A stretch of 44,897 bases of DNA, from the IMG/VR virus record IMGVR_UViG_3300017991_000168, positions 1 through 44,897 of that record; one strand, 5' to 3'. This document shows positions 1-44,897 of this stretch, one piece after another (the stretch's first letter is position 1; every line of letters starts with the position of its first letter). Below the pieces are notes generated by a model. It had not been told where the DNA came from. It saw only the letters and a program-made list of their open reading frames with translations, and did no database searches. The DNA comes from a virus. The position numbers and the translations under genes were made by a program.

Positions 1-33
1 AACGAGCACAGACGAATCTGGTTGGTACCATTG

Positions 34-636
34 TCATAGTTTTTGGACTTGTCTGATTAGTGAGTAGTGATCAGTAGTAGGGGTAGATTCAACATCCTCT
101 ACTGGTAGTAGTTTTGCCCCAAGCTCTGTTGGAGCTAACAAACCAAGCTCTTGCAGATACTCCAGGCCCTCTGCCACGGTGTCAACTGGGATCACGTTGA
201 AGTCGACAGAACCGTGGTGTTCGTGTCGTCCCTCGAACGCAACTCTGGCCGTCTCGGACCAGTCCTCTCTAGCCATCGTGGTGAGCCATCGTATCGGACT
301 GCTCGCCTTGACCGATGCTTCGGCCAGTACGCGAGCGTTTGACCGTGCCTCCATGACAGTGCTGTAGAACATGCCGTAGATGTTGTCCAGTTCGCCCTCT
401 TCTAGGGCTTGTTCACCGGCGGACATCCATTTGGTCCAAGTACTTCTGGCTATCCCCAAAGCCGTGGCTGCTACGTAGTCGGTTGCACCCAGCCGTATCA
501 ACTCTAGGACACGCTCCAGAAGTTCCGGCGGCATACGTTCCAGCTTACTGAGTCGACGCTGATCCTTCGACCTGGCTTTAAGAAGCTGGCGAATGGTTCG
601 AGGGCGACTTTTTTGGGCGGTGTTTTGTTCACTCAT
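34..636 (-). CDS. terS: Terminase small subunit (TerS)
   Basis: 200 residues. A helix-turn-helix region lies at about 48-71 (GATDYVAATALGIARSTWTKWM is read there as the DNA-binding helices, key residues W67 and W70). A helical oligomerisation segment with the xxDWSExA pattern follows near 124-130. The helix-turn-helix plus this segment is typical of phage small terminases, which bind the packaging site and hand DNA to TerL. The ATG start is preceded by only a weak Shine-Dalgarno. If the window ends are joined, the large terminase starts about 40 bases downstream, which strongly supports the call. The low-complexity C-terminus (about 165-200) is probably variable. Confidence 0.8.
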   Translation of the reverse strand: MSEQNTAQKSRPRTIRQLLKARSKDQRRLSKLERMPPELLERVLELIRLGATDYVAATALGIARSTWTKWMSAGEQALEEGELDNIYGMFYSTVMEARSNARVLAEASVKASSPIRWLTTMAREDWSETARVAFEGRHEHHGSVDFNVIPVDTVAEGLEYLQELGLLAPTELGAKLLPVEDVESTPTTDHYSLIRQVQKL

Positions 637-689
637 GTTGTGAGCCTAACAAAAACAGTCAGAACGTGTCAAGTCTGAGGCAGAAAGTT

Positions 690-878
690 TTAGGGTTTGT
701 CGGTTTTGTCTCCTTCCATTGATTTAAGGTGGCGTCTGGCGGCACCCAGGTACAAGTAGATGTCGTTCATGTGTCCTAAGTACCGCACTCGTCGGGACTT
801 AGGAATGCCTTCAAAAACTTCGGTAGCCGTTTTCTCAATCTCCTCCGTCTCTTCAAGTGTGAATTCACCTTGAGCCAT
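690..878 (-). CDS. Small hypothetical protein
   Basis: 62 residues, acidic and helical at the N-terminus (about 7-22) and basic in the middle. The ATG follows a good AAGGAG Shine-Dalgarno. It is the gene immediately before the small terminase in the direction of transcription, and sits just after a strong terminator at 905-945, so it probably needs a promoter of its own in the short gap or read-through. No family recognised. Confidence 0.6.
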   Translation of the reverse strand: MAQGEFTLEETEEIEKTATEVFEGIPKSRRVRYLGHMNDIYLYLGAARRHLKSMEGDKTDKP

Positions 879-904
879 AACTCGTTACTCCTTAAAGGGT
901 TACC

Positions 905-945
905 AAAAAAACAAGGGCTGCTGCCTCGATTGAGACAACAGCCCT
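905..945 (-). terminator. Rho-independent terminator
   Basis: On the minus strand a long stem (arms 914-927 and 932-945, 14 positions with two mismatches, four-base loop) is followed by a run of seven T (plus-strand A tract 905-911). It ends the ParB-DUF4417/arginase-fold/66-residue transcription unit before the 62-residue gene and the terminase genes. Confidence 0.8.
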
Positions 946-965
946 ACTTTGCTTGGGACTAAAGG

Positions 966-1166
966 CTACTTCTTCGTCCGCCTTTTGTAGGCCGCAACGC
1001 CACTGCGAATCTCCGCAGCCGACATTCGGCCAACCCCCTTGACGTTGACGTACGCACGCCCACCGCCTTTGACTCGGCTGATGGCAGCACTGTTGGCAGC
1101 CGACTGAGCGGTTCGCATGGCGAGCATGGAGGGGGTACCAAATTCCCACTTGTTTCCAAAAATCAT
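966..1166 (-). CDS. Small basic hypothetical protein
   Basis: 66 residues with a basic C-terminus. Start ATG follows AGGAG with good spacing, 10 bases after the stop of the arginase-fold gene, so it is the last gene of that operon before the terminator. Its C-terminal stretch (MSAAEIRSGVAAYKRR) resembles the MTPEQTEIAVTKYEKRK stretch of the small early protein at 19342-19566, suggesting a shared short helical motif. Function unknown. Confidence 0.65.
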   Translation of the reverse strand: MIFGNKWEFGTPSMLAMRTAQSAANSAAISRVKGGGRAYVNVKGVGRMSAAEIRSGVAAYKRRTKK

Positions 1167-1176
1167 CTGACTTCTC

Positions 1177-1872
1177 CTAAAGATGGATCACGTTGGCTAG
1201 GTAGTCTGATACTGGGTCTGACTCCTCCATCAGTTTAGTCAAAATCTGGTCCGCCGTCAATACTAAATGTTTCCTCGTAAGTGGATTCCATTTAACTGCA
1301 TCCGATCTTACTGGAGAATTAGTAACGAAATCTTTAAGAAGCGGATCAGCAAGAGGGTGTGTCCAGCCTGGTGACTGGCAAATATGGATCAACTGGACCT
1401 CCCCGGCGGGGCAGGGAAAACCCAGTTCCGGAAGGTGCGTGCTTGAGCACATCAACGTGGGCCAGTAAGAATTATTGACCCTCGCCGCCTCAAACTTTAA
1501 CACGGCATCGTTGGGCAGAACGAGTGAGCTTTTACGGCCCGTCACTTCTTGCCAATGCCTTAACCAGGTATCACATCCGATTTGATCTCCACGTTCAGAG
1601 TCGTTGTGGAAATCAAATACAACTAAGTTCTGGTAGTTGAGTGCCGTTTTGTAAATGTCGTGATGATCCTTGGTCACCACTATCGGTGTGTTCGGATAGA
1701 TACCTACCAACGATTGAAGAGTATCCCAGAACGTTGTTAGTCGGCAAAGATTGGGTGGGTGAAGTTTCTGGTTGCCCCAAATGATCTGTTCGTAGAATTC
1801 CCCTACGCCTCCCACGGCTGGGACCCAATCGAAAAAGTAGTCCCAGTCGATTGATATGAGGATGTCCCTCAT
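1177..1872 (-). CDS. Arginase-fold protein, UPF0489/C5orf22-like
   Basis: 231 residues. Metal-ligand-like motifs are visible: ISIDWDYFFDW at 7-17, KDHHD at 68-72, VFDFHNDSE at 85-93 and QSPGW at 166-170. The DFHxD and SPxWT-like motifs resemble the UPF0489 branch of the arginase/deacetylase fold, whose characterised bacterial members are peptide arginases converting arginine side chains in peptides to ornithine. I infer a metallohydrolase; the substrate is unknown. The start codon overlaps the stop of the ParB-DUF4417 gene (4-base overlap), so the two are translationally coupled and probably act together. No signal peptide, so cytoplasmic. Confidence 0.55.
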   Translation of the reverse strand: MRDILISIDWDYFFDWVPAVGGVGEFYEQIIWGNQKLHPPNLCRLTTFWDTLQSLVGIYPNTPIVVTKDHHDIYKTALNYQNLVVFDFHNDSERGDQIGCDTWLRHWQEVTGRKSSLVLPNDAVLKFEAARVNNSYWPTLMCSSTHLPELGFPCPAGEVQLIHICQSPGWTHPLADPLLKDFVTNSPVRSDAVKWNPLTRKHLVLTADQILTKLMEESDPVSDYLANVIHL

Positions 1873-3287
1873 TGTTTGTCAATCTTAGCCCGTCGTTCCT
1901 TCAGGAACCGGTTTCGTGCGGTGGCGAAGTCTTCGATCGAGATGACCTCCAGTGTTTTGTGATCTCGCAGACCGGCATAGTCGATGTACTCGTCCCGGTG
2001 TGCGTCTCCGTAGACTATGATCGATTGAGGTTTGATGATGTCGATGGCAGTGTTGAACGAGGCCGACAACCGTTCCATTCGGTCGTCCATGTCTTCTTCC
2101 GGATAGTGTGAATGCGTTTGGAACGAAATACACGGAACGCCTTCCGGAATACCGGCATACAGAAACTCTTCATCGCCTTCGACCTCCACGTGAGACACAG
2201 AGGGAATCACGTTCATGCCAGCGGTTTGCCAATAGTAGCCAATGTAACGATTGCGGAAGGTGTTGAAAATCCGTTCCGCCATGGACCACTCACGACCGAC
2301 AGAATACTCGGGAGTCATTAGACCGAGATAGCCACGATTGAGTAAACGCTTGGCGTAGCCTAATGGGTCTGCCCACATACGCTCCAAAGGATCGTCATTG
2401 GTGTGGCAACACAGAATGGTCTTGTCGAATGGAAGACCGAACAGGTTGCCGTTACCCAAGATGGTCAGGTAGTACTCGCTCGGGATGTGTGAGTCCGGGG
2501 CTGTCCAGGTGAGGATGGGTTGTGGGCACGCGATCAGTTTGTCAAGCAGCAAGTGCGGAATGTCGTAAGGTGACAATCCGTACTCCCACTTTACCATCGG
2601 CTTGAGTTCGATTGCACCGGGGAGTTCCGGACTGACGGCTTCCAGACTGTCGTCTCGTTTGTCTGCTTCTTCGTCTTTCTTTAGCAGACGTTCAACAGCA
2701 CGCTGAGCCACCTTCTGGACTTGCGGCCCTTTCTGGAGGAGAGAGGAGACGGCTTCAGACGATGAGGTCGGGTTGGACTGGAGTTTCTCTACGGCCTCGC
2801 TGTTGGCCGCCCTCAAGGCGTTGAGTTTTCGGGTGTCTTGAGCAGCCATCATGCCGATGATGTCGAAGGTAGCCAAGGCCTTGAGTTCCTCTTGCTCAGT
2901 CAGTTCCACGTAACGGACCGGTACCGAAGGTTCTCCTTGTTCCAGGGCTAGGTCGAGCCGCATGTGGCCGTTGAGAATCTTGCCGGTGGTCTTGTTTACC
3001 ATCAATTCGTCGAGCCATCCCAGATCGTCTAGGACTCCCCGCATGCGTTCCTGCTGCATGACGGGATGAAGTCTCCAATTGGCGTCATGTTTGATCAGGG
3101 TCGTCGGGTCCACGTTCTCATGACCGACGATTCGATTGGCCCAGGAAGCCAGTTGGTCCTTCAGTTCTTCCTCGACCACCACGTCGTTGAGTTGGGTCGT
3201 GGGTTTCTTCTTGGGCGTGGCAGTGGTTTTCTTCTTGGCCGTGGACGGGGTCTTCTTCTTGGGCGTGGTTTTCTTCTTGACTGGCAT
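1869..3287 (-). CDS. ParB-like nuclease domain fused to DUF4417
   Basis: 472 residues. A Lys/Pro/Thr-rich tail (1-32) is followed by a ParB/Srx-like domain (about 60-150) with the NGHMRLDLAL signature at 106-115, a helical linker, and a DUF4417 domain (about 238-450) recognisable by the LERMWADPLGYAKRLL, TPEYSVGREW, GMNVIPSV and IIVYGD blocks. ParB-like domains in phages bind or cut nucleic acid or hydrolyse CTP; DUF4417 has no established function. The ATG at 3287 is preferred over an upstream TTG because AGGAG lies at ideal distance. A conserved 22-base motif lies 42-63 bases upstream (3329-3350). Coupled to the arginase-fold gene. Confidence 0.75.
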   Translation of the reverse strand: MPVKKKTTPKKKTPSTAKKKTTATPKKKPTTQLNDVVVEEELKDQLASWANRIVGHENVDPTTLIKHDANWRLHPVMQQERMRGVLDDLGWLDELMVNKTTGKILNGHMRLDLALEQGEPSVPVRYVELTEQEELKALATFDIIGMMAAQDTRKLNALRAANSEAVEKLQSNPTSSSEAVSSLLQKGPQVQKVAQRAVERLLKKDEEADKRDDSLEAVSPELPGAIELKPMVKWEYGLSPYDIPHLLLDKLIACPQPILTWTAPDSHIPSEYYLTILGNGNLFGLPFDKTILCCHTNDDPLERMWADPLGYAKRLLNRGYLGLMTPEYSVGREWSMAERIFNTFRNRYIGYYWQTAGMNVIPSVSHVEVEGDEEFLYAGIPEGVPCISFQTHSHYPEEDMDDRMERLSASFNTAIDIIKPQSIIVYGDAHRDEYIDYAGLRDHKTLEVISIEDFATARNRFLKERRAKIDKQ

Positions 3288-3328
3288 CAATTAGCTCCTT
3301 TGTGATGGACAGGTACCCCTGTGGATTT

Positions 3329-3350
3329 GTGATTTCAATTCGGCTTGTTA
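3329..3350 (-). promoter_or_regulatory. Upstream motif, third copy of the 24.5-kb inverted-repeat arm
   Basis: This 22-base stretch matches 24699-24720 at 21 of 22 positions on the same strand. It covers the end of the preceding 72-residue gene and lies just ahead of the ParB-DUF4417 start. On the minus strand it contains TTGAAA, a plausible -35 element, but no convincing -10 follows. A short hairpin (ACAGG/CCTGT) lies between it and the start codon. Regulatory role inferred only from repetition. Confidence 0.4.
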
Positions 3351-3553
3351 TCCGGGCAACATGGAGTTGTTGTTCGAGCAGCAATGTCCTTTCGTCGTGC
3401 CACTAGTTTGGCTTCCGTCTGTTGGTCCAGGTAGTGTTCGATGGCAAAAACGAGGTTACGTAATTCTGCGTTGTAGCTAGCTTTGTACGTGTTACGAGAA
3501 GCATACCAAGCTACGGCTGCTTCCACGACGGCGTCACGTTCACGTTCAAGCAT
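3335..3553 (-). CDS. Small hypothetical protein
   Basis: 72 residues, mostly helical (YNAELRNLVFAIEHYLDQQTE region) with a short CC-containing tail. ATG 3553 is chosen over upstream ATG 3604 because GAGG is well placed and it avoids overlap with the preceding gene, which stops at 3561. The 3' end lies in the repeated motif at 3329-3350. No family recognised. Confidence 0.55.
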   Translation of the reverse strand: MLERERDAVVEAAVAWYASRNTYKASYNAELRNLVFAIEHYLDQQTEAKLVARRKDIAARTTTPCCPDNKPN

Positions 3554-3560
3554 GATGTCC

Positions 3561-3890
3561 TCACAGTTGTGATAGTTCGTTACGCAACTCGCACAGAAGG
3601 TCATGATCTTCCGGCGTAAGAGAAGGTTCGCCTTCCAGCCAGGCTATTTCCATGGTGACCTGTTTGGCTCGTTCCGTGTCTTTCACGTTATAAGTTTTGG
3701 TCGAGTTTGTCTCTACCGCAGTGGTATACACGTTTCGACTGCGTGCGATCTCATCAAGACTTTCTGCGTTGTGAAGTCTAGGCAGCATGGATTGGGCTCC
3801 AATGAAAAACCCCGCACTCGACACGCCGGGCCAATCAACGTGCCGAGTAACGGGGGAACCACGACGGACGGTTTCATCTAGCGGAAGCAT
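3561..3890 (-). CDS. Hypothetical protein
   Basis: 109 residues, with helical acidic C-terminal half. ATG 3890 lies after a GGGGG stretch and overlaps the end of the upstream secreted-protein gene by 13 bases, an arrangement common in this genome. No recognisable domain or membrane segment. Confidence 0.55.
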   Translation of the reverse strand: MLPLDETVRRGSPVTRHVDWPGVSSAGFFIGAQSMLPRLHNAESLDEIARSRNVYTTAVETNSTKTYNVKDTERAKQVTMEIAWLEGEPSLTPEDHDLLCELRNELSQL

Positions 3891-4336
3891 TGGCCCCCAG
3901 GGCATTGTGTACAATCAGTTTGGTACGAGGTTGGTTGTTCGCCCGTACCGGTCGATTGGAATGTTCTGGGTTGTCTAGAGAAGCGACTGAAGAACCGTCG
4001 CAGTATTCCGCGTCTTGTCCTCCGTACCGATGAGGGTTGGCTGGACGGGTTAGCAAGGGCTTCGGTAATCGAGTCGTCCACCTCCCCTGGAACGAATACC
4101 GGTACGGTGAGTATAGCTCTGGCCGCTTGGCGTCTGGCCACGTTGGCCCGGACTATGTCGGCCGGGACTTCGAGGATGTTGCGGACCGGGGTGAAGTTCG
4201 GCCGCACCCTGACCGCGAGGAACACGGGGCGTACGGTGACCGCGTCGGCGGTCGGGGCTTTCTGGTTGTCGTTGACGTCGTCTGCAATTGCTGTCGAGCA
4301 CATAGCTAGTGCCAGAAGGAATGGTAGCAGTTTCAC
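3878..4336 (-). CDS. Secreted Arg-rich protein
   Basis: 152 residues. The GTG start at 4336 has an ideal AGGAG upstream. The N-terminus is a signal peptide (KLLPFLLALAMCSTAIA, predicted cleavage before DD). A Val/Arg-rich body follows, then an Arg-rich patch (RRTRRGILRRFF) and a cysteine-containing tail (CTQCPGGQC). Export implies a role outside the cytoplasm, such as lysis, adsorption interference or envelope binding. Lies between the Nudix gene and a small gene. Function unknown. Confidence 0.65.
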   Translation of the reverse strand: MKLLPFLLALAMCSTAIADDVNDNQKAPTADAVTVRPVFLAVRVRPNFTPVRNILEVPADIVRANVARRQAARAILTVPVFVPGEVDDSITEALANPSSQPSSVRRTRRGILRRFFSRFSRQPRTFQSTGTGEQPTSYQTDCTQCPGGQCFR

Positions 4337-4347
4337 GGTATCTCCTT

Positions 4348-4767
4348 TTACCTGTGCCAAGTGATGTGTGCTGAGCCGACCTTGATGTCCAAGGCCATAG
4401 GGATCAGCCATTTAAGGTTGGGGATCATCAAGTTCTGTACTTGTGGATCGGCCCATTTGTACAATCCGACCTTCTCTTCAGTCATACTTTTCGCGTGTTT
4501 GACTGCGGCATTCCAAGTCGTAAAGAAGTGGACCTCGAAGGTGTGTCCGTCCGTGACTGTGCAGAACTTTCTCCATTCATTGAAGGACAAGCCTGTCTCT
4601 TCGTAGAACTCACGTCGCATTGCCGAGAGCGGAAGTTCTTTGTCTAGGTTGTGTCCTCCTATGCCGTTGAGTTTTCCCGCCTGCCAGGCCGGACGTACCT
4701 TCTTTATCAGAAGGACTTCTTCGGTGGTGTGTGCGGGGAATGCGAATCCGCAACAATACGTGACCAT
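4348..4767 (-). CDS. Nudix hydrolase
   Basis: 139 residues, the usual size of a single Nudix domain. A full Nudix box is visible: G38-x5-E44-x7-R52-E53-F-Y-E56-E57-T-G59-L. These residues bind Mg and position the diphosphate of nucleoside diphosphate-X substrates. In phages such enzymes clean dNTP pools, cleave NAD or ADP-ribose, or decap; the substrate cannot be told here. ATG 4767 follows GAGG and leaves no overlap with the upstream protease gene. Confidence 0.9.
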   Translation of the reverse strand: MVTYCCGFAFPAHTTEEVLLIKKVRPAWQAGKLNGIGGHNLDKELPLSAMRREFYEETGLSFNEWRKFCTVTDGHTFEVHFFTTWNAAVKHAKSMTEEKVGLYKWADPQVQNLMIPNLKWLIPMALDIKVGSAHITWHR

Positions 4768-4786
4768 GGTAAAGCCTCTGTAGAGG

Positions 4787-5779
4787 TTAACGGTTCCAGG
4801 GGCGGAAGTCCGGACGTTTGCGAGGGAATCCATCGAATTGGCTGAAGGCGAAGCACTCGCCAGAACGGATCATGTTCTGGACTACGTGGTTGTGTACCCG
4901 AAGGAAACCCACTGGCCACACTTCGTCGGTGATGAAGTCCTTGATCGTGCCATGTACGTCGCCCCACGAGTTTCCGACCGCCCAGTGCGGGACGGGGTCG
5001 GGAATGTAGGCTGCGAGAAACATTTGGTGTGACCATGAACCGTAGGCTTGGTGGAAGCCGTCGCGTGCGGCTTCCATCGTGAAACCTTGGTTGGAGGCGA
5101 TAGTCATGGGGTAGCCGTTTTTGATGGCGGCTATAGCCTCATCCAAGGAGTTGATTGGTGCAGCCTTCTTGATCAGGTGATCATCGCCTTCGTCGAGGAA
5201 CTCTTGAGGCGGACCAGGTGATCTGCCCCAGAGCCGGTCGACGGAACCAGAGTATGGCGGAACATCGGGGAAGTCGGCTCGCAGAACACCGCACTTCACG
5301 GCAGCGGCGGCCATCCAAGCCCCGGTCGAACCATCACCACGTAGACGGAAGCCTCCCATCTTTCGTGAGCAACCGTAATTGAACGGTTCGTAGACTAGAT
5401 GGAACTCTTCTCGATCGCCCGCGATGATCTCTTGGGCTTCGAGGTACTCTTCCACGTTTTTCGCACCAAAGCCTACACACGAGCCGACCTCTTGTGGGTA
5501 GTTAGGTGTGTCTTCGCCGAGCACAGTACGCACCGCATTCCAAAGGCGGACAGCCTCCACTGGGCCGTCGTCCACCAGGTCGTTCAGTGGTAGGTCCATG
5601 ATGACCGAGGGATGTTTTGAACGTACCTCCTGGAGAGAATAGGCAGCCCAGTCACGGCCAACCCAGCCCAGATTGGCGGACGGGAACTGGCCGGTCCTAA
5701 TGGAAGGATTGGGTGGCGGTGATAGGGTGTCGGGGTCAACGTCGAACGGTGTCAGTTGTGAGGCAAGGAACTCGTTCAC
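4787..5779 (-). CDS. Papain-like (C1 family) cysteine protease
   Basis: 330 residues. The catalytic set of papain-like enzymes is visible in order: Q96 and C101 in PQEVGSCVGFG, H251 in GSWSHQMFLAAY and N270 in WAVGNSWGD. No N-terminal signal peptide; the first 90 residues may be a propeptide-like or binding segment. GTG start overlaps the stop of the secreted-protein gene upstream by 4 bases, so the two are probably produced together. Papain-like proteases are unusual in phages. Because no muralytic enzyme was recognised here, a role in breaking a protein-rich host envelope or in host takeover is possible but inferred. Confidence 0.8.
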   Translation of the reverse strand: MNEFLASQLTPFDVDPDTLSPPPNPSIRTGQFPSANLGWVGRDWAAYSLQEVRSKHPSVIMDLPLNDLVDDGPVEAVRLWNAVRTVLGEDTPNYPQEVGSCVGFGAKNVEEYLEAQEIIAGDREEFHLVYEPFNYGCSRKMGGFRLRGDGSTGAWMAAAAVKCGVLRADFPDVPPYSGSVDRLWGRSPGPPQEFLDEGDDHLIKKAAPINSLDEAIAAIKNGYPMTIASNQGFTMEAARDGFHQAYGSWSHQMFLAAYIPDPVPHWAVGNSWGDVHGTIKDFITDEVWPVGFLRVHNHVVQNMIRSGECFAFSQFDGFPRKRPDFRPWNR

Positions 5780-6465
5780 TTGCAGGCCTCCTTCATTCCG
5801 TATGAGACTTCCTCAAAGGCGGAAGCCATGTCGGCAGGGTTGGCCAACTTGTCGTCATCGTACAGGGCGTTGAACAGGTTGGTGATTGCCTCGAACATGG
5901 GATCGAACTTTTCGGGCTGTTCGGCCTTTTCGATCGCCTTGGTGTTGAGGTCACGAACCTTATCGAGCATGTCCTGCAAGTCTGAATACTCGGCGTAGTC
6001 GATTGCGGTGAGGCGGTAGTTGTCTGCCAATTTTAGGAGTACCGGGTAGTCCGGAATGGCAAAGTTGGCCTTGACGCAATCGTAGATAGCTTGTGCCGAG
6101 TCCGACAGGTCGGGGGACGGTGGATTGGGAGGGTCCGGTCCGGGTTCTCCCACAGTTATTGCGTGAGTGGCTAGTAGCAGTCTGCCATCGTGTAGGCAGG
6201 CAACTGCGATAGAAGCGACACACGGTGATGGGGAATAGAAGACTAGCCCCTTTCCCCCAGACACGACGGTGTGTTCGATGGAAGATGGGTAGACCTCCCA
6301 TGAAAGCGTCGTGCCGGTGTCCAATTCCGTGAGCACCTCGGACACTGCGATCTTCCCAACCGGAATACTGTTGGGGCAAGACAGGGACAATATATTGTCC
6401 GCAGCCGATGCAATACCCGCGAGACTGGCGACGATGGTTGCGGTTAGCAGTAAACGACGTAACAT
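5776..6465 (-). CDS. Secreted two-domain protein coupled to the protease
   Basis: 229 residues. A clear signal peptide (MLRRLLLTATIVASLAGIASA, cleavage near 21) is followed by a beta-rich, Ig-like segment (about 25-110), a Pro-rich linker (PDPPNPPSPD near 115) and a helical C-terminal domain. GGGAG lies 8 bases before the ATG. The stop overlaps the protease GTG. It may be an exported partner, activator or receptor-binding subunit for the protease; this is inference from coupling. Confidence 0.65.
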   Translation of the reverse strand: MLRRLLLTATIVASLAGIASAADNILSLSCPNSIPVGKIAVSEVLTELDTGTTLSWEVYPSSIEHTVVSGGKGLVFYSPSPCVASIAVACLHDGRLLLATHAITVGEPGPDPPNPPSPDLSDSAQAIYDCVKANFAIPDYPVLLKLADNYRLTAIDYAEYSDLQDMLDKVRDLNTKAIEKAEQPEKFDPMFEAITNLFNALYDDDKLANPADMASAFEEVSYGMKEACK

Positions 6466-6500
6466 GGGAGGTCTCCCGTTCGTGGTTGGAAAAGGTGATG

Positions 6501-6800
6501 TTAGGCGGACAGATGGTTCTCTTCGGCAGCTACCGCTTTCATGGCGACAGCCATACCGACCAGACAGACGATGTCGTCATGCGACATAGCTTTGAGGTCG
6601 GTGTACACGCGATGGCGGACTTCGGCCGCTTCGCGGAAAGACAGGTTGAATTTCTTGCGGGCTTCGAGGGTGACGGCGAACATGATGAACGGTCCCGGCG
6701 AGGACAAGCAAGCGATCATTCGCTTCTCGTCCTTGTTCTCCAGGAAGTTCATGAGAAGTTCCATCAGCATCTCGAAGATTTGGTCCCAAGGAAGATTCAT
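6501..6800 (-). CDS. Helical hypothetical protein
   Basis: 99 residues, helical throughout, with an amphipathic N-terminus and a hydrophobic stretch near 75-90 (IVCLVGMAVAMKAVAA). ATG follows AGGAGC. First gene upstream of the secreted protein/protease pair. No family recognised. Confidence 0.6.
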   Translation of the reverse strand: MNLPWDQIFEMLMELLMNFLENKDEKRMIACLSSPGPFIMFAVTLEARKKFNLSFREAAEVRHRVYTDLKAMSHDDIVCLVGMAVAMKAVAAEENHLSA

Positions 6801-6916
6801 TACGTTGCTCCTAGATAGTAGTAATTGTTAGATCGAATCCCGCCCAACCGCCCGTGAGTATACCTCAATCCAATCCGGGCGTCAAGCGGACACGTTACTA
6901 GCGGCCCTCAAACGGG

Positions 6917-7189
6917 TTACGTCTTTCTGGGCTTCTTTTTCTTGGTTGCTCCTTTCTTGGCTGGGGCCTTTCTGGAAGGAGATTTCCCTCTCTGCTTCTT
7001 GATATTCTCGGCCGCTTTGAGAATCCATGCCTCGATGTCAAACTCATCTTCAGACTTGGCAATCCTCAGAGGCTCTTCGCCGAGTAGTATGCCCACGGCA
7101 CACATGCCTTTCTCGGCCTGATACGTGGCGTTTGTCTTTCCGTCGTTGTGGTAGGTTCTCCACAGGGTCATTCGCACTAGTTCACACAT
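6917..7189 (-). CDS. Small protein with basic tail
   Basis: 90 residues: a folded N-terminal part (about 1-60) and a Lys/Arg/Ala-rich tail (62-90) typical of nucleic-acid-binding extensions. AGGAG lies 5 bases before the ATG. A 116-base gap without a visible gene or hairpin separates it from the next gene. Confidence 0.6.
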   Translation of the reverse strand: MCELVRMTLWRTYHNDGKTNATYQAEKGMCAVGILLGEEPLRIAKSEDEFDIEAWILKAAENIKKQRGKSPSRKAPAKKGATKKKKPRKT

Positions 7190-7199
7190 AGGGCTCCTT

Positions 7200-7259
7200 T
7201 CAGCGGTGACGTCCGCAGTAGTAGAAAAACAACTTGGTGGTAAAGTATTCGAGGATCAT
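7200..7259 (-). CDS. Possible 19-residue peptide
   Basis: A tiny ORF whose ATG overlaps the stop of the membrane peptide before it (ATGA), preceded by GAGG. It encodes a hydrophobic/aromatic peptide ending GRHR. It may be a real coupled peptide or chance; the longer reading of this frame up to 7454 would overlap both membrane-peptide genes and is less likely. Confidence 0.25.
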   Translation of the reverse strand: MILEYFTTKLFFYYCGRHR

Positions 7260-7351
7260 TTCCTCGGGATTGGGGTATTGAGCCACGCAAAAAACAGGTA
7301 GGCGAGTACGCATCCTGTGAGCATGACAAACACTTGTATGTTCTCGTCCAC
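7256..7351 (-). CDS. 31-residue membrane peptide B
   Basis: GTG start with a near-perfect AGGAGG just upstream, inside the end of peptide A. The product is one transmembrane helix (VFVMLTGCVLAYLFFAWL, about 7-24) with a short polar tail. It shares the Q-x-F-x-x-LTG-x-x-L-x-x-L pattern with peptide A, so the two look like tandem paralogues. Tiny single-pass peptides of this kind may be holin-like, inhibit the host membrane, or superinfection-exclude. Confidence 0.55.
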   Translation of the reverse strand: MDENIQVFVMLTGCVLAYLFFAWLNTPIPRK

Positions 7352-7353
7352 TG

Positions 7354-7449
7354 TCACCTCCTGTGGTTTGGCTTATCAAACCAGATAGCGAGTAGGAAGA
7401 TGAGGTACAGTCCAGTGAGTACCGCAAACAGTTGGGTCCATTGCTCCAT
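7354..7449 (-). CDS. 31-residue membrane peptide A
   Basis: ATG start 7 bases after AAGGAG. It encodes a single hydrophobic helix (LFAVLTGLYLIFLLAIWF, about 7-24) flanked by an acidic N-terminus and a basic C-terminal tail. It begins right after the stop of the 135-residue gene and ends 2 bases before peptide B. Too short for most gene finders. Function inferred only from topology. Confidence 0.55.
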   Translation of the reverse strand: MEQWTQLFAVLTGLYLIFLLAIWFDKPNHRR

Positions 7450-7450
7450 G

Positions 7451-7858
7451 TCATTGCTCCTTGGGTGGATGAATGAAGTTGCGTACAACGGCCATCTTCC
7501 TGCTGATAAAGGAATCCAAGTCTTCGGGGTATTCCGCAGGAAGTTTTTGGCCGAGGCTTAAAGCCAAATCCTCCAGGTTGAGGATGATCTCGTAAAGCAG
7601 AAAGCCCAGTTCGTCCAGGCCGTCTTTTTCCTTCTTAGGTGCCGGGTCGGGTACCTTCTTTTCCGATCCGTATACGATACCGTAGGCTCGGAGTATGTTG
7701 CGGATCATGTAGGGTTGCGTGGGCAACGGTCCGGTATTCACGCAGAGGTCGGCTACCTGATCAGGGGTCAGTTCTCCGCTGGTCACACGGTCTCGAAACT
7801 GAATGACCCTGGGGGTCAAGCGTATCGTGGTAGCAAGTTGTTCCTCCGAATAGTTCAT
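7451..7858 (-). CDS. Hypothetical protein
   Basis: 135 residues, with an N-terminal helical segment (EEQLATTIRLTPRVIQFRDR) that could be a helix-turn-helix, and a Pro/Lys linker near 70-80 before a helical C-terminal half. The ATG overlaps the stop of the primase-helicase gene, so it is translated from the same message. Possible DNA-binding or replication accessory protein; not assigned. Confidence 0.6.
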   Translation of the reverse strand: MNYSEEQLATTIRLTPRVIQFRDRVTSGELTPDQVADLCVNTGPLPTQPYMIRNILRAYGIVYGSEKKVPDPAPKKEKDGLDELGFLLYEIILNLEDLALSLGQKLPAEYPEDLDSFISRKMAVVRNFIHPPKEQ

Positions 7859-9993
7859 CGTTTCTTCCCCTTTTGTTTTCTTCTTCCGGGTTCAGTTCCG
7901 CGTACCGAACCAGATTTGCCTCGTTTCGCTTTGCGGACCACAGTGTCACACCTGACCTTTTCCCAAAGGTTCAGGATATCGTCTGTCAGTGCGTAGTAGT
8001 TGTCTTTGTTGCCGGGGCGAAAGCTGCTGGCCTTGGTTTTATTGGCCACGCCAATCTCTGCCATGTCGTTCAGACAACGTTGGGCTGTAGACTTCCCACA
8101 GCGGACGTCGGACATTACCTCCACTACCGAACTGGCTACGTCGCCACGTTCGAGTAGAGCGAAGAATGTATCCAAGTGCCAGCCGTATGCCGTATCCATC
8201 GCCACTTGGTACATGAGTTGGTAGACTTCCATGTCGATGGTGTTCTTACCCCACACAAAGCAAAGCGACTGGCCAAGCTTTATCAACTGGGTAGAGATAC
8301 GTGTACCCACTTCGGGTACGGGACGATAGCTGAGTTCACCTGACTGGCCACGGGCTACACTGGCACGTAGCATAGCAATCAAAGTGGACAGGTAGATCAC
8401 ACGTTCCTTGAGCCACGGCGGAGGCTTGGGGAATTTTGGTATCGGGTCGACGTCCAGGAAGTCACCCACTATGTCTTTCAACGCCGCATCGGATTCTGCT
8501 TTCTTCTCCATGCCGTCGATTGCAGAACGGATGTGGGCAATGTTGTCATGACCATCCTTGATACAGATATACTTGAGGAACCGTTCCCCGAGAGCAGTGT
8601 ATCGGTGAGCATGGATGGCGTGTGTCACACCAGCCACTAACGAGAAGTACAGATCGTCGTAGACCCGTTTGCTGAAGTTTCCATACTCGCGGCAGACGTA
8701 TCCGTCATAGGCACCCCGCAGTGTGGCGTAGAGTTCGTCACGTACGGCCGTTGGGGCACCCATGATCTCGGTAAAGTCTTTCACCACCAGACAACGATAC
8801 CTGAGTCTTGGTAGAAGGGACGGGTCCTCTGTGTCACTGACACCGGCACTGTACCCCGAGACTAGAGTCTGAGAGGTGACCGTGCTGATGTAGTGGCACT
8901 TTGACGTGCCAAGGGTGGCCTTGAGCATGGCCGTCTTACCGGCCCCAGGTTGGCCTACCAAGAACGACCACACAGGGTCACCGGGTATTGCGTTGGACAC
9001 CACGGAAGCCATCATCACGGAGAGGGCATTCTCCATGTCGACGTCGAAGTGGTAGTACTTGTTGAAGAGTTTCAAGACCTTCTTGAAGTCCGGCCGTGGT
9101 GTCTCTCGTTCCCTCTTCCACTTCGATGGGTGGTCAACTACGACGTCCGAAGTCGTTTGGTACTCCACCAGCGACTTGTTGATAGTGTTCAGGACACTAC
9201 GGGGTTTCGAGCCGCTTTCGACAACCAGATCACGGATATCGAAACCTTCTGCAATTCCCGGTGCCCACTCGATGTACTTGAGGCCGTAGGCGATGCCGTC
9301 CAATTGTTGACAGACTTTTTGCATGTAGCGAGATGCGTTCGTGCTGTTGTCGTACAACAACCAGACGTTCCTGCGGTGGAATAGCTCCTGCCATCGAGTT
9401 TTCCAGATGGCCTCACCAGGTACACCAATCGGAATACCAGGTGACTTGGTCCTCTTCAACACCCACTTCATTGCCGCCGTATCCCAGAACCCTTCACACA
9501 AGTAGATAGGGGCATCCGGGGCACTATCCAACTCATCTTTGATGGCGTTGTAGAGATGGGACTCCGAGTTCGCTGTTGCGTAGACTGGGGCCTTTTCACC
9601 ATCCTCTTTCGGTGTCCACAGATACACCGTGGCAGGTTCTAGGCCGTCACCCTCAAAAGCGGGAAGCAACCAGGTACCGCCATCGTAGGCGACTTTCATC
9701 TCTTCCAAGACACCGGCATTCAGACCTGGCCGCAATGAGGCGAGGTTCTTGTAGTGTGTTGGCGTGGTCTTGGTATAGGCATCTTGCCACAACTGACGGA
9801 CAAAGGTAGTTGTGTTGCCTTGCTTTTTGCACTGCCAACATCTCCACTGTCCGGTATCGAGTTTCACCGACAGGGCGTTGTGGCCACAAAAAGGGCAATC
9901 CCCAACGGCGTTCTTCTCGGTCTGATCAACAACTAAGCCTACCCCGTATTGCTCGAAGGTAGCGACGTGGTTGGTCTTCTTGCCTTTAGACAT
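7855..9993 (-). CDS. DNA primase-helicase
   Basis: 712 residues. A zinc ribbon at the N-terminus (C33, C36, C52, C55) is followed by a TOPRIM-like region (E167 in CEGFWD, D215 in LLYDN) and an AAA-type helicase part with Walker A GQPGAGKT at 347-354. This combination marks a bifunctional replicative primase-helicase that primes lagging strands and unwinds at the fork. A basic C-terminal tail (KRGKSGSVRGTEPGRRKQKG) follows. ATG 9993 is chosen because GGAG lies 7 bases upstream; ATG 9999 would be too close. Confidence 0.85.
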   Translation of the reverse strand: MSKGKKTNHVATFEQYGVGLVVDQTEKNAVGDCPFCGHNALSVKLDTGQWRCWQCKKQGNTTTFVRQLWQDAYTKTTPTHYKNLASLRPGLNAGVLEEMKVAYDGGTWLLPAFEGDGLEPATVYLWTPKEDGEKAPVYATANSESHLYNAIKDELDSAPDAPIYLCEGFWDTAAMKWVLKRTKSPGIPIGVPGEAIWKTRWQELFHRRNVWLLYDNSTNASRYMQKVCQQLDGIAYGLKYIEWAPGIAEGFDIRDLVVESGSKPRSVLNTINKSLVEYQTTSDVVVDHPSKWKRERETPRPDFKKVLKLFNKYYHFDVDMENALSVMMASVVSNAIPGDPVWSFLVGQPGAGKTAMLKATLGTSKCHYISTVTSQTLVSGYSAGVSDTEDPSLLPRLRYRCLVVKDFTEIMGAPTAVRDELYATLRGAYDGYVCREYGNFSKRVYDDLYFSLVAGVTHAIHAHRYTALGERFLKYICIKDGHDNIAHIRSAIDGMEKKAESDAALKDIVGDFLDVDPIPKFPKPPPWLKERVIYLSTLIAMLRASVARGQSGELSYRPVPEVGTRISTQLIKLGQSLCFVWGKNTIDMEVYQLMYQVAMDTAYGWHLDTFFALLERGDVASSVVEVMSDVRCGKSTAQRCLNDMAEIGVANKTKASSFRPGNKDNYYALTDDILNLWEKVRCDTVVRKAKRGKSGSVRGTEPGRRKQKGKKR

Positions 9994-10022
9994 ACACATG
10001 CTCCATCAAAATCTCTAGACAT
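9939..10022 (-). CDS. Possible 27-residue leader peptide
   Basis: An out-of-frame ORF with an excellent AAGGAG 7 bases before its ATG. It spans the primase start codon and stops 55 bases inside the primase gene. It may couple or damp primase translation as a leader peptide. It could be chance, since nothing else supports it. Confidence 0.3.
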   Translation of the reverse strand: MSRDFDGACVCLKARRPTTSLPSSNTG

Positions 10023-10068
10023 AGTATAGCTCCTTGAGCCTGCAAGCTCGTTTCGTTTGTGTTTGCGT

Positions 10069-11940
10069 TTACGTTACTGTCTGGTCGTACTCGACTGAGA
10101 GTGGTTGTTTGTGAGCCCAATCACGACGGATGAGTACAGCGTTTGCGGGCAGATACATATCGACCAAGTCCCTGGCTGGCCTCATCATCACGTTCACGAT
10201 GTCTGTAACCAGGTCCTTGGAGTAGGTATCCTTGTCGATCTCCAGGATCAATTCATCGTGGACGTTCAGGATCACTCTCACCGACTGCAACAACTTTTGC
10301 TTTTTCAACCACTTGTGCAGTTGTACCATAGCATACTTCACCACGTCCCCGGCAGTCCCTTGCACCTTGTAGTCTGTCGCGGCGTAGGGACGTTCGGAAG
10401 GCACAAACAGGCGGTAGCCAAAGGCGGTGTAGACGAATCCGTAGCTTCTTGCCTCTTGCGTGTTGTTGCGAAAGAAGGTTCCGATGTCGGGGTAAGCATT
10501 GAAGAACAGTTCTGCCATGTTCCGAATACCGGTGAGTTTGTAGAGTAGTTCCTTTCCCCCACCGTACACGATGGTGAAGTTTACGGCCTTGGCCAGCTTG
10601 CGAGGGATTTCGCACAAGTCCGCCGTCTGTTGGTGGACGTCCTCTCCGTTGACATACGCACGCAGAAGCAGGGGTTCACCGGACATGTAAGCCAGGATAC
10701 GGAGTTCCAGTTGACTGTAATCAATCCCCACCCAGACCATACCTGTTGGAGGACCGAAGTTGTCCCGAATGTTCACTTCCGCCTTGTCGCTTACGTTTTG
10801 GAGGTTCTCCTTACTGGAAGAGAGCCGCGTTGTGCCGGTGCCGGTTTGGTTGTAGCTGGTGTGCAGGTATAGCTCACCCTTCCGTTCAATGGCCCGTTCG
10901 GCGTAGCCCTGCAATGAACTCAGGCCCTTGGCCATTTTCCTGTAGTCCAGTAGTTCTTGCAGTCCGGGTGATTCCTTCCCCTCGTAGTCCCGGACGTTGG
11001 CCAAGGCTTTCAGGTAGTCAGCCTTTGTGGAGTATTGACCGTCCTTGGTTTTGGGTGTTTTGTCGGCATAGTCCAAATACTTCAGTTTACCGTAAATCAG
11101 TTCCGCCACCTGTTTAGGTGAAGCAGGATTGATGTTGGGGATGCCGTGCTTTAGGGCCAAGGCTTGGAAAGCGTCGTGCCTCTTGTCGGTCTCGGTCCTG
11201 AGCCGATTCAGGGACTTATGTAGAGGCTTCTTGCGTAGATGGGCACCGTGTCTCTCCATGCCCATAAGTACGGGGATCAAGTCCAGTTCCCTACGGTACA
11301 GTTGCTCTAAGTCCGGAACCCGTTTTGGGACGGTGTTGTAGAATACCCAGAGACCGATCGTACGGAACACGTCACAAAGTGCGTACTCTTCCAACAGGGT
11401 CGAATTTGGGTCCAAGGCTTTGGGTAGCCAGTACGCTCGTTCTTTTGCTTCCGGCCCTTTTGGGACGACATGGCCCATCCGCCGAGCTAAGCGTAGAGAG
11501 TCGTCGATTCCGTGAAGCAGAGCGTCTTCATCGTCGGCCGGGATACCCAGGTGCATCCTGGCAAGCTCTTTCAATCCGTGCGGTTTGGTTGAACAAAACA
11601 GGTGCGATAGAAGGAGTGTGCAACGGACTCGCGGCCACCACCTTCTAAAGCTGATTCCGACAGCCTCAAGCATGGCGATGTCAAACTTGGCATGGTGGAA
11701 AACCATTACCTCTGCTTCGTCGAATAGTGTGCGTATGTCTGCCAGATCGGTGCGTTTGACCTTGGGCTTTCTCGTCTTGAGGTCCACAGGCCATTCCCAA
11801 ATCCACTGGTCTCCAGTATTGTCTTGGACTGTGACAACAAACGGTCTGTCGCCTCTTAGCGGCTGCAACCCGGTGGTCTCAGTATCGATAGCCAATGTGT
11901 AGACATTCCTATCCTCCGGGAAGATATATTGTGGCTCCAT
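10069..11940 (-). CDS. polA: Family A DNA polymerase with 3'-5' exonuclease
   Basis: 623 residues. A DEDD exonuclease at the N-terminus has D19 and E21 in IDTETTGL, the FHHAKFD segment and YALCDVFRT. The polymerase part shows motif A DYSQLELR, motif B RKLAKAVNFTIVYGGG and motif C VHDELILE. No 5'-3' exonuclease domain, as in phage T7-like and T5-like enzymes. Motif B has T where cellular enzymes usually have G after NF. ATG 11940 is preferred because GGAGG lies 6-7 bases upstream. It sits only 25 bases after a terminator. Confidence 0.95.
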   Translation of the reverse strand: MEPQYIFPEDRNVYTLAIDTETTGLQPLRGDRPFVVTVQDNTGDQWIWEWPVDLKTRKPKVKRTDLADIRTLFDEAEVMVFHHAKFDIAMLEAVGISFRRWWPRVRCTLLLSHLFCSTKPHGLKELARMHLGIPADDEDALLHGIDDSLRLARRMGHVVPKGPEAKERAYWLPKALDPNSTLLEEYALCDVFRTIGLWVFYNTVPKRVPDLEQLYRRELDLIPVLMGMERHGAHLRKKPLHKSLNRLRTETDKRHDAFQALALKHGIPNINPASPKQVAELIYGKLKYLDYADKTPKTKDGQYSTKADYLKALANVRDYEGKESPGLQELLDYRKMAKGLSSLQGYAERAIERKGELYLHTSYNQTGTGTTRLSSSKENLQNVSDKAEVNIRDNFGPPTGMVWVGIDYSQLELRILAYMSGEPLLLRAYVNGEDVHQQTADLCEIPRKLAKAVNFTIVYGGGKELLYKLTGIRNMAELFFNAYPDIGTFFRNNTQEARSYGFVYTAFGYRLFVPSERPYAATDYKVQGTAGDVVKYAMVQLHKWLKKQKLLQSVRVILNVHDELILEIDKDTYSKDLVTDIVNVMMRPARDLVDMYLPANAVLIRRDWAHKQPLSVEYDQTVT

Positions 11941-11964
11941 GCTGTGCCTCCATAGCGGGAAACG

Positions 11965-12001
11965 AAAAACCACCGGCCGGGTTGTGAGTCCAGCCGGTGG
12001 T
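11965..12001 (-). terminator. Terminator between ssDNA-binding protein and polymerase genes
   Basis: A nine-base-pair perfect stem (11969-11977 with 11993-12001) is followed on the minus strand by five T. The loop contains CTCACAAC, also found in the hairpin at 17132-17152. The polymerase start follows within 25 bases, so this may attenuate rather than fully end transcription. Confidence 0.7.
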
Positions 12002-12029
12002 ATTCGTTAGGGTTACACGTGGTCAGGGA

Positions 12030-12641
12030 TTAGAGTCCCAGATCGCTGGGGTCGATGACCGCGTTGATGTAGTGGTTGGTGTAGACCTTGCCTTTGCTCT
12101 CGGACGTGTCCACACCCATCTTGACGTAAATCTCAGCGGCGTCCAACTCCGTGACCAGACCAGGGATTTCCAACTTGTCGTGCAGGTCGTATCCGAGGGT
12201 CCTGATGTCGTCCACGAAGTTGGCGAGTCCCCAGTTGTTCTCCGGGTCGTCCGGATTTTCCAACCGGTAGAACTTGGTTACCGGAACCCCACTGAACTCC
12301 TCATCCATGTCCTCATCGCAGATGCAGGTAAAGTGCATCCGGACGTAGGGGACCTTCCCCTTGTCGGGCTTGGTCCGTCCACCCGTGCAGTCTCCCAGTT
12401 TGGCGTAGTACGTGCCGGGAGGGAGGGTCTGCTTTGCCTTGAGAGCGTCCTCGAACGTGTCCTCCGCCATGTCTTTGACAGCCGATTCGAGGGCTGCCAT
12501 GTCTCCCACGTTTCCCGCACGACCCTTCGCCTTGTTGCGTTGGGCGGTTCGGTTAGCGGTAGGAGCGGCGTTTCCACGACCACGTCTTGGGGTGGTGGAC
12601 TTGGCTTTGGGTTTGCTTTTCGCAGGAGCTTTTCTTGCCAT
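12030..12641 (-). CDS. DUF669-like single-stranded DNA-binding protein
   Basis: 203 residues. A basic, Ala/Lys/Arg-rich tail (1-45) precedes a beta-rich core (about 70-203) with LPPGTYYAKL, KVPYVRMHFTCI and NWGLANFVDDIRTLG segments resembling the DUF669 group of phage ssDNA-binding proteins. Such proteins coat ssDNA with the neighbouring Sak4-type ATPase. Only a weak Shine-Dalgarno is seen. Confidence 0.6.
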   Translation of the reverse strand: MARKAPAKSKPKAKSTTPRRGRGNAAPTANRTAQRNKAKGRAGNVGDMAALESAVKDMAEDTFEDALKAKQTLPPGTYYAKLGDCTGGRTKPDKGKVPYVRMHFTCICDEDMDEEFSGVPVTKFYRLENPDDPENNWGLANFVDDIRTLGYDLHDKLEIPGLVTELDAAEIYVKMGVDTSESKGKVYTNHYINAVIDPSDLGL

Positions 12642-12688
12642 CTTTTCAATCTCTCATCTAAAGTGGTTGGTAATAAGCCTATGGGAAA

Positions 12689-13597
12689 CTACTTCTTTCT
12701 CTTGGTGGATGTGGCCTTTCTTTTAGTGGGTTTTGTTGTAGTGTTATTCGCCTCTTCCGCTTCCTCGATACGTGCTTCCTCCTTTCCTAGTATCAGGGTG
12801 TCGAGAAGTTTGTTATCGAATGCGTCCATGAGGTTCTTGTAGGCCGTCTTCGCAGACCTACCAGCATCGATTGTGACGATACTGTCTCCGTCTGGTGCCT
12901 GGAATCTGTCCTCCAAGCCACATGCGGCCCACACCATCGAATCCCCACGGACTGTCATTGAGCGGCGTTCGCCCACGAAACCGTAGTAGATCACCAGATC
13001 GGCCACCGCACGGATGTACTCCCATGCGGCGTTCGGGGCGGTGGGTATCACCATCTCAAAATCCGGTTCACTTGTCAAGGTTTTTACCTCACGATAACGT
13101 CCGTGAGATACGAATACAACGAACGTGTCGCTGTAAAGCAACTCATTCATAGTTTTCTCGAAGTCCACTTTGATATCGTGCCAGAGGGCACCCCAGTCGT
13201 CAAGACCAAAGGGACTTGCCACACCCTGCTCTTTGCAATGATCCTGTAGGCATGCCGCGTAGGCTCTGTCTACAGTGTCGATAGAGACTGGTGTGTTCTG
13301 TTCTACCAGGAGAGGGACGTAGGATTTGAACCTCTTCCAGTTCAACCGTTGTTCACCCTCCTGTGGGATTTGCTTGATCCTCAGGTTGCGGCGTCTCGGT
13401 TCCCACATGGTGACGGTCATGTCAGGAAACTGGGCACACAGTGAGGTCTTGCCTATCCCCTTCTCGCCATACACCATGACCGTGTAGGCCGTCAAGTCGT
13501 TTGGTGGAACGAGGGGTTCCGTTGGTAGGGATATCGACTTCACGGTCTCAGCCTTGGTACGTCGTGCGGTCCGTTTCGTCAGTTTTCTCGGCGGCAT
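12689..13597 (-). CDS. RecA-like recombination ATPase (Sak4-type)
   Basis: 302 residues. Walker A GEKGIGKTS at 44-52 and Walker B PVSIDTVD at 103-110 in a compact RecA/AAA_24 fold, with a basic N-terminus and a Lys/Thr-rich tail (about 280-302). Sak4-like proteins promote single-strand annealing with a phage SSB; that partner is the next gene. The ATG follows the upstream nuclease stop by a few bases, with AAGG near. Confidence 0.75.
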   Translation of the reverse strand: MPPRKLTKRTARRTKAETVKSISLPTEPLVPPNDLTAYTVMVYGEKGIGKTSLCAQFPDMTVTMWEPRRRNLRIKQIPQEGEQRLNWKRFKSYVPLLVEQNTPVSIDTVDRAYAACLQDHCKEQGVASPFGLDDWGALWHDIKVDFEKTMNELLYSDTFVVFVSHGRYREVKTLTSEPDFEMVIPTAPNAAWEYIRAVADLVIYYGFVGERRSMTVRGDSMVWAACGLEDRFQAPDGDSIVTIDAGRSAKTAYKNLMDAFDNKLLDTLILGKEEARIEEAEEANNTTTKPTKRKATSTKRKK

Positions 13598-13600
13598 TTT

Positions 13601-14776
13601 TCACCTTTCGATGAGTTCAGTAAACACTCGCCGCTCTTTTTTGTAGTGGGCGTAGTTGGCATGTACGATGATATCGAAAACATCGCACGGCCCGTAGGGA
13701 CCCACAAGAGCGTCCGAGTTGAGGTAGTGGTGTTCGGAATTGAAGGGGTTGTTCAAGTCCAAGCTGTCCCACCACTTCTTGATCCGATTCACGATAGGGA
13801 TCAGGGTCCTAGTGATGAATTCATCAATCTCTTTTGGACCGATGTCGTATGTGTACCGGTTGAACCAGTATGACGGCACCTTCTTCTTTTTCGTCTTCCG
13901 TGTGTCGTCTACGATTGCCTCCTCTATTCGGGCACAGTATTCTGGAATGGATTCCCCAACGTGGGGCTTTGAACCTGGCATGCGTACAACGTCGAAACCG
14001 TAGGAGGTGATGGGGCAAGCGTGCAGTACCTGCATAGCGTGGGTATACGCTGCAAGTTGGAAATTGAAATACATGCTGTTGGTAATATCCATCTCGTTGA
14101 TCTTGCTTTTGAGTTTGGTATCCCAGACGCTCCATCCTTCTGGAAAGGATCGCAGTTGGTCAACCCTCCCGCGAAACCGTACTCCTGCGAGGTCGATATC
14201 GAAGACACCCTCAGCCTCTATCAACTCAGACTCTTTGCTGTCCATCTCCGCCCAGTATGCCAGATAGTGACTGAGCAGGACGACGCACAAACCCTCGCAC
14301 ATGTCCCAGACGTGACGTTGTTTGTTCGTCAAGGACATAGGCCGCTCCCTCGTAACGTGGAACGACACGGCCTTTTTGGCGGCAATGCGTATTGCCTTTT
14401 CGTCCTTCTTCCACGGTACGAACAGCATGTCGTTGTGGAGTATGTCAAGGCAGTCGTGAAACATGCTGCCAAGTACGAGTGGTTGACGAACCGCTTTCGT
14501 ACGCCAACCCTCAACGACTGATACCCTGAATTGTTCAGGGCAGGTAAGGAACTTCTTTATGGACGACTGTGTCAGTCCGTCTCTGTACAAGTCCCAAACG
14601 GGGTCGGACTTACCCCAGATTTTACGCTTTGGCTTCGCCTTTGGTTTTGGTTTTGGCTTTGGTTTGGGTTTTGGCTTTGGTTTTGGTTTGGGTTTTGCCT
14701 TTGCCTTGGGTTTTGGTTTTGGTTTGCTGGGGGCGGTGGACGGCCGTTTTGAAGGGGAACGTTTTTTTACCGGCAT
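13601..14776 (-). CDS. Cas4/RecB-like PD-(D/E)XK nuclease with repetitive basic tail
   Basis: 391 residues. A low-complexity Lys-Pro/Lys-Ala tail at about 18-52 is followed by a nuclease core: LTQSSIKKFLTCPEQF (68-83), LGSMFHDCLD with the conserved H, FRGRVDQL (D), WSVWDTKLKSK (DxK) and FQLAAYTHAM (QxxxY motif). No cluster of four cysteines, so no Fe-S site as in true Cas4. Probably an exonuclease for recombination and host DNA turnover. ATG 14776 follows AAGGA. The tail is encoded by the hexamer repeat shared out of frame with the uracil-DNA glycosylase gene. Confidence 0.8.
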   Translation of the reverse strand: MPVKKRSPSKRPSTAPSKPKPKPKAKAKPKPKPKPKPKPKPKPKPKAKPKRKIWGKSDPVWDLYRDGLTQSSIKKFLTCPEQFRVSVVEGWRTKAVRQPLVLGSMFHDCLDILHNDMLFVPWKKDEKAIRIAAKKAVSFHVTRERPMSLTNKQRHVWDMCEGLCVVLLSHYLAYWAEMDSKESELIEAEGVFDIDLAGVRFRGRVDQLRSFPEGWSVWDTKLKSKINEMDITNSMYFNFQLAAYTHAMQVLHACPITSYGFDVVRMPGSKPHVGESIPEYCARIEEAIVDDTRKTKKKKVPSYWFNRYTYDIGPKEIDEFITRTLIPIVNRIKKWWDSLDLNNPFNSEHHYLNSDALVGPYGPCDVFDIIVHANYAHYKKERRVFTELIER

Positions 14777-15425
14777 TTCGGTCCTTTCTGTGCAGAGCCT
14801 GACACAACGCATCAACCAGTTTGTCGTGAGCAATGCAGTAAGTGTTTGAACCTACACCTCCATTCCGTTTGATGTAGGACGGATGCCACAAGTCACATAC
14901 TGATAAGCCTTCGTCAGCATCGCACGCAATGCGGCGTCCTATTGGGGACTCCTGTGCGACCTTGCCGAGCAGAACCACCAGACGCAACTCCGGGCGGAGT
15001 AGGTTGTAGAGGTTGAGGATACGGGGGTGGCACGCCATTACTTCGTCCAGGAAGGGCTGACGGAAGTTGTGACCCTCACCCGGAGTGATCGGTCTACAGC
15101 CCATCACGTTGGCGAACCCGTAGCTGTACTTGTCGACGTGGGTAAAGGTTTCTTCCACCATCGCTCTAAGCACAGAACCGGCTGGTCCAACAAAGGGTAC
15201 CCCCAGATTATCCTCTTCCCGCCCAGGTGCTTCACCGATGAATAGCACCTCGAACGGGAATGTAGGAGGGTCACAGAATAGCAGGCAGTGGTTGTGGGCA
15301 ATCTTTCCGAGGCGACAGTCCTGACAATGGCACCACCGTTGTCTGTGACTCTTCCAGGGTGACTTGTAACCACTTCGTGCAACGACTCCGTTAACGTTAA
15401 AACTTGGTAGAACGATCTTTGCCAT
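14622..15425 (-). CDS. Uracil-DNA glycosylase, Fe-S family 4-like
   Basis: 267 residues. Visible: CxxC (C34, C37), FIGEAPGREED (motif 1), PFVGPAG, NVMGCRPITPG and EVMACHPRI with the two distal cluster cysteines, and the DLWHPSYIKRN motif. These fit a [4Fe-4S] family 4 glycosylase removing uracil from DNA. The C-terminal 55 residues form a Lys-Thr/Gly tail from hexamer-repeat DNA that overlaps the nuclease start by 155 bases. The catalytic core is complete without it. Confidence 0.85.
   Translation of the reverse strand: MAKIVLPSFNVNGVVARSGYKSPWKSHRQRWCHCQDCRLGKIAHNHCLLFCDPPTFPFEVLFIGEAPGREEDNLGVPFVGPAGSVLRAMVEETFTHVDKYSYGFANVMGCRPITPGEGHNFRQPFLDEVMACHPRILNLYNLLRPELRLVVLLGKVAQESPIGRRIACDADEGLSVCDLWHPSYIKRNGGVGSNTYCIAHDKLVDALCQALHRKDRNAGKKTFPFKTAVHRPQQTKTKTQGKGKTQTKTKAKTQTKAKTKTKGEAKA
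14627..14727. repeat. Hexamer repeat coding in two frames
   Basis: A degenerate run of about 16 GGNTTN-type hexamers on the plus strand. On the minus strand one frame reads Lys-Pro/Lys-Ala (nuclease N-terminus) and another Lys-Thr/Gln-Thr (glycosylase C-terminus). A six-base unit keeps both frames open whatever the copy number. Confidence 0.85.
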
Positions 15426-15431
15426 GGCGTG

Positions 15432-16163
15432 CTATCCAATGGTATCACAATACGGCAGGAGGACTTCTTCCTGTAGTCGTATTGTTCGGTTAATGAGGTT
15501 GTCAGTACGCACCGAGCCCCGCAAGGTGTAAGTGAATGCGTTGAGGAGTTCCCACATCGACCCCTCGGGCTCGTCGGATTCTCGCCACTTGGCCAGGACT
15601 CTGCCGATCATGGAACTGCTTATCAGTCCCTTGTCCATGGCCTGGATCAAGATGTGATCAATGCCTGGGTAGTCTCTGAGGAACTCGACAGAACGCAGCC
15701 ACTCGATTCGGTCTTTCTGAGTGTCACCGAATGCGAACAACTGATCCATCCCAAGGTTCACCCGCAAAGGGAGGTCTTCCGTGATGCCGGGTGTGTGTCT
15801 TCTTCCGACGACAACCTCACCCACAAACATCAGGTTGGAGCAGACGATCACTTGGCTTCCCCAAGCCAGACCAACCGCAAACTTCTTGTCCAGGGAATTG
15901 CGTATACCGACGCAGGTCTTGTACTCGGTATCCGCTTCGCCATACTTCAGATGCAACAGCCCGAAGTAGCGTGTGTCATCACAGGCAGTCGTGTGCCATG
16001 AGTCCTCGACTTCGACCTTACGTTTTCGCAGGCAGTCAAGTACAGTCTTGAGGACAAAGTAGTGTGACACCGGTTGCCACGTCTTGGTGGCCGATGGGTT
16101 CTTCATCCTTTTGAGTTTGTTCAATGAACAAAGACCCTCAGACGCACTCGGGATCAACGACAT
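15432..16163 (-). CDS. DUF932-like protein
   Basis: 243 residues. The GIRNSLDKKFAVGLAWGSQVIVCSNL block and the following RRHTPGI match the DUF932 (phage/plasmid-like, TIGR03299-type) family: S-D-K ... G-xx-V-x-VCxN ... R-x-H-T. Members are common beside replication and recombination genes, role undefined. AGGAG precedes the ATG. Confidence 0.7.
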   Translation of the reverse strand: MSLIPSASEGLCSLNKLKRMKNPSATKTWQPVSHYFVLKTVLDCLRKRKVEVEDSWHTTACDDTRYFGLLHLKYGEADTEYKTCVGIRNSLDKKFAVGLAWGSQVIVCSNLMFVGEVVVGRRHTPGITEDLPLRVNLGMDQLFAFGDTQKDRIEWLRSVEFLRDYPGIDHILIQAMDKGLISSSMIGRVLAKWRESDEPEGSMWELLNAFTYTLRGSVRTDNLINRTIRLQEEVLLPYCDTIG

Positions 16164-16172
16164 GGGTCTCTC

Positions 16173-16670
16173 CTATTTAGGGGCTTTCGCTCCACAACAG
16201 TGCAGGAACGAATCCGTGTTGAAACCTGCGTCGTACTCTGGCAGAACGATAGCCAGTACGTTGCACAGGAACGTATACTGAGACTCGGTCAGTTCTATGA
16301 ATCCGCCCTTTATCTTCGCTCGGCGGAGGCTTTTGATGTAGCGACCAACTCGTTCGGTGTGCCCCAGACCGTACGGGCTACCGTCTTGCAAGAGTCGCCT
16401 GGTGATAGCGTTGTCAGGGGTACCCGAAGGACGGCCTTCCTTGAAGCGGACCTTGTCAGCAGTACTCGCTTTCGGAGCATTGCTGAGATACTCTCTGAGG
16501 TTGAGGATTTCGGGTTTCGGTTCTTCGATAGCCGTCTTCTTTGCCTTCGGCTTAGCCTTTCTTGGGTCAGGCTTCGGCGGGGGGTTCCGTTCGTCCTTCG
16601 GTCGTGCTTTCCGTGGCTTGGGTCCGCCCTTCCGTGCCTTGGACCGCTTGGGTGTCCCCTTCAGCATCAT
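16173..16670 (-). CDS. Hypothetical protein with basic Lys/Pro tail
   Basis: 165 residues. A long basic, Pro/Lys-rich tail (1-50) precedes a folded C-terminal region (90-165). GAGGAG precedes the ATG. The tail-coding DNA overlaps the end of the upstream gene by 104 bases in another frame. Likely nucleic acid binding; no family recognised. Confidence 0.65.
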   Translation of the reverse strand: MMLKGTPKRSKARKGGPKPRKARPKDERNPPPKPDPRKAKPKAKKTAIEEPKPEILNLREYLSNAPKASTADKVRFKEGRPSGTPDNAITRRLLQDGSPYGLGHTERVGRYIKSLRRAKIKGGFIELTESQYTFLCNVLAIVLPEYDAGFNTDSFLHCCGAKAPK

Positions 16671-16890
16671 TGTTCTCCTCGTCTAACAAGTAGTGTTCAA
16701 GGGAAGAAGGTGTTGTGATACGAACCACCTCAATCCAGACAATACGGCCGTGGATACTGCCGAGTGTGCGAGCGTTGGCAACGGCCTGAGAGCCGTCTTG
16801 TGTGGGGGACATGTACCTTCTCGGCACGCGGTCATGGTCCTCACGGTACATTACTTGGTAGTGGAGTAGTGTCAGGGGTTCCGGCTGCAT
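16567..16890 (-). CDS. Hypothetical protein overlapping the next gene
   Basis: 107 residues. The first 75 look like a normal folded protein; the last 35 are low-complexity (Thr, Glu, Gly, Arg) and come from DNA that also encodes the basic tail of the downstream protein. ATG overlaps the stop of the preceding gene (TGATG) with GGAG at 8-9 bases. Confidence 0.6.
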   Translation of the reverse strand: MQPEPLTLLHYQVMYREDHDRVPRRYMSPTQDGSQAVANARTLGSIHGRIVWIEVVRITTPSSLEHYLLDEENNDAEGDTQAVQGTEGRTQATESTTEGRTEPPAEA

Positions 16891-17096
16891 CACGTAGACT
16901 CCTTAAAATTGAAGTAGAAACGGGGAGAGTGTTGGAACTGGAGGAGTCCGCGTACCTTGTCGCTTCGCCGTTCGACGAGGACATAGGGGGCCTGGAAGCC
17001 AAGGGCTTGGAAGTCTTCCATCATCTCATGGGTCGTCCAGACTTGGCCGTGGATTTCCTCTAACTGCTTACGGACTTCAGCATGTTCAATCGCCAT
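16890..17096 (-). CDS. Small hypothetical protein
   Basis: 68 residues, helical N-terminus and a beta-rich C-terminal half (PYVLVERRSDKVRGLLQF). AAGGAG precedes the ATG. First gene after the terminator hairpin at 17132-17152. No family recognised. Confidence 0.6.
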   Translation of the reverse strand: MAIEHAEVRKQLEEIHGQVWTTHEMMEDFQALGFQAPYVLVERRSDKVRGLLQFQHSPRFYFNFKEST

Positions 17097-17118
17097 GGTA
17101 TTACTCCTTGCGTGTTAG

Positions 17119-17152
17119 GAAAAGAAAAAGAACCCCGGTTGTGAGCCGGGGT
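17119..17152 (-). terminator. Terminator after the 128-residue gene
   Basis: A seven-base-pair stem (17132-17138 with 17146-17152) with a loop of seven bases containing CTCACAA on the minus strand, followed by a T-rich tract (TTCTTTTTCTTTT). It lies between genes only 80 bases apart, so it may act as an attenuator. Confidence 0.7.
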
Positions 17153-17176
17153 GTTTTGGTGTAGAACAACCAACTC

Positions 17177-17563
17177 CTAAACCCAGATGTCGCAGGTGTC
17201 CTTGTACTCACAATTGTTGCATTCGGCAAAAGGCCGAACACAGTTTTTGCGGAGCCTACTCGTGATCGAGTCCGGCAGTTCGTCGATTACGTCGTGACAC
17301 TCGGCATCGAGAATCATCACCATTATGTCGTCAGAGTTTGGGATCATGGACAACCCGCATATCTCGTACAGTTTTTCGTACTTCATGCGTTGTCCAAGGT
17401 GTTTCAGTGTAGCCAAGACACCAGTGATGTAACTTACCACACCGGAGTTGAGAACGTCTGCGGTCGCAAAAGCCAACAGACGATCACGAGGATTGGTGAT
17501 CGGGGTTTCTGAATCCCGAACTTCCTTCAGTAACCTCTGCACTAATTCGTCCAAGTCCGCCAT
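17177..17563 (-). CDS. Hypothetical protein with Cys cluster
   Basis: 128 residues, mainly helical, ending in NCVRPFAECNNCEYKDTC, four cysteines spaced as in an Fe-S or zinc site. A similar tail occurs in Cas4/AddB-type nucleases but no nuclease core is present. GGAGG precedes the ATG. May be a standalone metal-binding accessory protein. Confidence 0.6.
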   Translation of the reverse strand: MADLDELVQRLLKEVRDSETPITNPRDRLLAFATADVLNSGVVSYITGVLATLKHLGQRMKYEKLYEICGLSMIPNSDDIMVMILDAECHDVIDELPDSITSRLRKNCVRPFAECNNCEYKDTCDIWV

Positions 17564-17581
17564 GTCTTATCCTCCAGGAAA

Positions 17582-17627
17582 AAGAAAAACCCCTAACCCG
17601 ATACAACGTCGTACCGGGCTAGAGGGG
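17582..17627 (-). terminator. Imperfect terminator hairpin
   Basis: A stem formed by 17590-17600 and 17615-17627 (CCCCT...CCCG with CGGG...AGGGG, bulged) followed by T-rich bases on the minus strand. It ends the unit of the 74-residue gene. Confidence 0.55.
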
Positions 17628-17635
17628 AACACAAC

Positions 17636-17948
17636 GTACAACACGTTGTCTAACCGTTACGTTTGAGCGGGTAGTAGTAGGCGTTAACGCCCACGGTCAC
17701 TTGCTGACCATCAACCTTGACGTCCGTTTGGACGTTGCCCTTCGTTGATGCGACCACCATCGTTTTGCCAGATGCACTGGGCTGACCGATCGGGTCACAC
17801 TCCAGTACCAGGGTCAAAACGTGACCGGTCTTGCTTTTGGTGGACTTACTCTTCTTCGCCGACAACAGTGCCATGATACAGCCTCCTAGTTAGGGTAATG
17901 GGCTGGGGGCCGTGGGGGTGTTGAAAGTTGGTATAGAACGTGTTGTAC
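17636..17948. repeat. Inverted repeat pair D around the 74-residue gene
   Basis: Twelve-base perfect inverted arms at 17636-17647 and 17937-17948 flank gene 17650-17874. Short, so could be chance, but it continues the pattern of pairs A-C upstream. It differs in that the upstream arm lies outside the closing arm of pair C. Confidence 0.4.
17650..17874 (-). CDS. Small beta-rich protein
   Basis: 74 residues, beta-strand-rich with a basic N-terminus (AKKSKSTKSKTG). AGGAGG precedes the ATG. Enclosed by repeat pair D. May be a small nucleic-acid-binding protein; no family recognised. Confidence 0.6.
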   Translation of the reverse strand: MALLSAKKSKSTKSKTGHVLTLVLECDPIGQPSASGKTMVVASTKGNVQTDVKVDGQQVTVGVNAYYYPLKRNG

Positions 17949-18603
17949 TACGTGGTCTTGAACGAGCTACTTGACGGCGGGAAACTTAATCTTCCCACCA
18001 ACCTTGACGATGTCGCCAAGGAAAATGTAACCGGCGTTGACAGGGATCGAAGAGTTGAGTCGGTTTACCAACGGCTTGTCGTAGAAGACAGCCTTTCTCT
18101 CGTTGATCAGATCACCTTTCTTCTGCTTGTCGGTGGTCCTCTTAGCCAACTCCGGCTCATCATCCGTGATCAGGCATCGTAGGATGCCTTCAAACGGGTG
18201 CCATACCTGCACGACGGTTCCGGGAGTCGCAGAATCCCACAACGCACGCCTCTCCTTTTCAGGATAGTCGGGTTTGAGGGCCGCGAATTCCTTTTCCCTT
18301 TCCTTCATCGTCTGTTCCAGTTTGGCCGCCTCTTTCCGCTCTTCTTCCTTCTTGAGCAGTTCGTCGAACAACTGTGCCTCTGCGGCACTGAGTTTTCGAC
18401 CAGCGACTGACTTGGAGGACTTCGCAGCGGGTTTGGAAGACTTCGCAGCCTTAGCGGCAGCAGCAGTGCTGATTTTCCGACCAGCGGGCTTGCGAGACTT
18501 CGTGGCGGGCTTACGGGTTTTGGAAGCAGTACTTTTCGTGGACTTAGCCATGATAGGTTTCCTTTGGTAGGTGTTAAAAACACCCCCACGGTTCCCAGCC
18601 CAT
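17898..18603. repeat. Inverted repeat pair C around the 194-residue gene
   Basis: Arms of 25 bases at 17898-17922 and 18579-18603, inverted, 23 of 25 identical. They enclose gene 17967-18551, one arm 28 bases before its start and the other 45 bases after its stop. Confidence 0.75.
17967..18551 (-). CDS. Protein with histone-H1-like Lys/Ala tail
   Basis: 194 residues. A Lys/Ala/Ser-rich tail (1-52), a coiled-coil stretch (about 55-95, EEERKEAAKLEQTMKEREKE region) and a compact beta C-terminal part (about 100-194) with GTVVQVWHPFEGILRCLI. AAAGGA precedes the ATG. Looks DNA- or RNA-associated. The tail resembles H1-like proteins by composition only. Confidence 0.65.
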   Translation of the reverse strand: MAKSTKSTASKTRKPATKSRKPAGRKISTAAAAKAAKSSKPAAKSSKSVAGRKLSAAEAQLFDELLKKEEERKEAAKLEQTMKEREKEFAALKPDYPEKERRALWDSATPGTVVQVWHPFEGILRCLITDDEPELAKRTTDKQKKGDLINERKAVFYDKPLVNRLNSSIPVNAGYIFLGDIVKVGGKIKFPAVK

Positions 18604-18643
18604 AATTAGGGTAAAGCTACCATCCCCCGGTTAAGGTTCAGGG

Positions 18644-18934
18644 TCACGTAAAGTTTGAAAATGCCTCTTCGACAGTCATGCCGTCTCGTACCGCACGGTC
18701 CTTTTGTTTCCAGGTGATTGCAGTAGCGTACACCACTTCGCCACAGGCGGGAATTGGCCGGGACGGGTTGCGATGAGCCAAGAAATGCTCGCCGCATAGT
18801 GTAGTGTTTCCACAACACCAGCCGTTTTTCAGTCGCTTGCCGCAAACGTCGCACTGTACCGTGCGGGAAACGAGCGTTGAGATGTGGAATGCGTGCCAAT
18901 GGCAGCCTTGGTCGTCGACCACTTCAAGCATCAT
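18644..18934 (-). CDS. Small zinc-finger-like protein
   Basis: 96 residues. Cysteines in CDVCGKRLKNGWCCGNTTLCGEH form a treble-clef or ribbon-like zinc site. The ATG overlaps the stop of the preceding gene by a few bases. Candidate early regulatory or nucleic-acid-binding protein. Confidence 0.6.
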   Translation of the reverse strand: MMLEVVDDQGCHWHAFHISTLVSRTVQCDVCGKRLKNGWCCGNTTLCGEHFLAHRNPSRPIPACGEVVYATAITWKQKDRAVRDGMTVEEAFSNFT

Positions 18935-19250
18935 CGGACTTGGCCTCCTTTAACATGGTAGCCATGTCCGCACCAAACACCGCCTCAATCGCTTCAATCG
19001 GTTCCCTGACTTTGGCAATCATGATGTATCGCCAATCGATACCGAGCTTGGGCATTTCGGGTGCCATTGTTATGCCGACCACGACTTGATTGTAGTACCT
19101 CTCCTTGAAAGGAAAAGCTACTATGTTGCCCGCTCTTGAATCGGCCTTGTCCATATTTTGGAATATGCCAATCCACGTTTCGTCACCGTCGCTCAACCAC
19201 ATTTCCATACGGTCTAGATGGTCTCGCAACTCGGAAAGCGTAATCTCCAT
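18924..19250 (-). CDS. Hypothetical protein
   Basis: 108 residues starting at ATG 19250, chosen because GGAGG is at good distance; the longer reading to 19385 would run through the repeat arms and overlap the upstream gene. Mixed alpha/beta; no motif recognised. Confidence 0.6.
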   Translation of the reverse strand: MEITLSELRDHLDRMEMWLSDGDETWIGIFQNMDKADSRAGNIVAFPFKERYYNQVVVGITMAPEMPKLGIDWRYIMIAKVREPIEAIEAVFGADMATMLKEAKSDDA

Positions 19251-19298
19251 GGTAATCCCTCCAGTACGGGGGGATGATAGCTTTACCCTATAACCACC

Positions 19299-19617
19299 GT
19301 ATCGGTGTTTCATTCTATCCCCTAGTGAATTGACTATCGGGTCAATTTTCCGCTTTTTTGTTTGCAACTGCCAATCGCAGTTCATTAGGCGTCAATTTGC
19401 CTAATGCCCCACAATCGATAGTCGCTGTACAACCACCAGGTTTGTGCTTGTGGTGAATGTTAAACGGTTTGATTGTTTTGCGTTTCAAACCGTACCCGGT
19501 CGCTTTTTTTCGTTTTTCGTATTTAGTGACTGCAATTTCCGTTTGTTCGGGTGTCATTCTACGCATGGTGTGTTTCCCCTAATTGCGTGAATAGGGGATA
19601 GAATGAAACACCGATAC
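19299..19617. repeat. Inverted repeat pair A around the 74-residue first early gene
   Basis: Perfect 26-base inverted arms at 19299-19324 and 19592-19617 flank gene 19342-19566. The arms lie 18 bases after its stop and 26 bases before its start. Confidence 0.85.
19342..19566 (-). CDS. Small basic protein, first early gene
   Basis: 74 residues. Two similar helices are visible, MTPEQTEIAVTKYEKRKK near the start and LTPNELRLAVANKK near the end, around a His/Lys/Gly middle. It is the first minus-strand gene leaving the non-coding region. AGGGG lies about 10 bases before the ATG. Perhaps a regulator; not recognised. Confidence 0.55.
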   Translation of the reverse strand: MRRMTPEQTEIAVTKYEKRKKATGYGLKRKTIKPFNIHHKHKPGGCTATIDCGALGKLTPNELRLAVANKKAEN

Positions 19618-20504
19618 CCGATCTAATCCGCCAGTTTCGCAACGGTGGACGTGATCGGGCTATCGGTGATTATTGGGCTGTTTTTTACGGAACCGTACGG
19701 GTGGGATTCGGCGGGGTCAATTCCCCGATGCCATCACGTTAGATATAGCAACGGAAACCCGCATCAACACAATTGACCGTAACCGATTCAGTAATCGGTA
19801 GCCAATTGCGTGATCGGCATTGCTAGTGCGGTGGTGATGGCATTCACCCGGATTGCACGGTTCACGTTATCCAAATTGTTTACGACCCGTAACGTGTGGC
19901 CCCCGGTATTCTGTCGGATTGACCCGTTGTCAATCGTTGACCTATTCTGGCCACCGGATGCCGCTGTCTAGCGTAAATGCCCCCTGTTATCGGTTCCCCG
20001 CCACGGTTCCCCGCAACGGTTGGGTTGTGTTTCCCACAACCGGACACCCGCCACACGCCCCGATCCAATCCCGCTAATCGACTGGACCGGTGATTCTGTC
20101 GCCTACTGGCATTCCCGTGGGTTCCCGTCCATTTCGCAACGGTCGGTCGCCCGATAGCCCGTAGTTGGCGTTAACGTTCAACGCCAGTATTGGCAATTAG
20201 ATCAAATCGGGCATTCTATGTCAACCCCACCCGATCTAGCGGGGTAGGTTACCCAGTTTAACATGCCCCAGGATTGCCCAGAATCGCCCCTGACGGGTTC
20301 GATTCTGACACCTAGTTTCGTCCGCAAACCACTAACAGGCTGGCGTACCATCGCGGGGAACCGTGTCAGAACCGCCCCAGACGGGATCGGTGGATCGCAA
20401 CCGGAAACACCCCAGGTGGCACCTGGCAGCGTACGTACAATGGGGGGGGTAGGCACCCCGCTATTGCTGACGGGTCGCCCGCTAATCGACGGTCCAGGGG
20501 ATCG

Positions 20505-20532
20505 GGGTCCAGGGTCCAGGGTCCAGGGTCCA
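20505..20532. repeat. Four tandem GGGTCCA heptamers
   Basis: Four exact copies of GGGTCCA, flanked on both sides by GGGGATCGG-like sequence. Iteron-like arrangement in the candidate control region. Confidence 0.8.
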
Positions 20533-20550
20533 GGGGATCGGTGTCGATCG

Positions 20551-20578
20551 GTGATCAGTGATCAGTGATCGGTGATAG
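20551..20578. repeat. Four tandem GTGATC(A/G) heptamers
   Basis: Four near-exact heptamers (the last ends GTGATAG) immediately after the GGGTCCA array. Each full copy holds a GATC site. Possible iterons or operators for the plus-strand gene 70 bases downstream. Confidence 0.75.
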
Positions 20579-20646
20579 GGTATAAACACTGCCACCCAAT
20601 GGTGGGGAAGAGTTGCCAAAACAGATTATCGTGGTAGAGTGGTTGC

Positions 20647-21312
20647 ATGGATACCCAACCCCAACAACTCGATGACACGGACCTGGTGGAACTCCCGTTT
20701 GTTGACATTGCCGACCTTTCTGGAAGGAAGCGGCAGGAACAATTACTCCCCGGTGTGGTCCGGCGAATGGAAAGGCCGCGTGGTTCTTTCTCGATCCGCG
20801 TTGATCCAGACTTGTCTACGGCCGATGATATCCACAAGAGCTACGGGCAGACCACGTCCATGGGAATTTGCCGGTTCGTCCAGTTGCTCTTCATTGCTAA
20901 CGAGACGATTCCCAAGCATGCTCGTATGACGGATGAGCAGTTAGCCCGCATCTTGGTTTCTGAGTTCCCTGAATCCAAACGTGTGAAGAACCATCCCCGC
21001 TCCAGGCTAATGAGCTACTACAGAAGCCACTACAACTCTGGCAGCCTGATACCGAAAGAAGGTGTACCCTTGCTGAAGTCTCGGCGGTACACCAAATCGG
21101 GCGAGATTGCGAACGGGTACAACGGGAAAGCATTGCGGGGCTTGAAGAAACTTGAAGCCGACGAAGAACAAGCCGCACAGGTGGCAGAGTGGAAACGGAA
21201 CGGGTCTGTCGGGGTCAAGGTATCAAAGCCTCGACACCGTGATCACGGACAGACCGGTCAGCCCGAAGAAGGCTTTGCCGAGCAAGAGGATTGGGGGATG
21301 GGCGGCCAGTAA
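20647..21312 (+). CDS. Lone plus-strand protein, possible regulator
   Basis: 221 residues. An acidic N-terminus, a middle part (about 45-90), then a short module (about 97-135) with LARILVSEFPESKRV...MSYYRSHYNSGSL, resembling a small basic helix module seen in other phage proteins next to DNA. The C-terminal third is charged and low-complexity. It reads away from the non-coding region and converges on the last late gene, overlapping it by 55 bases. Position suggests a regulator of the genetic switch or replication; no family recognised. Confidence 0.55.
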   Translation: MDTQPQQLDDTDLVELPFVDIADLSGRKRQEQLLPGVVRRMERPRGSFSIRVDPDLSTADDIHKSYGQTTSMGICRFVQLLFIANETIPKHARMTDEQLARILVSEFPESKRVKNHPRSRLMSYYRSHYNSGSLIPKEGVPLLKSRRYTKSGEIANGYNGKALRGLKKLEADEEQAAQVAEWKRNGSVGVKVSKPRHRDHGQTGQPEEGFAEQEDWGMGGQ

Positions 21313-21752
21313 CCCATCGGGCAGGTCCAGACTCTTCCGCGTGCTTTGTATTTCGCTGCACACCCACACTTTCTACACCGGCCCCTCTCTCTGGAAAAGA
21401 AGCGGCAGGCCTTGCAAGTCTCCAGCCGGGCGTCGTAGGTTTTTTGGTCTACGATCCGCATACCGTCAGCGACGAACACTTGCATGCTCTTCAGAAAGTT
21501 GCTGACTTGTTCGTGCAGTGGCGGCATGTCTTGTGGCGACACGGCTTGTGCTAGTTTTTGTTCATGCTGGCCCGGTCCGGTCCCTCTGTCCCATGCGTCG
21601 GTGAACTTTGGGTTTGTGGTGTAGAGTTTGCACCAGTGCGGATTCATTCTGCAACCAAGCCGGGGACAAGGGTAACCCCGCTTGCCGGATGTTGGCAGTT
21701 GACAGTCTTTGCACTCGATCAGGCTGCTGCTGGGGTTACTACTGCTATCCAT
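21258..21752 (-). CDS. Cys-rich protein at the end of the tail module
   Basis: 164 residues starting at ATG 21752 (AAGGTGG upstream). Two zinc-like clusters: ECKDCQLP...YPCPRLGC near the start and CKACRFFSRERGRCRKCGCAAK near 125-145. The second resembles a small zinc-ribbon domain common in proteins downstream of phage tail genes. Overlaps the tail protein end by 34 bases. Probably a minor tail or assembly protein. Confidence 0.6.
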   Translation of the reverse strand: MDSSSNPSSSLIECKDCQLPTSGKRGYPCPRLGCRMNPHWCKLYTTNPKFTDAWDRGTGPGQHEQKLAQAVSPQDMPPLHEQVSNFLKSMQVFVADGMRIVDQKTYDARLETCKACRFFSRERGRCRKCGCAAKYKARGRVWTCPMGYWPPIPQSSCSAKPSSG

Positions 21753-22834
21753 GTTCCACCTTCTGTCTGATCGCAGCAGCCGCATCGTTCAGGATCAAAA
21801 CCTGGCTCGTGCGACGGCACCACTTTTGTAGGGAATGTGATACTGAAGGGATCGCAAGTGTAGGTGAGTTCGCCGTAGTCAAACTGCATACAGTCATCTT
21901 CCACCGTTGAGCCATCGTCGTGGTCCGACGTCAGCCAAAAGGCGGAAGTCTCTGTGCCGTTTGGGTCACCGTAACAATACAGCTTCCACATAATGTTGGC
22001 GGAATCGTAAAGTGGGGGACCGGTGCCGTACATGCAAGACGGGTCGTCCGATGCCCCCTTCCAACAGCCCTCTACAATGTCGTAGGATAGGTTGACGGTT
22101 ACGTCGTTCAACTCGTCTTCACAACCAGCGGTTGCGATGAACGTCAGTACAAGTTCACGAGGGATGCAAAAGATGTCGCCGTCTTCGTAACAACGGCATT
22201 GCTTGATACAGCATACGTAGCCACTGGGGTAGTCCGGAACGTTTGCGTCACTGCCCTCGTAATTTTCCAGGTAGTAGTTGTCAAAGTTGGCTTGTTCCGC
22301 CGTGCCGTTGTACAGCCCGGAATAGAACCCGTCTTCGTAGAGGCCGCTGATGCAAGCGTAGGCCGTGGCTTCACCCACGGTGACCGTGAAACTGTCCTCG
22401 GTTATGCAGACCTGGATACCGTCCGCCGCAATCGCTTCGTCGATGACGTCTGGTGGGTCAACCAACAAAGTGTTCACGTCGTAGAGGCGGATTTCCACGA
22501 ACCCGAGACCGTCCCATTCGACTTCGCAATGGAAGTAGTGTGTGCCGTCCTTGTAGTTGGCTATGATTCCGTAGGCTACTTCGTCTTGTCTGTTGGCCAG
22601 TTCGACTGAGATGGATTGTTCCTCGGTAGTGGTGCGTACTTGGCAGATGGCCTTGGCGTCGGCGGTCCCATCTTCCTCCAACGTGTTAGATGCGATGGAC
22701 CACACCCCAGCCGCTTCCACCCAGTCATCGCCCAGGTATGGGGAATCGGTCCGGTTGAAGTCGTCGGCGAATATCAAGCACGAACAACAGCAGAGAAGAG
22801 GGTCGTCCAGTACGTCCATGTGTCTGAAGGTCAT
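21719..22834 (-). CDS. Tail protein with lectin-like domain and Cys-rich C-terminus
   Basis: 371 residues. FADDFNRTDSPYLGDDWVE starts a LamG/concanavalin-like beta sandwich (about 20-190) that often binds sugars in phage tail and fibre proteins. The C-terminal half has many cysteines (CCIKQCRCYEDGD, CGCCDQTEG). AAGGAGG precedes the ATG. Likely a distal tail component for host contact. Confidence 0.65.
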   Translation of the reverse strand: MTFRHMDVLDDPLLCCCSCLIFADDFNRTDSPYLGDDWVEAAGVWSIASNTLEEDGTADAKAICQVRTTTEEQSISVELANRQDEVAYGIIANYKDGTHYFHCEVEWDGLGFVEIRLYDVNTLLVDPPDVIDEAIAADGIQVCITEDSFTVTVGEATAYACISGLYEDGFYSGLYNGTAEQANFDNYYLENYEGSDANVPDYPSGYVCCIKQCRCYEDGDIFCIPRELVLTFIATAGCEDELNDVTVNLSYDIVEGCWKGASDDPSCMYGTGPPLYDSANIMWKLYCYGDPNGTETSAFWLTSDHDDGSTVEDDCMQFDYGELTYTCDPFSITFPTKVVPSHEPGFDPERCGCCDQTEGGTWIAVVTPAAA

Positions 22835-22846
22835 GGTAAAGCCTCC

Positions 22847-24463
22847 TTAGCATGGGCGAAGATTGATTACGTATACGGGACGGTTGGAAGAAGGGGAACC
22901 GGTTGTGGCACGCCCGACTTGTTTCCCCATGAAGTAGAACTCGTCGTCCAGGTCGTTGGAGAAGGCAGCCGATGGGCTGTCGATGGGTCGAAGCCAACAA
23001 CTGTCGCCATCGGTGTAAACGCCCTCAGGACTGATGCGGCATATTTTGCCGGACAGCATCCAATCGTTTGTCTCCGTTATGTTGGTGTCGACATTACGTA
23101 CCAGTTGGAGATGGCGTGGATAGACCGGGTAGGTTTTGCGTGCAAAGTCAGGACCGAATATCGTCTCGTTGAAGTTGAACAATTGTTGTACGGATCGCGG
23201 CGGGTCGTTGACAAGTTGGGTTAGAGCAATGCCCGTTACACCGGCAGTGTGAACCGATGCGATGAGAGAGGATTGTCGGCCGAAGAGTTCGGTAGTCATG
23301 CCATACTGATCGCCAGTATCGGCCCACCGGATAGCGTTGACACGAGGTCCAGGTAGGACGTCGGTGTGAAGTCCCGCTCGGACATGGTATAGACTCGACA
23401 TGCGTTGGATGCGGGAATTGTAGGAGTCTGCAATGTCCGCCGCAATGTCTGCAAGGTCGGCGGCGTTGTCGGGAGTAGTGGCCGAGTAGTCGTATTCGGC
23501 GGGGTGGTTGTTCCAGACGGCAAGCTTGGTTCCTGTGAGCGTGTGTTGTGCGTTGGTGTTTACTTCTACTCCGTACACGGCTTCAGTTATCCAGTTATGG
23601 GTAGCCTCCTTGAATGCGTCATTCTCAGAACCGTGTTCGTCATCTACGCGAGGGAAGAAGACTTCCAACTTTTCTGGAAGGAATGTGTCCAAGCCGTAGT
23701 TGTACGGCATGGCATAATGTATCAGATCGTCGGGGTTGGCCTCTAGATTTACGAAGGCCAGGTCTTCGCCCCGCATGTCGTGGATTGGGTACTCGCCGCC
23801 GGAAGTGGTGGGGTCGTACCAAATGTCGTGGACTATTGATCCGAGTACAGTGTTGTAAGCGTCCCATGCAGACATGCCCAGGAACCGGAATGCCTCGGGC
23901 TGTTCGGTCCAAGTGAAGGCCCCGTCCAGTTGGGGAGTACCGACAGAGGTCGGGAGGTTTGACCAGATGTCGTTCAGTAGCGTTTGCCAAGTCCACTTGG
24001 AACCGCTGTTTAGGGTGTCGTGGTAGTAGGCGTCTGCGGTTGTAGGGTGGGTGGGACAGCGGACGTTGTACTGATCGTTGATAGTAGAGAAGATTTGCTC
24101 GGCTCGGGCATCGACAAAAAGACAGAGGAACGGTGTGGTATCGTCGGCTTCACCGCCGCCCGCATACAGGGCTGTTGCTCGAAGGAGACGGAGGCCGTAG
24201 ATATTTACGGTGGTCGCCGCATTCCCTTCTTCGGCCCAGGAAAACTTGAGGGTGAGTCCGGTTTTGAGGTTGAGCGAATCGAGGGATGCCTTGTCAAGAA
24301 GGAGGTAGGCGTATCCGGGATTGCGGCCCAGGGCAGAGTAGAAACTGTTGGGCAACCCATGCCAGTGGTCGACGGGTAACCCGTTTTTGACGGCTTGCTC
24401 GGCAAGTGATTTGGGGTCGAGACATGGTTTCCCGGCAAGCTCTATGAATGTTTCTACGATCAT
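22847..24463 (-). CDS. Large distal tail protein
   Basis: 538 residues, no signal peptide or membrane segment. Aromatic and Asn-rich, beta-rich; directly upstream of the lectin-like tail protein and downstream of the structured 24.5-kb element. Position suggests a baseplate or tail-tip protein. Poor Shine-Dalgarno, so the start is less certain. No specific family recognised. Confidence 0.6.
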   Translation of the reverse strand: MIVETFIELAGKPCLDPKSLAEQAVKNGLPVDHWHGLPNSFYSALGRNPGYAYLLLDKASLDSLNLKTGLTLKFSWAEEGNAATTVNIYGLRLLRATALYAGGGEADDTTPFLCLFVDARAEQIFSTINDQYNVRCPTHPTTADAYYHDTLNSGSKWTWQTLLNDIWSNLPTSVGTPQLDGAFTWTEQPEAFRFLGMSAWDAYNTVLGSIVHDIWYDPTTSGGEYPIHDMRGEDLAFVNLEANPDDLIHYAMPYNYGLDTFLPEKLEVFFPRVDDEHGSENDAFKEATHNWITEAVYGVEVNTNAQHTLTGTKLAVWNNHPAEYDYSATTPDNAADLADIAADIADSYNSRIQRMSSLYHVRAGLHTDVLPGPRVNAIRWADTGDQYGMTTELFGRQSSLIASVHTAGVTGIALTQLVNDPPRSVQQLFNFNETIFGPDFARKTYPVYPRHLQLVRNVDTNITETNDWMLSGKICRISPEGVYTDGDSCWLRPIDSPSAAFSNDLDDEFYFMGKQVGRATTGSPSSNRPVYVINLRPC

Positions 24464-24538
24464 GGCGAAGGCCGGATTTGTGGAGGGCTACAGTGAGAGT
24501 GTGCGGGGGTGCTTGTTAGTGTGTGCAGGCGGAGTTAT

Positions 24539-24716
24539 AACCCGAATTGAAATCACGTTTTTTGGATGGCGGGTGCGGCACACCTACGGTGTATGTATGT
24601 GTAGTAGTGTATATACACTAATAAATATATTTAACCCCTATGGGGGGTCTAGGTCCACCGGGGGGTGGATCGTCAGCCGCACCCATCACCCTAAAAACGT
24701 GATTTCAATTCGGGTT
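24539..24716. repeat. Palindrome-rich inverted-repeat element
   Basis: Perfect 24-base inverted arms at 24539-24562 and 24693-24716, with weaker pairing extending inward to about 42 bases. Between them lie a 16-base perfect palindrome (24605-24620), a 12-base AT palindrome (24622-24633) and G/C hairpins near 24635-24670. The arm motif recurs at 3329-3350. May be an origin, promoter or recombination element; no transposase is present. Confidence 0.75.
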
Positions 24717-24739
24717 GTTAAAGTGGTTGCACGACGTTG

Positions 24740-24832
24740 TTAGCGTCGCCGCTTGTTGCGGAGGCGGTAGAACCGCTTGCGTTTGGGACGGTAGGTTTTG
24801 GCACGGGGTTTCTTCTTGTAGCTAGAACACAC
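24740..24832 (-). CDS. 30-residue highly basic peptide
   Basis: GTG start with AAAGGA about 8 bases upstream. More than half of the residues are Lys or Arg (SYKKKPRAKTYRPKRKRF is typical). It follows the 87-residue basic protein directly, 2 bases after its stop. A candidate DNA-binding or packaged peptide. Confidence 0.45.
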   Translation of the reverse strand: MCSSYKKKPRAKTYRPKRKRFYRLRNKRRR

Positions 24833-24834
24833 GG

Positions 24835-25098
24835 CTACAGTCCTTTCTTGTCAAGGTAACCAAACTTGGAACCGGCCGAACCTCGAAGACGGAGGTTGCT
24901 GGACGGCCGAACCTTTTTGACCGTACCGTATCCACGGACCGAAGCATGTCCACCGGATTGCATGTGCATCCGTCTCCAAGCGGAGAGGTGCTTGAGTCGA
25001 TTGGGTAAGGCTTTGAAGGCAGAGGAGCGAACCGATTTGACGTGACTGATCTCGCGGACACGTCCCCACCTCACACTTTTCATTCTTTTGACCGGCAT
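24835..25098 (-). CDS. Basic hypothetical protein
   Basis: 87 residues, Lys/Arg/Ser/His-rich with no acidic patch. GAGGA lies 7 bases before the ATG, 10 bases after the portal stop. Likely DNA- or portal-associated; no family recognised. Confidence 0.6.
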   Translation of the reverse strand: MPVKRMKSVRWGRVREISHVKSVRSSAFKALPNRLKHLSAWRRMHMQSGGHASVRGYGTVKKVRPSSNLRLRGSAGSKFGYLDKKGL

Positions 25099-25107
25099 GG
25101 GATTCCT

Positions 25108-26334
25108 CTACTGGGCGATAGAGTATCGAGGAGCGTAACCTGCGGGTGGTGAATTCGATATGAGTATGGCTGAGTTGTCGTCTTCCTGGAAGGAAGCGAC
25201 TGAGGATTCGTCGTCGTCTTCCATTTGCTCTTCGGGCGACTCTTCTTCTTGTTCCGGTTTCAGCAGCGGGAACGGGACGATATCGAAAGCAACGTCGGGA
25301 TAGTAGACGTCCATCAGGTTTTGCATGATTTGGTTTTTGAAGTCGAAGGACATCCAGTACACGATTTCTTGGAGAATGGAGAAGAAGGCATCGAGCGGTA
25401 CGCGACGTCCGGCGTAAGCACCGGTACCTTCGGCCCGGCCGACTTCTGGAGGTACTCCCATTCCTTCCCAGATTTCGTCATCCAGGTCGTGGCCATACTC
25501 CATCAGGCCGGGAGGTGCCGCCATGACGGAAGCAGGTTCAAGGGACCAGAGGGGATTTCCGTTGGGGTCCACGTCGTTGGGCATGGTGACTACGGCACCG
25601 TTGCGAGACTTCTCTCCGATTTCGCGGGCTAGGTCTTTTGCGGGTCGTTGTACGCCAGCTACCTCGGTGTTGACCATGCCGGGTGGGTGGCGGACGGTAG
25701 GACCAGCAAAGGCGTACTTGTAGAAGAAGAGTTTACGGCTGTCGCGGAACGCACCCGGCATCCACTTTTCGATCCAGGGTTGATAGCAGCCGTGGAGTCG
25801 GGACTGGCCATAGTATGGATGCCTGTCTCGATTGTGGACGTGCCAGAAAAACTTGGGGCCTTGGAGTGTGACCTGTCTTTTGAACGCATCGGACCTGTTG
25901 CTGGAGGGAACGTTGCGGATTTTGGCTGCGAAGGGTTCGCCTTCTAGGGTGATCAGTTTGCAGTCAAGGGGATGTAGGTCTTTTAGACCAACGAACATCA
26001 CCTTGCCGTTTTCCTTGGCGTAGAGAACTTCGGAACAGGAGTAGCCCCACTCGATGGCTTTGAGGGCACGCATTGCCCCTCCTCTCCAGAAACGAGTAAG
26101 GTTGTCCTTGATATACTCTTTCGCTTCGGAATTGTCGCAGTCAACGAAGAACTTGGATTTGGATATCAACGGCCCTTTGATCATCAAGAGACCAAACACC
26201 ACTCGGGGATCACAGAGCATGGTTGTCACTACGTGCAGCGAGAATATCGGCATCGAGATCAACGGGTAGAGTTGACCGTAATATGCCTGCGGTACGTAGT
26301 CGGCCGTTACTGGCTTGCCTGTGAGTTTCATCAT
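25108..26334 (-). CDS. Portal protein
   Basis: 408 residues. The core pattern of DUF935/SPP1-like portals is visible: LCDPRVVFGLLMIKGPL, WRGGAMRALKAIEWGYSCSEVLY, LHPLDCKLITLE, DLDDEIWEGMGVPPEVGR and TGAYAGRRVPLDAF. It forms the dodecameric channel through which DNA is packaged. An acidic C-terminal tail (EEESPEEQMEDDDESS) follows. The ATG overlaps the end of the frameshifted chaperone. Its place after the tail genes is unusual, since portals usually follow the large terminase. Confidence 0.85.
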   Translation of the reverse strand: MMKLTGKPVTADYVPQAYYGQLYPLISMPIFSLHVVTTMLCDPRVVFGLLMIKGPLISKSKFFVDCDNSEAKEYIKDNLTRFWRGGAMRALKAIEWGYSCSEVLYAKENGKVMFVGLKDLHPLDCKLITLEGEPFAAKIRNVPSSNRSDAFKRQVTLQGPKFFWHVHNRDRHPYYGQSRLHGCYQPWIEKWMPGAFRDSRKLFFYKYAFAGPTVRHPPGMVNTEVAGVQRPAKDLAREIGEKSRNGAVVTMPNDVDPNGNPLWSLEPASVMAAPPGLMEYGHDLDDEIWEGMGVPPEVGRAEGTGAYAGRRVPLDAFFSILQEIVYWMSFDFKNQIMQNLMDVYYPDVAFDIVPFPLLKPEQEEESPEEQMEDDDESSVASFQEDDNSAILISNSPPAGYAPRYSIAQ

Positions 26335-26839
26335 TGGTCTCGCGGAACTCTAAGGGCGATGGACTGGAGTACTTGGTCGTGAGCGGATTGGGCCGCTTCT
26401 TTGTCTTGCGTGGCTTGCAGCACTATACCATAGGCTCGTTCTGGAGTCAACTGCGACTGAAGGCTTCGGTGGTGTAGTTCCTCGACTGCTTGGACCCTTG
26501 GGATATGTGCGTGGAGTAGGAGTAGTTGGGTTTGGGTTAGGTCGAATGGATTCAGATTGTAGGCGTAGGCGACGTCCGCATGGATGCGGCTTTTTTTTTG
26601 AGGTCGTCCCACAGCGGTTCAATGGCCTTGATCATGAGCCAGGCTTGGGTCTGAGTGATGTCGTGGCCGTACTCTTGCTTGACCATGTTGATGACGTCGG
26701 GGCCGTAGTGTTTGAATTCGGTCTTGTCGCCGATGTACTCTTCGAGAAGGAGTTTGAACTCGATCAACTCGACGGTGAAAGTCTCTCCGCTGGGAAGAGA
26801 GAATTCGAGCGACGCAGGGGTAAGTTCGATAGGCGGCAT
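26331..26839 (-). CDS. Tail assembly chaperone, -1 frameshift product
   Basis: Inferred fusion of the 95-residue protein with the overlapping -1 frame (open to 26331). At the minus-strand A9 run (plus 26591-26599), ribosomes can slip one base back, as in lambda G/GT. The extension begins near AYAYNLNPFDLTQTQLLLLH, resembling the T part of such chaperones. The extension stop overlaps the portal ATG. Confidence 0.6.
26552..26839 (-). CDS. Tail assembly chaperone, zero-frame product
   Basis: 95 residues. FTVELIEFKLLLEEY and ITQTQAWLMIKAIEPLWDDLKKK resemble G-type tail chaperones that prepare tail tube or tape measure during assembly. AAGGTG precedes the ATG. The zero frame continues a few codons past the A9 slip site and stops at 26552. 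Confidence 0.7.
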   Translation of the reverse strand: MPPIELTPASLEFSLPSGETFTVELIEFKLLLEEYIGDKTEFKHYGPDVINMVKQEYGHDITQTQAWLMIKAIEPLWDDLKKKAASMRTSPTPTI

Positions 26840-26852
26840 GGTTTCACCTTGT

Positions 26853-26901
26853 GGGTAATGGGTAATGGGTAATGGGTAATAGGTAAGGGGTAAGGGGTAA
26901 T
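26853..26901. repeat. Seven tandem GGGTAAT-type heptamers
   Basis: Seven consecutive units, four exact and three with one or two changes, fill the gap between the 611-residue tail gene and the chaperone gene. The period is 7, so the array is not translated. Confidence 0.85.
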
Positions 26902-28736
26902 CACTCTTCGGGTTGAGGCAGGCCGACTATCGGATAGGTTATCGGTTCGTTCTCGATCACAATGTCGGCCTTGTTAGGTGTTTCAACCAGGTATAGGTGT
27001 CTCCAAGTCATGGTGTATACCGGGCAGTCGCCTAGTAGGTCTTGGGCTGGAGATGGAAAGGACCAACTTCCTGCCTGACGGATAGCGGGTAGACCGCCTA
27101 CGGTTGTCACGGTTGGGAGGTCTTCTTCCGTGATCGGGTATCCGACACGGACAATGAAGCCCTCAAAAGACAGAGTCCACTTACCTACGGTCCGTTTCTG
27201 GACGATGGCTTTGTCCGGCTCTTCAGACTGGGAGGTTCCGTAGTCTATAGGTGCCGACATTTCGTTGGGGCTGAGGGTCGGGGCACCCGTAGCGTAACCG
27301 CCCAGTTTGACTGGGGCAATGACACCACCGGCCTGTTCGATCTGGGTGTAGGAGTCATAGGCCAGAAAGCTGTATTCTTCTGACGGGCACTGGAAGATTG
27401 GTTCTCCGTAATCCTCTTCATCCTTACCGGCCAGGGTCTCCTCAGCGGTGAATCGGGGTGTGCCATGATTGAAGTTGCAGATCACGTCCACGGAGGCGGG
27501 GTGTACCGCGTTCCGTACACCACGGGTGCTATGCACTGCTTGGATTGAGGCGTTTGTCTTCCACGTGTTCCAGTCGCCGGGTATCGGTGCCCACATCCCG
27601 GAACCGGCTAGTAGGGTGGCCAGACTGGAACACAAAACCCAGGACGTGTTGAAGTGGATTGTGCGGCCGAAGATTTCTTCTTCCAGATCGATGTCGATCG
27701 GGACAAGGATGAAACCAGGTTTTCCGTTGACTTGGGTAGCGTATCGCACTGCTTCAAGACGACTCGCAAGGATCGTTTTGAAAGCCATCCAGGCGGTGGA
27801 ACGTGGTTCGCCAGGTGCAACAGAGATGGAACCGTTGAGAGACACTTTCCACCTGCCGCCATTTGCTGCCTTCATGTCAGAAAAGTTTGGTCCGAACATT
27901 AGGCCGCCGCTGACTCGATAATTGACGTCCATCCTGAGGCATCCGGGATAGTAGGGGTTGTCGGATGCGATTTCGGTGTCGGTGATTACGTAGTTGAGGA
28001 AGCGTTTGTCCTGGCTGATGTGGTAGTTTTGGGAACGACTAAAACGGTCGTGAAGAGGGAACACGAGGGTATCGAGGAAGCTTTCGGCCGTGTTGTTGAT
28101 CCACTCACCGTCTTCGTGTGAATCGCCTGGACCGTTTTTGTACACACGGGCTTCTACGACTCCAGTGATCGTTTTGATGGTCAGACCGTCTGGCGTGAAA
28201 CTGTAGTCGATGGAGTAATTCCATTCGCCCCAAGGGTTGGGACCCTGACCAATTTCTCGGACACCCGTGGCAGGGTTGTCGTAGTAGTCGCAGACGGTGG
28301 CATCGCAAGACCAAGCGACGTGGATCGCTCTTGTGGTCGCAATCGGTTCGGCAAGATCGAGGGAAGGCTTGGGTCCGAAGTCGACACACATCTCCGTGGT
28401 AATCTCAAAGTCTCTTCCGGCTGCGGTCCAGGTCAAGGTGAGTTTGCGGCCGGGTTCGGTGAGGAGTTTTCGTATGTCTTCAAAGCCTTCGTCGATACGT
28501 CCGGTCGACTCGGTGAGTTCGACTAAGCCACGGGGTAACCCGTAGGCGGAAGTGATGGATTGTGGGAATTCGTCTTGTGCGAAAATGCAGTCGACGGAGA
28601 CGTGGTAGCGGGTGTACTTTACCGTACGGCCAGAACTGTCGTAGATAGGCGTACCACGTACCTTCACACGACTCGACGTCGGAAATGTGACGCCGTTGTA
28701 CTTGACGGTTGCTGCGGAGTCTATCGTTGAAGGCAT
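26901..28736 (-). CDS. Large tail protein
   Basis: 611 residues, beta-rich. YNGVTFPTSSRVKVRGTPIYDSSG and VKYTRYHVSVDCIF near the N-terminus and LTWTAAG-type elements recall a family of phage tail proteins. No membrane segment. Between tape measure and chaperone, so a tail tube, distal tail or baseplate subunit. Coupled to the preceding gene. Confidence 0.6.
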   Translation of the reverse strand: MPSTIDSAATVKYNGVTFPTSSRVKVRGTPIYDSSGRTVKYTRYHVSVDCIFAQDEFPQSITSAYGLPRGLVELTESTGRIDEGFEDIRKLLTEPGRKLTLTWTAAGRDFEITTEMCVDFGPKPSLDLAEPIATTRAIHVAWSCDATVCDYYDNPATGVREIGQGPNPWGEWNYSIDYSFTPDGLTIKTITGVVEARVYKNGPGDSHEDGEWINNTAESFLDTLVFPLHDRFSRSQNYHISQDKRFLNYVITDTEIASDNPYYPGCLRMDVNYRVSGGLMFGPNFSDMKAANGGRWKVSLNGSISVAPGEPRSTAWMAFKTILASRLEAVRYATQVNGKPGFILVPIDIDLEEEIFGRTIHFNTSWVLCSSLATLLAGSGMWAPIPGDWNTWKTNASIQAVHSTRGVRNAVHPASVDVICNFNHGTPRFTAEETLAGKDEEDYGEPIFQCPSEEYSFLAYDSYTQIEQAGGVIAPVKLGGYATGAPTLSPNEMSAPIDYGTSQSEEPDKAIVQKRTVGKWTLSFEGFIVRVGYPITEEDLPTVTTVGGLPAIRQAGSWSFPSPAQDLLGDCPVYTMTWRHLYLVETPNKADIVIENEPITYPIVGLPQPEE

Positions 28737-28740
28737 GATT

Positions 28741-30120
28741 CTAGCCTGTTGGTGTATTCACTCTAGGGTATGGTGCCGGTGTTACGCCACGTAGGCTTGG
28801 GTCCAAGAAACTGCCTTTTAGACTTGGGTTTCCCCAGCCGGTACCGTCACCGCCATTCAGCATACCTAGTACGTTGCCTATTTTGCTTATTATGCGGAGG
28901 TACTTGAGCACTTCTGGCATTGTTTGGCCAAGCAGAAATGCTGCGGCTCTGGAGCTATCTCCGAAGTACTTCTCCATTAGGTCAACACCGGCATTAGCGA
29001 CTACCTCGGCACCATTTGCGTAGTTGTCAACGGTACGCAGGATTTCGTTGAGGATGGGGACGGTGACTTCACCCATGGCCGTGTTGAGCCTCTCCATGCT
29101 GTCACGGATGTCGTGCTGCAACCGAGTCATTTCGCCAAGGGACTTGCCAAGGGTTTCAGTCCTGGCCAGCAGCATCGCAATCTCTTGGGAACGGCCGACA
29201 GCTTTGGCGTGGGCAACGTCTGGAGAGAAAGGTTCGATGCTGTCGGCTAAACTTGAGCCGAAGTCTTCGAGTCTCTCAGTCACTTCCAGGAGGGCTTTGG
29301 CCGTGCCGCTGGCTGCTAGGGTAACTCCACCTATGGCAAGACCGGCCGGTCCGAGACCTGCTAGAGCGGATGCTGCCAGACCTGCTCCCGTTCCTGCCGC
29401 TGCTCCCGCTACACCTGATCCGGTAGAGGCACCTACGGCGGCACCTACGGAAGGGCCGATACTTTGGAGTCCTTGCTTCCCAAGTTTGGGGCCGAGACCT
29501 TTGAACAGGTTGCTGAAGGCTGCTTTGAACTGATCGAATAGGCCCTCAGGAACAACCTCAGGAACGATAACGCCAGCATCGTCGGTGTTGCCTGTAGCGG
29601 TTTCTTCTGCCCTTTCCTTTCCAGAAGAGGAGGCAGAGTCGACAGTCTTGGTGAGGGTAGCAAGACCTGAGACTACCTCATCCAGACGGTCTACGATTTC
29701 GTCGTTGCTGCCAACCAAATCTTCGGCGAGGCTGGTTAGCTCGGACAAGTCTATCGAGGCTACTGTCTGAGGGTTGTCGTTGTCAACGTCGACGTCGACG
29801 TCGGTATCGGTTAGGTCATCTTGTATCAGTGCTTCTGTAGTGAGTCGAGAACGGGGTGGAGGCGTGAGTGGTTCAGGTGTAGACTTGACGGTGTACTCGC
29901 CCTCAATAATGTCGTCATCCCTGTCGGGAAGATCGGCGGGAGTCACCAAAGGAAACTCGTACCGCTGGACCTCAGTCCGTTGAGGCTCAGCGGATACAAG
30001 TTGTCCCTTGCCGGGTTCCTCGAATTTTGCAATTCGATGCCCTGGCTCGACAGTATCGGTACTGCCGGTTTCTTCCAGTTGGATTCGTAGTATGGTTTCG
30101 TCAGAGGCCATAGTACTCAC
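28741..30120 (-). CDS. Tape-measure-like tail protein
   Basis: 459 residues. Acidic Thr/Asp-rich N-terminus, long helices, then Gly/Ala-rich hydrophobic segments (about 230-290) typical of tape measures, then a coiled coil (GEMTRLQHDIRDSMERLNTA). Short for a tape measure, which would mean a short tail. The annotated start is GTG 30120; ATG 30111 is an alternative without a clear Shine-Dalgarno. Confidence 0.6.
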   Translation of the reverse strand: MSTMASDETILRIQLEETGSTDTVEPGHRIAKFEEPGKGQLVSAEPQRTEVQRYEFPLVTPADLPDRDDDIIEGEYTVKSTPEPLTPPPRSRLTTEALIQDDLTDTDVDVDVDNDNPQTVASIDLSELTSLAEDLVGSNDEIVDRLDEVVSGLATLTKTVDSASSSGKERAEETATGNTDDAGVIVPEVVPEGLFDQFKAAFSNLFKGLGPKLGKQGLQSIGPSVGAAVGASTGSGVAGAAAGTGAGLAASALAGLGPAGLAIGGVTLAASGTAKALLEVTERLEDFGSSLADSIEPFSPDVAHAKAVGRSQEIAMLLARTETLGKSLGEMTRLQHDIRDSMERLNTAMGEVTVPILNEILRTVDNYANGAEVVANAGVDLMEKYFGDSSRAAAFLLGQTMPEVLKYLRIISKIGNVLGMLNGGDGTGWGNPSLKGSFLDPSLRGVTPAPYPRVNTPTG

Positions 30121-30126
30121 ATTTGG

Positions 30127-30639
30127 CTAGCTCGGAACTACGACAGAAAACATGATCTCGGCGTCAAGTGAACCACCAGGCAGTATCTGGAAACGGAGTG
30201 GAATCTTGTGAGCGTGTACGCCTAACCATTGATCGACGGGGGAGTTCGGTGCGAGGACGGTGTTAGCCGCCGTGATCGACGTGTAATAGGCGGACGAACC
30301 GCTGACGGCTGTCAGGACAAGAGGCTCGGCCACTCCTCCTGTGGTTGCCAAAAGTCCAACCACATCGACTTTACCGAAAGTAGCACTCCAAGGCCAGTGC
30401 GGCTTTTTGCCTGCGGGTGCGAGTAAGCCAGCGGCACCGGGTTCAATGAACATGCCCGAGATGTAAACTGAGACACCTCGGTATATCAAGTCTTGGACCG
30501 TGGAACCAAGGTTGTCGCCTACGACGGCCTCACAGTCGACGGACGTTTCAAAGTGAATGCCGTCTTCGGCTTGGCCTAGAGCTAGTGCGTTCCACGTAGC
30601 ACGGTAAGCTCCAGCGGCGAATGCGTATGAATGGGTCAT
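30127..30639 (-). CDS. Tail tube-like protein
   Basis: 170 residues, beta-strand-rich with Gly turns, the usual size and position for a major tail protein, directly upstream of the tape measure. GGAG precedes the ATG at 8 bases. Family not certain from sequence alone. Confidence 0.55.
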   Translation of the reverse strand: MTHSYAFAAGAYRATWNALALGQAEDGIHFETSVDCEAVVGDNLGSTVQDLIYRGVSVYISGMFIEPGAAGLLAPAGKKPHWPWSATFGKVDVVGLLATTGGVAEPLVLTAVSGSSAYYTSITAANTVLAPNSPVDQWLGVHAHKIPLRFQILPGGSLDAEIMFSVVVPS

Positions 30640-30690
30640 GCTTAGACTCCAAAAGTAGACATCATAAATCGGGACACGGAGGGTGGTGAG

Positions 30691-31035
30691 CTAGACTTTG
30701 GCCAGCGGGCTCTCGACCGTCATTGGGACGACTTCTTCAGCTTCCTTTTCCTGGAAGGAAGTGTAGTTTTGCACACACTCGTGGCAGGTAGCCAAGGCCG
30801 GGTTGTCAGTGGCGTGGTGATACTTGGTGACTCCGCACGCGATGGATACACGGACACCTTCGGCGGTCATTTGGTCGCCTGAAGGGTCGGGCGAAAGCCA
30901 GTGGATCACCGCAAGTTTGGTAACAGATTCTCCGCTGTCGCAGTGTGGACAGACCGGCTTGACCAGGTTAGAGTAGAACGGCAGGTTGGGGCAACCGGAC
31001 TTCTCACAACGGAACGGTTTCAGCTTTGTGGACAT
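30691..31035 (-). CDS. Zinc-binding hypothetical protein
   Basis: 114 residues. Two Cys pairs: FRCEKSGCPN and VCPHCDS near the N-terminus and ATCHECVQ near 85. The ATG at 31035 follows GAGGAG. Lies between neck genes and the tube-like gene. A small structural or assembly protein is likely. Confidence 0.6.
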   Translation of the reverse strand: MSTKLKPFRCEKSGCPNLPFYSNLVKPVCPHCDSGESVTKLAVIHWLSPDPSGDQMTAEGVRVSIACGVTKYHHATDNPALATCHECVQNYTSFQEKEAEEVVPMTVESPLAKV

Positions 31036-31040
31036 TGCTG

Positions 31041-31571
31041 TCACTCCTCATAATCCTCTCTCATGTCACGCCCAGCACCAACAAAGGTACTGGTGCAAAC
31101 GAGACATGCTTGGTTCTCTTTCGCGGTGGACCACAACCAGTTTGCGTCCCGCACTTCAGGGCTTGTCGTTCCTGCCCACCTCAGCGGTTCAAAAATCCAA
31201 TCCCGATCGTTGTGCAGGTTGAGGCTGGCCCGTTTGATAAGGTCGTAGTTTTTGTCGATGGCAACGTTGATCTCGCGGACCACTTCCTCCATGCCAGTGA
31301 TTTGGGTCAGGAAGAAGTCAGTCATTGATTTGCCGGGACGTACGGCGGGTATCCGGCGAGTTACGGTGACGGCGATGTCGTACTTTTCGTAAAGTCCCGT
31401 GTCTACTGGAGGAGAATGGGGCCGCCAAGTGATCAGGTGGATTGCAGCGTAGTGTGTAGGGAAGGCTATCGGGGGCTGGCCGTTTTCGTGGACGCCCACA
31501 GTCTGCTGATCGAGGGACGTGTCGTCAACGAGGGTACCGTGGATACCACGTAGTAGGGCGGATACACTCAT
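31041..31571 (-). CDS. Neck or tail-completion protein
   Basis: 176 residues; ATG 31571 overlaps the preceding stop, with CTGGAAGGAA as its Shine-Dalgarno. Position between the connector and tube-like genes fits a tail terminator or minor tail protein. YAAIHLITWRPHSPPVDTG and YDIAVTVTRRIP form beta segments. Not assigned more precisely. Confidence 0.6.
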   Translation of the reverse strand: MSVSALLRGIHGTLVDDTSLDQQTVGVHENGQPPIAFPTHYAAIHLITWRPHSPPVDTGLYEKYDIAVTVTRRIPAVRPGKSMTDFFLTQITGMEEVVREINVAIDKNYDLIKRASLNLHNDRDWIFEPLRWAGTTSPEVRDANWLWSTAKENQACLVCTSTFVGAGRDMREDYEE

Positions 31572-32296
31572 TACAAGTTCCTTCCAGCATACTTGACGGC
31601 GTGTTCTACTCCAGCCCTCACGGCTCGCGTGGTCCACAGGGCTACGTGTTGGGGCCAGATTTTGCGGTGCTTGTGTACGTGCTTGGCGTAGGGAACATCA
31701 GTACCAGCTACGACACTCCTGCCGGAAGTGCGGAAAATCTGTCCGGCAGGAGGTTCGTAGCGGTCTGCTGACAGTATACCAGATCGCAGGCTTTTTTCAA
31801 GTTTGTGCGAGTCTATTAGGATAGGCACTCGACGATTGCCGTATGCCTCCAGGATAGTTTTGGCTCCGCGTGACTTGAGAATAGCCCATGCTAATCTGGC
31901 GGCCAGCGACTTGGCCTGCGGAAGAGCAACGCCACGAGCAATTAGTTTCGATAGGTGTGAAGCGTAGATTCCTTTCCAAACTCTGTCTTGTGATTCGGTG
32001 AGTAGGCCACGTCCGGAACCTGCGTGTCCAGTGGCTTTGTGTACACGAGCGGCAATGGTTGAGGGTGCAAGCGGTTTCCACTTGTTGCCGAGTTCGTCTT
32101 TGCCGCCCGCTGATTTGAGTAGGAAGGCTTTGTGGATGGAGGTGAAAAAGCTGTGTCCGAAACCGGCCCAGAACGCACCCGCCATGCCTCCACGGTCCAT
32201 GCGACCGTTGGCAATGTCGTTGGCCACACCGCGAATGTGCTTACGCAATTCGGCTTTGGTCTGGGTGCGTACTCGGATTGTTTCAGTGACGGACAT
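31571..32296 (-). CDS. Minor tail / head-completion protein
   Basis: 241 residues, basic, helical N-terminus. The GNKWKPLAPSTIAARVHKA block resembles the Mu gpG-like virion-morphogenesis family, where W-x-P-L motifs recur. Adjacent to a gp36-type connector, which fits. Weak Shine-Dalgarno. Confidence 0.6.
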   Translation of the reverse strand: MSVTETIRVRTQTKAELRKHIRGVANDIANGRMDRGGMAGAFWAGFGHSFFTSIHKAFLLKSAGGKDELGNKWKPLAPSTIAARVHKATGHAGSGRGLLTESQDRVWKGIYASHLSKLIARGVALPQAKSLAARLAWAILKSRGAKTILEAYGNRRVPILIDSHKLEKSLRSGILSADRYEPPAGQIFRTSGRSVVAGTDVPYAKHVHKHRKIWPQHVALWTTRAVRAGVEHAVKYAGRNL

Positions 32297-32300
32297 GTGA

Positions 32301-32813
32301 TTACTTGATACCGGCTACCATACCGATGAAACGGGAGGAACGGAATTGTTCGGAATAGGACCCACCAACGATGTCGGTTGCGGTGACTCGGACCGGGCTG
32401 TCCGAATGCCATGGTTCAATGCGTAGGTTGGACATGCTTGGCGTGAGGTCGGCCCGCAAGGCCAGACGCGGGATTTGGTGCGAACCGTCGTGAATGAGTT
32501 GGAGGCGTTGGAGAACTCGCTCGGCTTGTGCCTGGAAGTGTTCGGGGTTTCCTCCCAGAGCAGTGGCAAAGTAACAGCCGAGCCATGATGCGGTACGACG
32601 GACCCAAGCATTGTTGGCCATGTCTTCGGGGTCGTAACGGTGGGCACAGAAGAAGTTCATTTCGTCCGTGGCATCATAGCAGAGCCCGTCCACAATCGTG
32701 GTGTCTTCGTACCTATCCCCGTCCGGGTCGACAAGGTTCATGAAGGTAGCTTTGCCGACAACCTTCTCCATCTCGGCTTGGGTCGTGTAGGTGTAGGCTA
32801 GTGATTCCGGCAT
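32301..32813 (-). CDS. Head-tail connector, DUF1320/gp36-like
   Basis: 170 residues. YTTQAEMEKVVG at the start and LCYDATDEMNFFCAHRYD with NAWVRRTASWLGCYF are typical of the small connectors (Mu gp36 and HK97 gp6-like families). ATG 32813 with GAGGA at 8 bases; the longer reading from 32942 would overlap the preceding gene. Confidence 0.65.
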   Translation of the reverse strand: MPESLAYTYTTQAEMEKVVGKATFMNLVDPDGDRYEDTTIVDGLCYDATDEMNFFCAHRYDPEDMANNAWVRRTASWLGCYFATALGGNPEHFQAQAERVLQRLQLIHDGSHQIPRLALRADLTPSMSNLRIEPWHSDSPVRVTATDIVGGSYSEQFRSSRFIGMVAGIK

Positions 32814-32823
32814 CGGTCTGTCC

Positions 32824-33135
32824 TCAATCGAATTGACGTACACCAGCAGTGTACCAGCGGGTCCAACGGGCCAGGTAGTTCGAGCAACTGATGACGATTT
32901 TGTAACGGTCGCCTGCGGTGAGTGCCGGTTCGCAACTGGCAAAGTAGTTACCGTTTGCGTTGTGCGGCATGGAGACGTCTTCGCAGTCGGCTAAAGCGAC
33001 TCCGTCTGCGTCGAATATGGTGAAGGTGATGGTGGCATCGGTGATAGGTGTTAGAGGTGCGTTGGCAGAGTGCAGGTTACGCACGTAAGCTTGGACGGCG
33101 TTTCCAACTCCGAGGACTTCAACTAGTGTCGTCAT
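32824..33135 (-). CDS. Small structural-region protein
   Basis: 103 residues, beta-rich, resembling small Ig-like virion proteins (PITDATITFTIFDADGVALADCED). AAAGG precedes the ATG. In the connector block. No firm family. Confidence 0.6.
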   Translation of the reverse strand: MTTLVEVLGVGNAVQAYVRNLHSANAPLTPITDATITFTIFDADGVALADCEDVSMPHNANGNYFASCEPALTAGDRYKIVISCSNYLARWTRWYTAGVRQFD

Positions 33136-33139
33136 GTGC

Positions 33140-33349
33140 TTACGCCTTTATACTGTCGCTGGAATAGGTCGGACCGAAAATGATTACACTGCTACTGTAG
33201 GCATTCTCTCCAGAAACAGAATCGGATTGATAGGTGTTTCTAGCTCCAACAAAGGATGCAATAGCCACCAACAACGTGCCGGTGACTTGATGTTTCGCAC
33301 TGTCCTTTCTGCGAAACCTCAGCAACAGTGGTAAGACTTTGGGGATCAT
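33140..33349 (-). CDS. Small hypothetical protein
   Basis: 69 residues; the ATG overlaps the stop of the gene before it. Hydrophobic segment (GTLLVAIASFVGAR) near 24-37. Possible small virion protein. Confidence 0.5.
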   Translation of the reverse strand: MIPKVLPLLLRFRRKDSAKHQVTGTLLVAIASFVGARNTYQSDSVSGENAYSSSVIIFGPTYSSDSIKA

Positions 33350-33996
33350 TCGGGATCATCTCTTGACACAAGCTTGGACCAATACCTGACAACACCGTCG
33401 ATGGTTGCACCGGCAAGGGCATCGTAGGATTGCCCAAGGACGGTTCGGTCGGTGTCCTCATCGTAAACGAACAGCATGCCACCATCAGGGTCGGACATTG
33501 CCGTCTCGGCTATCAAGTCGGAACCATCGAAACGGTCAATGACTTGGATGGTCGGGTTGGTTACTCCGGTAGTCAAACGGGTACCGTTCTTGAACCAGCG
33601 TACCGTGTACTCATCCATGGAGTTGGCAGAGTCAATCGTGAGTTCGATATCAGCATGGTAGATATCACCCACCTGACCGGCAATGTACTCTTCGGGGTCT
33701 TCCTGTACGGCGATAGGACGCTCGGTTGGTGCTGCCGGATTCTGGAAGAAACGGATAGTGTAGATACCAGAGGGCAAAGTGCCTGGTAGGTCGGCTGCGA
33801 AGATGCCCGTCTTGGTACTGTCGGTAAGTGTCAATTCAGTACAGGCTAGCAAGCCAGCAAGCCAGGCCGCATTGTCGGCTAGGGCTGAATACTCTACCAG
33901 TGCTGAGCCATTCCACACTGTGCCAGCGGCACTTACAACCTCAGCCTTGACGTCGGTTGTACCACTGGTGTACGTGAGTCTGATTTCGTTTGACAC
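33346..33996 (-). CDS. Virion-region beta protein
   Basis: 216 residues; GTG start with AGGAG at 8 bases. Two beta domains: an Ig-like part (about 1-95) and a second part with YTVRWFKNGTRLTTGV. Lies between fibre genes and connectors. No firm family. Confidence 0.6.
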   Translation of the reverse strand: MSNEIRLTYTSGTTDVKAEVVSAAGTVWNGSALVEYSALADNAAWLAGLLACTELTLTDSTKTGIFAADLPGTLPSGIYTIRFFQNPAAPTERPIAVQEDPEEYIAGQVGDIYHADIELTIDSANSMDEYTVRWFKNGTRLTTGVTNPTIQVIDRFDGSDLIAETAMSDPDGGMLFVYDEDTDRTVLGQSYDALAGATIDGVVRYWSKLVSRDDPE

Positions 33997-34007
33997 AATG
34001 AAGTCTC

Positions 34008-34250
34008 CTACGATCCGATTTGGTCATCCTCGGTATACTGTTCGGCAGCAGCTTGGATCGGACCGATCTCCAGCATTTTCATTGCTTGGCGGTAGCGAAG
34101 TTCCTCGCGTCTAGCCAGCCTGATCAGTCCAAACTTGAGGCGGGCTAGAGGGTTGGTCACAACCGCAGGATCGATGATCATGTGGGCGTCAAAGGCCTCA
34201 AGAACAGCCTCGCCCTTTTCGACGGTGAACTCGATTGTGATGGATGGCAT
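34008..34250 (-). CDS. Small hypothetical protein
   Basis: 80 residues, acidic C-terminus, a helical middle (LARLKFGLIRLARREEL). Weak Shine-Dalgarno. Between the secreted protein and the virion beta protein. No family recognised. Confidence 0.55.
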   Translation of the reverse strand: MPSITIEFTVEKGEAVLEAFDAHMIIDPAVVTNPLARLKFGLIRLARREELRYRQAMKMLEIGPIQAAAEQYTEDDQIGS

Positions 34251-34286
34251 GGCATCTTCGCTTTTCTAGAGGGGCTTGCGTGCGTC

Positions 34287-34892
34287 CTACCAACCGCAAT
34301 CACAGTTGCTCTTCAGCAACTTAGATTCGGTGATCTCGGCAGAATAGTCGAACGCAGAAAGTGCTGTCTCAATACTGACCGCATACGAATTGTACCAAGC
34401 GACGGCGTTGTTGTGAGCACTGATGTAGGGGGCCATTTCGTCAATATGGTCGTGGGCACAACTCCAGTCACCGTCTTCCATGTCATCTTCGGCGTCGCTT
34501 AGTTGATACCAATCGTTGACGACTTGGGCTGCCCAGAGTCCATAGCAATCACCATTTAGACCCTCGGTAGTATCGTAGTACACACTCCAGAACAGAGGGG
34601 TGGTAACACCATGCTTGATTGCACAGTTGCTGAGTTTGTACAGCATTGCCGCTTGTGTCCCACCCAGGCCGCCGACCGAGTTGGTGAGTCCGGTTTTGAC
34701 GTTCGTGCAGTCCTGAATGGGAGTGTTGGCCCAGGACCAAAACTCTCCACAGACCTCCATGTCCTGGTTCATGTAGTCGCAGTCTTCGACAGCGAATGAC
34801 CGATGAGCGAGGACGGAGACACACAACAACATGGCAATCAGACACGACGTCACCATTCCACTTGCATTGAACTTCCGGTACGCACTTTTCAT
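34287..34892 (-). CDS. Secreted Cys-rich protein in the virion operon
   Basis: 201 residues. A signal peptide (TSCLIAMLLCVSVLAHRSFA, cleavage near 33) is followed by a Cys-rich body (EDCDYMNQDMEVC, DCTN, NCAIKH, GDCYG, SCAHD, NCDCGW). ATG 34892 has AAGGAG at 8 bases. An exported protein in the middle of structural genes is unusual; may be an outer-surface-modifying or superinfection factor. Confidence 0.6.
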   Translation of the reverse strand: MKSAYRKFNASGMVTSCLIAMLLCVSVLAHRSFAVEDCDYMNQDMEVCGEFWSWANTPIQDCTNVKTGLTNSVGGLGGTQAAMLYKLSNCAIKHGVTTPLFWSVYYDTTEGLNGDCYGLWAAQVVNDWYQLSDAEDDMEDGDWSCAHDHIDEMAPYISAHNNAVAWYNSYAVSIETALSAFDYSAEITESKLLKSNCDCGW

Positions 34893-34917
34893 CTCGACAC
34901 TCCTTGAGAAAGAAAGG

Positions 34918-36342
34918 TTACCACGCGGCTCCAGCCGAGTGATCGAACAGGGTTGCCCATTTGGTTGTTCCGCCCGCAGTACTTGCGATGAGTACGTCAC
35001 CGTCGTCGCCCTTGCCCGTGCCGTCACTCATCCAGATTACGCATTGACCTTCGGCCGGTGCGGAAGGATCGGCAGACCGTTCAATCAGTTGAAGAACGGC
35101 GTCTAGAGTGATGACCCCTTCCCCTCCGCCATGCTCCGTTATCCCAATGATCGTGTCCATGATGTTGAGTTGGTAGTCGAGGGCAGGGTCGACCACGTCG
35201 ATACCATTACCGATCAAGAGGCAACGTTGGGCCGTGGTGATATCCTGGCCGCAATAACCACCGATACAGATGTTATAACTGGCACCGCTCTGCGAGGAAG
35301 GAGGCATACCGGCTCTCTTGCCGATCAGTATGTTCTGTGCTCCGCCACGAGACTTCCCTGCTTCGAAGCCTATCATTACATTACCATTGTGGGAAGATAA
35401 TTGGGGCCCACTTTGACCAGCCCCAATGCCGACCACTACGTTCTCATCCGAAGAATTGGCCCCACTCGCGGGATAGGCATTAGACCCGATCCATATATTG
35501 TTGGCTCCCGTGTCGATCCTCCACCCAGCTAGTCGGCCGATCATTATGTTGGAGCTACCAGTGGTCACGTCGCGGCCCGCAGACGAACCAATCATGATTG
35601 ATGAGCTACAGGTAGTCATGCTATTTCCTGCCCCTGACCCCACACACACACTGTCATATCCCGTGTAATCTGGGGCTGCTTCATAGCCGACGATGGCATT
35701 ATAAGTGTCCAGTTTTAAGGCTGTGACGCCATCAATTGTAATTCCCCCTCCCGTGCTGTTCCCACTCTGGTAGTTGATCGCTCCACTTGGGGTTAAACTC
35801 CCGTCATCAGTCCACGAGGTGGTAGTGTTGTCGTCGATGGTGTAGAGGGGACGTGCAAGATACTTCACCTGCCCAACGGCTGTCCGCATGATCATCCGGC
35901 CAGTAACACGCGGATCGGGCGAGATTGGGATTCCCGTGATATTGACGGCCCCGTTAGCTCCCACCGTGATACCGAGAGGGTCACGGCCCAACGAGTATAG
36001 TGAAGTAGTGCGGCCTTCGTCAGTGACAAAGCGGAAGTCGTAAAAGTATTCTCCCGCATCCAGGGACCCTGCTCCAGAGTCTTCGGTCAATGTGATCGCG
36101 TTGTACTGAGTACCGGTTACATCATCCACCTGTTCGAAGCCGATATTGCCCGCAATGTTGAACCGTTCAACAGGGTCTCCGAAGAGCTTGACACCCACCA
36201 GTCCGTCACCGTCAGGGTCGATCAGGATGTTGCCATCCGAGACACTGACAATGGATTTGCCATTGACGTCTAGATCACCACCCAACTCAGGCGTGGTGTC
36301 TTCGACAATGTTACTCAGCGGGTATGGTAGTCCTAAAGGCAT
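34918..36342 (-). CDS. Fibre-like protein with IGxxAG repeats
   Basis: 474 residues. A repeated unit N-I/V-x-I-G-x-x-A-G recurs about eight times in 200-390 (SIMIGSSAGRD, NIMIGRLAGW, NVMIGFEAGKS, NILIGKRAG), like beta-helical or trimeric fibre stalks. A C-terminal domain (about 410-474) ends with ATLFDHSAGAAW and is seen on other phage fibres. Probably a host-contacting fibre or head fibre. Confidence 0.7.
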   Translation of the reverse strand: MPLGLPYPLSNIVEDTTPELGGDLDVNGKSIVSVSDGNILIDPDGDGLVGVKLFGDPVERFNIAGNIGFEQVDDVTGTQYNAITLTEDSGAGSLDAGEYFYDFRFVTDEGRTTSLYSLGRDPLGITVGANGAVNITGIPISPDPRVTGRMIMRTAVGQVKYLARPLYTIDDNTTTSWTDDGSLTPSGAINYQSGNSTGGGITIDGVTALKLDTYNAIVGYEAAPDYTGYDSVCVGSGAGNSMTTCSSSIMIGSSAGRDVTTGSSNIMIGRLAGWRIDTGANNIWIGSNAYPASGANSSDENVVVGIGAGQSGPQLSSHNGNVMIGFEAGKSRGGAQNILIGKRAGMPPSSQSGASYNICIGGYCGQDITTAQRCLLIGNGIDVVDPALDYQLNIMDTIIGITEHGGGEGVITLDAVLQLIERSADPSAPAEGQCVIWMSDGTGKGDDGDVLIASTAGGTTKWATLFDHSAGAAW

Positions 36343-36376
36343 GGCAAGTCTTCGTCTTTTCTGGAAGGAAAGGCCG

Positions 36377-36832
36377 TTACTGAGACTCTTCGCTGTACAG
36401 TCTGTAGCTCAGGGTGTTGGCACTGTCGGCGAAGTCCGCTCCCGTCAAGTTGTGTACCAGAAGTTTGAAGTCGAATGGCGGGATATCAAGCTTCCCTATG
36501 ATGGTACGCCTCTCGGCGAGAGAGCCGCCGTCCAGTTCGATATCAACGAACTTGTTATTGGGGTTGACCAGTCCGTCCGAATCACCGTACGAGAAGTTTG
36601 TGCCGTCGAGGCAGGGCAAGAGGTAGATTCCGACTTTTGCCTGCGGTAGGCGAACGGTGGGTTGGGCCTTTACGAGTAGTTGCAGCCCCAGGTACATCTC
36701 GTTCTCGCCGTTTGCCACGTTGTCGACTTTCGCCCCTAGAACCGTACCGCCGTTTGCCAGCGAGTTTAGTTGGGTGGACAGGTAGACAGCGATGGAGGCA
36801 GGGGCCTCGTATTTGATTTCCATTTCGACCAT
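36377..36832 (-). CDS. Virion-region hypothetical protein
   Basis: 151 residues, beta-rich, AGGAG before the ATG. DIPPFDFKLLVHNLTGADF near its C-terminus suggests a beta barrel. Adjacent to the fibre gene, so a fibre-associated role is possible. Confidence 0.55.
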   Translation of the reverse strand: MVEMEIKYEAPASIAVYLSTQLNSLANGGTVLGAKVDNVANGENEMYLGLQLLVKAQPTVRLPQAKVGIYLLPCLDGTNFSYGDSDGLVNPNNKFVDIELDGGSLAERRTIIGKLDIPPFDFKLLVHNLTGADFADSANTLSYRLYSEESQ

Positions 36833-36866
36833 TGTTCTACTCCTACTGGATTTAGGCGGGCTGCAC

Positions 36867-37301
36867 CTATTGGATTTTGGAGGAGATGCTTTCCAACGTG
36901 GATACTATCTCCTTGTGTTCAACGGTTTGCTGGGCGTGCTGGCTAGTGACGCTTTTCGTAAACGTGCTCATGTCTCGGCTTAGGGCGTCCATGTTGTCGC
37001 CGATACTTTTGACACACTTACCTTGGTCTTCCATGTTGGCCGTTTGCAGACCGAGATTTTTTGTGAGGGCTTGCTGGGTCTCAATGTTGGCACGGACCCA
37101 ACTGGGGAACGTTTGGTAGAAGATGAGGGCTACTACCCCAAGCAGGATCACGGGGATGCCGAACGACATGCTGGCCTTCCAGGTGAATTCAAGCCAGCTT
37201 TTCGGGACGTCGTTGTTGCGGCTCCTTGACACGGCATCCGCCACCGCAGTCGCCACCAACTCTGCCAACCGTTCTTGATCTGTTCCTGCCGAGTCTATCA
37301 T
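36867..37301 (-). CDS. Single-pass membrane protein with coiled coil
   Basis: 144 residues; ATG 37301 with GGGAG at 8 bases. One transmembrane helix (SFGIPVILLGVVALIFY, about 46-62), then a coiled-coil tail (NMDALSRDMSTFTKSV...). A holin-like or membrane-anchored accessory role is possible but unproven. Confidence 0.6.
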   Translation of the reverse strand: MIDSAGTDQERLAELVATAVADAVSRSRNNDVPKSWLEFTWKASMSFGIPVILLGVVALIFYQTFPSWVRANIETQQALTKNLGLQTANMEDQGKCVKSIGDNMDALSRDMSTFTKSVTSQHAQQTVEHKEIVSTLESISSKIQ

Positions 37302-37318
37302 CGATACTCTCCCGTAGT

Positions 37319-37351
37319 AAAAAAGGACTACCGGAACGTTTCCGGTAGTCC
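37319..37351 (-). terminator. Rho-independent terminator after the capsid gene
   Basis: A perfect 11-base-pair stem (37325-37335 with 37341-37351) and five-base loop, followed on the minus strand by six T. It ends or attenuates the capsid message. Confidence 0.85.
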
Positions 37352-37384
37352 CGTGAGACGGCGTGCCACAGTTAGCAGGATGGA

Positions 37385-38518
37385 CTAGTAGACGACAGTG
37401 CCATAGGCAACACACTTGGGAACGTAGAGAGCGGGAACACAATTGTCGAGCGTGAGGAGTTCCTGGCCGGACGGCTGGGTGGTGGGTTCCGACCAACCGT
37501 AGATTCCGAATTGTTCCTCGGGCTGAGACATGCGGTTTTCGCGGATCAGTTCCGAGCCCTCATGGAGTTCACACCAGTCGGGATCGGGATCGGGAAGGAA
37601 GATGGCATGGGTGTCGTCCAAGAACTGGGTAAAGGTGGGCGTAGTGCCTACCTCCAACCCGGCATCGTAGACGTGCCACACCAGCCAAGGGACGGCCTTG
37701 AATACGACCATGTGGCCGGTGTCCTGGATGCCTTCGGCGTTGACTTGCGGTGAGGCCTGCCAACTGTCGAAGACCACGTTCGAGGTACCAGCAACGGCCT
37801 TCATGCCGGTGTTGTTCATCACGTACTGGATGACGGTGGAGTTACACCAGACGTGACGAAGGGGTCTGCCATGCAACTGCTCGAAAGCCTTGTTGATAGC
37901 AAACAGGTCACCGATGATTCCCGTGGCGGCGGTTGCCCAAGACGCTCCGAGGATGTCTCCGGCACCAAGCATGTTGAGCTTGGCACGGTTACCGTCAGGG
38001 ACTCGGAAGTCCACGGTTACATGGCCGTCGCCATACTCAACGGGGTACCAGTCGTCACCGCTGTTGAGCAGGTCGAACTTGCCCTGAAGCATCCGAGACA
38101 CCATGAACTCGCGGGTGTTGCGGATACGCTGGGCTTGGTTGCGTTCCTGGGCGGCCAGGTACTTTTGGCCCTTCGTTTCCAGGACACCCCAGTTTTCGCC
38201 GAGACCTCTCAGGTTGAAAAGCTTCTCATCGGGCAGGTGAATCTTTTCATGCGAGCGGTACATGGTCGCCGCGACGTGCCCGATGGGGTGGGCCGATGCG
38301 GTGGAAGGACCCGTACCGGCAGCCCGGCCCTTTGCCAGGGTACGAGTACGGTTAAAGATATCCCATCCGGTGTAGTGGCCGGACACTTGCTGGACAGCGG
38401 GGCCTCCCGGACTCATCCCAAGGAACTCTTGTAAGCGACTCGCGGGAGTCTTGAGTTCACTGATCACTTTCGTGATCACAGGGGCCGAGAAGGCTTCCTT
38501 GAGGGTGATGACGGTCAT
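37385..38518 (-). CDS. Major capsid protein (lambda E-like)
   Basis: 377 residues. N-terminal helix, SRLQEFLGMSPGG, then IFNRTRTLAKGRAAGT and helical spine VMNNTG-like blocks fit a lambda gpE-type shell protein. Sits after the decoration gene, as in lambda-like head modules. A strong terminator follows. GGAG lies 9 bases before the ATG. Confidence 0.8.
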   Translation of the reverse strand: MTVITLKEAFSAPVITKVISELKTPASRLQEFLGMSPGGPAVQQVSGHYTGWDIFNRTRTLAKGRAAGTGPSTASAHPIGHVAATMYRSHEKIHLPDEKLFNLRGLGENWGVLETKGQKYLAAQERNQAQRIRNTREFMVSRMLQGKFDLLNSGDDWYPVEYGDGHVTVDFRVPDGNRAKLNMLGAGDILGASWATAATGIIGDLFAINKAFEQLHGRPLRHVWCNSTVIQYVMNNTGMKAVAGTSNVVFDSWQASPQVNAEGIQDTGHMVVFKAVPWLVWHVYDAGLEVGTTPTFTQFLDDTHAIFLPDPDPDWCELHEGSELIRENRMSQPEEQFGIYGWSEPTTQPSGQELLTLDNCVPALYVPKCVAYGTVVY

Positions 38519-38575
38519 TGTTTGGAACTCCGAGAATAGTGACTAGTGTAAAACCTCTCCAAGCCTTCCGGGAGG

Positions 38576-39433
38576 TTAGGCGTCAGTGATGGTGATGGTT
38601 TGGACCATAACTCCGTCGCCCCAGTTGTGCGGGATGCAGAGCCATTGATCGGTGGCCAGACTGATGAACTCGAATCCGCCACCAATGATGTCACCGGCCG
38701 TGCTGTACGCAACACTGTCAGCAGCGGCATTGTTGAAGACGACAATGGTGTTGGCGACAGCGGCGGCGACCGTGACGGCGAAGTCAGCGACGGCCCATAC
38801 ACCACAACGGAAACCCGCTCCAACGGTTGCGATGGACGGCAGGGTGACGGTCAAGGCATCGGTGTCCGAACCGTTGTGGAAGAGCGTGTCACGGTCGGTT
38901 GCCAAGACGGTGTAGGCGTCATCGGCATCGGCACCGAGGTCCATGATCTTCCGCCACGCACCCATCAAGTTCGGGTAGAGTTGGTCGTCGAACAAGAACC
39001 GACCACCCTGGGTCATCTGGGCTCGGAGCAGCCACTCATAGGCCTTGCCCGAGATACCGGCAGCAGACGCTCCGGGGATGATGAGGCCGCCCGCACGTAC
39101 GGGGCCACCCACGATGATGAGAGGACCGAAACGGTCGGTGTCCGTACCGGCGTAGTGCATGTTCTGCTCAACGCCCAGAATGCCGAAAACGTTTTCGTAA
39201 CCGGCGACGGAGGTCGGGTCCCACTGCTTCAGCTTGCCGGATACGGGACCGCCAAGGATGAGTCCGGGACGGAGGATGTCGGTGGGGGTATTGCCAGCGT
39301 CGACGGAAGCTCCGTCAATCACATAGCCGGTGGTGAGCAAATCCTGCTCCCGGCCCCACCACAGAATGTTCTCGGTGTTGCTGAGGGCAGCGGTTTGGCC
39401 AGGTACCGTGCTAGTTCGTTCAAAGTGTAACAT
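38576..39433 (-). CDS. Head decoration protein with C-terminal beta domain
   Basis: 285 residues. The first part (about 40-130) with LRPGLILGGPVSGKLKQWDP and NVFGILG resembles lambda gpD-like decoration proteins. The second part (about 190-285), with LTVTLPSIATVGAG, resembles a beta domain found on other phage capsid or tail proteins. The fusion is longer than plain gpD (about 110). GAGG precedes the ATG. Confidence 0.65.
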   Translation of the reverse strand: MLHFERTSTVPGQTAALSNTENILWWGREQDLLTTGYVIDGASVDAGNTPTDILRPGLILGGPVSGKLKQWDPTSVAGYENVFGILGVEQNMHYAGTDTDRFGPLIIVGGPVRAGGLIIPGASAAGISGKAYEWLLRAQMTQGGRFLFDDQLYPNLMGAWRKIMDLGADADDAYTVLATDRDTLFHNGSDTDALTVTLPSIATVGAGFRCGVWAVADFAVTVAAAVANTIVVFNNAAADSVAYSTAGDIIGGGFEFISLATDQWLCIPHNWGDGVMVQTITITDA

Positions 39434-39487
39434 GTTACTTCCTCTTGGGAAAATGACGTATGGTGTGTGAACACCTGTTAGGACTGA

Positions 39488-39952
39488 CTAGCCAACAGGA
39501 AGCAGTTTCGCTCCGTTGGAAGCCGCAATCTCGGCGGCAACTTCCGCGACCCGTTCGTTACTCATCTCTCCGCCGTCCAGGTTCGGGTTGTCCTGTTCGG
39601 TGAGGGAAGCGGCAACCCCTTCGCCCAGAAACTTCGACGTGGCGGATGGAGGGGACATGGCTTCGGCGGTTTCGAGCACAGTGTCGAGTTCAACACGTTG
39701 GATGGAACCATCGTCGTTGATCGACAAAGCGGTGATGCTGTCACGCAAAGGCTTGACCACCTTCTCCACAAAGTCGGCCTTGATTGTGCCAGCCTTCAGG
39801 AGGTCAGAGATTCTGAGGTCGTACGCTTCCAGGTGTTTCTGGAGAGAGAGGGCGGCCAGCCCGTCAACCTGTTTGGTCAGGGTGGCGATCTGTGCATCCT
39901 TCGCTTCCAACTCCTGGCTCATTGCGACCGGATTGGGTTGTTCTTTCGACAT
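39488..39952 (-). CDS. Nested scaffold protein (internal start)
   Basis: 154 residues in the same frame as the protease. An internal ATG at 39952 has GAGGAG at 8 bases, better than the protease start itself. The product would be the coiled-coil (ELEAKDAQIATLTKQVD) C-terminal half, as in lambda Nu3 or Mu Z scaffolds. Inferred from the Shine-Dalgarno. Confidence 0.55.
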   Translation of the reverse strand: MSKEQPNPVAMSQELEAKDAQIATLTKQVDGLAALSLQKHLEAYDLRISDLLKAGTIKADFVEKVVKPLRDSITALSINDDGSIQRVELDTVLETAEAMSPPSATSKFLGEGVAASLTEQDNPNLDGGEMSNERVAEVAAEIAASNGAKLLPVG

Positions 39953-40666
39953 TTTGTCTTTCTCCTCATCGGCATCTTGCGTGCCGGAAAGTGCTTTGCC
40001 AGCTACTACGATTCGCTCGGCCAAGTTCTCAAACGTGGTGTCCTCCGGCAGGGTCAGGCCAGCGGAAGACAGGGCCTCCAGGACTTGGGCCACGGAAGGG
40101 GCGGTAGCCCGAGTTTCGGGGGATTGAGTGCTTTCGGTGCCTTCGTCAGACAGGGCCGCAACGAAGTCGGAGAGAGACGCGGCGGTTGCTTGTGCGTCGG
40201 TAGCAGCCAGGTTTTTCTCCGCTATGGCCTCGAAGTTATCCTGGCCGGGTACGACGGGGTTTTGGACAAGGGCAATGTGTGAGATAGAGTCTTCCCACTC
40301 GGTACCCATGCCATCCTTCCAGTTTGGACGTACAAGGGGACTGACTTCGCGGACGACGGTGCCGACTTTCTCGGCGTCGGAGGCAATTGGTACATCGATG
40401 GTACCGTGCAACGCACCGGTTGGAGAGGTCCACAGCTTCTCCCAGAAGCCGCCGTTCTCGTTCCCCGGTGGTTCCTTTGAGGGATTGGATTGAGGATCAT
40501 GCACCCAGGGGGCGGGCACTTTCAGGCCAGCCGCTCGCATCTTGTTGAAGTTCTTGATCCAGTGGGTGATCCGTTCGGGAGTCACGACGAATTCTTTACG
40601 TTTTCCGGTCAGATCACGAGCAAGGTAGGTGCCGGGCTTGATGATCTGCTTGGAGAAAAGAGGCAT
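39488..40666 (-). CDS. Prohead protease-scaffold (Mu I-like)
   Basis: 392 residues. N-terminal half has REVSPLVRPNW and ISHIALVQNPVVPGQDNF, typical of Mu I-like or phage I-like prohead proteases, with coiled-coil scaffold C-terminal half. Followed by decoration and capsid genes, as expected. ATG 40666 is chosen because GGAG lies 7 bases upstream; ATG 40672 is too close to it. Confidence 0.7.
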   Translation of the reverse strand: MPLFSKQIIKPGTYLARDLTGKRKEFVVTPERITHWIKNFNKMRAAGLKVPAPWVHDPQSNPSKEPPGNENGGFWEKLWTSPTGALHGTIDVPIASDAEKVGTVVREVSPLVRPNWKDGMGTEWEDSISHIALVQNPVVPGQDNFEAIAEKNLAATDAQATAASLSDFVAALSDEGTESTQSPETRATAPSVAQVLEALSSAGLTLPEDTTFENLAERIVVAGKALSGTQDADEEKDKMSKEQPNPVAMSQELEAKDAQIATLTKQVDGLAALSLQKHLEAYDLRISDLLKAGTIKADFVEKVVKPLRDSITALSINDDGSIQRVELDTVLETAEAMSPPSATSKFLGEGVAASLTEQDNPNLDGGEMSNERVAEVAAEIAASNGAKLLPVG

Positions 40667-40747
40667 TTTCATGCTCCAGATAGGGACGTGTGTAAGCTTG
40701 TAACTCCCGCAGTTTACCAGATCGGCATATCGACGCAATAGAAATTT

Positions 40748-40755
40748 GCTATAAT
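40748..40755 (+). promoter_or_regulatory. Extended -10 promoter of the plus-strand tail gene
   Basis: TGCTATAAT is a consensus TGn-TATAAT (TATAAT at 40750-40755, preceded by TG). No clear -35. It sits 52 bases before the ATG of the only plus-strand virion-region gene. Confidence 0.65.
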
Positions 40756-40806
40756 CCGTAGAGCGGAAATTTAACAACAGCCCAAAAAACGTTACGGAGA
40801 CACGCT

Positions 40807-42420
40807 ATGAGTCTGAACATTACTAACCTGTTCGAGGATTTAGGGGAACTGGTTGAAGTGATCAATGCCTTCGACACCTTGGCGGTTACTACCTTGCCGG
40901 GGTACGAGTCTGCCATCCGCACGGAGTTTGACGCGAACGGAATGTATGACATGTCGTCTCGATTGCCCCGTCTGTTCGGGGCGTTCCAAAGTCAGGTATC
41001 GGGTTGGCAGACCTCGTTGAATTCCGTTTGCATCAGCAGGCTGACCGACCTCACCACCGTAAGATTGGAACTGCCGGTGGGCGACAACTTCGGCGTAAGG
41101 AGTGTGCTGGAGGCTCTTTACAGATACATGGTCGACGAGGAAGAATCTCTGGATGGCAGCGACATAACGGTTGGGGCTGTCTCGTCCGCACTGCTCAGTG
41201 ACAGCGACGGAACGTTGCTCGTCACGGACATACTGGACGGTGTCAGTCAACCCGTTGGCGGTGGTCCTGCAAACCCTCTATACGCACTGGACTTGACTAA
41301 CGCCGTTGGTTCAGGCCGCTTGCCGGGAGAGCATGCCGACTACGTAGGGACCTATAGCGAACTGGCTGTTACGACGGAGACGGTGACGGTGGCTTGCATC
41401 CGCGATAGCGGTGCAGGTAATGCGACAGAGGGCCGCGAGATATTTGAGGTCAAGGGGGAAAAGAAGCACGCAAGCCCTTGGAGTTGGAACCCGGAAGGTA
41501 GCGGTAATGGACCTCAAATCATGGTGCTGAATGGCTACACCTACGTCACAAACGGAGAGTTCGAGTCGTGGGCTAGCAGTGCCCCATCGGGTTGGACGTT
41601 GGACTCTGGGATTGCCGGGACCGACATTCTGGAAGAGACTACCTCTATCAAACGTGGGGACTCGGCCCTTGAGATGCAGACTCCGACACGAGCCATCACG
41701 GCCGTTTCGGTTGCTAACCCAACTGTGCTTAGCTGCACGGGTCACGGGTTGGCCGTGGGTGATGAGATATTCCTCGCGGGGTTCACTACGACGCCCGACA
41801 TCAACGGGGCTCAGACAGTGAACACGGTTCCCACCGATGACACTTTCACGCTCGATATCAACGTGACGGACAACACCGATGGAGTGGGGACCTGGAAGTT
41901 CGATGAGTTGCAGATCAGCCAGGCAGTGAGTGGGCTTGTGCCGGGTAAACGTTATTGCGTGGCGTGCTGGGTGAAGGGCGATGCGACGATCGCGTCTGGT
42001 GCGTTGACCATCCAAATGGAAGGAACGGGTTACGTTGCCGGGACGGTCGAAAAGATAAGCATGGATGATACGGCGTTGGCCGCTCAGACGAGCTACGGCC
42101 TGGAGTACTTCTACTTCAACGCACCGTGGGAAATCCCCAGTGACTTCGAGTTAGTGTTGAAGATCACAGGTACGTTGACCGACTCCGCCATCGTGTACGT
42201 CGACGGACTTGCGTTGGGTCCGGTAGTCTACCATGGCGGAGTCGGGCTCGCTGTCATCGCGGGCGACGAAGCTTTCTTGCAAGGTGATCAGTTCTCGTTC
42301 GCGTTGTCGAATGACGGGGCTGGAACGTTCCAAGAGTACTTTAGGAAGGCCCACAAGTACCAACTGCCTTCTGACCTTTCCGGGACCGAGACGATCGCTG
42401 ATTCTTTGGCCGAAGCTTAG
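40807..42420 (+). CDS. Tail-spike-like protein, carbohydrate-binding module with inserted FCCH-like domain
   Basis: 537 residues. Helical N-terminal part (about 1-150). A carbohydrate-binding beta sandwich begins at NGEFESWASSAPSGWTLD (about 250) and resumes at LQISQAVSGLVPGKRYCVA; between them, AITAVSVANPTVLSCTGHGL to DGVGTWKF looks like an inserted FCCH-like module. GGAG precedes the ATG. Its C-terminal end overlaps the nuclease gene by 80 bases in the opposite orientation. Likely a host-contacting, horizontally acquired protein. Confidence 0.65.
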   Translation: MSLNITNLFEDLGELVEVINAFDTLAVTTLPGYESAIRTEFDANGMYDMSSRLPRLFGAFQSQVSGWQTSLNSVCISRLTDLTTVRLELPVGDNFGVRSVLEALYRYMVDEEESLDGSDITVGAVSSALLSDSDGTLLVTDILDGVSQPVGGGPANPLYALDLTNAVGSGRLPGEHADYVGTYSELAVTTETVTVACIRDSGAGNATEGREIFEVKGEKKHASPWSWNPEGSGNGPQIMVLNGYTYVTNGEFESWASSAPSGWTLDSGIAGTDILEETTSIKRGDSALEMQTPTRAITAVSVANPTVLSCTGHGLAVGDEIFLAGFTTTPDINGAQTVNTVPTDDTFTLDINVTDNTDGVGTWKFDELQISQAVSGLVPGKRYCVACWVKGDATIASGALTIQMEGTGYVAGTVEKISMDDTALAAQTSYGLEYFYFNAPWEIPSDFELVLKITGTLTDSAIVYVDGLALGPVVYHGGVGLAVIAGDEAFLQGDQFSFALSNDGAGTFQEYFRKAHKYQLPSDLSGTETIADSLAEA

Positions 42421-43048
42421 ACAACAACTCCTGGTAGTCTTCCACCAAGGTCTGGTAGTACCAAGAGTTGGGCAATGCGTTTTGGACAGCCAGGATGCTG
42501 TTGAAGGTTGACTTGTTAGGTTTAGTGACTCCTCGTTTTGCGTTCCACACGCGGGCTTCCACATTGGCCATGAGGGTGGCCGTGCGGAAATCTGCGATGG
42601 GCAGGTGTGGTCGCAATTTCTCATCCCAGTTGAATGCCTGGTCGAACGGTACGCCTTTCTCAAACATCGACCATGCGAATTCCCACGGGGGACCGGCTAG
42701 CATGTAGAAGCCGTGGTTCAGCTTGTGTCGGGCTGCGATAGAAAAGTCTAAGTACTTGGAGTCAGCCATCGGATTGTACATAAACGGTTTGATTTCGATC
42801 CAGTCGACATACACCGTGGAAGGCTTGTTGGGGGCACGGGTGGCGATGAGGAAATCAGGTCGGTAATGTGCGTACGATCCGTCGTCCCCCTGGAAGGAAA
42901 ACATGCAGGGTTCATACAGCCACGTAAACCCGGCCGCCTCGAACATTATGGCCCAACAGGCTTCCAGGGACGAGCGGAACTCGACACCGAGTAATGTCTT
43001 GGGCTTTGCGGCTTGGCCGCTGTAGAACTCGTGGTTGTAGTTGCTCAT
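42341..43048 (-). CDS. PD-(D/E)XK endonuclease
   Basis: 235 residues. VEFRSSLEACWAIMFE (E), YRPDFLIA (D) and WIEIKPF (ExK) form the catalytic core of a widespread phage PD-(D/E)XK nuclease related to TnsA-type enzymes. May process packaged DNA or resolve branches, since it lies beside the terminase genes. AGGAGC precedes the ATG, which overlaps the preceding stop. Confidence 0.75.
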   Translation of the reverse strand: MSNYNHEFYSGQAAKPKTLLGVEFRSSLEACWAIMFEAAGFTWLYEPCMFSFQGDDGSYAHYRPDFLIATRAPNKPSTVYVDWIEIKPFMYNPMADSKYLDFSIAARHKLNHGFYMLAGPPWEFAWSMFEKGVPFDQAFNWDEKLRPHLPIADFRTATLMANVEARVWNAKRGVTKPNKSTFNSILAVQNALPNSWYYQTLVEDYQELLSKLRPKNQRSSRSRKGQKAVGTCGPS

Positions 43049-43209
43049 ATTTCCGCTCCTAGTTTGTAGGGTACTGGGTCCAATCCCTTTTTCAGCCTCA
43101 ACTCATTCAGCCTTTTGACTAGTACGCGATCGTTTTCCTCCACTTCGTACTGGTTTCTTGGTTCGGGTATTACGTACTTGCTTGGTCTTCGATCGATTGG
43201 CTTCTTCAT
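43045..43209 (-). CDS. Small hypothetical protein
   Basis: 54 residues; ATG 43209 with GGAGG at 6 bases. Overlaps the basic tail of the upstream gene by 107 bases in another frame and is coupled to the nuclease start. No family recognised. Confidence 0.5.
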   Translation of the reverse strand: MKKPIDRRPSKYVIPEPRNQYEVEENDRVLVKRLNELRLKKGLDPVPYKLGAEI

Positions 43210-43420
43210 ATAGGTCCTCCAGTGTGGGTTCGATATCTTGATCGCCTTCAAGGATATCTCGGACGTCATCTGTCGGCCGTTCCAGTACTACGCAGAAGGC
43301 GTACGGTGGACTGGGGTGCCGAGAGAGACATATCGGAACCCAGTGAAATTCCATGTAACGGGCTAGGACCTCTTCGAGAGAGTCGCTTCCGACGTCTTGT
43401 AAAACTCTGATTCTCTTCAT
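43103..43420 (-). CDS. Hypothetical protein with basic tail
   Basis: 105 residues. A folded N-terminal part (about 1-65), acidic linker, then a Lys/Arg/Thr-rich tail (about 72-105) from DNA shared out of frame with the next gene. Directly after the large terminase stop. Confidence 0.55.
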   Translation of the reverse strand: MKRIRVLQDVGSDSLEEVLARYMEFHWVPICLSRHPSPPYAFCVVLERPTDDVRDILEGDQDIEPTLEDLYEEANRSKTKQVRNTRTKKPVRSGGKRSRTSQKAE

Positions 43421-43429
43421 GGGTTGGTC

Positions 43430-44890
43430 TCATTCGTATGCGGAGGGTACTTCGGTAATAACAGACTGATGCTTCTGGAGGAATTCTACCGACCACTCGG
43501 TAGCCATGTGTCCCGCATGCCCGCACATATCCACTTGGTCATCGGTCTCTTTCGGATGGCCGGTCCAGGTGAATAGCTCTGCTTCAAAGGCATCAAGCCA
43601 CGGTGCTGACCTCGGCAGGTACACCCGTCCGGCCTCGCAGCGGGTGATGAAGTCGGAAGCTCTGACTAGCTTGTCACGACCGCGTGTGCGGATTGCCACT
43701 ACGGGCAAGCCCTGTCGTGCCAGTAGTTGGAACACCCCTATGCCGAGTCCGTCTGCTTCAACACCTATCTTGGACGGTGTGTGACCGGAGTCAGAATGGT
43801 ATTTGAAGTTGTTCCCCACTTCGCGTACGGCCTCTGGCACCTCCTTTTGGAATCGGTCGACGTGCCATAGGAACAGGTTGCTTGTGGACGTGTCGAGAAG
43901 CCAAGTGCCAATCACGAACCATGAGGGTTGGGATCGCCAGATCATTTCGTCGCCAGGACCCTCGCGTGATGAAGCCGCTGGGTCGATGGTTTGGAACACG
44001 AGCATGTCCGGCATGTACACTTCCTTGCCTTGTCCGACAATGTAATCACCCCGGACAGTGTAACGTCGCATCCACGCCTTGCGGATACGGCCGTCCGCCG
44101 ATACCCCCCAGTCCCCTTTCATAAGCTGGGCTCGGGTGATCGGGTCAAGGTTGGAAAGCGACTCGGCATATTCGCTCTGGTCCAGGTACGGATTGTCTTT
44201 TAAGAAGGCGGGGAGGTACGGACGGGACGGAATTGTCCCCTGATAGATATCCCCTACTTGCTCTATTCCGAATCGTTCCTTTACCCAAATGTGGCCCACT
44301 CCACCAGGGTTGGACGCCGAACGAACACGTAGGGGAAGACTGCAACGGAGTCTGCATTCCGGGCACGTCTCTGGAAGAAAGATGGCCCTGCCCTTTTCAT
44401 CGGTCTGGTGAACAGAACAGGCCCCTCGACGAAGACGTGAGAAAAGGTATAGGTAGTCGTCCTCAAACTGTTGGGTCAGTTCGTCGAACGCTATGTATTG
44501 GAACTCGGCAGACTGGTAACGGTACCGATTGAGTTCCGTGTCCATGTAGCCGAAGCAGAGGCTTGCACCGGACGGGAATGTCCACTTGTGGTCTGACCCG
44601 TGCCAACGAGCATCGGTGTCGTTCAACCATTCCATCGACCGGTCAATCAACGCTTGCGGGAGTCGAAGGTCCGCGAACGTCTTACGGAAGATGATGCCGT
44701 TGTAGAAAGGGTTGTCGACAAACTGAAGTCCTGCCATCAGCAGAGCGTCAGACTTGCCACCCCCGGCAGCACCTCCGTAAAACGCTTCGCGGTATCCGTT
44801 CAAGAGTAGGAACGCGGTTTGCTTTGGTGTCGGTACATGCGGGATGTAAGGAGACAGTTCGATTTTGAACTGTTCCGGATTCTGTACCAC
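43430..44890 (-). CDS. terL: Terminase large subunit (TerL)
   Basis: 486 residues. Walker A GGAAGGGKS at 39-47, Walker B YIAFDEL, a zinc-type CPECRLRC insertion near 180-187, and the RNase H-like nuclease with FQTIDPAAS, VEADGLG and DQVDMCGHA. It drives ATP-dependent packaging and cuts the concatemer. GTG 44890 is 8 bases from the right edge; the frame stays open across the joined edge, so the true start may lie further upstream. Confidence 0.9.
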   Translation of the reverse strand: MVQNPEQFKIELSPYIPHVPTPKQTAFLLLNGYREAFYGGAAGGGKSDALLMAGLQFVDNPFYNGIIFRKTFADLRLPQALIDRSMEWLNDTDARWHGSDHKWTFPSGASLCFGYMDTELNRYRYQSAEFQYIAFDELTQQFEDDYLYLFSRLRRGACSVHQTDEKGRAIFLPETCPECRLRCSLPLRVRSASNPGGVGHIWVKERFGIEQVGDIYQGTIPSRPYLPAFLKDNPYLDQSEYAESLSNLDPITRAQLMKGDWGVSADGRIRKAWMRRYTVRGDYIVGQGKEVYMPDMLVFQTIDPAASSREGPGDEMIWRSQPSWFVIGTWLLDTSTSNLFLWHVDRFQKEVPEAVREVGNNFKYHSDSGHTPSKIGVEADGLGIGVFQLLARQGLPVVAIRTRGRDKLVRASDFITRCEAGRVYLPRSAPWLDAFEAELFTWTGHPKETDDQVDMCGHAGHMATEWSVEFLQKHQSVITEVPSAYE

Positions 44891-44897
44891 TGTCTTC

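What the first reader, a model, noticed from the sequence alone, without database searches (positions are those of the whole stretch)
1177..3287. ParB-DUF4417 fusion coupled to an arginase-fold protein
A ParB-like nuclease domain fused to DUF4417 overlaps by 4 bases a protein with arginase-fold motifs (DFHND, KDHHD, QSPGW) resembling UPF0489/peptide arginases. The pair is expressed as one unit with its own upstream motif and terminator. A phage enzyme that alters arginine side chains alongside a nucleic-acid-binding partner would be an unusual anti-defence or takeover system. Family calls are from recognition; the joint function is inference.
Basis: partly seen in the sequence, partly recalled or inferred. 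Interest (0 to 1): 0.7.

Follow-up and report, generated by a model that had tools for sequence, protein, structure and literature searches.

The report
Phage arginase-like enzyme beside ParB-DUF4417
A phage carries a rare arginase-like metal enzyme whose key metal-binding segment has moved to the front of the protein, next to a common gene of the packaging region (ParB-DUF4417); the enzyme assignment holds up, but the idea that the two form a working pair does not.

Summary
In detail: P2 (1869-3287, -) is a 472-aa ParB-DUF4417 fusion, and P1 (1177-1872, -) a 231-aa protein overlapping it by ATGA. P1 matches no family model, but pattern and profile work linked it to eleven relatives: viral contigs, marine cyanophages (one annotated 'arginase-like amidino hydrolase'), plasmids ('UPF0489 family protein') and three cellular genomes. 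Across nine aligned proteins the only invariant columns are D9, D11, H70, D87, H89 and D91, the counterparts of the six Mn ligands of peptide arginase OspR, plus W49, S167 and P168. In all of them the DIDLD metal strand is N-terminal, not before the xSP strand as in classical UPF0489: a relocated segment, not a circular permutation. P1 is most likely a Mn-dependent ureohydrolase-superfamily enzyme; its substrate is unknown, and the fold prediction was too weak to confirm the fold. ParB-DUF4417 near the terminase recurs in unrelated phages without P1; records of P1 relatives lack DUF4417 (0 of 8; reverse 0 of 5). A joint takeover or anti-defence system is therefore unsupported. The transcription unit also holds a third gene, a basic 66-aa ORF, before the terminator.

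The parts
1869..3287 (-). P2, 472 aa: basic Lys-rich N-terminus (1-30), ParB-CTPase-fold-like domain (about 49-165, P motif G107HMR110), DUF4417 (about 264-460)
   Evidence: PF14386 E 5.6e-21; phrog_940 E 1.4e-29; phrog_620 E 5.3e-9; ParB part 44.5% identical to that of a Stenotrophomonas phage DNA methylase; alignment with seven DUF4417 phage proteins
1177..1872 (-). P1, 231 aa: DIDLD-first UPF0489/ureohydrolase-superfamily protein; predicted Mn ligands D9, D11, H70, D87, H89, D91; xSP motif S167-P168
   Evidence: HMM built without P1 scores P1 14.6 bits (E 0.012 over 12,339 ORFs), best of 5000 shuffles 9.7
1869..1872 (-). ATGA overlap: start of P1 and stop of P2 (translational coupling inferred)
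966..1166 (-). ORF66: 66-aa basic protein (7 Arg, 6 Lys, 2 Glu, 0 Asp) with AGGAG site, 10 bases after the P1 stop; third gene of the unit
   Evidence: no family or phage relative
914..945 (-). intrinsic terminator: 14-bp stem, 4-base loop, T-rich tail
   Evidence: -32.2 kcal/mol for 896-965, z -6.7
3295..3299 (-). ribosome-binding site AGGAG, 7 bases upstream of the P2 ATG
34..636 (-). terminase small subunit, downstream neighbour (context)
   Evidence: phrog_4102 E 1.5e-8

Best explanation
P1 is a phage-borne member of the arginase (ureohydrolase) superfamily, of the UPF0489 kind but in a rearranged form in which the DxDxD metal-binding strand is at the N-terminus. It most likely binds a binuclear Mn cluster through D9, D11, H70, D87, H89 and D91 and hydrolyses a guanidino-type or similar C-N bond on a peptide, protein or small molecule not identified here. 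It is an accessory gene inserted between a ParB-DUF4417 gene and the small terminase gene, co-transcribed with the former (ParB-DUF4417, P1, ORF66, terminator), with translation coupled by ATGA. ParB-DUF4417 is a separate, common phage gene often found near the terminase genes, probably an NTP-binding, DNA-associated protein. Shown: gene structure, family membership of P2, conserved metal-ligand columns and rearranged motif order of P1 and relatives, absence of pair recurrence in the records tested. Inferred: metal binding, hydrolase chemistry, accessory role, transcription unit.
For: Invariant columns of nine relatives are the six ligand positions plus W49, S167 and P168; these correspond to the EEH, DxHxD and LDIDLDYF ligands of OspR (PMC10028609). 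Relatives are independently annotated 'UPF0489 family protein' and 'arginase-like amidino hydrolase'. The relative L219 hits PF12640 (E 5.4e-5, just under cut-off), agmatinase TIGR01230 (E 0.0016) and the peptide arginase model (E 0.026). hhalign to classical UPF0489 gives three blocks in the order 2-1-3 with scores 34.5, 30.9 and 19.0 against a best of 18.2 in 300 column shuffles. The family profile retrieves an agmatinase-like protein with GGEHS/DAHAD/FDLDGFD motifs at E 8.9e-4. ParB-DUF4417 or DUF4417 genes lie upstream of terminase in Streptococcus, Lactococcus and Gordonia phages without P1.
Against: P1 by itself is marginal: no Pfam, PHROG or NCBIfam hit, also not when rearranged for Pfam; leave-one-out HMM score only 14.6 bits, 11.9 with two more members. 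L035 was found with a motif taken from P1, which is partly circular. AlphaFold on three sequences gave pLDDT 49, pTM 0.52, and the structure searches listed no arginase. No substrate, metal or activity data exist. UPF0489 includes members of unknown activity, so hydrolysis of arginine is not assured.
Confidence: 0.62

Rival explanations
1. P1 and P2 form a dedicated two-gene takeover or anti-defence system in which P1 deguanidinates arginines in host or defence proteins while P2 binds or cuts nucleic acid.
For: ATGA overlap and shared transcription unit; all metal ligands of peptide arginases kept; phage ParB fusions suspected in anti-defence (PMC12704722).
Against: No DUF4417 in eight whole records holding P1 relatives; no P1 relative in five whole DUF4417 phage genomes or in the neighbourhoods of two more. 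A 4-base overlap is ordinary in phage operons; in cyanophages S-SCSM1 and SynMITS9220M01 the P1 relative overlaps other, unrelated genes by 4 bases.
Confidence: 0.07
2. P1 is a peptide arginase that converts Arg to Orn in a phage-encoded substrate, most simply the adjacent basic 66-aa ORF66 product (7 Arg), in the way RiPP peptide arginases act on neighbouring precursor peptides.
For: OspR-type ligand set; Arg-rich small ORF directly downstream in the same unit; RiPP arginases act on adjacent precursors (PMC12703449).
Against: ORF66 has no detectable relatives, and no annotated neighbour of the P1 relatives examined is described as a precursor. No other RiPP enzyme was recognised among the window genes scanned.
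Confidence: 0.1
3. P1 acts on a small molecule (arginine, agmatine, another guanidino compound) as an auxiliary metabolic enzyme.
For: The family profile reaches agmatinase; the cyanophage relative is annotated 'arginase-like amidino hydrolase' and sits near metabolic genes such as zwf.
Against: OspR, of the nearer UPF0489 kind, does not accept free arginine (PMC10028609). The window's gene lies in the packaging region.
Confidence: 0.25
4. P1 is a DHH-type phosphoesterase, the DHH at 69-71 being its motif III.
For: Literal DHH and DxD motifs in P1.
Against: Only the first His is conserved in relatives (HHE, NHG, RHDE, DHDA); no Pfam hit to DHH families; profile links are to UPF0489 and agmatinase instead.
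Confidence: 0.03

Closest known systems
UPF0489 (PF12640) and peptide arginases OspR, FlmR/OhkR, BipC
   Same: Same six metal-ligand residues (His; Asp-x-His-x-Asp; Asp-x-Asp) in similar motifs, and the xSP motif seen in classical UPF0489 proteins.
   Different: P1 and its relatives carry the DxDxD strand at the N-terminus; in classical members it lies between the DxHxD region and the xSP strand. P1 itself does not reach PF12640.
Synechococcus phage S-SCSM1 gp210 (YP_010669855, 'arginase-like amidino hydrolase') and SynMITS9220M01_143
   Same: Phage genes with the same motif order and ligands.
   Different: About 17-20% identical to P1; other gene neighbourhoods, no DUF4417 in the genome.
Plasmid 'UPF0489 family protein' of Rhodococcus and Agrobacterium (WP_193595849, WP_104680538)
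   Same: Same DIDLD-first order and CQSPGYTP-like C-terminal motif.
   Different: Plasmid context near recombinase genes; about 22-24% identical.
phrog_940 / ParB-DUF4417 proteins (Streptococcus Javan174, Gordonia GMA6)
   Same: P2 has the same two-domain order as both, and the terminase-region location of Javan174.
   Different: About 23% identity; no P1 relative there. Many mycobacteriophage homologues carry DUF4417 without the ParB part.

Membership tests
UPF0489 / peptide arginase (PF12640) | Match to the Pfam or NCBIfam model | tested here: not met
   P1: no hit at E up to 10 in native order or, for Pfam, rearranged. Its relative L219 hits PF12640 at 24.1 bits, under the 27-bit cut-off.
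UPF0489 / peptide arginase (PF12640) | Six metal-ligand residues in His, DxHxD and DxD motifs | tested here: met
   D9, D11, H70, D87, H89, D91 invariant over nine sequences, matched to OspR motifs from PMC10028609.
UPF0489 / peptide arginase (PF12640) | Motif order His - DxHxD - LDIDLDYF | tested here: not met
   DIDLD is first in P1 and all eleven relatives (S-RSM4: N-terminal part only); hhalign blocks align in order 2-1-3.
UPF0489 / peptide arginase (PF12640) | Profile-level homology to classical members | tested here: met
   hhalign block scores 34.5 and 30.9 against at most 18.2 in 300 column shuffles; this is for the family alignment that includes P1, not for P1 alone.
Arginase (ureohydrolase) superfamily | Three-layer alpha/beta arginase fold | tested here: inconclusive
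   Model pLDDT 49, pTM 0.52; best Foldseek E 0.06, best VIA Z 5.1, unrelated Rossmann-like chains.
Arginase (ureohydrolase) superfamily | Binuclear Mn site and urea-releasing activity | not testable with these tools
   Needs expression and assay.
ParB-CTPase-fold protein fused to DUF4417 | DUF4417 domain | tested here: met
   PF14386 75.3 bits, cut-off 28.9.
ParB-CTPase-fold protein fused to DUF4417 | ParB-fold domain with P motif GxxR | tested here: met
   phrog_620 and phrog_498 matches within 27-186; G107HMR110. By sequence only; Pfam's ParB model itself was not reported.
ParB-CTPase-fold protein fused to DUF4417 | NTP binding | not testable with these tools
   Other phage ParB fusions bind CTP or ATP (PMC12704722).
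Two-gene P1-P2 system | Recurrence of the pair in other genomes | tested here: not met
   0 of 8 records of P1 relatives hold DUF4417; 0 of 5 whole DUF4417 phages hold a P1 relative; none in seven DUF4417 neighbourhoods.

The most novel reading that the evidence does not exclude
A phage peptide or protein arginase of rearranged topology converts arginines to ornithines in a protein of the packaging region (ORF66, ParB-DUF4417 or a terminase subunit) or of the host, a post-translational modification not recorded for phages in the papers searched.
Probability: 0.1. Interest if true: 0.75.

Novelty: new variant of a known kind. Interest (0 to 1): 0.38.

Why it matters
It points to a small, rare group of arginase-superfamily proteins in phages, plasmids and a few bacteria in which one metal-binding strand has been moved from the C-terminal half to the N-terminus while the last strand stayed in place. 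If the fold is kept, that is a segment relocation that Pfam and PHROG models miss, which would explain why the phage members are mostly 'hypothetical'. It gives a clear, cheap enzyme assay for phage genes without a function. It also suggests that the gene next to DUF4417 in the terminase region is variable cargo rather than a fixed partner.

Tried and rejected
tblastn of P1 against 50,697 phages and 72,556 plasmids: nothing. Close-relative scans of viral contigs with P1 or P2: only the same phage, or nothing; with the two-row alignment: nothing; genome scan with L035: nothing. Degenerate HH...DxHxD DNA patterns gave about 180 loci, of which only L035 and, by later HMM, L063 are relatives. A two-row profile against 392 genomes of one phylum gave only chance matches. 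A simple circular permutation of P1 gave no Pfam or relevant PDB hit and does not fit, since the xSP strand stays C-terminal. Single-sequence fold: pLDDT 36. Structure searches with the three-row model listed no arginase. PDB sequence searches gave only chance hits. A promoter or repeated phage motif upstream of P2: not found. DHH phosphoesterase reading rejected because the second His is not conserved.

Full report
What was checked. The two ORFs are present as described. P2 runs from an ATG at 3287 (AGGAG seven bases upstream) to a stop at 1869-1871; P1 starts at 1872, so that ATGA is shared. The neighbouring main genes run on the same strand. No sigma-70-like promoter lies just upstream of P2 and the GGGGTACCT motif there occurs once.

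P2. DUF4417 is clear (PF14386, 75.3 bits). The N-terminal half is ParB-like by PHROGs, by 44.5% identity to part of a Stenotrophomonas phage DNA methylase and by the GxxR motif. The protein matches phrog_940 nearly end to end. ParB-DUF4417 fusions in phages are already described in a 2025 survey (PMC12704722). In several phages the DUF4417 gene lies shortly upstream of the terminase genes: Streptococcus Javan174 and Javan88, Lactococcus proPhi6 and Gordonia Boohoo, as in the window, where TerS is at 34-636. In Gordonia GMA6 and Mycobacterium Krypton555 no terminase is annotated nearby. Between DUF4417 and terminase stand different things: a VIP2-like toxin and an HNH gene in Boohoo, unnamed ORFs elsewhere, P1 here.

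P1. No library recognised it. [quoted passage not shown] P1 has KDHHD, DFHND and IDWDYF, thus all three, but with the last one moved to the N-terminus. A degenerate DNA pattern for DHH...DxHxD brought one viral relative, L035, with the same order. A Pfam search for UPF0489 in genomes of one phylum brought L219, a sub-threshold UPF0489 protein again with DIDLDFF first and THSPQYTP at the end. From it came plasmid proteins, two of them named 'UPF0489 family protein'. An HMM of these picked L063 out of the fetched viral loci, and L063 led to three cyanophage proteins, one annotated 'arginase-like amidino hydrolase'. Two more cellular members came from about 730 further genomes, so the group is rare.

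How strong is the link. In an alignment of nine, the invariant columns are D9, D11, W49, H70, D87, H89, D91, S167, P168. A profile built without P1 gives P1 14.6 bits, E 0.012 over 12,339 ORFs, above all 5000 shuffles of P1 (best 9.7); with two more members the score is 11.9 against 8.2. That is modest for P1 alone, and one member (L035) was found through a P1 motif. For the family as a whole, hhalign against six classical UPF0489 proteins gives three blocks, HxE...DxHxD, DIDLD and xSP, with scores 34.5, 30.9 and 19.0; the best of 300 column-shuffled controls is 18.2. The blocks come in the order 2-1-3, which is the rearrangement seen by eye. The same family profile also finds an agmatinase-like protein in an unrelated genome. 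The six-ligand set argues for a binuclear Mn site rather than the mononuclear site of the deacetylases of the same superfamily (established knowledge). The second His of DHH is not conserved, which speaks against the DHH phosphoesterase reading.

What could not be shown. The fold: only three sequences could be given to AlphaFold; the model (pLDDT 49, pTM 0.52) has its better strands at 3-10, 64-67 and 82-87, each leading into a ligand motif, but structure searches list only common Rossmann-like chains. The activity and substrate are unknown. UPF0489 members assayed in the papers read are peptide arginases of RiPP pathways, and OspR refuses free arginine; the cyanophage annotation suggests small-molecule hydrolysis but is only an annotation.

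The pair. No DUF4417 was found in the eight whole records of P1 relatives. No P1 relative was found in five whole DUF4417 phage genomes or in seven DUF4417 neighbourhoods. The only other trace of P1 itself is a contig of the same phage that breaks off inside P1. My preferred reading is an accessory enzyme inserted into a terminase-linked operon.

Verdict. Gene calls right; arginase-superfamily assignment of P1 probable (about 0.85 on its own, my estimate); a rearranged-order variant of UPF0489, not found described in the papers I could search (few searches, open-access only); P1-P2 system not supported.

Noticed in passing
window ends 1 and 44897; L003 about 1580-3521: A contig of the same phage (IMGVR_UViG_3300018080_000352) bridges the two ends of the window with about 1.9 kb that the window lacks (small ORFs between TerS and TerL), so the genome is probably circular or circularly permuted and about 46.8 kb.
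   Followed up: partly
L001/L003 position 1: That same-phage contig breaks off inside P1 at residue 99, leaving P1 incomplete there.
   Followed up: no
966-1166 (-): Orphan 66-aa protein with 7 Arg, 6 Lys and only 2 acidic residues directly after P1; no relatives found.
   Followed up: partly
4787-5779 (-) and 4348-4833 (-): A gene with weak C1-peptidase similarity (E 0.42) overlapping a Nudix gene (E 8e-7).
   Followed up: no
7855-9999 (-): 714-aa protein joining a primase-type zinc ribbon to a P-loop region with weak Zeta-toxin/AAA similarity.
   Followed up: no
14622-15425 (-): Uracil-DNA glycosylase superfamily protein (PF03167, E 1.9e-18) beside a PD-(D/E)XK exonuclease and a Sak4-like protein.
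   Followed up: no
L223 about 2900-3450 (Streptococcus phage phi-SsuFJSM5_rum): A DIDLD-first UPF0489-like gene split into two ORFs, with matches in several Streptococcus suis phage records; apparently a decaying relative.
   Followed up: no
L229, L234: In Mycobacterium (Echild) and Gordonia (Boohoo) phages the DUF4417 gene is followed directly by a gene annotated VIP2-like toxin and small genes, one annotated immunity protein in Echild.
   Followed up: no
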